DNA of 35,250 bases from a virus: positions 1 through 35,250 of the IMG/VR virus record IMGVR_UViG_3300046011_001758, one strand, 5' to 3'. A program made the position numbers and the translations under genes. A model generated the notes under the pieces. The model was given only the letters and a program-made list of their open reading frames with translations. It ran no database searches and was not told the DNA's origin. The number at the start of each line of letters is the position of its first letter. Position 1 is the stretch's first letter. Positions 1 to 35,250 of the stretch are shown one piece after another.

Positions 1-51
1 GGGAAAAAGGAGCCCGATGTTTCTGTAGGCACAGAAGTTTTAATTCGGATT

Positions 52-69
52 TCACTTCACAAAAAGTGA
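52..69. repeat. Inverted repeat upstream of the ParB-like gene
   Basis: TCACTT (52-57) and AAGTGA (64-69) form a perfect 6-bp inverted repeat with a 6-nt spacer. It ends 13 nt before the ATG at 83. It could be an operator or an mRNA 5' hairpin. I see no clear sigma70 promoter or Shine-Dalgarno sequence for the gene at 83, so translation may start on a leader from read-through transcription. Confidence 0.4.
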
Positions 70-82
70 CCATAGTTTAACC

Positions 83-862
83 ATGTTACAAGTTGAAACG
101 CTGGCCGTTACCGACTTGATTCCGTTCGCAAAAAACAGTCGAACGCATCCAGATTCACAAGTCGCCCAAATAGCCGGGAGCATTCGAGAGTTCGGATTCA
201 CAAATCCGATATTGATTGATCAGCACAATGGCATCATTGCAGGACATGGCAGAGTTTTAGCCGCACGTAAGTTAAATCTTACGGAAGTCCCTTGTATCCG
301 GTTGAGGGGATTAACGGAAGCACAAAAACGTGCATACGTTATCGCAGACAATAAGATTGCACTCAACGCAGGATGGGATGAAAAATTACTGTCTCTCGAG
401 TTAAAGGAATTGGGCGAGTTAGGGATAGAAAGTGAATCTGTAGGATTCTCGAATTCCGAAATAAAAGCACTTTCATTGAAGGATATAAACCTTCAAAGAG
501 AAGAACCATATACGCGAAAGATTGAAGCGCCGAAATACGAACCGTCTGGTGAAAAGCCAAGTGTTGATTTGCTCTCAAATAGAGAGAAGACAAAAGCACT
601 GATTGAAGAAATCAAAGCATCCTTGGTAACGGATGAAGAAAAATCATTCCTGATATCGGCAGCAGAGAGACATACCATATTTGACTTTAGAGAGATTGCA
701 AACTATTACGCATACGCAAACTCTGAAATGCAGTTGTTGATGGAAAAGTCTGCACTAGTCATCATCGATTTTGATAAAGCCATCGAGAACGGATATATAT
801 TGCTCACGAAAAATATCATGGAGCAATACAAGAAAGATTCTTCAGATGACAATGAGGAATAA
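83..862 (+). CDS. ParB/Srx-fold nuclease-like domain protein
   Basis: This 259-aa protein has an N-terminal ParB-like domain, roughly residues 5-110. It includes the signature GHGRVLAAR at 54-62, a phage variant of ParB box II, and the later ADNKIALNAGW segment typical of phage ParB proteins. Such domains bind DNA and some cut it or hydrolyse CTP; in phages they are often fused to or sit beside DNA-modifying enzymes. I do not recognise the C-terminal ~145 residues, which are helical and charged and end in an acidic tail. The gene overlaps the start of the glycosyltransferase gene by 17 nt, so the two are probably translated together. Base composition is clearly more AT-rich than the terminase genes downstream. 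No good Shine-Dalgarno precedes the ATG. The ParB fold is confident. A role in directing base modification is inference from the neighbour. Confidence 0.8.
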   Translation: MLQVETLAVTDLIPFAKNSRTHPDSQVAQIAGSIREFGFTNPILIDQHNGIIAGHGRVLAARKLNLTEVPCIRLRGLTEAQKRAYVIADNKIALNAGWDEKLLSLELKELGELGIESESVGFSNSEIKALSLKDINLQREEPYTRKIEAPKYEPSGEKPSVDLLSNREKTKALIEEIKASLVTDEEKSFLISAAERHTIFDFREIANYYAYANSEMQLLMEKSALVIIDFDKAIENGYILLTKNIMEQYKKDSSDDNEE

Positions 863-1712
863 CAACTTTGCAGCCTTCATCCTGACTCATGGAAGGCCAG
901 ATCGAGTTGATACCGTAAACACATTGAGGAAATGTGGTTACACTGGAAAGATATATCTTATATGTGACGACGAGGACAATACGCTCGATGAATATCGGCG
1001 TAGATATCCTAATCAAGTTTTAGTCTTTTCAAAGAAGGACGTAGCGGCAACCTTCGACGAGGGTGATAATTTCAAAGAGCGTCGAGGCGTTGTGTATGCA
1101 AGAAATGCCTGTTTTGATATAGCAAAAAATTTAGGTATTAAATACTTTTTCCAACTTGATGATGACTACAAAGAGTTTTCATACAAATTCAACGAGCAGC
1201 ATCAATATGGGAGATGGAGAATCAAAAGTCTAGATACAATTCTGGACTTGCTTCTTGATTACTTGATTCAAATTCCGGCTCTCGCAATAGCGATGGCACA
1301 GGATGGCGACTTTATTGGTGGCGGTGCTGCTGCAATAGCGCAGAAAATAAAGCCATCAAGAAAAGTGATGAATACTTTTATTTGCAGCACCGATAGACCT
1401 TTTAAGTTTATCGGCAGAATCAATGAGGACGTAAACACTTACGCACTCGGAACATTCCAAGGGCAATTATTTTTTACGATTCCAATACTTTCGGTAAATC
1501 AGAAAGTCACTCAAAGCAATGCTTCCGGAATGACTGACTTATATCTAGACTATGGAACATACGTCAAAAGTTTTTACTCGGTTATGTATTGTCCATCATT
1601 CGTCAAAGTTGCAGAGATGATTACTACCCATCGAAGACTGCATCATAAGTTGTCGTGGAACAATGCGGCCCCGCAGATTATCGACGAAAAGTATAGAAAG
1701 ATTGAACGCTAA
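846..1712 (+). CDS. TET-associated-type glycosyltransferase (TAGT-like, GT-A fold)
   Basis: I chose the ATG at 846 (288 aa) because conserved sequence begins a few residues later; an ATG at 852 is equally possible. The longer open frame back to 771 runs deep inside the ParB gene. The opening FILTHGRPDRV (11-21), the DDED acidic motif near 41-44, and QLDDDY at 103-108 (a GT-A DxD-type metal/nucleotide-sugar site) match the TAGT family, as does the segment with YARNACFDIAK between them. Members of this family were predicted, near TET/JBP oxygenases and other phage DNA-modification genes, to add sugars to modified bases. No TET oxygenase, hydroxymethyl-pyrimidine synthase or nucleotide-sugar gene is visible in this window, so the acceptor is unknown. 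It could be phage DNA, host-made modified bases, or a protein. The gene is AT-rich and its stop overlaps the next ATG (TAATG). Confidence 0.78.
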   Translation: MTMRNNNFAAFILTHGRPDRVDTVNTLRKCGYTGKIYLICDDEDNTLDEYRRRYPNQVLVFSKKDVAATFDEGDNFKERRGVVYARNACFDIAKNLGIKYFFQLDDDYKEFSYKFNEQHQYGRWRIKSLDTILDLLLDYLIQIPALAIAMAQDGDFIGGGAAAIAQKIKPSRKVMNTFICSTDRPFKFIGRINEDVNTYALGTFQGQLFFTIPILSVNQKVTQSNASGMTDLYLDYGTYVKSFYSVMYCPSFVKVAEMITTHRRLHHKLSWNNAAPQIIDEKYRKIER

Positions 1713-2248
1713 TGTCGGTAAATATTGCAGCATTGGCAACGGCCTTGAATCTAACGACAAGAAGGATTCACCAGTTAAAAGCAGAAGGTCTGCCAACAGT
1801 CGGTCGAGGACAGTACGAACTCGGCCCTTGCATGGCTTGGTACATACGTTATTTGCAAGCGGCTCTCGAGAAGCGTGGCCCGAATACAAACTCCGACACG
1901 CCCGACCTTGTTGCAGAAAAGACAAGACTCGCAAAGGAGCAGGGCGACAAGTTAGCGTTAGAGAACGCGATAAAGCGAGGGCAACTAATCTACGCTGACG
2001 ATGCCGCAGAAATTTGGTCAGATCATATCTCGCACGCAAAGTCGAAGATTCTAGTTATCCCGAGCAAACTGGCTCCGCAGTTGGTAAACATAGACAATGC
2101 AAACGTCATCGCCGGTAAACTCCGCGACGAACTCGACGCCGCTCTTGCGGAACTTGCCTCCGCTAACGACGAACATTTACGACTCGCTGAAGAAAGCGAC
2201 GAGGCATTGGAACCCGCCACCGAAACTGACGATCTCGGAATGGGCTGA
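1712..2248 (+). CDS. Terminase small subunit, Nu1-like
   Basis: This 178-aa protein begins with a helix-turn-helix (about residues 3-35, with LTTRRIHQLKAEGLP) followed by a long charged helical region and an acidic C-terminal tail. That is the layout of lambda gpNu1-type small terminase subunits, which recognise the packaging site and recruit the large subunit. The start codon overlaps the previous stop (TAATG at 1710-1714), suggesting translational coupling to the glycosyltransferase gene. The large subunit follows directly, which supports the call. GC content rises at this gene relative to the two genes before it. Confidence 0.8.
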   Translation: MSVNIAALATALNLTTRRIHQLKAEGLPTVGRGQYELGPCMAWYIRYLQAALEKRGPNTNSDTPDLVAEKTRLAKEQGDKLALENAIKRGQLIYADDAAEIWSDHISHAKSKILVIPSKLAPQLVNIDNANVIAGKLRDELDAALAELASANDEHLRLAEESDEALEPATETDDLGMG

Positions 2249-4001
2249 TCGATATCGGAAACTCTCTAGCGAATCCTCGGCAGAGCCGGGATACTGGCGA
2301 ACCTCTCGCGCACCGTATCAGCGCGGGATCATGGACGCGATCACAGACGAAACGGTAAAAGAAGTCTGGGTTCAGAAATCCGCACAGGTCGGATGGACAG
2401 AGATACTTAACAACGTCATCGGGTATCACGTTCACCAAGACCCCGCGCCGATGCTGTTAGTGCAGCCGACATTGGAGATGGCAGAGTCGTGGAGTAAAGA
2501 CCGATTCGCCCCGATGATTCGAGATACCTCGGTTCTTGGTGAGCGGATCGCAGACCCAAAGTCGAGAGATAGCGGCAACACGCTACTGCATAAAAAGTTT
2601 GCCGGTGGACACCTTACGGTAGCCGGTGCGAATAGTCCCTCGGGGCTTGCCTCGCGACCGATTAGGATTGTGTTGTTCGACGAAGTGGATCGCTACCCTG
2701 CAAGCGCAGGAACAGAGGGCGACCCGATCTCGCTCGGACGCAAGAGAACGGCAACCTTTTGGAGCCGTAAAGTTTTGGCAGGAAGTACGCCGACGATTAA
2801 AGGATCGAGCCGCATTGAAGCGGGTTTCGAGTCAGGCGATCAGCGGTTTTACTACGTTCCCTGTACGCACTGCGGGGAGTTTCAAAAACTAGTCTGGTCG
2901 CAAGTCAAGTGGCCCGATGGTCAACCGGAACTCGCGGAATATATTTGCGTTGCCTGTGGAGCAATTCTTACCGAGGCTGACAAGGCAGAAATGCTCGCAG
3001 CCGGAGAGTGGCGAGGCACAAAGGACTTTCGCGGTATCGCATCGTTCCATATTTCGGAACTGTACTCGCCATGGACGACATGGTCAGAGATGGCGGTTGC
3101 ATTCGTACAGGCGAAGAAATTTCCCGAGACGTTACAAACTTGGATCAATACTGCTCTCGGGGAAACCTTCGAGGAACGTGGCGAACAAGTCGAAGCGATC
3201 GGACTTGCAGGACGGCGTGAAAACTACACCGCGCAGAGTATTCCGCAGCAGACCCTACTGCTCACCGCCGGAGTAGACGTACAGGACGACCGCCTCGAAG
3301 TGACGGTGGTAGGGTACGGACGCGACGAGGAAATGTGGGTCGTCGAGCATGGAGTCTTGCGCGGCGATCCTGGCTCTGATTCTTTGTGGAACGATCTCGA
3401 CGGATACTTGTCTCGTAAACGAGAGACAGAGGACGGTCGGAATCTTCTTATCGAAGCGACTGCCATCGACTCGGGCGGTCACTTCACACAACAGGTTTAT
3501 GCCTACTGCGCGAAACGTAAGTCTCGTCGCATCTGGGCGATTAAGGGAGCCGGTGGCTTTGGTCGTTTGATATGGCCGAAGTCAGCAGGACGAGCAGGGC
3601 GAACCTCGGCACAGGTTTTTATTGTCGGTGTAGATACCGCGAAAGATGTTTTATTCGGGAGGCTGAAGCGGATACACCAACCGGGGGCGGGATACATTCA
3701 CTTTCCTGCCTCGGTCGATGAGGTCTATTTCGACCAGTTGACTGCCGAGACATTGATCTACCGAATGGTTCAGGGAAGGCGTGTCAGGTCATATAAGCCG
3801 CGATCTAGCGGCAGCCGCACGGAAGCCCTCGACTGTTTGGTCTACGCCTACGCCGCCTTTATAGGGCGAAATGGCCCGATGGTATTGCCGAACCGAAAGA
3901 TCGAAACGCCGACGGAAACGAAGGAAGTTCAAGTTCAACCGCAAAACCCGCTACGCCGCCCCGCGCCTCCTCGCGGCGGGTGGATGAACGGATGGAGATA
4001 A
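2097..4001 (+). CDS. Terminase large subunit, lambda GpA family
   Basis: This is the ATPase/nuclease motor that packages DNA into proheads. The 634-aa frame has the GpA-family entry ISEWADRYRKLSSE (46-59), a deviant Walker A KSAQVGWTE (94-102), Walker B with VLFDEVDRY (192-200), and a zinc-ribbon-like pair CTHC (256-259) and CVAC (284-287). The C-terminal nuclease has GVDVQDDRLEV, EATAIDSGGH and an ALDCLVYAYAA end motif. Length is typical of GpA. Start choice is uncertain. The ATG at 2097 overlaps the small-subunit gene by 152 nt out of frame and gives a Ser/Thr/Pro-rich leader, but it is the only ATG before the conserved part. TTG codons at 2145 and 2154 are alternatives. A GGAG-led gene follows after 3 nt. 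Confidence 0.93.
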   Translation: MQTSSPVNSATNSTPLLRNLPPLTTNIYDSLKKATRHWNPPPKLTISEWADRYRKLSSESSAEPGYWRTSRAPYQRGIMDAITDETVKEVWVQKSAQVGWTEILNNVIGYHVHQDPAPMLLVQPTLEMAESWSKDRFAPMIRDTSVLGERIADPKSRDSGNTLLHKKFAGGHLTVAGANSPSGLASRPIRIVLFDEVDRYPASAGTEGDPISLGRKRTATFWSRKVLAGSTPTIKGSSRIEAGFESGDQRFYYVPCTHCGEFQKLVWSQVKWPDGQPELAEYICVACGAILTEADKAEMLAAGEWRGTKDFRGIASFHISELYSPWTTWSEMAVAFVQAKKFPETLQTWINTALGETFEERGEQVEAIGLAGRRENYTAQSIPQQTLLLTAGVDVQDDRLEVTVVGYGRDEEMWVVEHGVLRGDPGSDSLWNDLDGYLSRKRETEDGRNLLIEATAIDSGGHFTQQVYAYCAKRKSRRIWAIKGAGGFGRLIWPKSAGRAGRTSAQVFIVGVDTAKDVLFGRLKRIHQPGAGYIHFPASVDEVYFDQLTAETLIYRMVQGRRVRSYKPRSSGSRTEALDCLVYAYAAFIGRNGPMVLPNRKIETPTETKEVQVQPQNPLRRPAPPRGGWMNGWR

Positions 4002-4004
4002 CGA

Positions 4005-6743
4005 ATGGCCGATAAAAAGATTAGTCAGTTAACGTCGCTTGCCCAGAACGATGTAGTCGTCTCAACGGACGTTCTCCCGATTGTCGATACCTCGGCAACG
4101 GAGACAAAAAAGATTGCAGTCAACGCCCTCGTCGGCGCGGCTGCTGCTGCGGGTCTCACGAACGTAGACATCAACTCCGGCACGATTGATGGAGCGACGA
4201 TTGCGACTTCAGATATTACCGTCGGCTCCGGCAAAACCCTCAACGTCTCCGCCGGTACGCTCACGCTCGCCGACAATCAGATCAGCGGCGATAAGGTCGA
4301 AGGCGGCACGATCAACGCCATCACGATCAACACGCTCACCTCTACGGCGGTCAACGCCACGACGGTAGACGCGACGAACGTGGAGGTTACGAACGTCAAG
4401 GCGAAGGACGGCACCGCCTCGATTGCGATTGCCGACTCGACTGGCGTGGCCTCGCTTTCTGCCAACCCGATCCTCTCCGGCGGCACCGCCAACGGCGTGT
4501 TGTATCTGAACGGCAGCAAGGTGGCGACGAGTGGGTCGGCGCTGACGTTTGATGGGACGACTTTAGTTTCAAACGCAGCCTCTGCGCGTATTCAAGTATC
4601 GCCATCTACAAACACAAATAATTCTTTGTTTCAAGCAACAAATGGCGGTGGCAGCGGGTATATTGGTTTAGATAGTTCCACAGGTTCGTTAAGCGGCGCT
4701 ATTTATGCTTTAACACTTTGGCACAATTCAAACCGCCCGATTGTTTTTGGCGTAAATAATGCCGAACAAATGCGGCTAAATACTACCGGCCTCGGCATCG
4801 GCACGACGAATCCGGCTAATCCGCTTCATGTCGTTTCTTCCGCAAACACATTAATTGCAGCAAGAAATTCTGGCGCAGCAATCGGGCAAATTATTACTGG
4901 AAATACCGCTGGCGACCTAACAATTCGTGCGCTTGCATCAGGCGATGCTTTAATTTATTCCGATACAAGCAAATATCTTGCGTTCGGCTCTGGCGGTTCA
5001 ACGGAGCGTATGCGTATAACCGCTACCGGAGACGTCGGCATCGGCACGGCGAGTCCTCTCAATAGACTGCACGTTGACAGCGGCGCTACAGCCTCAACAG
5101 GCTTTTTTGTTTCTACGGCAACGACTGCATATGAGCCAACCACGAGTGCAGCGGTATTAAATTCCCGTTTTATACTGAGAGGCGGCAGCGCAACTAACTC
5201 ATATAATGCAATTCGGTTTACAAATACTGGATCGTGCGAAAACTTTTTTGGTGCTGTTCAAAACGCATCTGGCGTAGGCCAATTTGTTTGGGGAGGATAT
5301 AACGGCTCTGCATACGCGGAGTGGATGCGCCTTGACTCCTCCGGCAACCTCGGCATCGGCACGACCGCTCCGGTTGTGCGCACTCAGATAGTTAATAATG
5401 GCGGAGTGGGCAGTTCTGTTTCTGTTTTCAGAACGCAATCTGAAGGTGCGTACTTAGACGTAGAAATTACACCACAAGCAAACCCAACCGAAGCGGTAAT
5501 TAGGTTTACAGGTTTTTCTAGTGGAGGCGGCAATAGTTCAAATTCTGCTTTAGCGTTTAATACCAGAACGTCTGGAACTAATAGCGAAAAAATGCGCATC
5601 ACTAGCGCTGGAGAGGTGGGGATTGGGACGAGCAGTCCTGCCGCGCAACTGCATATTGTCGGGAACGACACTTCTGACCAAGTCATTATTGAAAATACCG
5701 ATGCTACCGCGCTGACTGCTCCTGACATGGTTTTTTATAGAAACTCTGCCTCGCCAGCGGCTAATGACGCGCTTGGCAATTTGGTATACAGAGGAAAAGA
5801 CAGCGCAGGCAACACTCAAGACTACGCAAGAATTTTATCTTTTATTGAAGACCCAACTTCAGCGACTGAAGATGGCAATCTCGTTTTCCAAACGGCGCTT
5901 AATGCCTCATGCGATGAGCGTATGCGCATCACGGCGGCGGGAGAGATGCTGGTTGGTGGAACTACCGCAATTGCAGCAAACAGCGGCTCTGTTTCCATTC
6001 AGAGAACAGATGGCGATCCCTCTCTGCGATTCTTCAGAGACGATACAACCATCACCACCGGAAACGGACTAGGCACGCTTGCTTGGTACGGGAATGACAC
6101 GACGAGTAATGCGGTTACGCTTCACGCTTACATTGAGGCAGTCGCATCTGAAGTGCACGGCGCGGGAGACAACCCGACTGATATTAGATTTGCAACGACA
6201 CCGGATGGCACGGCGACCACAGCCGAAGCAGGTCGCATTACGCAGTCGGGTTCGTATGTCCTCAAGGGTGGTACTACCACTGCCGCAGCGGGCGTGGGCA
6301 TTATCTTTCCCGCAACACAGGTGGCGTCGGCTAATGCGAACAGCCTAGACGATTACGAGGAAGGCACTTGGACACCTGTCGTTGCTGATGCGGCGTCAGG
6401 TGGAAACGCAAGCGCTACGGTTTTGTATGGTAACTACACCAAAATTGGCAACATCGTTACTGTTACCGCAGCGTGTGTAAACATCAGCACTTCTGGGTTA
6501 ACGGCGGGCAATGTCGCGTACATTCGCGGCCTTCCGTTTGCCAGTGCGGATATTGCGGCTGCAACTGGATACTTTACAGGGAGCGCTTTTACAAGCGCCG
6601 TTACTATTTCAGCACCGCCAACTGTAGTGCTGGGAGACAACGGGCAAACAGCGCTTAACTTAAATGATGGTAGCGCAATTCTGGTGTCTGACCTAACAAG
6701 CGGATCAGCAGACATTTGGTTTACTTTGACTTATCAGGCTTAA
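4005..6743 (+). CDS. Fibre-like structural protein with GIGT repeats
   Basis: This 912-aa protein is preceded by a good GGAG site. The N-terminal ~170 residues are low-complexity, Ala/Thr/Val/Ile-rich beta repeats. From about residue 250 there are spaced repeats of the form MR(I/L)-x-(T/S)-x-G-x-(V/L)GIGT-x-x-P-x-x-x-LHV: four full copies and a degenerate fifth (EMLVGGT). Such repeats are widespread in trimeric tail fibres and spikes of environmental phages. The C-terminal ~150 residues have the EEGTWTPVV and YTKIGNIVTVT segments often seen at the ends of such proteins. I see no intramolecular chaperone (S74) catalytic end. Its location between terminase and portal is odd for a tail fibre, so it may be a head fibre or a displaced receptor-binding protein. 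The middle third (about 4560-5900) is more AT-rich than both ends, which suggests recombination. Confidence 0.75.
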   Translation: MADKKISQLTSLAQNDVVVSTDVLPIVDTSATETKKIAVNALVGAAAAAGLTNVDINSGTIDGATIATSDITVGSGKTLNVSAGTLTLADNQISGDKVEGGTINAITINTLTSTAVNATTVDATNVEVTNVKAKDGTASIAIADSTGVASLSANPILSGGTANGVLYLNGSKVATSGSALTFDGTTLVSNAASARIQVSPSTNTNNSLFQATNGGGSGYIGLDSSTGSLSGAIYALTLWHNSNRPIVFGVNNAEQMRLNTTGLGIGTTNPANPLHVVSSANTLIAARNSGAAIGQIITGNTAGDLTIRALASGDALIYSDTSKYLAFGSGGSTERMRITATGDVGIGTASPLNRLHVDSGATASTGFFVSTATTAYEPTTSAAVLNSRFILRGGSATNSYNAIRFTNTGSCENFFGAVQNASGVGQFVWGGYNGSAYAEWMRLDSSGNLGIGTTAPVVRTQIVNNGGVGSSVSVFRTQSEGAYLDVEITPQANPTEAVIRFTGFSSGGGNSSNSALAFNTRTSGTNSEKMRITSAGEVGIGTSSPAAQLHIVGNDTSDQVIIENTDATALTAPDMVFYRNSASPAANDALGNLVYRGKDSAGNTQDYARILSFIEDPTSATEDGNLVFQTALNASCDERMRITAAGEMLVGGTTAIAANSGSVSIQRTDGDPSLRFFRDDTTITTGNGLGTLAWYGNDTTSNAVTLHAYIEAVASEVHGAGDNPTDIRFATTPDGTATTAEAGRITQSGSYVLKGGTTTAAAGVGIIFPATQVASANANSLDDYEEGTWTPVVADAASGGNASATVLYGNYTKIGNIVTVTAACVNISTSGLTAGNVAYIRGLPFASADIAAATGYFTGSAFTSAVTISAPPTVVLGDNGQTALNLNDGSAILVSDLTSGSADIWFTLTYQA

Positions 6744-6746
6744 TTA

Positions 6747-6766
6747 TCTGCATCGGACGGTGCAGA
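6747..6766 (+). other. Intergenic hairpin after the fibre-like gene
   Basis: TCTGCA (6747-6752) and TGCAGA (6761-6766) form a 6-bp stem with an 8-nt loop, just after the fibre stop codon and before the GGAG-led gene at 6794. There is no T-run, so it is not a standard intrinsic terminator. It may be an mRNA processing or stability element. Confidence 0.35.
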
Positions 6767-6793
6767 CGGACAGTCCTACCATAGGAGATAAAC

Positions 6794-7030
6794 ATGGCGA
6801 CTTTTGAGGAACGAGTTTTTATCAGCGAGTTTAACGTGCAGTCCAACGGCAGCATCGGCGTTCGCAAAACGACCGAAGTGCTGAAGGATGGCGAAGTGAT
6901 TTCGCAGACGTATTGGCGAACCGTGCTTGCGGTCAATGATCCGCTGGCTAACGAAGTGCTTGGCGCAGAGCCGTGGTATCTAGGTATCGCCAACAACGCA
7001 TGGTCAACCCTTCCCACGCAGGTGCAGTAA
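6794..7030 (+). CDS. Small hypothetical protein downstream of the fibre gene
   Basis: This 78-aa soluble protein has no signal or membrane segment. A strong ribosome site (AGGAG, spaced 8 nt) supports the ATG at 6794. The sequence is mostly predicted beta strand, with VFISEFNVQSNGSIGVRKTTEVLKD-type content and a Trp-containing C-terminus. I do not recognise a family. Its position right after a fibre-like gene and its stop overlap with the next start (TAATG at 7028-7032) suggest it belongs to the same structural cassette, for example as a fibre chaperone or small virion protein, but that is inference. Confidence 0.6.
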   Translation: MATFEERVFISEFNVQSNGSIGVRKTTEVLKDGEVISQTYWRTVLAVNDPLANEVLGAEPWYLGIANNAWSTLPTQVQ

Positions 7031-7191
7031 TGTCCGACGTTGAACTGAAACTATCGCTTGAAGAAGCCGTCGCCATCACGAACTTGATCGGGTCACTCCC
7101 GACGAGCCAAGGTGCGTGGCCGCTGTTTGAGAAGTTGAAGGCGCAGGTGGAGCCGCATCTGCCGAAGCCGGAACCGCAGACTACTAACTAA
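7030..7191 (+). CDS. Very small hypothetical protein (53 aa)
   Basis: The ATG at 7030 overlaps the preceding stop codon (TAATG), and the gene's own stop overlaps the next ATG in the same way, so it sits in a translationally coupled chain. The product is 53 aa, with an amphipathic helix (LKLSLEEAVAITNLIGSL) and a Pro/Glu-rich tail. The open frame extends upstream to 6973, but that part overlaps the previous gene and has no reason to be translated. No family recognised. Confidence 0.6.
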   Translation: MSDVELKLSLEEAVAITNLIGSLPTSQGAWPLFEKLKAQVEPHLPKPEPQTTN

Positions 7192-7463
7192 TGACCGTTC
7201 AGACGGTTTTGCTGCTCATATTCGCAGTGCTTCAGGCGTTGGACATTTGGACAACGCTTCAAGCACTCAAGATGGGCAAGCGAGAGATGAATCCAATTCT
7301 CGCTAAACTCTTTGAAAAATACGACCCGTTTGCAACCATGGTTGTATTCAAGGTCGCAGCGATATTCGCTCTATGGTGGGCCGATCTTCACATTCTGTCG
7401 GCACTTTGTTGCGTAGTTTATTTTTATGTCATCGCAAATAATCTGCGAGTGATTCGAGGGTAA
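7191..7463 (+). CDS. Small integral membrane protein (DUF5658-like)
   Basis: This 90-aa protein has three or four hydrophobic segments: TVLLLIFAVLQALDIWTT, FATMVVFKVAAIFALWW and ILSALCCVVYFYVIANN. A conserved-looking middle with REMNPIL resembles the DUF5658 membrane family. The start overlaps the previous stop. It sits among head genes, far from the lysis cassette at 24993-26112, so I do not call it a holin, though a small multi-TM phage protein could act that way. Its function is unknown. Confidence 0.6.
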   Translation: MTVQTVLLLIFAVLQALDIWTTLQALKMGKREMNPILAKLFEKYDPFATMVVFKVAAIFALWWADLHILSALCCVVYFYVIANNLRVIRG

Positions 7464-7466
7464 GTT

Positions 7467-8051
7467 ATGGCAAATTTATTTGACTCTGCAAACTACCCAA
7501 CGAAAGAGTTAACCGAGGCACAGGTTGGTGATCGATGGGCTTGGAAGCGCGTTGATCTTGTCACCGATTATCCTCACACCGCTTATAGCCTTTCCTATGT
7601 TTTCCGTAGAGAAATCACCGGCGAGCGTATCGCAATCACGGCATCCGGCTCGACCGACGCATATACGGTAGAAGTGTCCTCTACGACTACCGCTAACTAC
7701 GAAGCCGGAACGTATCACTGGGTGGCATACATCACCCGCACTTCGGATTCAGCGCGTATCGAGGTCGACTACGGCACGATGACGGTTCAGCCGAACCGCT
7801 CGACTGACTCTACCGACCCTCGTTCTTTCGCGCAGATTGCTCTCGACAATATCGAGACGTATCTAAAAGACCCGACCAACCTAGCCGCTGCATCCTACTC
7901 AATCGCCGGTCGCTCGCTTTCCCGTTGGAATAGAGATGACTTGCTGCGAGAGCGTGAAGTGTTAAAAGGCGAGGTCGTCCGTGAGCGTAGAGCCGAGCAG
8001 ATAAAGAAAGGGCTTGGTACTAACGCGACCATTCGAGTGAGGTTTACATGA
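7467..8051 (+). CDS. Head-tail connector-like protein: Ig-like N-terminus plus gpW-like C-terminus
   Basis: This 194-aa protein appears to have two parts. Residues ~15-110 form an Ig-like beta domain (the YEAGTYHWVAYITR and VDYGTMTVQP strands) resembling N-terminal domains of phage adaptor or baseplate proteins. Residues ~120-194, with IETYLKDPTNLAAASYSIAGRSL and a long basic helix, resemble lambda gpW and related head-tail joining proteins. gpW lies just before the portal in lambda, and this gene directly precedes the portal with a 4-nt overlap (ATGA). GAGGG precedes the ATG. The gpW assignment rests on position plus the short pattern YSIxGRSLxR. The Ig domain is an unusual addition. Confidence 0.6.
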   Translation: MANLFDSANYPTKELTEAQVGDRWAWKRVDLVTDYPHTAYSLSYVFRREITGERIAITASGSTDAYTVEVSSTTTANYEAGTYHWVAYITRTSDSARIEVDYGTMTVQPNRSTDSTDPRSFAQIALDNIETYLKDPTNLAAASYSIAGRSLSRWNRDDLLREREVLKGEVVRERRAEQIKKGLGTNATIRVRFT

Positions 8052-9493
8052 GGCTACGCGACCTTTTCAAACGGCAACCGCAGAAGCCTCGTCGTAGAGC
8101 ATTCGAGGCGGCTAGCACCGGACGCTTGTTTTCCGATTGGATCACGCAAACCCGCACGGCTGATTCCGACCTACGCTATACGCTTAAGGCGATGCGTGCG
8201 AGATCGCGCGATCTTTGCCAAAACAACGACTATGCGCGACGGTATCTTGATCTCGTCGATACAAACGTAGTCGGGCCGAAAGGCATCACGCTACAGGTTC
8301 GCGCAAGAGAACCGAACGGGATTCTCGATCAGGTTGCCAATCAGCAGTTAGAGATTGCCTTCTCAATGTGGGGGCAGCCAGGAATTTGCACCGTAGACGG
8401 TCGCCTCTCTTGGGTCGATGCGCAGCGCGTCTTTATCGAAAGCGTAGTGCGTGACGGTGAGTGCTTCGTGCTTTTCGTCGAGGACAATGCCAATCCCTAC
8501 CGCTTCCGCTTGCAGTTTATTGACCCTGACATGATCGATCAGGACAAGAACGAAGTATTGAACAACGGAAGCCAGATTCGCATGGGCGTAGAAGTCGATG
8601 CAGCCGGTAAGCCGATTGCTTATCACGTTCGCGTTCGACCGCCCGATGATTACCAGATGGGGTCAAGCAGCCCCAAGACCGAGCGTATTCCTGCCGAGCG
8701 GATGATCCACGCCTTCCGTGCAGATCGTATCGGACAGACTCGCGGCACTCCGTGGACGGCTACTGCGATGACGCGCCTTAAAATGCTTGGCGGCTACGAA
8801 GAAGCCGAACTGGTCGCCGCTCGCGTATCGGCCTCGAAGATGGGATTTTTTGTCTCCGAGTCTGGTGATGAATATCAGGGCGACGGCAACAACCCCGACG
8901 GCACGCTCAATATGGAAGTTCAGCCCGGGCAGTTCTCGCAACTCCCTGCCGGTGTGGACTTCAAGTCATACGACCCGCAGCATCCTTCTACCGCCTTCCG
9001 TGACTTTGAGAAAGCGATGCTGCGCGGCATCGCCTCTGGTCTAGGTGTGTCCTATACCTCGCTTGCTAACGATCTTGAAGCCGTATCGTATTCCTCGATT
9101 CGTCAAGGCTTGCTCGAGGAGCGTGACCATTGGCGAACGATTCAATATTGGATGATCGAGCATTTCTGCCAGCCCGTTTACTTGCGATGGCTGCGTCAAA
9201 CGCTTGACTCTGGCGTTGTCAATCTTCCGGCGAATAAGTTTTTCAAGTTCTCCGCTACGCAGTGGGTTCCTCGCGGTTGGCAGTGGGTTGACCCAAGAAA
9301 CGAAGCCGAAGCGCAGATTGTTGCAATTAACAACGGACTGATGACTCGTACACAGGCTCTCGCGGAACGTGGCCTCGACATCGAGGATGTAATGCGCGAA
9401 CGTCAAGCGGAAGAAGAAATCATCGCCGGATTCGGCGTGACGCTCCCGGGCGGTACTTCTCCGATTCAACCGGAGGCGACCAATGGCGGCTAA
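8048..9493 (+). CDS. Portal protein, lambda gpB family
   Basis: This 481-aa protein would form the dodecameric portal at the head vertex through which DNA enters and leaves. The opening with RARSRDLCQNNDYARRYLDL and NVVGPKGITLQ, then GRLSWVDAQR, VVRDGECFVLF and the central helix YEEAELVAARVSASKMGFF, are characteristic of lambda-type portals. The late segment ASGLGVSYTSLANDLEAVSYSS is the family's most conserved stretch. Length is normal for the family. The start overlaps the upstream stop (ATGA) with GAGG in front. The next gene starts inside its last codons at 9483, with a strong GGAGG. Confidence 0.95.
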   Translation: MRLRDLFKRQPQKPRRRAFEAASTGRLFSDWITQTRTADSDLRYTLKAMRARSRDLCQNNDYARRYLDLVDTNVVGPKGITLQVRAREPNGILDQVANQQLEIAFSMWGQPGICTVDGRLSWVDAQRVFIESVVRDGECFVLFVEDNANPYRFRLQFIDPDMIDQDKNEVLNNGSQIRMGVEVDAAGKPIAYHVRVRPPDDYQMGSSSPKTERIPAERMIHAFRADRIGQTRGTPWTATAMTRLKMLGGYEEAELVAARVSASKMGFFVSESGDEYQGDGNNPDGTLNMEVQPGQFSQLPAGVDFKSYDPQHPSTAFRDFEKAMLRGIASGLGVSYTSLANDLEAVSYSSIRQGLLEERDHWRTIQYWMIEHFCQPVYLRWLRQTLDSGVVNLPANKFFKFSATQWVPRGWQWVDPRNEAEAQIVAINNGLMTRTQALAERGLDIEDVMRERQAEEEIIAGFGVTLPGGTSPIQPEATNGG

Positions 9494-9830
9494 ATACGAC
9501 ATCATTTGCGATCAGGGTGCGACCTTTAGTCGAGAATTAAAGTGGCTCGACGATAGTGCTAACCCTGTCAATCTCACCGGCTATACGGCTCGGATGCAAA
9601 TCAGAGACGAGGCTGATTCCTCGACCGCTGCTCTCTCGCTTACGACAGAGAATAGCCGCATAACTTTGGGTGGCACTGCCGGAACTATCACTCTGCTCGT
9701 CTCGGCTACGGATACTGCCGCAGTGACGGCAGGCGAGTACGTCTACGATCTCGAAATTGTCTCTGGTGCTGGAACGGTGACGCGACTTCTTCAAGGTTGC
9801 TTCACGATTGATGCAGAGGTTACGCGATGA
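9483..9830 (+). CDS. Ig-like structural adaptor protein
   Basis: This 115-aa all-beta protein has the pattern GATFSRELKWLDD ... LTGYTARMQIRD ... GEYVYDLEIVSG ... RLLQGCFTID. That is typical of small phage Ig/BppU-N-like proteins encoded beside fibre genes. GGAGG eight nt before the ATG supports the start. It overlaps the portal by 11 nt and the fibre-like gene at 9827 by 4 nt. Probably a virion adaptor that anchors the large protein that follows, inferred from gene order. It shares its general beta layout, including the AGxYxW/Y-type strand, with the N-terminus of the product at 7467. Confidence 0.6.
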   Translation: MAAKYDIICDQGATFSRELKWLDDSANPVNLTGYTARMQIRDEADSSTAALSLTTENSRITLGGTAGTITLLVSATDTAAVTAGEYVYDLEIVSGAGTVTRLLQGCFTIDAEVTR

Positions 9831-12109
9831 CAATCGTTGTCAACGAAACAACGCAATCTGTCGTAATAAAAAACGATAAACCGTCTGTTTTTGTTGACGA
9901 GACTCTGCAATCCGTTGTTGTTGAGGAAACCGACACCGAAGTAGTCGTTCGCACAGGCTGGCCTGACGGCGCGAAGAAAGGTGCGAATAACGATATCACC
10001 TCGATGTCTGGAATCACCGGCGGTATCGCAACGCCTGACTATATTGATTTCGATACCACAGCATCATCTGCCAATGCTGTCGGCAGAGTCACATGGGATT
10101 CAACAGACGGAAGTTTGCAACTCGGCTTGACTGGTGGAAATGCAATCTCTGTCCTCGGACAAACGATCCACGCATACGTTAGAAACGCAGAATCGGTCAC
10201 GATCAATAAAGGTCAGCCTGTATATCTTTATCAGGCAACCGGAAATCGAGCCAGTGTAAAACTAGCCTATAACACCGGAGATGCGACCTCTGCTACGACC
10301 TTTGGTCTTGCCGCTGAAAGCATTGCGCCTAATCAAGCCGGATTCATTGTCTGCCAAGGCGTTCTCGATGGATTAAATACCGGCGCTTATAACGAAGGCG
10401 ATATTCTGTATCTCGGCGCGACTGCCGGATCATTGACCGCTACGAAGCCAAAAGCACCGAACCACATGGTTTATATCGGTGTTGTTGAGCGTGCAAACAA
10501 CGGCAACGGTCAAATCTACGTCAAAGTACAAAACGGTTACGAACTCGACGAGATTCATGACGTACAGATCAACTCACCCGCGAACGGGCAGTTGATTATT
10601 TATGACGCTTCGACCGATCTTTGGAAGAACGCAAACATTACCGCTGGCACCGGAATCACGGTAACTAATGGCGCAGGAACGATTACGATTTCTGCTCCGC
10701 AAGTCGGAACTGTTACGAGCATCGCGACTGGCACAGGATTGACGGGTGGAACTATCACCTCGTCTGGAACCATTAGCCTTGCAAACACAGCAGTTAGCGC
10801 AGGATCGTATGGCTCTGCTAGCGTGGTGCCGACTTTCACCGTAGACGCGCAAGGTCGATTAACCTCCGCTGCTAACGCGACGATTGCAATTCCTAATACT
10901 GCAGTTTCCGGTTTAGGGACGATCTCCACGCAGAATGCTAATAACGTCAGCATTACAGGTGGCAGCATCACAGGAATTACTGACCTTGCCGTGGCTGACG
11001 GCGGTACTGGAGCGTCAAGTGCCTCTGCCGCTCGGGTCAATTTGTTGCCGTCTTACACAGGCAACGGTTCAAAGGTGCTTGCCCTAAATAGCGGTGCGAC
11101 AGAGGTTGAATGGATAGCAGCCGGAGTCGGTACGGTTACAAGCATTACCGCTGGAACCGGATTAAGTGGCGGCACGATTACCTCTACCGGAACCATCAAC
11201 CTTGCAAATACGGCGGTTTCGGCAGGGTCATACGGCAGTGCAACGCAAGTTGGAACATTCACCGTAGACGCGCAGGGTCGATTGACGGCTGCTGCAAATA
11301 CCACGGTGACTCCGGCTTTCTCGTCGATCACATCGACTCCGACTACGCTATCTGGCTACGGTATTACGGACGCGATCAACGTCAGCCAGAAGGCAGCGGC
11401 TAATGGCGTAGCAACGCTCGGTGCAGATAGCAAGATACCGAACAATCAACTCCCTGCTTTGGCGATTACGGATACTTTTGTTGTTGCTTCGCAGGGTGCC
11501 ATGCTTGCCCTTTCGACCGCAGAGAAAGGCGACGTAGCGGTTCGTACCGATCTCAACAAGTCGTTTATCCTAACTGCTGATCCGTACTCAACGCTTGCTA
11601 ACTGGCAGGAATTACTGACCCCGACCGATGCGGTACTTTCCGTCAACAGTTTAACGGGAGCCGTTACGCTCGGGGCATCCGACGTTGGTGCAGTACCGAC
11701 TGCTCGTACAGTTTCGGCTGGCACAGGCTTGAGCGGAGGCGGTGATCTATCGGCTAATAGGACGATATCGCTCGCTAATACCGCAATCACGGCTGCTTCC
11801 TATGGCTCTGCCACACAAGTAGCGACTTTCACCGTCGATGCGCAGGGCAGACTTACGGCTGCATCGAATACCAATATCGCTATCGCTAATACGGCGGTTA
11901 GCGGCCTCGGTACGATGTCCACGCAGAACTCTAATGCGGTGACGATCCAACCGGCTGCAACGGCGACCCCTGCAAACAATGGCGATATGGTTTTTGAATT
12001 GACCGATAACTCGACGCTGACGATCAAAGTTAAGGGAAGCGACGGCACGGTTCGTGTGGTTGCATTGACCCTGACCACGACGGCAGAATCGTTCTTGAGG
12101 CTTGAGTAA
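9827..12109 (+). CDS. Large fibre-like structural protein with 60-residue repeats
   Basis: This 760-aa beta-rich protein starts at an ATG overlapping the previous stop. The first ~240 residues include a globular part (VTINKGQPVYLYQATGN, GDILYLGATAGSL) that resembles short phage structural domains with bound-value strands. From about residue 290 there are three copies of a ~60-aa repeat containing SAGTGLSGG-type, LANTAVSAGSYGSA-type and FTVDAQGRLTAAAN segments, with linkers such as NTAVSGLGT(I/M)STQN. Such repeats occur in phage tail fibres and collar fibres. No enzymatic motif seen. It lies between portal and protease/capsid, an odd place for a tail fibre, so a head-attached fibre is possible. 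Confidence 0.7.
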   Translation: MTIVVNETTQSVVIKNDKPSVFVDETLQSVVVEETDTEVVVRTGWPDGAKKGANNDITSMSGITGGIATPDYIDFDTTASSANAVGRVTWDSTDGSLQLGLTGGNAISVLGQTIHAYVRNAESVTINKGQPVYLYQATGNRASVKLAYNTGDATSATTFGLAAESIAPNQAGFIVCQGVLDGLNTGAYNEGDILYLGATAGSLTATKPKAPNHMVYIGVVERANNGNGQIYVKVQNGYELDEIHDVQINSPANGQLIIYDASTDLWKNANITAGTGITVTNGAGTITISAPQVGTVTSIATGTGLTGGTITSSGTISLANTAVSAGSYGSASVVPTFTVDAQGRLTSAANATIAIPNTAVSGLGTISTQNANNVSITGGSITGITDLAVADGGTGASSASAARVNLLPSYTGNGSKVLALNSGATEVEWIAAGVGTVTSITAGTGLSGGTITSTGTINLANTAVSAGSYGSATQVGTFTVDAQGRLTAAANTTVTPAFSSITSTPTTLSGYGITDAINVSQKAAANGVATLGADSKIPNNQLPALAITDTFVVASQGAMLALSTAEKGDVAVRTDLNKSFILTADPYSTLANWQELLTPTDAVLSVNSLTGAVTLGASDVGAVPTARTVSAGTGLSGGGDLSANRTISLANTAITAASYGSATQVATFTVDAQGRLTAASNTNIAIANTAVSGLGTMSTQNSNAVTIQPAATATPANNGDMVFELTDNSTLTIKVKGSDGTVRVVALTLTTTAESFLRLE
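10709..11886 (+). repeat. Three imperfect ~180-bp coding repeats
   Basis: Copies start near 10709, 11129 and 11698. Each encodes a SAGTGLSGG-type loop, a LANTAVSAGSYGSA-type strand and the invariant FTVDAQGRLT. The DNA is also similar (for example ACCGTAGACGCGCA in copies 1 and 2), so recent duplication or intragenic recombination is plausible. Unequal spacing (about 420 and 570 bp) shows that other sequence separates them. Confidence 0.7.
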
Positions 12110-14499
12110 TGGCGGTCGATCTAAAACCTACTGAAGAAATGGCATCCGAAGCCGAGCGTGGACTCGCTTGGCGTGAGGAATTCGGGCGCGGCGGCACTCA
12201 AGTTGGTGTTGCCCGTGCGCGAGATATCAAGAATCGGGCGAATCTCTCCCCCGAAACAGTCCGAAGGATGGTTAGTTATTTTGCGCGACACGAAGTTGAC
12301 AAAGAAGCCGAAGGGTTCTCCTCGGGCGAAGAAGGCTATCCAAGCGCAGGGAGAATCGCGTGGGCTTTATGGGGCGGTGATCCAGGTAAAGCGTGGGCTA
12401 ACCGCAAAAGCGAAGAATTGGATCGAGAAGATGAGGGCCGAAATATGGACAAGGTAGAAGAACGACACGTTGTAGCCGTCGTCGAGGACGAGGCCACCGT
12501 CACGGTGACTTTTGCCAAGTCCGAATACGACATGGACGAATCCGAAGAATCCGACGAGATGATCGAGGACTTTGAGGAAGAAGCCGAAGACGAAATGGAA
12601 GGCGAGCGTCCGAAAGACATCTACGGCAACGAGCCGTGGGAAGAAGACTACGCTGGCCCTGCCAAGCGCAAAGGGCCGACCGAACGAGTATTCCGTTCGG
12701 CGGTATTCGAGCGTCAATCGATTATGGAAGATCAGCGCCGTGCTACGCTTGCTTTCTCTAGCGAGATGGGCGTAGACCGTGGATGGGGGGTCGAGATTCT
12801 CGATCACTCACCCGGCGCGATTGATATGGAATTTATTGGGAGTGGCCGTGCGCCGCTTTTGGTAGATCACGAAATGGCCGATCAGGTCGGAGTAGTGGAG
12901 CAGATTGCCCTTGGAACGGATCGTGTGGCACGAGCCGTCGTACGCTTTGGGAAAAGCGCGCGAGCCGAGGAAATCTGGCAAGACGTAAAGGACGGCATAC
13001 GGTCAAACGTATCTGTCGGTTACGTTATTAACGAGATGGTTTCAGACGGTAAGAAGGGAGATCGGGAGATTTTCCGTGCTACTCGTTGGATGCCCCTCGA
13101 AATTAGCATCGTGAGTATTCCGGCAGATACTAGCGTCGGCGTTGGGCGTTCCCTCGAGGCTCCCGCACCGGCTCCAGTTGCCGATCCTATCATTATCGTA
13201 AAGGAGACTAAAATGTCTGAAGATATCTCTAGCGTCCGTGCTGACGCTGCAAAAGCCGAGCGCGAGCGCGTTGCGGCGATTCTTGATCTGGCCTCGCGGC
13301 ATAACCACCGTGAGTTTGGCGAAGCCGCCATTCGTGACGGCGCGTCGATTGAGCAGTTCCGTGGCGCGTTGCTCGACAAGGTTGGCAGCAAGCCGCTCTC
13401 TGTGAGCAACGAGATCGGCATGAGCGACAAGGAAGTGCGTAACTTCTCGTTCGTTCGTGCGATTCGCGCTCTCTCGAACCCGCAGGATCGTCGCGCGCAG
13501 GAAGAGGCTGCGTTCGAGTTTGAGGCTTCTCAGGCTGCGCAGAAAAAGGAAGGCCGCGACTCTCGTGGCATCATGGTTCCGGCTGACGTTGTGTATCGTG
13601 ACCTCACGACCTCGACGGCTTCCGGCACTGCGAAGGCGGGCAACCTCGTCCCGACCGACCTCCTCGCTGCGTCGTTCATCGACGTGCTGCGTAACAAGAT
13701 GGTTCTTAACCAACTCGGTGCGCAGTTCCTCACCGGCCTTTCCGGTAACGTCGCGATTCCGCGCAAGACCGCTGCCTCGTCTGCCTACTGGGTTGGCGAG
13801 AATGCGGCCCCGACGGAAAGCACCAACGCTCCGGCATTCGATCAGGTCACGATGTCTCCCAAGACGCTCGCGGCCTATGTCGACTACAGCCGTCGCTTGA
13901 TGTTGCAGTCGTCGCTCGACATCGAGACGCTCGTTCGTAACGATCTCGCCACTTCTATCGCCGTTGCGATGGACGGTGCTGCGGTCGCGGGTTCGGGCAG
14001 CAACAAGCCGACCGGCGTGCTGAACACCTCGGGCATCGGTTCGGTGACCCTCGGCACGAACGGCGGCGCGCCGACGTGGGCGATGGTAGTTGGACTTGTC
14101 AAGGAAGTTGAGATCGACAATGCGCTGACGGGTGCCGCTGCGTTCCTGACCAACGGTCAGGTCAAGGCGAAACTTGCTAGCACGTCGAAGCAGACGAGCG
14201 GTGTCGAGGGTAACTTCATTCTCGGGCCGGACATGAACAACCTGTACGGCTTCCCGATTATGGTGTCGCAGCAAGTTCCGTCGAACCTCTCGAAGGGCAG
14301 CGCCTCTGGCACGCTCTCCGCGATGATCTTCGGCGTTTGGAGCGATCTCCTGATCGGCCAGTGGAGCGGCATCGACCTGATGGCTGATCCGTACACCGGC
14401 TCTAAGGAAGGCACCGTGCGTATCGTGGCGTTCCACGACTGCGACTTTGCGGTTCGTCATCCGGAGTCGTTTGCCGAGTGTAACGAGATTCTCCCGTAA
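12109..14499 (+). CDS. Fused HK97-type prohead protease and major capsid protein
   Basis: One 796-aa frame carries several units. Residues ~40-100 are a small domain (LSPETVRRMVSYFARHEVD ... GYPSAGRIAWALWGG) often found at the front of phage morphogenesis proteases. An acidic linker (~140-180) follows. Next is the S78 protease, ~190-345, with likely catalytic His254 in LVDHEMADQVG and Ser302 in NVSVGY, followed by MPLEISIVSIPAD. The HK97-fold capsid protein runs from ~369 to the end: a charged scaffold-like delta helix, then GNLVPTDLLAASFIDVLRN, VAIPRKT, YWVGENAAPTES and the C-terminal FHDCDFAVRHPESF. Fused protease-capsid genes are known in phages. Cleavage should release the mature capsid protein. 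A strong internal start at 13213 offers a second route. The start overlaps the previous stop (TAATG). Confidence 0.93.
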   Translation: MAVDLKPTEEMASEAERGLAWREEFGRGGTQVGVARARDIKNRANLSPETVRRMVSYFARHEVDKEAEGFSSGEEGYPSAGRIAWALWGGDPGKAWANRKSEELDREDEGRNMDKVEERHVVAVVEDEATVTVTFAKSEYDMDESEESDEMIEDFEEEAEDEMEGERPKDIYGNEPWEEDYAGPAKRKGPTERVFRSAVFERQSIMEDQRRATLAFSSEMGVDRGWGVEILDHSPGAIDMEFIGSGRAPLLVDHEMADQVGVVEQIALGTDRVARAVVRFGKSARAEEIWQDVKDGIRSNVSVGYVINEMVSDGKKGDREIFRATRWMPLEISIVSIPADTSVGVGRSLEAPAPAPVADPIIIVKETKMSEDISSVRADAAKAERERVAAILDLASRHNHREFGEAAIRDGASIEQFRGALLDKVGSKPLSVSNEIGMSDKEVRNFSFVRAIRALSNPQDRRAQEEAAFEFEASQAAQKKEGRDSRGIMVPADVVYRDLTTSTASGTAKAGNLVPTDLLAASFIDVLRNKMVLNQLGAQFLTGLSGNVAIPRKTAASSAYWVGENAAPTESTNAPAFDQVTMSPKTLAAYVDYSRRLMLQSSLDIETLVRNDLATSIAVAMDGAAVAGSGSNKPTGVLNTSGIGSVTLGTNGGAPTWAMVVGLVKEVEIDNALTGAAAFLTNGQVKAKLASTSKQTSGVEGNFILGPDMNNLYGFPIMVSQQVPSNLSKGSASGTLSAMIFGVWSDLLIGQWSGIDLMADPYTGSKEGTVRIVAFHDCDFAVRHPESFAECNEILP
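13201..14499 (+). CDS. Internal in-frame start producing capsid protein alone
   Basis: AAGGAG (13201-13206) lies 6 nt before an in-frame ATG at 13213, codon 369 of the fused gene, exactly at the protease/capsid boundary. Translation from here gives a 428-aa HK97-fold protein that begins with a charged helical scaffold-like domain (KAERERVAAILDLASRHNHREF). This resembles nested starts in lambda C/Nu3 and would let the phage make far more capsid than protease. The site and frame are visible; that it is used is inference. Feature start includes the ribosome site. Confidence 0.65.
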   Translation, partial: KETKMSEDISSVRADAAKAERERVAAILDLASRHNHREFGEAAIRDGASIEQFRGALLDKVGSKPLSVSNEIGMSDKEVRNFSFVRAIRALSNPQDRRAQEEAAFEFEASQAAQKKEGRDSRGIMVPADVVYRDLTTSTASGTAKAGNLVPTDLLAASFIDVLRNKMVLNQLGAQFLTGLSGNVAIPRKTAASSAYWVGENAAPTESTNAPAFDQVTMSPKTLAAYVDYSRRLMLQSSLDIETLVRNDLATSIAVAMDGAAVAGSGSNKPTGVLNTSGIGSVTLGTNGGAPTWAMVVGLVKEVEIDNALTGAAAFLTNGQVKAKLASTSKQTSGVEGNFILGPDMNNLYGFPIMVSQQVPSNLSKGSASGTLSAMIFGVWSDLLIGQWSGIDLMADPYTGSKEGTVRIVAFHDCDFAVRHPESFAECNEILP

Positions 14500-14501
14500 T
14501 A

Positions 14502-15020
14502 GTGGTTGATCTCGCTGCATATCAAGGTCGCCATCAAGGGCAGCGTTGTGCTGTCCTTGGTGGTGGCCCCAATCTGGTATCTGATATCAGATCGGTGCGG
14601 CATCGTCTGTTGAGGGAGGGCGTGTTGATTGGAGTGAATCAGCACGCTCTCCTTCTTAATTTGGAATATATCGTCTATCAAGACAAAGAACTGTGGCCCA
14701 TATTGCAGGGTCACGCGCCGGTGATTTCGCATCACAAAGATGCGTGCGATATTTGGTCAGGCATCTGTCCTGACTTTGGATTCTCTGGCGGTACTGCGGT
14801 GTGGATTGCCGAATATCTCGGCTTCGATGAAATCTACATCTGCGGTTGCGATAACTACATGACCAATCGTCGATATTGGCATAGCAAACTTGGCGACTTG
14901 CGCGTCGAGGAAGGCATCTCCAATATCAACGCTTGGACAAAGGTTCGTGATTACATGAAAGACCCGAGCAAAGTTTCGGTCGCCTCCGGTTGTCTCACAA
15001 AGGTATTTAAGCCGCTATGA
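14502..15020 (+). CDS. Rossmann-like DUF115/glycosyltransferase-like protein
   Basis: This 172-aa protein starts with GTG two nt after the capsid stop. It has a nucleotide-binding-like opening CAVLGGGPNLVSDIRSV (17-33), then GVLIGVNQHALLL, a YQDKEL motif (59-64), and the late GFSGGTAVWIAEYLGF with EIYICGCDNYM. This order (glycine-rich loop, N-x-A strand, D-containing strand, SGGTA helix, L-x-G-x-D strand) resembles the DUF115/MptE-like and GT42 sialyltransferase-like folds, which act on nucleotide-linked or phosphorylated substrates. The exact reaction cannot be read from sequence. It shares an ATGA overlap with the next small gene and lies one gene upstream of a methyltransferase, so the three may be one metabolic or modification cassette inside the head module. 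Confidence 0.6.
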   Translation: MVDLAAYQGRHQGQRCAVLGGGPNLVSDIRSVRHRLLREGVLIGVNQHALLLNLEYIVYQDKELWPILQGHAPVISHHKDACDIWSGICPDFGFSGGTAVWIAEYLGFDEIYICGCDNYMTNRRYWHSKLGDLRVEEGISNINAWTKVRDYMKDPSKVSVASGCLTKVFKPL

Positions 15021-15202
15021 AAGTCGAGATGATTCGATCCCGTTTGTACAACGGGCAGACTCTTGAGCGAGGTCGCGTAGTCGATGTCGATACGACCTTT
15101 GCCCGTTGGCTAATCGGTCGCGGTATGGCGGTGGAATACACCCGCCCCTCGTTCTTCTCGCAAGAGGCTCCCAAGCGTGGACGACCGCGAAAAGGAGATT
15201 GA
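15017..15202 (+). CDS. Small hypothetical protein, basic C-terminus
   Basis: This 61-aa protein overlaps the upstream gene by an ATGA junction and the downstream methyltransferase by 26 nt. The body (RGRVVDVDTTFARWLIGRGMAVEY) resembles small phage head-region proteins in which a short beta hairpin precedes a helix. The C-terminus KRGRPRKG is an AT-hook-like basic tail and could bind nucleic acid. The short open frames on the opposite strand here look like shadows. Function unknown. Confidence 0.6.
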   Translation: MKVEMIRSRLYNGQTLERGRVVDVDTTFARWLIGRGMAVEYTRPSFFSQEAPKRGRPRKGD

Positions 15203-15725
15203 GAAGTATCGCGGGGTTTATGCACGGTACGATCATTACGGAATGTCCGATGATCGGCGCGACCCCGTATTAAAGGTCATTAGCGGCCTTTCTGGGTCAT
15301 TTCTAGACGTATCTTGTGGCAGGGGTGAGTTAATGGCTGCGGCCTCTAGAATCGGCTTTAAGCCGGTTATAGGCACGGAGGCAGTCCCAGAGTTATGCGG
15401 CGATAACGTCCAACAGGCGGTCATTACTGACTTGCCTTTTAGGGATAGGTCATTCGACGTAGTGACCTGTATCGATGTGATCGAGCATATCCTAGAGCCG
15501 GACATCATCCCGGGCTTGCTCGAACTAGAGCGAGTCTGTCGCGGGGTTTTAATTATCGCCGCTGCGGACTATCCGACCTACTGGGACGGGGTAAACCTCC
15601 ATCCTTCTGCTCGACCCTATCCCGCATGGGATTTGCTTTTTAGAAAGACTTTCTCTGGATCGGTTACTCGGATCGGCCCGACCTCTACGAGCGAAATGTG
15701 GAGCGTGTGCTATGGCGGTATATAA
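15177..15725 (+). CDS. SAM-dependent methyltransferase (class I)
   Basis: This 182-aa protein starts with GTG at 15177, inside the previous gene. Motif I is FLDVSCGRGELM, with SCGRG in place of the usual GxGxG. The acidic residue after the next strand lies in IGTEAVPEL. The segment with VITDLPFRDRSFDVVTCIDVIEHI is the typical motif II/III region of the Methyltransf_11 group. No DNA-methyltransferase catalytic motif (DPPY/NPPF or PC) is seen, so a small-molecule, sugar or protein substrate is more likely than direct base methylation. It is coupled to the small gene upstream and overlaps the head-tail gene at 15712. An in-frame AAGGAG at its sixth to seventh codons does not precede a sensible alternative start. 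Confidence 0.8.
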   Translation: MDDREKEIEKYRGVYARYDHYGMSDDRRDPVLKVISGLSGSFLDVSCGRGELMAAASRIGFKPVIGTEAVPELCGDNVQQAVITDLPFRDRSFDVVTCIDVIEHILEPDIIPGLLELERVCRGVLIIAAADYPTYWDGVNLHPSARPYPAWDLLFRKTFSGSVTRIGPTSTSEMWSVCYGGI

Positions 15726-16032
15726 CGACATTGATACGAGTGCATTCTTCACAGATGCGGCGGTTTCTATGACTTATAAAGTTGGTAAAACCCGCTACAC
15801 CATAAAAGGTATTTTAGACTCACCCTATCAGGGCGTGACGATAGCCGATGCAGAGTTCGCAACGGAACGCATCACGCTTGTATTGCCATCTAAAAGTCTG
15901 CCGGTCGATGCGGCCCCGGGCGATAAAGTTATCTACGAATGCGATGCTTATACCGTCCAAGAGATTCAGCCCGACGGCACAGGCGTTACGACTTTGATCC
16001 TTGAAACCTCTACCGATCTGGATGCGCCATGA
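15712..16032 (+). CDS. Head-tail joining protein, FII-like (copy 1)
   Basis: This 106-aa beta-rich protein is encoded at the place where lambda-type phages put gpFII. GGAG lies 8 nt before the ATG. It contains the pattern RYTIKGILDSPYQ ... LPVDAAPGDKVIYECDAYTVQEIQPDGTG, also found in its downstream neighbour. FII-type proteins cap the completed head and bind the tail. Similarity to lambda FII is judged from size, fold pattern and position, not from strong motifs. Confidence 0.6.
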   Translation: MAVYNDIDTSAFFTDAAVSMTYKVGKTRYTIKGILDSPYQGVTIADAEFATERITLVLPSKSLPVDAAPGDKVIYECDAYTVQEIQPDGTGVTTLILETSTDLDAP

Positions 16033-16439
16033 CATTCGAGAGCAGTTTTGATCGAGTATCGATGTTCTCGCCCTCGGATTGGGGTCGTAAAGCCGTTTAT
16101 AAAAACAAGGGTAAGCGGTTTACGATCAACGGCATCTTCGACAGTAACTATCAGTTAGTCGATGTCGCAGAGGTAGGGTTCAGCAGTAGCACGCCGATCT
16201 TCACGATCCCGACCGCTGCGCTACCTTGTAAGCCTGTAGTCGGTGACTTGCTCTTTATCGATTGCGATCAATACACCGTTCGTAACTTTAAGGCAGACGG
16301 CACAGGCGTGACGGTATTGGTTCTCGAGTTTGCTACCAAACTTGAGATTGCAGAGGAAAACAACCTCTTGCTGCAAGACGGTACAAATATGCTGCAAGAG
16401 AGCGGAAGTTTCATTCTCCTAGAGACAGGTAATCCGTAA
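16029..16439 (+). CDS. Head-tail joining protein, FII-like (copy 2, extended)
   Basis: This 136-aa protein is paralogous to the upstream product. RFTINGIFDSNYQ, ALPCKPVVGDLLFIDCDQYTV and FKADGTGVTVLVLEFATKLE align segment by segment with copy 1. It has an extra C-terminal tail with NNLLLQDGTNMLQESGSFILLE, a repeat-like acidic/Leu pattern seen at ends of other phage structural proteins. It starts by ATGA overlap with copy 1 and ends by TAATG overlap with the tail terminator gene. The two copies may have split duties in the neck, for example head completion versus connector; that is inference. Confidence 0.6.
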   Translation: MTFESSFDRVSMFSPSDWGRKAVYKNKGKRFTINGIFDSNYQLVDVAEVGFSSSTPIFTIPTAALPCKPVVGDLLFIDCDQYTVRNFKADGTGVTVLVLEFATKLEIAEENNLLLQDGTNMLQESGSFILLETGNP

Positions 16440-16882
16440 TGGCTCACGCACGCAAACAGATTCGCGACCAAGTCGTTACGATTCTGACTAACGCACAGGT
16501 CGCAAATACGATCTCCAAGTCTCGCGTTTACCCAATCCCTGCCAACACGGTTTCTATGGCATTGGTGTACACGAATACAGATTCCGTATCGCAGACCACC
16601 TTAACGTATCCGCGCAAGTTCGACCGAGAGATGATGCTAATCATCGAATGTGTAGCGCGTGATTCAGACTATCTTGATGACCGACTCGACAGACTATGCG
16701 AATCGGTTGAAAACGCTATCGGAGCGGATAACACGCTCGGCAGCGTTGTAAAGGACTGTATCCTGATGGATACACAAATCACGCTCGACTTTAGCGGCGA
16801 TGCGCCGATAGGGTCAGCGCGAATGCAGTTTCGAGTTTCTTATCGGACTGCGGAGACTGACGCAGGAACTATTATTTCGTAA
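16439..16882 (+). CDS. Tail terminator protein, gpU-like
   Basis: This 147-aa protein has the N-terminal helix HARKQIRDQVVTILTN, then a beta stretch with RVYPIPAN and a long central helix with DYLDDRLDRLCESVENAI, ending in GSARMQFRVSYRT. This is the usual layout of lambda gpU-like proteins that cap the finished tail tube and join it to the head. It sits directly before the tail tube gene. The start overlaps the preceding stop. Confidence 0.75.
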   Translation: MAHARKQIRDQVVTILTNAQVANTISKSRVYPIPANTVSMALVYTNTDSVSQTTLTYPRKFDREMMLIIECVARDSDYLDDRLDRLCESVENAIGADNTLGSVVKDCILMDTQITLDFSGDAPIGSARMQFRVSYRTAETDAGTIIS

Positions 16883-16891
16883 GGAGTATTT

Positions 16892-17284
16892 ATGGCAAAT
16901 CATCACGGTTCAGAAGGTCTTGTTCGCGTCGGTGCTAACACCGTTGCAGAAGTGACCGGATTTTCTTTCACGGCAAGCGCAGAGTACGCCGAGGATACGA
17001 CTCTCTCGGATACCGCCAAGACGTATAACACTATCGCAATCACCTCTTGGAGTGGTTCTGTAACGGCGAATTGGGACGAGACGGATACCTCTGGTCAAAA
17101 TGCTCTCGTTACAGGTGCTAATGTTGCGCTTGTTCTTGCACCGGAAGGTGTGACTGGCGACGATACGCGCTATACCGGCAACGCTCTCGTCACGGAAATT
17201 ACCCATAACGTGCAGCGCGGGACAATTATCGAAGTCACGTTCAATTTTATTGGTAACGGCGTGCTTTCAACGGTCACTTCTTAA
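16892..17284 (+). CDS. Major tail tube protein
   Basis: This 130-aa protein has a very strong AAGGAG site 7 nt before the ATG, as expected for an abundant virion protein. It is beta-rich, with EVTGFSFTASAEYAEDTTLSD, ITSWSGSVTANWDETD and a C-terminal VTEITHNVQRGTIIEVTFNFIGNG, a pattern shared with short phage tail tube proteins that form stacked hexamers. It is flanked by the terminator and the tail chaperone genes, matching the order U-V-G-T-H of lambda. Confidence 0.85.
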   Translation: MANHHGSEGLVRVGANTVAEVTGFSFTASAEYAEDTTLSDTAKTYNTIAITSWSGSVTANWDETDTSGQNALVTGANVALVLAPEGVTGDDTRYTGNALVTEITHNVQRGTIIEVTFNFIGNGVLSTVTS

Positions 17285-17296
17285 TAGCGAGGTTTT

Positions 17297-17653
17297 ATGA
17301 ATTGGAAAGAACAGGCTAAATCGCAATTCGCGGAGCGGAGAACTCCCGATACGTTGGTTGCGATCCCTGTACCGGCTTGGAATACCACGGTGTATTTCTG
17401 GTCGGACATGACCTTGGCGGAGCGGCGTGAGATTTTCATGCTCGCAAAGCAAAAGGGCGATGAAACCATCCTTGACTTGGAGGCTATGGCGATCACCTTG
17501 ATCGTTAGGGCCAGGGACAAGGAAGGCAAGCGACTTTTTGCCAAGGCAGAGCGTATCGAGTTGATGAACGAATACGATCCCGAGATTATTACGGAAATTG
17601 TATCGGCCATGAATTCGGCAGTTCCTAGCGTTGAGGATGCAGAAAAAAACTGA
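17297..17653 (+). CDS. Tail assembly chaperone, gpG-like (pre-frameshift)
   Basis: This 118-aa helical protein is preceded by GAGG. It contains FWSDMTLAERREIFMLAK and LIVRARDKEGKRLF, as in other phage tail chaperones that coat the tape measure before tube assembly. It ends at TGA just after a run of seven A residues followed by C, a canonical -1 slippery heptamer. Most ribosomes should stop here; the rest make the longer GT product. Confidence 0.85.
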   Translation: MNWKEQAKSQFAERRTPDTLVAIPVPAWNTTVYFWSDMTLAERREIFMLAKQKGDETILDLEAMAITLIVRARDKEGKRLFAKAERIELMNEYDPEIITEIVSAMNSAVPSVEDAEKN

Positions 17654-17814
17654 TAGAGGACGGGCATCTCCGAGCGGTCTACGCTCTCGCGCTACGGCTG
17701 CACGTCCTACCCGATCAGATTTTTGCGATGACAGAGAGCGATTTTTATCATCTTCTCGCCGCTTGTAAGTTAGAGGCAGAGGATCAGGAGCGATCATGGC
17801 GCAAGCACAAGTAG
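17297..17814 (+). CDS. Tail assembly chaperone gpGT-like -1 frameshift product
   Basis: The heptamer A AAA AAC (17644-17650) is in the correct frame for a -1 shift: codons AAA and AAC can re-pair as AAA AAA. In the -1 frame, reading continues as LIEDGHLRAVYALALRLHV and runs 54 further residues to TAG at 17812-17814, giving about 172 aa. This T-like segment is protein-like (amphipathic helices) and fills what would otherwise be a 142-nt gap before the tape measure ATG, which it overlaps by 19 nt. Lambda G/GT and many siphoviruses use this mechanism. A 5-bp stem (GAGCG 17672-17676 with CGCTC 17682-17686) lies 21 nt downstream. It is probably not essential at that distance. Confidence 0.88.
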
Positions 17815-19121
17815 TCATCAGCGCGGTAGACCGCACACAGGTGGCGATTAATTCCGCTCTGCGTGGCATGAAAACTCTTGAGAGAACCGCAAAGGTAACG
17901 TCTAAAGCAATTAATGTTGCTTTCGGCTTGTTTACTGGAAGTGTTCTAATCTCTAGTTTTGGCAAAATTACAGAGGCAGCAAAAAAAACAGGCGAGGGAA
18001 GAAAAGCATTAGAAGAACTTAATAAAGCACTAAATGATCCTACCGTTGTTGCCGCTGCCAATAGTCTAACAACTATCTTGGTTACAGGCTTTGCCAAAGC
18101 CGCTACAAGCATAACCGCTGTAATAAAACTAATTAGAGGGGAACTTGTAGCGCTTGGTGCAGTTGGCCCTTTAAGTGCTGCGGAAGGCGTAAAAAAATTA
18201 GAAGCAGAAATTGATCGAATAAAATCAAAATATAAGTTTTCTATAAAAGGCGAAACAATAATTTCTCCTATTAGCGAGACAGATAGAGCCACTATCGCAA
18301 ATCTTGAAACTCGCATTGCTGCGCTTTCTAATCTCCGGCCCTCTGGTGGCGGTAGTCGAGGAAGATTTTATGCAGGAGATCGAGATAAAATTGAACGAAA
18401 TCTTGCAAAGATGGCTTTCGAGGAGCAAAAGAAAGCGGAAGCAAGAGCGTTAGAGGCAGCAAAAAAGGCTAATGATGCGTTGCTAGAAAAAGAAGTTGAT
18501 CGAAATGTTCAATATCAAGAACTTCGAAGAACGCTTGGAGAACTTCCGTCTCTATACGAGAATGTTTTTGACGCTGCGCAATTTAGCGTATCTAAAAGCA
18601 CGCAAGCCATTCTTGACGATTTGAATGCAAAAGAAGAGTTATTTGCGTCTTTCGCTAAAGATACTGCTTCAGCAATGACTAATGCTTTTGCGAACTTTCT
18701 TTTTGATCCGTTTGAAAACGGACTCAGAGGAATGCTCAAGGGATTTTTGGATGTCGTTCGCCAAATTATTGCGCAGATTGCCGCAGTAGAAATCTTAACT
18801 GCTGTTTTTTCTCCGTTTGCTGGTGGTAGTGGCCTTGGAGGAAGAATTTATAATGCTTTGACAAAACGCGCGATGGGTGGCCCCGTATCTTCAAATACGC
18901 CATATATTGTTGGCGAGCGTGGGCCTGAGTTGTTTGTTCCTAATTCAAGTGGCTCTGTGGTTCCAAACAATAAGATGGGAGGCGTCACCGTGGCTCCGGT
19001 CTATAACATCGATGCTCGCGGCGCGACCGCTGATTTACAAAAAGCGTTGCCGGGAATCCTGCAAGAGAATAATCGTCGTATATTTGACGAACTTGATAGA
19101 CGTTATGGGATAGGCCGATGA
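17796..19121 (+). CDS. Tape measure protein (short)
   Basis: This 441-aa protein starts at an ATG with AGGAG six nt upstream. It is mostly helical. The N-terminus has the variable repeat-rich form of tape measures, and a hydrophobic segment lies near 45-60 (INVAFGLFTGSVLISSFG). The C-terminal part (TASAMTNAFANFLFDPFENGLRGM ... RAMGGPVSSNTPYIVGERGPELFVP) matches the conserved C-terminus of lambda gpH-like proteins. From family behaviour (about 1.5 angstrom per residue) the tail should be short, roughly 60-70 nm. The central part (about 17880-18900) is much more AT-rich than its flanks, suggesting exchange with another phage. Confidence 0.85.
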   Translation: MAQAQVVISAVDRTQVAINSALRGMKTLERTAKVTSKAINVAFGLFTGSVLISSFGKITEAAKKTGEGRKALEELNKALNDPTVVAAANSLTTILVTGFAKAATSITAVIKLIRGELVALGAVGPLSAAEGVKKLEAEIDRIKSKYKFSIKGETIISPISETDRATIANLETRIAALSNLRPSGGGSRGRFYAGDRDKIERNLAKMAFEEQKKAEARALEAAKKANDALLEKEVDRNVQYQELRRTLGELPSLYENVFDAAQFSVSKSTQAILDDLNAKEELFASFAKDTASAMTNAFANFLFDPFENGLRGMLKGFLDVVRQIIAQIAAVEILTAVFSPFAGGSGLGGRIYNALTKRAMGGPVSSNTPYIVGERGPELFVPNSSGSVVPNNKMGGVTVAPVYNIDARGATADLQKALPGILQENNRRIFDELDRRYGIGR

Positions 19122-20125
19122 CCGACTATATTATTCCTCCTGATTTAGTTGCTAACGATGTATCGTGGCGCATCCTAGACAATACGGCGGTTTATTCCTC
19201 TCCTCTCTCTGGTGCTGTACGCACTTATTCTCGCCCTGGCAATCGATGGGGGGTTTCGCTCACATTTAGGGCAATATCAGATCAGAAGCGTCGTCGCCTT
19301 CTTTCCTTGCTTGCTGCTTTGCGTGGCAGGGCTAATCGTTTATGGCTAACCGAACCCGGGTATACGTTCTCGGGTTCTTTTTCATGTTCTGAACTGTTAA
19401 CAAATAATGCCGCAGTCGTTAATACGACGGGCTGGAGTGCCTCGGATGCTGAACTCGCTCTATCGGCTGATTCTCACTTTGGTCTGCGCCTCACTCGCTC
19501 TGGTGTCACTGCTGATCGCTATGTGTATCAGTCTGCCATCACTACTGTTAGCAGCGCTGATTATGCGATTCGCGCAATATATGGCTCCGGAAAGGGGAAT
19601 GTCAGAATCTCGGCAGATGCAGGAACCACGGCAGGAGGTACGTCACTTCTAGCCGGTACTACGAGAACTGCGGCAGGGCGATATACCGAAGCCTTTACCG
19701 CCTCTGGAACTTCGACGCACGTTAGTTTTAACGATGAAATCTCCGGTAGATCAGCCGGGGCATTCCAGTTCATCTCATGGGCATCTGTTGCTCGATGCGC
19801 TAGGGTGGCTGGAGCATCTCAGACTGGCGCGGCCCTAAATATAGATGGACTTCCTGCCTCTACTGTTGGGGTTGCTAGGGCAGGAGATTGGGTCGAAATA
19901 AACGGTGAACTTAAAAGGCTAACCGCTGATCTCAATTCTGATGGTAGCGGCAACGGTTACTTAATTTTTGAGCCGCAGTTGCGATCCTCTCCCGCTGATA
20001 ATACTCCTGTTATTTTCCGAAATCCAATGGGCAAGTTTTTGCTATCAGAATCGGAAAACGGGTGGGCAACTCGACCGGGGACAATTTCTGAACTTCAGTT
20101 GAATTTAGTGGAGGATATTTCGTGA
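19118..20125 (+). CDS. Minor tail protein, distal-tail-like with inserted beta domain
   Basis: This 335-aa protein starts by an ATGA overlap. The outer parts (residues 1-90 with RWGVSLTFRAISDQKRRRLLSLLAALRG, and the C-terminus FLLSESENGWATRPGTISELQLNLVED) look like a short phage distal-tail protein that makes the ring at the tube end. The middle (~95-240, with LTNNAAVVNTTGWSASDAELALS ... AFQFISWASVARC) looks like an inserted jelly-roll, carbohydrate-binding-type module, as in some Dit proteins. The insertion is inferred from composition and pattern. It is followed by the hub and tip genes. Confidence 0.6.
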   Translation: MTDYIIPPDLVANDVSWRILDNTAVYSSPLSGAVRTYSRPGNRWGVSLTFRAISDQKRRRLLSLLAALRGRANRLWLTEPGYTFSGSFSCSELLTNNAAVVNTTGWSASDAELALSADSHFGLRLTRSGVTADRYVYQSAITTVSSADYAIRAIYGSGKGNVRISADAGTTAGGTSLLAGTTRTAAGRYTEAFTASGTSTHVSFNDEISGRSAGAFQFISWASVARCARVAGASQTGAALNIDGLPASTVGVARAGDWVEINGELKRLTADLNSDGSGNGYLIFEPQLRSSPADNTPVIFRNPMGKFLLSESENGWATRPGTISELQLNLVEDIS

Positions 20126-20730
20126 CCCGTTGGAGTTCCGCAACCAATCAAACTCAGGCTGCGCAGCCATCTACATACCTCACGGTACTTTGTGAGTTGG
20201 CTTTTGATTCAGGAACAATTCGAATTCACGATGGAGTCGGTTCTTTATCTTTCAATGGAAACACTTATCAAGGCATAGGGCAGTTTGGATCGGTTGACGT
20301 TATAGACGAGAGCGTTGATAACGTCGCTCGCGGATTGCGCCTCACTTTGTCTGGCGTTGATTCTTCATTGATCCCTACTGTGATGACGGAGAATTATCAA
20401 GGTCGAACCGTCACTCTATATCTTGGCTTGCTCGATGAAAATATTAATTTTGTTGATACGCCGGAAGAAATGTGGTCTGGTCGAATCGATACGATGACTA
20501 TTACAATGGATCAAGGGACTGCCTCGATCTCTGTAAATTGTGAATATAGATTGCGAAAAGAGCCTGTTATCGCTCGGTATACCGATGCCGATCAGCGTCT
20601 CGCCTATTCTGGCGATAGATTTTTTGACTTAACCCAAAAAATTCCTCAATTCCGCAGTAGTTGGGGAGATAAGTCGAATGCTTACGGCGGCAAGCCGCCA
20701 CCCCCATCGACCAAGGACATGGAAAAATGA
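20122..20730 (+). CDS. Minor tail protein, baseplate-hub-like
   Basis: This 202-aa protein starts with GTG at 20122, preceded by GGAGG and overlapping the previous stop. The segment GQFGSVDVIDESVDNVARGLRLTLSG ... YQGRTVTLYLGLLDE ... MWSGRIDTMTITMDQG is the pattern of DUF2163-type hub proteins in gene-transfer-agent-like tail tips. It ends with a Pro-rich stretch (KPPPPSTKDMEK). Order here (distal protein, hub-like, NlpC/P60-like, J-like) agrees with GTA/lambda tips. The family name is moderately sure. Confidence 0.65.
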   Translation: MTRWSSATNQTQAAQPSTYLTVLCELAFDSGTIRIHDGVGSLSFNGNTYQGIGQFGSVDVIDESVDNVARGLRLTLSGVDSSLIPTVMTENYQGRTVTLYLGLLDENINFVDTPEEMWSGRIDTMTITMDQGTASISVNCEYRLRKEPVIARYTDADQRLAYSGDRFFDLTQKIPQFRSSWGDKSNAYGGKPPPPSTKDMEK

Positions 20731-21128
20731 AGCGACATGACTGGGTCAATAAACTTTTTCATAGTATTAATGAATTGGAAAAAGAGCCATTTGAGTGGGG
20801 CAAGATGGATTGTTGTATGTTTTCCGCTCGAATCGTTGATGCAATGTGCGATACGTCTTACGCCATTGACCTTGCAAAAAAATACGATAATGAAAAATCA
20901 GCGTTAACGTATATCAAATCGTTTGGGTCGATAAAGGAAGCAGTGTCATCATGGCTCGGTGAACCTTCCGATAAAACGATATACACGCAGAGAGGAGATG
21001 TCGTGCTTTTTGAGAACGACGGACGGGAAACATTAGGTGTCTGCGTTGGTAGCACTATTGTTAGCACTGGCGAATTTGGAATAGTTCATACGCCAGTCTA
21101 TAACGCTCTCTATCGCTGGGCGGTATAA
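20727..21128 (+). CDS. Tail-tip NlpC/P60-like protein (DUF6950-like)
   Basis: This 133-aa protein begins at an ATGA overlap. FEWGKMDCCMFSARIVDAM (22-40) holds the Cys pair of an NlpC/P60-like active site, but only one later His (in GIVHTPV) could serve as partner. The middle RGDVVLFENDG and VCVGSTIV are typical of the fold. Tail-tip NlpC/P60 proteins in phages cut or bind peptidoglycan during DNA entry. Members of the DUF6950 subgroup may be non-catalytic. It precedes the J-like gene, as K-type peptidases do. Confidence 0.65.
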   Translation: MKRHDWVNKLFHSINELEKEPFEWGKMDCCMFSARIVDAMCDTSYAIDLAKKYDNEKSALTYIKSFGSIKEAVSSWLGEPSDKTIYTQRGDVVLFENDGRETLGVCVGSTIVSTGEFGIVHTPVYNALYRWAV

Positions 21129-21130
21129 CC

Positions 21131-24100
21131 ATGCCTCAAGTAATCCAAGGTATTGTTTTATTCATTGGCGATCTCGGCGCAAAATATGCGGCCGCTAGCG
21201 CGTTCACCAAGGCCGTTATTAGCATTGCTACGACTGTAGCAATTAACAAAGTCTCGCAGATGCTTGGCCCGAAGGCTCCTAAAGTTCGGGATTTTCCTCA
21301 AGATGTAGAGTACTCAGATACGATGGCATCTCGCCGTATCATCTACGGCGAAAACAAAGTTAGCGGGATGAATGTTATTCCTCCCCTAGTAACTGGAACC
21401 GACGGTGCATATCTACACCAAGTTCTTGCTTTGGCTGGGCATGAAGTCAACGCTATTGGCAATGTGTATTTCGATCAGGACTTACTGAGTCTTGATGGAA
21501 GCGGGAATGTCTCTAGCGGTAGGTTTAGCGGTAAGGCAACCGTTCGCAAATATCTTGGAACCTCCGCTCAGACTGTTGACTCCATTCTTACCGCTGCCGT
21601 AGCAGAGTGGACTTCCGATCATCGTGGTCGCGGAATTGCTTATCTTGCTATTCGTTATGAATACGATACGACTGCTTATCGATCTGGCAAGCCGGACGTT
21701 ACTTGTATTGTGCAGGGTAAGAAATGCTATGACCCTCGCCTAGATACCTCCCCGGGTGCAAATCCGACTAACTCGACCTATGCCGCATATACGACGAATC
21801 CTGCCCTTTGCTTGGCAGATTACCTCGTCGCAACATATGGCCTCTCTGAGTCGGTTTCCCGAGTCGATTGGTCGCTCGTTGTTTCGGCTGCAAATATTTG
21901 CGACGAAAATGTGACGATCCCGGGGTCAACGACACAGAAACGATTTACTTGTAATATTGTTTTAGATGCGGTTGCTTCGTTCGAGCAGAACATAGAAGCC
22001 CTCGCTCTGGCGATGATGGGGACTTGCTACTACTCCGGTGGTAAGTGGCGTATGTATGCAGGGGCATGGTCATCTTCAGCATTCTCGATTACGCAAGATA
22101 ATGTTATCGGTGAAATCTCAATCCGTACTGCTGCAAGTCGTAAGAGTGACGGCTATTACAACGCAGTGCGTGGTCGCTTTATAGATAAAGATCGAGACTA
22201 CCAGCCTCTAGAGTTTGAGCCGATTCTAAATTCGACTTACGAGACACAAGACGGTAACGAGCGAATCTATACAGAGGTCGATTTTCCTGCCTGTAATAAT
22301 CAGTATGAAGCGCAGCGCAACGCCATCATCCTTTCCAAGCAATCAAGAAGGCAAAAAGTTGTAACGGTTGTCTGCGATTTTTCGTGCTACAAGATTCGCC
22401 CATGGGAAACTGGAACTGCGACGATCCCAGAGGTTAACTGGTCGAGCCAGCCTGTTCGCTGCATTGGGTGGAGATTCCGCCCAGACCCAGCAATCGAGTT
22501 AACACTTCAAGAAGTTGCTTCGACTGACTATAGCGATCCAGCGCCGGGGGATTACGTCACTCCTGCTTCGGTTTCGATCACGAATCCTACCGCTTATAAG
22601 CCAGGAACTCCGCAATCGTTTACGGCAGTGCAAGAGATCGAATCGATCTTACTTCAATGGGCTGCGCCTACTAATACCGTCCCGGGTGTTTTGTATCAGG
22701 TATTTGAGTATTCATCCTCTACGCCGTTCTCGTCTGCTACAAAAATTTATGAGGGAGCGGACACCCAGTTGCGAGTGCCAAGAACCGACACAAATACTCG
22801 TTATTTCTGGGTACGCTCTTATTACGCCCCATCTAATGGCTTCTCAACGGAGACTCCTAGCGGTGCTGGGCTATCATCGGCTGGACGTATTGCAACGGTT
22901 AATGGTTATTTAACTAGCGAAGCGGTAGCACTTGAGGCAAATGCGGCGGGGACGATTTCCGATTACTCTGCCGCAGTCGGATTCTTCAAGATGTTTAGCG
23001 GGTCTACCGATGTAACATCATCGACCTCTTTTTCTCTCGTTTCGGAAACTAATCTTGACGGAGATTTGAACACGGCCGACAACACTCCTGTTAGCGGTCA
23101 GGTTAAAGGTTATTACAGAGTAACGTCGCTGACTGCTGATACAGGCGTGCTGAAAATGTCAGCCACCTATGGCGGGGTGACAATAACCAAAGACTTTACC
23201 GTAACAAGGGCTAAAGACGGCTTATCGCCGGTCAATATCTATTTAAGTCAAGCGGCAATCGCGATTCCCGCAAATGCCGATGGATCAAGCCCAGACTTTA
23301 CCAATGCATCAACGACGGTTTCGATCTTTGAAGGTGGAACCGATGTATCGAGCAGTTGGTCAGTATCGGCTTCTCCGTCTACGGGCATCACCGGCACGCT
23401 CTCGACTCGAACCTATACGCTAACTGGGATGACGGTTGATACCGGCTACGTTGAATTTACTGCATCAAGAAGCGGATATACCAATCTAGTTATTCGTCTC
23501 GCCGTTAGTAAGGCTAAGAAAGGTACAGACGGAACAAACGGCTTATCGGCTACAATGACCCTTGATGCCGTTACGCTGATGTCTTATGCAGATGGCACGG
23601 TTATATCGTTTACGCCAGCAGCGGGTCGAATCTACGTTTACTCTGGCGGTACAGATGTAACCTCATCGGCAACGCTTTCTGCTACGGCTACAGACTGTAC
23701 GGGAACAGTTAATACGGCAACGGATACTCCGGTATCTGGTCAGCCGAAAGGTTATTACCGAGTAACGGCTATGTCTGCCGATACTGCTACGTTGAAAATT
23801 GATGCAACGTATAGCGGGACTACGATTACAAAGTTTTTTTCGCTATCTAAAAACAAAGTCGGATATGAAATTGTTGGTACGCTACCCTCAACTAACCTTT
23901 TTGAAGGTCGAATCGTATTCCTGACGACTGACGACAAATTGTATCGATATACGGGTACGTCTTGGACAACGGCGGTTCCGGCAGTTGATATAACTGGTCA
24001 GATTGTAGAAACTCAAATAACTAACGGATCTATCTCAACTGCAAAAATTGCGGCAAATGCCGTTACTGCAACTGAGATAGCCTCTAACGCTATTATTTCC

Positions 24101-24787
24101 GATAAGATCAATGCCGGAGCCGTAATCGCAGGAAAGATTAGCGTTACAAATTTGGCGGCTATCAATGCGGATATGGGGAACATTACGGCTGGAACGATTG
24201 TTCTCCCGTCTGCTGGGTTCATTCGGTCAGGACAGACTGCGTACAACTCTGGAACCGGCTTTTATATTGGCAACGATAGCGGAACTCCAAAATTATCGCT
24301 TGGTAATTCAAGTGGAAAACGTATTACTTGGGATGGCACAGACTTTACGGTTGCCGGTGGAATTGTAGTTACAGATTCTATTGCAATAGCAGCGGTTACT
24401 AACGCTGAAACCGCATCCGATAGTCCGACTGGAGCCACGCCGTCAGACCTTACGACATCGCATACAAGCATCGGAAATCCGGTGTTTTGTGTGGCTCGTT
24501 TAGCGAACTGCGTTATTGACGGTACGACGAGCGTTAATGTGACCTATACGATAGCCCTAAAGCGCGATTCTACAACGCTTGTATCAAAGACCTACAAGAC
24601 AGTTGGTGAGGCTCAAGGCGGCGGTTTGTATTTGCATACATTAGATGAGCCGGAGCCGATTACATATATCGACATCGGACTTTCCGCCGGTTCTTATACG
24701 TTCAAGTGTACCGTTTCACACAATGGGTCTGGTGGAACGACCGATTGGACTGAGCGAATATTGTTTACTCAGGAATCAAAACGATGA
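21131..24787 (+). CDS. Tail tip protein J-like (host specificity)
   Basis: This 1218-aa protein starts with a short hydrophobic segment (FTKAVISIATTVAINKVSQML), then SRRIIYGENKVSGMNVIPPLVTG and HQVLALAGHEVNAIGNVYFD, typical of phage J/gp21 central tail-tip proteins. A hub-like middle includes SFEQNIEALALAMMGTCYYSGGKW. After a fibronectin-like segment (~500-590) come three Ig-like repeats (~598-900), each with a GGTDVTSS-type motif and a YYRVTxxxADT-type strand. The C-terminal part has NGSISTAKIAANAVTATEIASNAI and a final beta module likely for receptor contact. It determines host binding by analogy with lambda J. The last codons overlap the next gene (ATGA). Confidence 0.88.
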   Translation: MPQVIQGIVLFIGDLGAKYAAASAFTKAVISIATTVAINKVSQMLGPKAPKVRDFPQDVEYSDTMASRRIIYGENKVSGMNVIPPLVTGTDGAYLHQVLALAGHEVNAIGNVYFDQDLLSLDGSGNVSSGRFSGKATVRKYLGTSAQTVDSILTAAVAEWTSDHRGRGIAYLAIRYEYDTTAYRSGKPDVTCIVQGKKCYDPRLDTSPGANPTNSTYAAYTTNPALCLADYLVATYGLSESVSRVDWSLVVSAANICDENVTIPGSTTQKRFTCNIVLDAVASFEQNIEALALAMMGTCYYSGGKWRMYAGAWSSSAFSITQDNVIGEISIRTAASRKSDGYYNAVRGRFIDKDRDYQPLEFEPILNSTYETQDGNERIYTEVDFPACNNQYEAQRNAIILSKQSRRQKVVTVVCDFSCYKIRPWETGTATIPEVNWSSQPVRCIGWRFRPDPAIELTLQEVASTDYSDPAPGDYVTPASVSITNPTAYKPGTPQSFTAVQEIESILLQWAAPTNTVPGVLYQVFEYSSSTPFSSATKIYEGADTQLRVPRTDTNTRYFWVRSYYAPSNGFSTETPSGAGLSSAGRIATVNGYLTSEAVALEANAAGTISDYSAAVGFFKMFSGSTDVTSSTSFSLVSETNLDGDLNTADNTPVSGQVKGYYRVTSLTADTGVLKMSATYGGVTITKDFTVTRAKDGLSPVNIYLSQAAIAIPANADGSSPDFTNASTTVSIFEGGTDVSSSWSVSASPSTGITGTLSTRTYTLTGMTVDTGYVEFTASRSGYTNLVIRLAVSKAKKGTDGTNGLSATMTLDAVTLMSYADGTVISFTPAAGRIYVYSGGTDVTSSATLSATATDCTGTVNTATDTPVSGQPKGYYRVTAMSADTATLKIDATYSGTTITKFFSLSKNKVGYEIVGTLPSTNLFEGRIVFLTTDDKLYRYTGTSWTTAVPAVDITGQIVETQITNGSISTAKIAANAVTATEIASNAIISDKINAGAVIAGKISVTNLAAINADMGNITAGTIVLPSAGFIRSGQTAYNSGTGFYIGNDSGTPKLSLGNSSGKRITWDGTDFTVAGGIVVTDSIAIAAVTNAETASDSPTGATPSDLTTSHTSIGNPVFCVARLANCVIDGTTSVNVTYTIALKRDSTTLVSKTYKTVGEAQGGGLYLHTLDEPEPITYIDIGLSAGSYTFKCTVSHNGSGGTTDWTERILFTQESKR

Positions 24788-24984
24788 CAATTATGGCTAT
24801 TGTCGATAAAACTACATCTAAAGTAGTTGAATGGTATTTTGGAGATCAAACGATTGCATATCGCCTTTCTCAAGGCGTAGCAGAAGGGTTCGATGTTATT
24901 TCTAACTCGGATAACATTGGAATTAGGGTGACGCACGTTCCTAAATGTGGAGCCGTAGTCAGTTATCAACAACAAACATTGTAG
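24784..24984 (+). CDS. Small hypothetical protein after J
   Basis: This 66-aa protein is coupled to the J-like gene by an ATGA overlap; an ATG at 24793 is an alternative start. The sequence is a compact beta-type protein (IVDKTTSKVVEWYFGDQTIAYRL-like opening). No signal or membrane segment. Small genes in this position are common and may encode tip accessory proteins, but I do not recognise a family. Confidence 0.55.
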   Translation: MTIMAIVDKTTSKVVEWYFGDQTIAYRLSQGVAEGFDVISNSDNIGIRVTHVPKCGAVVSYQQQTL

Positions 24985-24992
24985 GGCAGAAT

Positions 24993-25181
24993 ATGAGTAC
25001 ACCACAAAGAGCCGCCGACGTAGCGGCAGGAGTATCCGTCGCGGCAGCAGGAACGAGTTGGGTTTCACAGGCTAATGAGGTTGTGAGTCTTATCGGTAGC
25101 GTTATCGCAATCATGGCTGGAATCGGCGCGATGGTGGTTCACTACCTTAATGTACGCGATAAGTTGAAGAACAAGCCATGA
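24993..25181 (+). CDS. Small membrane protein, putative holin
   Basis: I chose the ATG at 24993 (62 aa), led by AGGG; the open frame extends upstream to 24945 but would overlap the preceding gene. The protein has one clear transmembrane helix, EVVSLIGSVIAIMAGIGAMVVHYL, preceded by an Ala-rich weakly hydrophobic N-terminus and followed by a basic tail (NVRDKLKNKP). That layout and its position just before a 3TM holin and a lysozyme suggest a holin or antiholin. Confidence 0.6.
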   Translation: MSTPQRAADVAAGVSVAAAGTSWVSQANEVVSLIGSVIAIMAGIGAMVVHYLNVRDKLKNKP

Positions 25182-25672
25182 TCGAAATGCTTGGCGGCGG
25201 CGTAGTGGGAAGCGTACTCGGTGGCGTGTTTCGTCTCGTTCCCGAGTTTCTTAAAGCCTATGACCGAAAGAACGAGCGACAGCATGAACTGTCTATGTTC
25301 GACCGCCAATGCAAACTCGAGGAGCAGCGCGGCTCGCAGAAGTTAGCCGAGATCGGCGCGAATCGAGAGGCGGCTATCGATACCGGCGTGGTGGAATCCT
25401 TTAAGGCGGCAATCGATCAGCAGACGGAAATGGTCAAGGCAGCAGGAGGTTGGGTCGCCTCGCTCTCTGCTTCTGTTCGTCCTGTGATGACGTATTACAT
25501 TCTCGCCCTCTATGGCGCAGTCAAAACGGCGGTGATCGTCAGTTATGCGCAATCTGGCATGACGCTTGTGGAAATCCTGCCGATGGTATGGGGCGTTGAC
25601 GACATGGCCCTGCTCTCTGGCGTAGTGAACTATTGGATACTCGACAGGACGCTTGCCAAGCGCGGGTTATGA
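25178..25672 (+). CDS. Holin, 3TM gene-transfer-release type
   Basis: This 164-aa protein starts by overlap with the gene before it. It has an N-terminal hydrophobic GGGVVGSVLGGVFRLVPEFL, a charged coiled middle, and the signature AGGWVASLSASVRPVMTYYI followed by hydrophobic segments (LALYGAVKTAVIVSYA, MALLSGVVNYWILDR). This matches the GTA_holin_3TM family, membrane proteins that let the lysozyme reach the peptidoglycan. The lysozyme gene starts inside its stop codon (ATGA). Confidence 0.85.
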   Translation: MIEMLGGGVVGSVLGGVFRLVPEFLKAYDRKNERQHELSMFDRQCKLEEQRGSQKLAEIGANREAAIDTGVVESFKAAIDQQTEMVKAAGGWVASLSASVRPVMTYYILALYGAVKTAVIVSYAQSGMTLVEILPMVWGVDDMALLSGVVNYWILDRTLAKRGL

Positions 25673-26112
25673 CCGACCTCTCTATCGCTATCGCTCTCTG
25701 CAAAGAGTTCGAGGGCTTCCGTTTTAAGCCTTATATCTGCCCTGCCGGTGTGCCGACCATAGGCTATGGCAGTACGCGCTACCTCGACGGGCATGTAGTT
25801 ACATTAACTGACCCGTCGATCACTAAAGAAGAAGCCGAGAGAATCCTACTCGGTCAGATTCAGCGCGACTTCCTGCCGGGAGTTTTGCGTAACTGCCCTG
25901 CGCTAATCCTTCGGCCTCGTGCGTTGAATGCGATTGTCGACTTCGCCTACAACCTTGGGGTTGGCAGACTGCAATCGAGTACGCTGCGCCGAAAGATTAA
26001 CGAGCAAGATTGGGACGGGGCAAAAGAACAACTCATGCGTTGGACTCGCGGCGGGGGCAAGGTCCTTCCCGGGTTAGTTCGTCGCAGACAAGCCGAAGTC
26101 GCTCTTTTATAG
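25669..26112 (+). CDS. Endolysin, GH24 lysozyme
   Basis: The ATG at 25669 (147 aa) overlaps the holin stop; the open frame back to 25633 is inside the holin. It cleaves peptidoglycan glycan strands. The catalytic pattern is Glu15 (KEFEGF), then 8 residues to Cys24 (in YICPAGVPTIGYG), then 5 to Thr30, so Cys replaces the usual Asp of the E-D-T triad, a known natural variant in GH24 phage enzymes. The LRPRALNAIVDFAYNLGVG segment is also characteristic. No signal peptide or SAR helix at the N-terminus, so it should depend on the holin for release. Confidence 0.92.
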   Translation: MTDLSIAIALCKEFEGFRFKPYICPAGVPTIGYGSTRYLDGHVVTLTDPSITKEEAERILLGQIQRDFLPGVLRNCPALILRPRALNAIVDFAYNLGVGRLQSSTLRRKINEQDWDGAKEQLMRWTRGGGKVLPGLVRRRQAEVALL

Positions 26113-26119
26113 GTGCAAA

Positions 26120-26422
26120 ATGCGAACCGATGGCATCCCCAAGTCTTTCCAACTTGCAGGGCATACGATTGAAGTCCGATCCGTGCCTAATCAGAAATGG
26201 AAGCATGGAAAAGACTGCGTCGGCATCTGGCTCCCAGAGCATTACCGAATCGAGATACGCGCTAACCTCCGTGGAAGTAATCGTCAGCAAGTGTTCACGC
26301 ACGAACTAATCCACGCCATGCTGGACATAGCAGGGCATGACGATTTGAGCCGCGACGAGCAACTGGTAGATCGGCTCGGGCATCTACTCCAACAGGCAAT
26401 GGTTACGTTCTCAAACGAATGA
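26120..26422 (+). CDS. Putative zinc metallopeptidase (HELIH)
   Basis: This 100-aa protein is led by AGGTG. FTHELIHAMLD (59-69) is an HExxH zinc motif with His61, Glu62 and His65; Glu80 in SRDEQLVDRLGHLL could be the third ligand. This compact arrangement resembles ImmA/IrrE- or SprT-type minimal peptidases. The substrate is unknown. In phages, such proteins can cut repressors or host regulators; here it lies after the lysozyme and overlaps the phosphoesterase gene (ATGA), so a host-takeover role is possible. Confidence 0.65.
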   Translation: MRTDGIPKSFQLAGHTIEVRSVPNQKWKHGKDCVGIWLPEHYRIEIRANLRGSNRQQVFTHELIHAMLDIAGHDDLSRDEQLVDRLGHLLQQAMVTFSNE

Positions 26423-27162
26423 AACGTCACCTGATTATCCCTGACGCGCAGATCAAACCCGAGTCGCGTACAGAGCATATACATTGGGCGGGTCAGGCGA
26501 TCCTAGAATACAAGCCCGACATTGTGATCTGTCTCGGTGACTGGTGGGACTTGCCGAGCCTAAACAGTCATGCCGAGAAGGGCAGCGCAGAACTCGAGGG
26601 GGCGAGATATCAAAAAGATATCTCTGCGGGAAACGCCGCTTTTAAGATTCTCGATTCTTACTTTAAGAAAACGCGCAGTAAGACATGGAAGCCGCGCAAG
26701 ATATTCCTCGAAGGCAACCATGAGAATCGCGCCAACCGTGTCGCCAACAACGACCCGAAGTGGAAAGGCATTATCGGTTCCCATAACTGCCAGACCCTAG
26801 ATTGGGAGCGGTTCCCGTTCCTCAAGATCGTAGAGTTAGACGGCATCAAATATTGCCATTACTTCCCTAACCCGTTTAGCGGAAAGCCTATCGGTGGAAC
26901 CATCGTGAATCGCCTTAACGCTATCGGCACCTCGTTCGTGCAAGGCCATCAGCAGGGATTCCTGTACGCCTCAAAGCAGTATCCAGACCATGTGAAGCAC
27001 GGCCTAGTCGCAGGGCGTTTCTACCTAGAGCATGAATCGTATCGCCCTGACGATGTGCAAAGCAACGAATGGAACGGTATCGTCGTGCTTAACGGCGTTA
27101 AAGATGGCGACTACGACTTGATGCCGCTACGCATGGACTACTTGAGGCGAAAGTACAAATGA
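26419..27162 (+). CDS. Calcineurin-like metallophosphoesterase
   Basis: This 247-aa protein has the metal-binding motifs of the family in order: IIPDAQIKP (Asp9, with Gln11 where most members have His), CLGDWWD (Asp41), EGNHENR (Asn100-His101), YCHYF (His147) and QGHQQG (His177). The Gln substitution in motif I is common in phage members. The enzyme likely hydrolyses phosphodiesters or phosphomonoesters; the substrate cannot be told from sequence. It is coupled to the genes on both sides by ATGA overlaps. Confidence 0.82.
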   Translation: MKRHLIIPDAQIKPESRTEHIHWAGQAILEYKPDIVICLGDWWDLPSLNSHAEKGSAELEGARYQKDISAGNAAFKILDSYFKKTRSKTWKPRKIFLEGNHENRANRVANNDPKWKGIIGSHNCQTLDWERFPFLKIVELDGIKYCHYFPNPFSGKPIGGTIVNRLNAIGTSFVQGHQQGFLYASKQYPDHVKHGLVAGRFYLEHESYRPDDVQSNEWNGIVVLNGVKDGDYDLMPLRMDYLRRKYK

Positions 27163-27371
27163 GAAAAATCGACGAGGTCTACGAAGAACTCGCATGGTCG
27201 GAACCCGATATGTGCCAGAACTGCATCTGGTTCTGCCCATGGAACGGGCAAGGATGGGGATGCAGTCACGAAACCGTTTTCGATCTACTCGAAGGCGAGT
27301 GCAAATGCGGAGGGCGATACTTCAAGCAACGTCGCCCATGGAAAATCGACGGAACTATCGTCTCGCCTTGA
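27159..27371 (+). CDS. Small Cys-rich hypothetical protein
   Basis: This 70-aa protein starts by an ATGA overlap. Cysteines in CQNCIWFCPWNGQGWGC and ECKCGG suggest a metal-binding knuckle. It is the last gene of the rightward transcript, and its stop lies inside the 3' end of the convergent minus-strand gene (17-bp overlap). No family recognised. A related Cys/Trp style is seen in the small minus-strand product at 28194. Confidence 0.6.
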   Translation: MRKIDEVYEELAWSEPDMCQNCIWFCPWNGQGWGCSHETVFDLLEGECKCGGRYFKQRRPWKIDGTIVSP

Positions 27372-27540
27372 GAATCGCAAACTCTCGCGTGAGGATATTT
27401 GCTTCGTGATCCATACCGGCACGTCGTAATCGAACGATTACATCCTCGACCGTCTGCGGCTTCTCCTGCCCATATCCCCACGGCAACCGCGACAGTTCCT
27501 TCTCCCACGCTCCCGGGGGCGACTCGTTATCTACAGCCAT
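27355..27540 (-). CDS. Small hypothetical protein ending the leftward operon
   Basis: I chose the ATG at 27540 (61 aa), with GGGAG upstream; the open frame extends to 27612 but would overlap the gene before it more. It is a soluble, charged protein with an amphipathic helix (TVEDVIVRLRRAGMDHEANILTREFA). It overlaps the preceding 54-codon gene by 10 nt. The 3' end overlaps the convergent plus-strand gene by 17 bp. I see no strong intrinsic terminator between the two operons. Function unknown. Confidence 0.5.
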   Translation of the reverse strand: MAVDNESPPGAWEKELSRLPWGYGQEKPQTVEDVIVRLRRAGMDHEANILTREFAILKARR

Positions 27541-27695
27541 ACCGATGCAACTCCCGCTGTGATTCCTAATGCTACGCCTACCAAAAAAGCAACCATCGCG
27601 CCGAAATAGCATTCGTGCTGCAACTCGGTGATTTCCTTTTCTAGTTTCTGAATGATCGCTTTCTGATTTTCGATCACTTCGTTTAATTTACTCAC
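27531..27695 (-). CDS. Very small coiled-coil/membrane protein (54 aa)
   Basis: GTG start at 27695 with GGAGG about 8 nt upstream; it ends at TAG 27533-27531. The product has a heptad-like N-terminus (MSKLNEVIENQKAIIQKLEK), then a short link with a Cys, then a C-terminal transmembrane helix (FGAMVAFLVGVALGITAGVA). Its start overlaps the upstream stop (GTGA) and its stop lies in the next start. This architecture suits a membrane-anchored partner protein. A spanin-like or superinfection role is speculative. Confidence 0.6.
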   Translation of the reverse strand: MSKLNEVIENQKAIIQKLEKEITELQHECYFGAMVAFLVGVALGITAGVASVWL

Positions 27696-27880
27696 CAGTA
27701 ATCCCTCCCGCCTCGTTTAGCCGCCCATATCGGGGGCGGCACCCATCGCCAGTCACGCTGCATTTCCACCCGTAGGCGGCGGTACTGGCTCCACCCTTTT
27801 TTTATTCCGTAAAGCATCCCGCCGATCAGCAAGATTAACAATATTGCTATCAGTAGGCTGAACAATATTTCCTCGATCAT
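27692..27880 (-). CDS. Small membrane protein overlapping a zinc-ribbon gene out of frame
   Basis: This 62-aa protein is led by a strong AGGAG seven nt before the ATG at 27880. It starts with MIEEILFSLLIAILLILLIGG, a single clear transmembrane helix, followed by a basic/aromatic cytoplasmic tail (GWSQYRRLRVEM). It shares 128 nt in another frame with the zinc-ribbon gene at 27753-27974. Since both have good start contexts and downstream coupling, I think both are translated. Confidence 0.6.
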   Translation of the reverse strand: MIEEILFSLLIAILLILLIGGMLYGIKKGWSQYRRLRVEMQRDWRWVPPPIWAAKRGGRDYW

Positions 27881-27974
27881 TTCGATCTCCTGTCGCGTTA
27901 CAAACTGGGCAGCGGTAAAAGTCCCCGCTTATATCCTGCATCCATAGCCGCCCGAGACAATGTAGGCAGTTCAT
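27753..27974 (-). CDS. Small zinc-ribbon protein
   Basis: This 73-aa protein has CLHC (3-6) and CPVC (22-25), a four-cysteine zinc ribbon, followed by a disordered Pro/Asn-rich tail (VEPVPPPTGGNAA). Its ATG overlaps the previous stop (ATGA at 27971-27974). The tail is coded by the same DNA as the membrane protein at 27692-27880, in a different frame. The zinc-ribbon half is outside the overlap. A regulatory or nucleic-acid-binding role is possible. Confidence 0.6.
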   Translation of the reverse strand: MNCLHCLGRLWMQDISGDFYRCPVCNATGDRNDRGNIVQPTDSNIVNLADRRDALRNKKRVEPVPPPTGGNAA

Positions 27975-28231
27975 TGCGGTTTCCGCAGTATCTTTCTACG
28001 ACCGTTTCGCGTCATGCACAGGGCTTGCAGTTTGCGATGATCGAGATCGAGTACGTCACAAATCCACCGCATCGACCCGATCCCATGCTTGTCGGAAAAT
28101 ATCCAATGCGCTGCGCTTCCTCGCTCACCTCGATGCTCCATCTCTGCGATAGCGTTCTTCAGTACCGCAGCCCATAGCCGTCGATACGGCGTGTCATCGA
28201 TTACGTTTTCCAATTTCTCTCTCCGTTTCAT
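27971..28231 (-). CDS. Hypothetical protein with helix-turn-helix-like C-terminus
   Basis: I chose the ATG at 28231 (86 aa, with GGAAC upstream). The open frame continues to 28252, but that adds only seven residues inside the neighbouring small gene. The C-terminal part, with GSMRWICDVLDLDHRKLQALCM, looks like a DNA-binding helix-turn-helix. The middle has AVLKNAIAEMEHRGERGSAA. Such proteins are common in the early regions of environmental phages; a regulatory role is possible but unproven. It overlaps the small Cys gene upstream by about 38 nt. Confidence 0.6.
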   Translation of the reverse strand: MKRREKLENVIDDTPYRRLWAAVLKNAIAEMEHRGERGSAAHWIFSDKHGIGSMRWICDVLDLDHRKLQALCMTRNGRRKILRKPQ

Positions 28232-28346
28232 CAGTTCCAGGTTCATACACAAAATGCGAACAATCCAAGTTCGCTAACCAATCCCAAAGCCGACACCAGA
28301 GTTGGCCGTCTTTAGCGATAGACCACTTGCAAGAAAAACAAGTCAT
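28194..28346 (-). CDS. Very small Cys/Trp protein (50 aa)
   Basis: ATG at 28346 overlaps the stop of the gene upstream (ATGA at 28343-28346), a sign of translational coupling. The product begins MTCFSCKWSIAKDGQLWCRL, with further Cys and aromatic residues (DCSHFVYEP). The pattern C-x2-C ... W-C ... C suggests a metal-binding or disulfide-stabilised small protein, similar in style to the product at 27159. Without it the region 28253-28342 would be an unexplained gap in a very compact operon. Confidence 0.6.
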   Translation of the reverse strand: MTCFSCKWSIAKDGQLWCRLWDWLANLDCSHFVYEPGTDETEREIGKRNR

Positions 28347-28594
28347 CCCCCCGCCCTGATTGCCGCAGCATAATTTTCTGCCGTCGGCTCGGTAACTTCA
28401 TAGCCAAATTCGCACGCAGCAGTTTCGAACTTTACCGGCAGTTCCTCGCAAATCCTCGCGCAGTATTCGCGTTGTAATTCTCTTTCTGTATCTATTGCCT
28501 CCGCAATCGCACTAACCATAGCCATATAGACTTCTTGATCTTTAAGATTCGGAAGGTTTTTCTCAATCAAGTCTTCAATGTATTCAAGATTCAT
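28343..28594 (-). CDS. Small helical hypothetical protein
   Basis: This 83-aa acidic protein is led by GGGGAA about seven nt before the ATG. It is predicted mainly helical (LEYIEDLIEKNLPNL, MAMVSAIAEAIDTERELQREYCARI). It ends with ATGA coupling to the 50-aa gene. No family recognised. It lies between the YbcO-like gene and the small Cys genes, so it may modulate recombination or host functions, but nothing in the sequence shows this. Confidence 0.55.
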   Translation of the reverse strand: MNLEYIEDLIEKNLPNLKDQEVYMAMVSAIAEAIDTERELQREYCARICEELPVKFETAACEFGYEVTEPTAENYAAAIRAGG

Positions 28595-28607
28595 TTTTAA
28601 TTCCCCA

Positions 28608-28892
28608 TTAGATCAAATCATATTTCCGTAGTTGAGCAATCGTCCTAGCCATCCCTTCGAGATGGGCAAGACGGACGTAATCCCTGTCGAGATCAGTATT
28701 CGATCTCCGGTCAATCGCATCGTGACAGGCGCTACACGCCCACGCGCCGAGTAAATCGTCAGCCTTAATTCCCATGCCACTTATCCCCGCCATGCGGATA
28801 TGGGCAAGCACCGTCGTTTCATCGTTGTGATTACAAACATCGGGGAGCCGTACCATGCAGGGCTTTCCTTTCGCTATCTTTCGTAGGTTCAT
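28608..28892 (-). CDS. YbcO-like (DUF1364) HNH-type recombination nuclease
   Basis: This 94-aa protein matches the DUF1364 pattern: GKPCMVRLPDVCNHNDETTVLAHIR and LLGAWACSACHDAIDRR. Cys12, Cys20, Cys53 and Cys56 probably bind zinc, and His31 and His57 are candidate catalytic or metal residues. Family members in lambdoid phages are small HNH-related nucleases found near NinB and other recombination genes, as here. Length is typical. The start overlaps the upstream stop (ATGA). Confidence 0.85.
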   Translation of the reverse strand: MNLRKIAKGKPCMVRLPDVCNHNDETTVLAHIRMAGISGMGIKADDLLGAWACSACHDAIDRRSNTDLDRDYVRLAHLEGMARTIAQLRKYDLI

Positions 28893-29377
28893 AGAAGCCT
28901 TAAAAACTCCGCGCCTAGTTCTCTAGTGTTCTCTGGGTCGTATTCAGACGGTACGGCGAGACTCCACGCCACATCGTAATCACGATACCCGTAAATAATT
29001 ACCTGTCGGCACTCCGGCATAATCGGTTTCGCAACGAATAACACCAAGCCTTGACCGAGTTGCTTTTTCCTCACCGCCGCCGTCTCTTTCGTTCGCAATC
29101 GCCTAACCTCGATATTCGTCCCTACGTCTGCCGTCTTGCGATACTTGTGATGTTCGCTACGATGCCAGACATGGCCCGACCAGAATCGATTGGCATACTT
29201 GGCTACGGCTAACTCGGCAACACAGGCAGCGACCTGTGCCGTCCTGTCATCCTCCATTCGTTCTCGGTTGTAATACGCCGCATCGCCTTTTTCCCAGTTC
29301 TCGATATATCGCCTCGCCCCAACGTGCGAAGCCCATTCGTATTCCCAAGGTGAAAGGTCAATGATCGGTCGGGTCAT
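28889..29377 (-). CDS. Hypothetical protein, possible PD-(D/E)XK-type nuclease
   Basis: This 162-aa protein contains CVAELAVAKYANRFW, then TADVGTNIEVRRLRTK, then QGLVLFVAKPIMPECRQVIIYGY. The order Glu in a first helix, Asp and Glu-x-Arg/Lys on a strand pair, then a beta strand and basic residue fits a restriction-endonuclease fold, and the gene sits between YbcO-like and NinB-like recombination genes. The assignment is a pattern judgement; I do not see an unmistakable family signature. It overlaps the upstream gene by 20 nt and the downstream gene by ATGA. Confidence 0.55.
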   Translation of the reverse strand: MTRPIIDLSPWEYEWASHVGARRYIENWEKGDAAYYNRERMEDDRTAQVAACVAELAVAKYANRFWSGHVWHRSEHHKYRKTADVGTNIEVRRLRTKETAAVRKKQLGQGLVLFVAKPIMPECRQVIIYGYRDYDVAWSLAVPSEYDPENTRELGAEFLRLL

Positions 29378-29774
29378 AAGTCGGCTCCGGTATCACGATT
29401 CCCATATTGGCGCAGCGTTGGCTGACTTGCTCTAGGTACTCCATGAATTCCGAGCGGGTCATCCGAGACGTTCGCTTCAACGGACGTAGACGCTTCCTGC
29501 CCATGCCTTCGAGCGTCTCCCAACCATACACCTCGCCCAAGAAGTATTCGTGCAAATCGTCTGCCAACCATCCTCGCAGCATTTCTCCACCCGCCTCCAA
29601 GATCGCCGGATAAACGACACCCCAGAGGTAGGCGTTCTGTTGATTCGTGCGAGGCTTCTTAAATTCCTCGACGGTCACTTGCCACGCCTTCGACTCGTCA
29701 ATATCCCGCACAAGGACAGCCACCGCGCTAACGATGGCCTCCTTGCTTGTGCGTTTAGGAAATATGCGACGCAT
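29358..29774 (-). CDS. NinB-like recombination protein
   Basis: This 138-aa protein has WQVTVEEFKKPRTNQQNAYLWGVVYPAI (31-58), then WLADDLHEYFL, then LRPLKRTSRMTRSEFMEYLEQVSQRCANMGI. That order is characteristic of NinB (Orf) proteins, which bind single-stranded DNA and load or assist annealing and recombinase proteins. It lies downstream of the SSB-like and ERF genes, in the expected recombination group. The start overlaps the previous stop (TAATG). Confidence 0.8.
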   Translation of the reverse strand: MRRIFPKRTSKEAIVSAVAVLVRDIDESKAWQVTVEEFKKPRTNQQNAYLWGVVYPAILEAGGEMLRGWLADDLHEYFLGEVYGWETLEGMGRKRLRPLKRTSRMTRSEFMEYLEQVSQRCANMGIVIPEPTYDPTDH

Positions 29775-30031
29775 TAAAACGGAATATCGTCGTTGAAGTC
29801 AGGCTCGGCAGCAGGGGCCGCAGCACGTTTCGGCGCATCCTTCTTAGCCTCTACAGAGAGACTCAAGAATTTATCGCCTGTCTTTTTGCTTTCCTTAATC
29901 CAAGCAGAGAGGTTGTATTCCTCGCCACCTACATTCAATGAACCGCGATACTGCGGTCGCTTCGGATTTCCCTGCGGGTCATTCTTAAAGAGAACGCCAC
30001 GATTAGTGTTGTCGTATTGCTTTTCCATCAT
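29774..30031 (-). CDS. SSB-like single-strand DNA-binding protein
   Basis: This 85-aa protein has an OB-like core with NRGVLFKNDPQGNPKRPQYRG and YNLSAWIKESKKTGDKFLSLSVEAK, similar to DUF736-type proteins, a flexible Ala-rich linker, and the C-terminus EPDFNDDIPF. That acidic end is the hallmark tip by which SSB recruits recombination and replication partners. It is coupled to ERF (ATGA overlap) and NinB-like genes. It is shorter than bacterial SSB, so its oligomeric state may differ. Confidence 0.75.
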   Translation of the reverse strand: MMEKQYDNTNRGVLFKNDPQGNPKRPQYRGSLNVGGEEYNLSAWIKESKKTGDKFLSLSVEAKKDAPKRAAAPAAEPDFNDDIPF

Positions 30032-30678
30032 TTTGCTTCCTTGGCTATGCGTAAATAGGCTTTGATCGCTGACCTTTCTCTCGATGAGAGAGCATCGCTA
30101 ACGGCGATATAGAGGTCGTGATCTGTACTGATCCGCTCATGGACGGCGCGAACGGCTAGCGCAATCTCTTTTTCCTCTGCGTCGAGATCAAACGCTTTCT
30201 TAAAATCCTCGATGAACTGCTCCTTCTTTTTCTGATCGACGTTCTTGCCTAGTTCCCCTCGCGGGTCTACCGTGATGCTTCGCGGGTCGCGTCCCTGTGC
30301 CGCTTCCGCATCATCATCGGTTTGATAGACCCCAACCAATGCAGCGAGGGCATAGCGTCGGGCATACGAGATACCGCTTCCCTGTGCCTGTGCCGAGTTG
30401 TCTTTGCAAAGGATAGGCATATACCCTCGAATCCACTCTCCGCTTTCATGCGCGAGAGTCGTGACGAGCATCGTGCCTTGCTTCGTAGGCTGCGTGGTCT
30501 GGATTACTGAAAGCCCGTTCGAGGTGAGTTGCTTACGGCAAGCCGACCAGACCGATTCTAGGTCTGCGTACTTACTTTTGAAAAACGGATTAGCCGAATC
30601 TTTAACGGCTCCCGTTATACCCGCTTGCGCCTTGGCTAGTGCAGCCGCTAACGCACCAATCGTTTGTGATTGATTCAT
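30028..30678 (-). CDS. ERF-family single-strand annealing protein
   Basis: This 216-aa protein has the ERF core: LAAALAKAQAGITGAVKDSANPFF then KSKYADLESVWSACRKQLTSNGL, VTTLAHESGEWIRG, and GSGISYARRYALAALVGVYQTDDDAE. ERF proteins anneal complementary single strands and promote phage recombination or circularisation. A charged helical C-terminal part follows (KKKEQFIEDFKKAFDLD). GGAG precedes the ATG. It is coupled to the small helical gene before it and to the SSB-like gene after it, forming a recombination cassette with NinB-like and YbcO-like products. Confidence 0.92.
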   Translation of the reverse strand: MNQSQTIGALAAALAKAQAGITGAVKDSANPFFKSKYADLESVWSACRKQLTSNGLSVIQTTQPTKQGTMLVTTLAHESGEWIRGYMPILCKDNSAQAQGSGISYARRYALAALVGVYQTDDDAEAAQGRDPRSITVDPRGELGKNVDQKKKEQFIEDFKKAFDLDAEEKEIALAVRAVHERISTDHDLYIAVSDALSSRERSAIKAYLRIAKEAK

Positions 30679-30875
30679 TTTGTTACTCCATTGACTTTGT
30701 TTAGCACTTCTTCGATCTCTCGCAACGTGATCTCTAACGCAGCCGAGAGGCGTGGGTTCTGCCTCGCGTCAATCGTTAGACTCTCGTTCGCGGATTCTTT
30801 TAGACGCTGCATTCGCATCTCAAATTCGTATCTGGACTGCTCCTCGAGTTGTCTCCAAAAATCATCGTTGCGCAT
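30675..30875 (-). CDS. Small helical hypothetical protein upstream of ERF
   Basis: I chose the ATG at 30875 (66 aa), preceded by GGTG; the open frame extends to 30941 with a second ATG at 30899, neither with a good ribosome site. The protein is highly charged and helical (WRQLEEQSRYEFEMRMQRLK, LEITLREIEEVLNKV). It ends in ATGA coupling to ERF. It may be a partner of the annealing protein, but no family is recognised. Confidence 0.55.
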   Translation of the reverse strand: MRNDDFWRQLEEQSRYEFEMRMQRLKESANESLTIDARQNPRLSAALEITLREIEEVLNKVNGVTK

Positions 30876-30978
30876 GGGTATCACCACATGAGTGACCATC
30901 GCACGGCTCGACGGCTGCTGCGATAAGAAAGACCGCAACAATAGCGACGATCAAGGGCCAGACGGGTTGCTTATTCAT
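30862..30978 (-). CDS. Very small membrane protein (38 aa)
   Basis: ATG at 30978 overlaps the stop of the gene upstream (positions 30971-30978), and the end overlaps the next start by 14 nt. The protein is a single transmembrane helix (VWPLIVAIVAVFLIAAAV) followed by a short periplasmic-type tail with two Cys (EPCDGHSCGDTH). Continuous coupling argues that it is real. The function is unknown. Confidence 0.45.
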   Translation of the reverse strand: MNKQPVWPLIVAIVAVFLIAAAVEPCDGHSCGDTHAQR

Positions 30979-31285
30979 AGTCGTGTGCCTCTCGGAATTG
31001 GTCGTAGGCCATATCTGCGATGTAGTCGGATTCGCTAGCCATGAGTTCGGGTGCATACTTATCGAGCCAACAATCTAGGTTAGCGATGAGTCCCGTCTTG
31101 CTGACGGCGGGAAGGTCGTCGATCTTGACTTCGATTTCTACGCAGTCGCCGTCGATGCTTACGATAGTGATGCAATCGAGCGAGTAGGTGTAGGTATCTT
31201 CGCCTTCGCCTAGCACTTCGATATCAACAATCGCTTCGGCTTCTACGCCGAGCAGAGGAAATGCAATCACCGGTTCGGCTTTCAT
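30971..31285 (-). CDS. Hypothetical early protein, beta-rich acidic
   Basis: This 104-aa, strongly acidic protein has alternating beta strands (VEAEAIVDIEVLGEGEDTYTY, CVEIEVKIDDLP) and ends with a Tyr/Asp-rich helix (SDYIADMAYDQFREAHDYE). It overlaps its upstream neighbour (31282-31566) by ATGA. Both products are small and acidic, as many early phage proteins that bind host factors are. Some DNA-mimic inhibitors look like this, but nothing specific supports that. Confidence 0.55.
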   Translation of the reverse strand: MKAEPVIAFPLLGVEAEAIVDIEVLGEGEDTYTYSLDCITIVSIDGDCVEIEVKIDDLPAVSKTGLIANLDCWLDKYAPELMASESDYIADMAYDQFREAHDYE

Positions 31286-31566
31286 AGGTCACCTCTGCGG
31301 CGTTCGTGCCGCGCATCCTCGATGAACTCCTTAACGATCTCGACGCAGTTCTGATAGTCGGCGTTGCTCATCTCGAGCAAGTTCGCCTTGATCTTGCATC
31401 GCACATAGTCGCGTTTGGTAATACTCGATTGCTCTGGGTAATACCCAAGAAGCCAAACCTCGGTGATGTCGATGACTTCCCAGTTATCCTCGGAGTCGTA
31501 CTCGAAATCGATCTCGACTTCCCAAAGCGTGCCGAGGAGATAAAGCCTAACGTCTGCGGTAGCCAT
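31282..31566 (-). CDS. Hypothetical early protein, acidic
   Basis: This 94-aa acidic protein opens with LYLLGTLWEVEIDFEYDSEDN and ends with a helix EIVKEFIEDARHERRRGD. No Shine-Dalgarno precedes the ATG at 31566; instead a stable hairpin on the upstream stop codon lies 7 nt before it, suggesting coupling or regulated initiation. The general form (acidic, beta strands then helix) resembles the next gene, but I cannot show homology. Confidence 0.55.
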   Translation of the reverse strand: MATADVRLYLLGTLWEVEIDFEYDSEDNWEVIDITEVWLLGYYPEQSSITKRDYVRCKIKANLLEMSNADYQNCVEIVKEFIEDARHERRRGDL

Positions 31567-31573
31567 AAGAGAG

Positions 31574-31589
31574 GGCGGCTTACGCCGCC
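31574..31589 (-). promoter_or_regulatory. RNA hairpin with GNRA-type loop on a stop codon
   Basis: On the leftward transcript GGCGGC and GCCGCC form a perfect 6-bp GC-rich stem with loop GUAA, a stable GNRA-type tetraloop. The UAA in that loop is the stop codon of the LPD29-like gene. The next gene starts 7 nt later without a ribosome site. This could control translation or protect mRNA. There is no U-run for termination. Confidence 0.6.
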
Positions 31590-31930
31590 ACCTCGTAAGG
31601 CTTGCCCCATGCGCCGATATTGATGTCGGTGTAGTAAGCGATGTCGAAATAGTCGGTCATGGCATCGCTGCGGTCGTACCACCCCGCCGAGAGCAAAGCG
31701 TCGTGGGCTTCTTTGAGAAAGTCTCGCGCTACGCCTTCGTAGTGGTGATCGATCCAGAATACGTTAACGCTTCCTTCGGTCTTACCAAAGTCGATCGGGC
31801 CTTTCTTAAGGGTAAGAACGATTGCGCTATGGTGTCGCACCGAGAGGGTGCCTTTCATCTTGTACTTCGCCAGAACCGGCTTGAGGGCTTCGGCGATCTT
31901 TGCTTTGCGTTCCTGATTCATATAAGCCAT
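31580..31930 (-). CDS. LPD29-like protein, first gene of the leftward operon
   Basis: I chose the ATG at 31930 (116 aa), with GGAG eight nt upstream. The open frame reaches 31972, but that part would lie between promoter and ribosome site. The sequence KMKGTLSVRHHSAIVLTLKKGPIDFG ... VNVFWIDHHYEG ... DYFDIAYYTDINIGAWGKPYEV matches the LPD29 domain, found in large polyvalent proteins and as small stand-alone phage proteins. The domain's function is not known. As the first gene after the strong leftward promoter, it is likely among the earliest and most abundant products. Confidence 0.7.
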   Translation of the reverse strand: MAYMNQERKAKIAEALKPVLAKYKMKGTLSVRHHSAIVLTLKKGPIDFGKTEGSVNVFWIDHHYEGVARDFLKEAHDALLSAGWYDRSDAMTDYFDIAYYTDINIGAWGKPYEVAA

Positions 31931-31956
31931 TTGTCTGTCTCCTATCTGTGGGCGGG

Positions 31957-31987
31957 GTTGTTTGTCCCCCATGGCGTGAACTATACT
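31957..31987 (+). promoter_or_regulatory. Possible rightward promoter for the cro-like gene
   Basis: TATACT (31982-31987) is a good rightward -10, overlapping the leftward -10. Upstream, TTGTTT with an 18-nt spacer is only a weak -35. Transcription would start near 31994, giving a short leader before the AGGAG and TTG of the cro-like gene. A regulator-dependent promoter would fit the weak -35. Confidence 0.45.
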
Positions 31988-32008
31988 AAAGCCCTAAACA
32001 GATGTAAA
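31980..32008 (-). promoter_or_regulatory. Leftward early promoter (sigma70-like)
   Basis: Read leftward: -35 TTTACA (32008-32003), 17-nt spacer, -10 TATAGT (31985-31980). Each hexamer is one base from consensus and the spacing is ideal. It would drive the genes from 31930 down to 27355. The spacer holds a direct repeat TTTAG-GGC-TTTAG that could be a regulator site. Confidence 0.75.
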
Positions 32009-32026
32009 CCCCCTAGGAGAAAATAA

Positions 32027-32227
32027 TTGACCCCCCAAGAGGCAGTAGCCCTTTTCGGCTCCCAGAACAAGATGGCAAAGGCGTTCGGCGTGACCCCTCC
32101 GGCGATCCTCCGGTGGCGTAAACAGGGCTATTTCCCTAGGGGACGGGAGTACCAACTACCCGCTGCCCTAGAAGCCCACAGGAAGGCGTATGGGGCCACC
32201 CCTAGCCTTGGGGAAGGGCAGGGATAG
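32027..32227 (+). CDS. Cro/YdaS-like helix-turn-helix regulator
   Basis: TTG start at 32027, led by AGGAG 8 nt upstream; 66 aa. EAVALFGSQNKMAKAFGVTPPAILRWRKQG (5-34) is a typical Cro/YdaS helix-turn-helix, followed by the short strand REYQLPAALEA. It probably binds the overlapping divergent promoters next to it and controls the early switch. The rare TTG codon suggests low expression. No CI-type repressor gene lies on the other side of the promoters, where temperate phages usually have one. The C-terminus (TPSLGEGQG) is disordered. Confidence 0.8.
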   Translation: MTPQEAVALFGSQNKMAKAFGVTPPAILRWRKQGYFPRGREYQLPAALEAHRKAYGATPSLGEGQG

Positions 32228-32266
32228 GATGGCTAGGAATCGCCCAGAACGGCCCAGAAAGCAAAA

Positions 32267-32294
32267 CCCCGACCTTTTGAGGGGCCGGGGCTTT
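32267..32294. terminator. Intrinsic terminator-like hairpin after the cro-like gene
   Basis: CCCCGACC (32267-32274) pairs with GGCCGGGG (32283-32290) with one A-C mismatch around an 8-nt loop, followed on the + strand by CTTT. On the minus strand the stem is followed by TTTTGCTTT, so it may work in both directions. The position corresponds to lambda tR1. Confidence 0.6.
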
Positions 32295-32330
32295 ACTCCG
32301 CTACGGGGTGCGGATATGATCCCCTACGGG

Positions 32331-32384
32331 GATAGGAGATTGATGTATGGTAAAGCCGACCTTTACCTCCGTCAATCCCCTATC
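32331..32384 (+). ncRNA. Nested 54-nt RNA hairpin (candidate structured RNA)
   Basis: Outer stem GATAGGAGATTGA (32331-32343) with TCAATCCCCTATC (32372-32384): 12 pairs and one A-C mismatch. A 5x4 internal loop follows, then inner stem GGTAAAG (32349-32355) with CTTTACC (32361-32367), 7 pairs, and a 5-nt loop. The start of the outer stem also pairs in the competing hairpin ATCCCC/GGGGAT (32319-32333), so two alternative folds exist. Confidence 0.55.
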
Positions 32385-32470
32385 TTCTCGGCTCATCTGG
32401 TCGGGGAAACCACGCGCAGACAGGGCTTAAACCTAGACCGGGGTAGCGGGATTCTAGGCGCGCAGCACTA

Positions 32471-32518
32471 GTGAGGAAGCGCGAACCGCATCGAGGAAAC
32501 TCGAGAAAAGTCGCTCAC
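32471..32518 (+). ncRNA. Hairpin with GAAA tetraloop (candidate structured RNA)
   Basis: Apical stem TCGAG (32491-32495) and CTCGA (32500-32504) close a GAAA (GNRA) tetraloop. Outside it CGA (32482-32484) pairs with TCG (32511-32513) across a 6x6 internal loop, and GTGAG (32471-32475) pairs with CTCAC (32514-32518). Coaxial pairing plus a GNRA loop is a typical sign of a folded RNA. Confidence 0.5.
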
Positions 32519-32543
32519 AGCAGGATGGCTCCGAAGGGCATAT

Positions 32544-32584
32544 CTGCGTGATTCGTGTAGGCGTACTCCGTCTACACCACGCAG
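32544..32584 (+). ncRNA. Long interrupted hairpin (candidate structured RNA or operator)
   Basis: CTGCGTG (32544-32550) and GTGTAG (32555-32560) pair with CACGCAG (32578-32584) and CTACAC (32572-32577), giving 13 pairs with a 4-nt bulge ATTC on the 5' arm and an 11-nt loop. The hairpin is flanked by direct repeats AAGGGCATA at 32534-32542 and 32594-32602. Confidence 0.6.
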
Positions 32585-32653
32585 AATCCACCAAAGGGCA
32601 TACGGACTGTATATACACTTTAACGGTAGATATTCACATATACGGGGAATTAC

Positions 32654-32833
32654 ATGACACAGACAGAAGCATTTGAATCCGCACTCTGGTTAGCAATCAC
32701 CGCTGACTCGCAAGAACGAACCGACCGCGCATTGGCTCTCGCTAGCGAGATCGGTTTTAATCTCACCGACGAACAAGTCAGTCAGTCGATGGCGATGATC
32801 GAAAAAAGATTGGAGGCGCGACATGAGCATTGA
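32654..32833 (+). CDS. Very small helical protein (59 aa) upstream of the replication-like gene
   Basis: ATG at 32654 led by GGGGAA; TGA at 32831-32833. The product is an amphipathic helical protein (MTQTEAFESALWLAITADSQ, EQVSQSMAMIEKRLEARHEH). It overlaps the next start by 11 nt and the ribosome site for that gene (GGAGG) lies inside it. It is just short enough to be missed by usual length cut-offs. The codon pattern looks coding. Function unknown; perhaps a replication accessory factor. Confidence 0.6.
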   Translation: MTQTEAFESALWLAITADSQERTDRALALASEIGFNLTDEQVSQSMAMIEKRLEARHEH

Positions 32834-33386
32834 GCATATCGAGGGCTTGGACAAAGATGCTTGGGAACGATGGGTCGCCTATCGCAAAGCAATCCGCAAG
32901 CCTCTAAAAGACGTATCGCTCCACGCTGCTGCGTTAAAACTTTCGAAGTATGGCGCGGATCAAGCGGAGGTGGTGAACCAGTCGGTTTCTAATCAATGGC
33001 AGGGACTATTCGAACTGCGCAAAGGCAAGGCCGACCCGACGGAGCCGAAACAGAAAACCGACAAACAGAAAGCCGCCGATCAGCAGATATTCGAGATCAA
33101 CGAAGGCAAGAGTCAGAAATACTGGGATAGCGTCGAAGGCAACCCGATCAGTATGCTGCGACTCTGCGATGCGCTGCTCGCTCGCTATACCCAACGAGCC
33201 GGTGACCCTGACATCCCCGAGAGAATCCAATGGCTGAAAGGCCGTGTAGGGGATTTCATTAGACAGGCTGACCCGAAAGAGGTTCTCGGTGACCCACATA
33301 TTAAATCAATGGTCTGGCACCTCTTCGGCGAGCGAGGCATCGCTAGGCTATCCGGAGGAGGGGCCACCCCTCAAACAGTCCAATAG
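32823..33386 (+). CDS. Replication-protein-like (C-terminal O/DnaD-type domain)
   Basis: This 187-aa protein starts at an ATG inside the previous gene, with GGAGG in front. DKDAWERWVAYRKAIRKPLKDVS ... LHAAALKLSKYG ... QSVSNQWQGLFELRK (9-67) is the helical pattern found at the end of many phage O-type initiators and helicase-loader-like proteins, but there is no N-terminal winged-helix origin-binding domain here. After a Lys/Gln-rich linker comes a second helical block (PISMLRLCDALLARYTQRAGD ... WHLFGERG). It may load host helicase at the nearby noncoding region; inferred. Confidence 0.55.
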   Translation: MSIEHIEGLDKDAWERWVAYRKAIRKPLKDVSLHAAALKLSKYGADQAEVVNQSVSNQWQGLFELRKGKADPTEPKQKTDKQKAADQQIFEINEGKSQKYWDSVEGNPISMLRLCDALLARYTQRAGDPDIPERIQWLKGRVGDFIRQADPKEVLGDPHIKSMVWHLFGERGIARLSGGGATPQTVQ

Positions 33387-33478
33387 GATATGGTGGCGCA
33401 TATTTCTCGGACGACTGATCAATACGGCTCGGGCCGATGACTGGCAACCCGATCCCTGCTATACGATTAGCCTAGATT

Positions 33479-33820
33479 ATGCGCCACGCCGCCCGACGCG
33501 ATTTGAACGACAGCGAGATCACGAAAGCCGTGAGAGACGCAGGATTCTCCGTAATCGACTACACCAAAGCCGGAATCGGAATACCCGACAAACTCGCTTT
33601 AAGGCTATTACCGCAACCAGCCGAGTACGACGGCCCTAACTACTTTATCTGTTGGCTAGAGATCAAGAGCAAGAACGGCAAACTCTCCGAAACGCAGCAG
33701 TTAGCCAAGAACGTCTGGGAGCCTCGCGGGGAGTGGATCGAGGCTAGGGAGCCAGAACAAACCGTTAGGGATTTGGTCGAGCGGTACGAGTTGAAGATCA
33801 AGCAGGAGTATATGCGGTGA
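33479..33820 (+). CDS. VRR-NUC-type nuclease
   Basis: This 113-aa protein has the family pattern: MRHAARRDLNDSEITKAVRD, GIGIPDKLAL (Asp37), WLEIKSKNGKLSETQQL (Glu61, Lys63, Gln73/74). These are the D-(E-x-K)-Q catalytic elements of VRR-NUC endonucleases, which cut branched DNA such as Holliday junctions. It is likely used in phage recombination or resolving replication intermediates before packaging. The intervening segment 33387-33478 holds no convincing gene. Its stop overlaps the next GTG start (GTGA). Confidence 0.85.
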   Translation: MRHAARRDLNDSEITKAVRDAGFSVIDYTKAGIGIPDKLALRLLPQPAEYDGPNYFICWLEIKSKNGKLSETQQLAKNVWEPRGEWIEAREPEQTVRDLVERYELKIKQEYMR

Positions 33821-34161
33821 TCGAATGGACTCGAGTACGACTAGGTCAATGGGGTAAGTGGTGCCGTGGACGTACCGTCTCGGGATACCCAAGTGCTTCG
33901 GCTTTCTTTTGGGCGAATATGGGTGCAAGAGCGTCACAGACAGGAGCCGATGCGCCTGACGATATCGCAGAGATCGATGCGGCAGTGGCTAAAATCCCAC
34001 AACCATTGCGACAAATTCTAGTGATCTACTACTGCACCACAGGGCCGCTATGGTTTAAGGCAGGGCGGCTCTATATGTCCCGCCGAACCATGATGCGTAG
34101 ACTTCGCACGGCAGAGGAGAAGGTGCATTTCTATCTGCTAGTTGACGCTGCCCCGAAATAA
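33817..34161 (+). CDS. Antiterminator Q/RinA-like late regulator
   Basis: GTG start at 33817, led by AGGAG 9 nt upstream and overlapping the stop of the nuclease gene; 114 aa. The C-terminal part (IDAAVAKIPQPLRQILVIYYCTTG ... WFKAGRLYMSRRTMMRRLRTAEEKVHFYL) is a sigma-r4-like helix-turn-helix, as in phage Q-, ArpU- or RinA-type activators of late transcription. Position at the end of the rightward early genes, before a noncoding gap, suits such a role. It would turn on late genes downstream, through the junction if the genome is circular. Exact family uncertain. Confidence 0.6.
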   Translation: MIEWTRVRLGQWGKWCRGRTVSGYPSASAFFWANMGARASQTGADAPDDIAEIDAAVAKIPQPLRQILVIYYCTTGPLWFKAGRLYMSRRTMMRRLRTAEEKVHFYLLVDAAPK

Positions 34162-34172
34162 TGCTATACGCT

Positions 34173-34197
34173 TGCATAATTGGGGTTTATGCACCCC
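34173..34197 (+). promoter_or_regulatory. Two mutually exclusive hairpins after the antiterminator-like gene
   Basis: TGCATAA (34173-34179) and TTATGCA (34187-34193) form a perfect 7-bp inverted repeat around a 7-nt spacer. GGGGT (34182-34186) in that spacer pairs with ACCCC (34193-34197). The two structures share bases and cannot form together. This is the type of switch seen in late-gene leaders and attenuators, but neither has a U-run. Confidence 0.5.
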
Positions 34198-34267
34198 ACA
34201 GTTTACGCCTCGACCGGCACACATCCACATGACTACTTGGTATTAAGAGCCGACCACCGAGGCACCT

Positions 34268-35167
34268 ATGCAACTAGACGTTCGCACAGACTTTCGGAGA
34301 GCAGAAGCGTTTTTAGTCGGGCTACCGAAAAACCAAGTGCCTTTCGCTACTGCTTACGCACTGACGCAAACTGCGAAAGATGCTCAAAAGACGATCATCG
34401 AGCGAATGCAAAGCGTATTCGATAGACCTAAACCTTACACGCTGAACGGAACATTTGTTAAGGCAGCGACGAAGCGCAATCTTGTTGCGGTCGTCAAACT
34501 TAAAGATGGGTATAACTCCATCACGGATAACGGTGGAGTAAGAGGAACGCCAGACCAATACCTTCGCTCTCAAATCAAGGGAGGGCAAAGAAGGGAAACG
34601 GCATTCGAGCGTCTATTGGTTTATAACGGTTTGATGCTCCCCGGGTATTTCGCAGTGCCTACTAACTTCGCGCCAAGGGATGCGTTCGGTAACGTACCAC
34701 CAGGATTCTATACTCGGATACTTTCGCAACTAGAGATCGGTGATCCTTTCCAGCGCAAAAGCAGAAAGCCGAAATCACCATCACCGCGCAAGACATCCAA
34801 GCCGAAGAACACCAATCGCAGCCCGATTGAGGAAGCGCAAGAGCGTAATGCAGCGCGAGCAAGACGAAGGAAAGAAGCAAATTTGAGAGGTTTACAACGT
34901 CCTAAACCTCGTCCGAAGTACCCTATATTCAACGTCGTACCTAATCGAGAGAAGAACAAACATCTCGCGCCGGGTATCTACGAACGCATTGATAGTGGAT
35001 TCGGAAAGCGACTACGCCCTTTGTTTATCTATGTCGATCGTGCGCCGTCCTATAAGCCGCGACTTCGGTTCAACGAGATCGTAGAGGCAACGGTAAACCT
35101 ACGGCTAAACTTCAACTTCGAGAGGGGCTTCCAGTTCGCACTCGCAACTCAAAAACCGGGAGCATGA
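34268..35167 (+). CDS. Putative minor tail/structural protein (gpZ-like)
   Basis: This 299-aa protein is led by GAGG six nt before the ATG. The N-terminal part with FRRAEAFLVGLPKNQVPFATAYALTQTAKDA and RPKPYTLNGTFVKAATK, then IKGGQRRETAFERLLVYNG and PRDAFGNVPPGFYTRILSQLE, resembles prophage-encoded proteins near tail genes, sometimes called minor tail protein Z-like. A very basic disordered region (~170-215, rich in Arg, Lys, Pro) follows, and the C-terminal part ends with NEIVEATVNLRLNFNFERGF. The basic region could bind DNA. The gene lies apart from the tail module, next to the window end and, if circular, upstream of ParB. Confidence 0.5.
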   Translation: MQLDVRTDFRRAEAFLVGLPKNQVPFATAYALTQTAKDAQKTIIERMQSVFDRPKPYTLNGTFVKAATKRNLVAVVKLKDGYNSITDNGGVRGTPDQYLRSQIKGGQRRETAFERLLVYNGLMLPGYFAVPTNFAPRDAFGNVPPGFYTRILSQLEIGDPFQRKSRKPKSPSPRKTSKPKNTNRSPIEEAQERNAARARRRKEANLRGLQRPKPRPKYPIFNVVPNREKNKHLAPGIYERIDSGFGKRLRPLFIYVDRAPSYKPRLRFNEIVEATVNLRLNFNFERGFQFALATQKPGA

Positions 35168-35174
35168 TCTGTAG

Positions 35175-35194
35175 TTATGCACACGTTATGCACA
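35175..35194 (+). repeat. Tandem 9-mers TTATGCACA (DnaA-box-like)
   Basis: TTATGCACA occurs at 35175-35183 and 35186-35194, 11 bp apart, one helical turn. It fits the relaxed DnaA-box pattern TTWTNCACA exactly and differs from the strict box TTATCCACA at one base. It may be an origin element, or iterons for the terminase small subunit or the ParB-like protein. Confidence 0.6.
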
Positions 35195-35223
35195 ACTTAC
35201 GGGTCCTCCCACAGGTATTAGGT

Positions 35224-35250
35224 CTGGGGGTAATTCGGACGACTCCCCAG
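35224..35250. repeat. Inverted repeat at the window end
   Basis: CTGGGG (35224-35229) and CCCCAG (35245-35250) form a 6-bp inverted repeat around 15 nt and reach exactly the last base of the window. The segment holds TAATTCGGA (35231-35239), which is found again at 41-49 near the window start. No terminal redundancy is seen, so I cannot tell a true DNA end from an arbitrary cut. Confidence 0.45.

Follow-up and report, generated by a model that had tools for sequence, protein, structure and literature searches.

The window analysed here is a viral record of 35,250 bases with a lambda-like gene layout of the siphovirus type, including terminase, portal, head and tail genes and a leftward operon in which Erf, SSB-like and NinB-like genes lie together; no tRNA or tmRNA gene was found in it. 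A Cro-like repressor gene (32027–32227, plus strand; Pfam P22_Cro, 3.8e-08; phrog_409, transcriptional regulator) forms the upstream boundary of the module described below and is followed by an interval containing a structured RNA and then by the early rightward operon, which encodes an O-like protein, a protein with a weak VRR-NUC match (33479–33820, plus strand; Pfam VRR_NUC, 0.0019) and a Q-like antiterminator. The O-like protein (187 residues; 32823–33386, plus strand), hereafter the partner, is linked to the RNA and consists of the C-terminal part of an O-like initiator only (phrog_678, positions 221–318 of 346; phrog_6451, positions 178–248 of 272). A small ORF of 59 residues (32654–32833, plus strand), to which no function was assigned, lies between the RNA and the partner and is missing from this place in many relatives. 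The window contains no tandem arrays apart from two units at 35174, which are tandem copies of the DnaA-box-like TTATGCACA spaced 11 bp apart (35174–35194; 35175/35186). The same tandem pair is seen near position 46 of two further contigs (L009 and L027), and in all three contigs it lies about 50 bases from the contig end; this end may be a physical (cos) end and the repeats may be terminase or DnaA sites.

A sigma-70-like promoter (TTTACT-17-TATGAT; 32292–32320, plus strand), recognized by consensus only, precedes the RNA. A promoter-like site scoring at least 8/12 is present in all 95 distinct upstream regions of the RNA family and occupies one position in 83 of these. The −35 box is abutted by a hairpin at 32267–32291 that the original prediction had described as an intrinsic terminator-like stem. 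Folding of both strands retained the hairpin but located the U-tract on the minus strand and not on the plus strand (9 bp followed by UUUUGCUUU on the minus strand, z = −2.5; plus strand, z = −0.96), so that the stem would terminate leftward transcription. Such a hairpin adjoins the −35 box in 83 of the 95 distinct type I upstream regions (type I being the RNA type of the window), with a T-rich minus-strand tail in 70 of the 95. A leftward promoter-like sequence (TTGACG-17-TACCAT; 32347–32375, minus strand) is placed as in lambda pO/oop, and 94 of 95 type I upstream regions retain its −35 element (TGTCAA/CGTCAA on the plus strand; TTGACR), as do 19 of 20 upstream regions of the DUF1376 loci described below. 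The check for an antisense RNA of the RNA I type showed these two leftward elements, promoter-like and terminator-like, around the 5′ end of the RNA. Together, the TTGACR-17 site and the hairpin (32258–32375, minus strand) would yield a short leftward RNA resembling lambda OOP across the forward promoter. The RNA begins with a leader hairpin, P0 (32329–32386, plus strand; z = −4.9), which had been noticed as a nested 54-nt hairpin and is common to all module types, comparable hairpins being present at type I and type II loci and at those with DUF1376. Two hairpins in this region (32319–32333 and 32331–32384) do share bases, but the proposed competition between them in one transcript is unlikely because the first spans the −10 box and the start. 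No intrinsic terminator was found directly after the RNA, and the distance from the RNA to the partner gene ranges among loci from ∼20 nt to ∼1 kb, with intervening ORFs.

The structured RNA spans positions 32326–32602, and its type I core (32387–32532, plus strand) is matched by covariance model R1 with 161 bits (E = 2.6e-50) as a single copy in the window. The core, all of it on the plus strand, starts with hairpin P1 (32392–32425), which carries the loop GGUCGGGGAAACCACGCG and shows compensatory changes in three of six pairs. P2 (32432–32437/32453–32458) is paired in 100% of sequences, with changes on both sides in all six pairs, and P3 (32459–32463/32479–32483) is paired in 84 of 84 sequences, with two such pairs. 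The helix PK1 (32446–32449/32486–32489) crosses P2 and P3 to form a pseudoknot that is paired in 84/84 sequences, with both-side changes in three of four pairs (variants GCGG/CCGC, GCCA/TGGC, GTGG/CCAC, GTCA/TGAC and GACA/TGTC). A second pseudoknot arises from P5 (32471–32475/32514–32518), which crosses P3 and is likewise paired in all 84 sequences, three pairs having changed on both sides. P4 (32491–32504) is a hairpin with a GAAA loop (94.6% paired; both-side changes in five of five pairs). This GAAA hairpin and the longer-range pairing around it had been described beforehand and are real, the outer helix turning out to be a pseudoknot helix in the relatives; the other pseudoknot had been overlooked.

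The fold was assessed by counting the named pairs in 84 aligned distinct sequences, with 500 shuffles as a control. Standard pairs occupy 98.2% of the cells over 43 pairs (83.6% when shuffled), and 596 cells are compensatory with changes on both sides compared with 183 in the shuffled data, a number reached in none of the 500 shuffles, although these cell counts are inflated by kinship among the 84 sequences. Both-side changes affect 27 of the 43 pairs, and the signal is lost when the pairing partners are slid. The occurrence of several pair types at one position makes a chance origin of the fold untenable despite the inflation by relatedness. G-U pairs outnumber A-C pairs by 143 to 25 (66 to 25 without the near-constant pair 205/218, and 81 to 6 in helix P6 alone), which identifies the plus strand as the RNA; in the inner helices P2, P3 and PK1, hardly any G-U intermediates accompany the variation. 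A coding RNA was considered and rejected: the 93-codon frame at 32190–32471 has no codon periodicity (variable columns 16/28, 16/29 and 15/29 by codon position) and is broken by one-base indels between relatives. Thus, a conserved plus-strand RNA with two pseudoknots is real. All of the hairpins named in the original prediction are present in the sequence, and its view that no credible gene covers the interval and that a new structured RNA lies there holds strongly, given the massive covariation and the lack of an Rfam match even under relaxed thresholds. The two outcomes that would have refuted the prediction, missing compensatory changes and a conserved coding frame, were both looked for and not observed.

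The 3′ domain contains two helices that compete for one strand. P6 pairs arm A (32520–32525) with strand B (32543–32547; 95.5% paired, two pairs with both-side changes), and P7 pairs strand B (32544–32550) with arm C (32578–32584; 99.3% paired, both-side changes in five of seven pairs) and is capped by P8 (32559–32563/32569–32573), all on the plus strand. P6 and P7 are mutually exclusive through strand B, yet both are kept with both-side changes. The bulged hairpin at 32543–32587 described in the original prediction is real (z = −6.1) and is indeed flanked by direct repeats: R(A), AAGGGCATA at 32534–32542, is preceded by GGCUCC and R(C), again AAGGGCATA at 32594–32602, by CACCA. The repeat varies among loci but matches within a locus. 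The mean R(A)/R(C) identity of 22 distinct pairs is 6.6/9, compared with 4.9 for shuffled pairs (top shuffle 6.1); this count treated register shifts of one base, and three pairs that had been anchored wrongly, as mismatches. Internally matching repeats among the cassettes include TCAGTCATC, AAGGTCATA, AAGGGCATA, ACAGTCATA, TCAGGTTTG, CGGTCTGAAGT, AGCGTGTGCA and CGGGCAGGT; those of L133 (CGGTCTGAAGT), L129 (AGCGTGTGCA) and L132 (CGGGCAGGT) are unrelated to one another. These three divergent cassettes (L133, 2900–3000; L129, 2885–2990; L132, 2870–2960) preserve the frame (GGCUCC)-R … (CACC/ACCA)-R around entirely different R sequences. The partner protein is unlikely to read R, as the L129 and L132 partners are 97% identical and their repeats are unrelated. 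No conserved complement of the 9-nt repeats was found elsewhere in the sequence examined.

A search with the downstream O-like protein retrieved seven relatives; a pattern made from the conserved stretch matched 20 contigs and a broader pattern at least 119, so that the family extends to well over 100 viral contigs. The core is nearly constant among loci with differing upstream genes, and model R1 finds exactly one copy in each of 20 near-complete contigs of 32–38 kb. The window has no match in Rfam 15 at the gathering score, six loci searched at E ≤ 1 gave only a tRNA elsewhere, and in the relaxed search the window interval matched only weakly and only on the minus strand, across the terminator-like hairpin. 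A DNA search of GenBank phages and a pattern scan of the host genomes searched gave no match to the RNA, and no comparable phage origin RNA was described in the literature that we searched. This is a new RNA family. In the phage collection, only one record matches at least 80% of the partner: MW202691.1 (L129), the GenBank genome of a phage from Manatee Spring, which also has a related cassette and encodes a protein annotated as VRR-Nuc; its O-like partner is truncated. Several contigs (those of L029, L121, L094, L053, L031, L117 and L074) end within or near the RNA more often than expected; their end offsets differ, and these ends are therefore probably assembly breaks at a sequence common to many phages and not genome ends.

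At nearly every RNA locus an O-like protein, or a shorter one with its C-terminal domain, comes after the RNA. The partner matches only the C-terminal part of the O-like profiles, and positions 1–114 of the primosomal family phrog_6451 match a DUF1376 protein of one relative (L193), which makes the partner the C-terminal part of a two-part initiator. A fusion of the two parts was sought in L193 and was not found, the locus having two adjacent ORFs. A complete O with its N-terminal domain is present in Cronobacter phage phiES15 (259 residues). The predicted fold of the partner is helical (pLDDT 80); comparison with the PDB gave no significant structural match and the sequence search gave nothing. 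From its family annotation, we infer that the partner may load the host DnaB helicase.

The relationship between the RNA and the partner was followed with a search by the partner alone, which gave 226 relatives. The best 80 of these 226 were kept and yielded 79 new loci, comprising 51 with a type I RNA, 23 with a second RNA type that carries a G-tract (type II, including hybrids such as L133), four with too little upstream DNA and one without an RNA. The sole RNA-less locus among the 75 with enough upstream DNA is L193, which carries at the RNA site a gene for a DUF1376 protein of 165 residues (PF07120, 2.8e-18). A reverse search with this protein gave 33 loci, all 33 with the partner adjoining; R1 and the G-tract pattern were each found in none of the 33. 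In whole contigs, DUF1376 is present in nine of nine with the swap, none of 11 of type I and none of five others, and R1 is absent from all 14 swap and type II/hybrid whole contigs. The forward promoter and a P0-like hairpin are mostly kept in the DUF1376 loci, which indicates that the cassette alone was exchanged. The partners of L193 (DUF1376) and L125 (RNA) are 88% identical, with identical C-terminal 70 residues. A tree of the partner domain requires at least seven changes between RNA and DUF1376 compared with 19 for shuffled labels, a rough number because the domain is short, the tree weakly resolved and many loci closely related. The RNA has thus been swapped with a DUF1376 initiator-type gene at one site, between a like promoter and leader and a like partner, and also with the second RNA type.

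The DUF1376 gene contains repeats in 34 of 34 loci, as 11-bp units of the GCGAACGCA type and/or AT-rich units of the CCAATAACC type; the arrangement of 11-bp ATGCGAACGCA units followed by AT-rich CCAATAACC units is clearest in L244. We infer that these repeats are iterons, the annotation of DUF1376 itself being unknown or primosomal only, and they resemble an iteron origin accompanied by an unwinding element, such as lambda has. Neither such repeats nor DUF1376 occur in any RNA-bearing locus examined. The type II RNA is a second structured RNA at the identical site in other phages (L176, 2685–2875; L150, 1513–1687; L005, 2276–2471; and relatives), containing UACGGGCAU as well as a hairpin that ends in GGGGGUUAGGGGGG. 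Its alignment (A7) shows compensatory changes in 18 of 45 predicted pairs, and Rfam returned nothing credible for the type II loci. ORFs resembling homing endonucleases or methyltransferases, recognized by eye, lie in the gap from the RNA to the partner gene, chiefly at type II loci: putative HNH ORFs in L001 (2070–2565), L005, L137, L145 and L184, probable endonucleases in L154, L163 and L185 and a probable methyltransferase in L189.

The window has no match to a DnaB-type helicase (DnaB_C), to the N-terminal domain of lambda O (Phage_rep_O) or to DUF1376, which the identical search does find in relatives, and no further initiator was found among the window genes scanned. No lambda-type iterons occur in or near the O gene, the only tandem array in the window being the two units at 35174. 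If the DUF1376 cassette brings an initiator and an origin, the RNA cassette, which has no such protein and no iterons, would have to supply the origin function, and either the RNA or the DNA encoding it would be the origin; this is the straightforward reading of an exchange that runs both ways. We therefore favor, with a probability of roughly 0.6, the reading of the interval as an RNA-built replication-origin or initiator module that replaces an initiator protein and its iterons. Of the three functions offered originally, the origin is favored by the DUF1376 swap, antitermination is disfavored by the single copy per genome and by the relatives without the RNA, and switching is a possible role of the 3′ domain with its two exclusive helices. 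Several observations count against an origin: an AT-rich opening element is not evidently conserved 3′ of the RNA, type I lacks a long G-tract of the type II kind, and the tandem DnaA-box-like pair lies elsewhere, though near contig ends. Furthermore, a leader RNA serving only cassette-specific expression would be exchanged too.

In the RNA-based origin that we propose, the promoter just 3′ of cro would transcribe the leader hairpin and the 210-nt double-pseudoknotted RNA, and the transcript would end near the gene for the C-terminal-only O-like protein. Most likely, the folded transcript would stay on its template as an RNA–DNA hybrid, providing a primer and an opened strand, and the partner would bring the host DnaB helicase. 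More speculatively, the RNA might acquire a 3′ end at R(A) that then pairs with the template at R(C), its release being timed by the exchange between P6 and P7. Hepadnaviruses move a primer between two short direct repeats, DR1 and DR2; two short identical direct repeats would in the same way let an RNA primer move here, as an analogy only, since no reverse transcription is involved. If only the match of R(A) and R(C) were needed, cassettes would carry different, internally matching repeats. In the complete version, the folded transcript itself would act as initiator: under P6/P7 control, its 3′ end would be transferred from R(A) to the template at R(C) and prime DNA synthesis there, and the two copies of R would have to match but could have any sequence. 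This version is tentative and, taken as a whole, doubtful.

Other readings explain parts of these data. A leader RNA or switch acting in cis on expression of the replication operon, with P6 and P7 as its two states and without origin function, would account for an RNA 5′ of the operon with its own promoter and for the retention of both exclusive helices. It is nevertheless unlikely, because there is no intrinsic terminator directly next to the RNA, the distance to the partner varies from ∼20 nt to ∼1 kb with other ORFs inside, and it gives no reason for the matching repeats; that relatives with a like promoter and partner manage without the RNA when DUF1376 is present would also go unexplained. 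The site after cro in the early right operon, the conserved single-stranded loops and the promoter of its own would equally suit an antitermination RNA that acts by modifying RNA polymerase, like put of HK022, which is also a structured RNA of early phage transcripts. The put RNA is about one third the size of the type I core. Sites of the put type would be expected in both early operons, but the type I RNA is single-copy, with none in the left operon, and besides being much larger it is pseudoknotted and swapped with an initiator gene. Some relatives lack it although their promoter, leader hairpin and downstream partner are retained, and we consider an antitermination role quite improbable.

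The almost complete lack of G-U intermediates in P2, P3 and PK1 could point to folded single-stranded DNA as the functional form, acting without a transcript as a single-strand initiation or primosome-assembly site, which would likewise be an origin function. Against this stand the promoter-like site in 95/95 upstream regions and the excess of G-U over A-C pairs elsewhere, strongly so in P6, and we regard it as very unlikely. We give least credence to a self-processing or mobile RNA cassette, a ribozyme or homing element that merely happens to be at the site. Exchange of the cassettes, the homing-nuclease-like ORFs beside type II RNAs and flanking repeats reminiscent of insertion sites would fit such an element, but the RNA is present at nearly every partner locus and is exchanged for an initiator gene instead of being lost, it matches no Rfam ribozyme or intron, and the repeats stay matched across much divergence.

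The proposed RNA-based origin has partial counterparts in known systems. Lambda-like phages mark their origin by an initiator protein that binds iterons. In lambda, the origin lies inside O, with the iterons next to an A+T-rich stretch (PMC5043065), and transcription running rightward across the origin is important, as is a leftward promoter convergent with it (PMC3985674). The module resembles lambda in its map position after cro, its O-like partner, rightward transcription through the region and the convergent pO-like site, but where lambda has its iterons and the DNA-binding N-terminal part of O, the window has the RNA. The plasmid ColE1 encodes no initiator and uses the noncoding RNA II (PMC5043065). 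The functional analogy with the phage module lies in the promoter (by consensus only), the long structured noncoding RNA and the absence of a repeat-binding initiator protein (PMC5043065); the phage RNA differs in being ∼280 nt long compared with 550, in having no Rfam relation to RNA II and in its two pseudoknots, paired matching repeats and dedicated partner protein. The RNA–DNA hybrid, RNase H cleavage and Pol I extension of ColE1 would apply to the phage RNA by analogy only. We know of no need for a conserved folded RNA at the origins of T4, whereas the RNA described here is both conserved and folded. For the T4 R-loop origins, the proposed principle is that a transcript annealed at the origin serves as the leading-strand primer (PMC3016281).

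As a working principle, the module would add a new variant to the RNA-dependent origins, and priming by matched repeats, should it prove real, would count as new in kind. Metagenomes commonly contain the family, but Rfam lacks it. The RNA and the DUF1376 gene form a natural cassette pair at one locus, and mutations could be aimed directly at the double pseudoknot, at the mutually exclusive helices and at the co-changing repeats. If the proposed RNA-based origin is correct, the choice between RNA and protein as the replication initiator would be open and modular in living phages.
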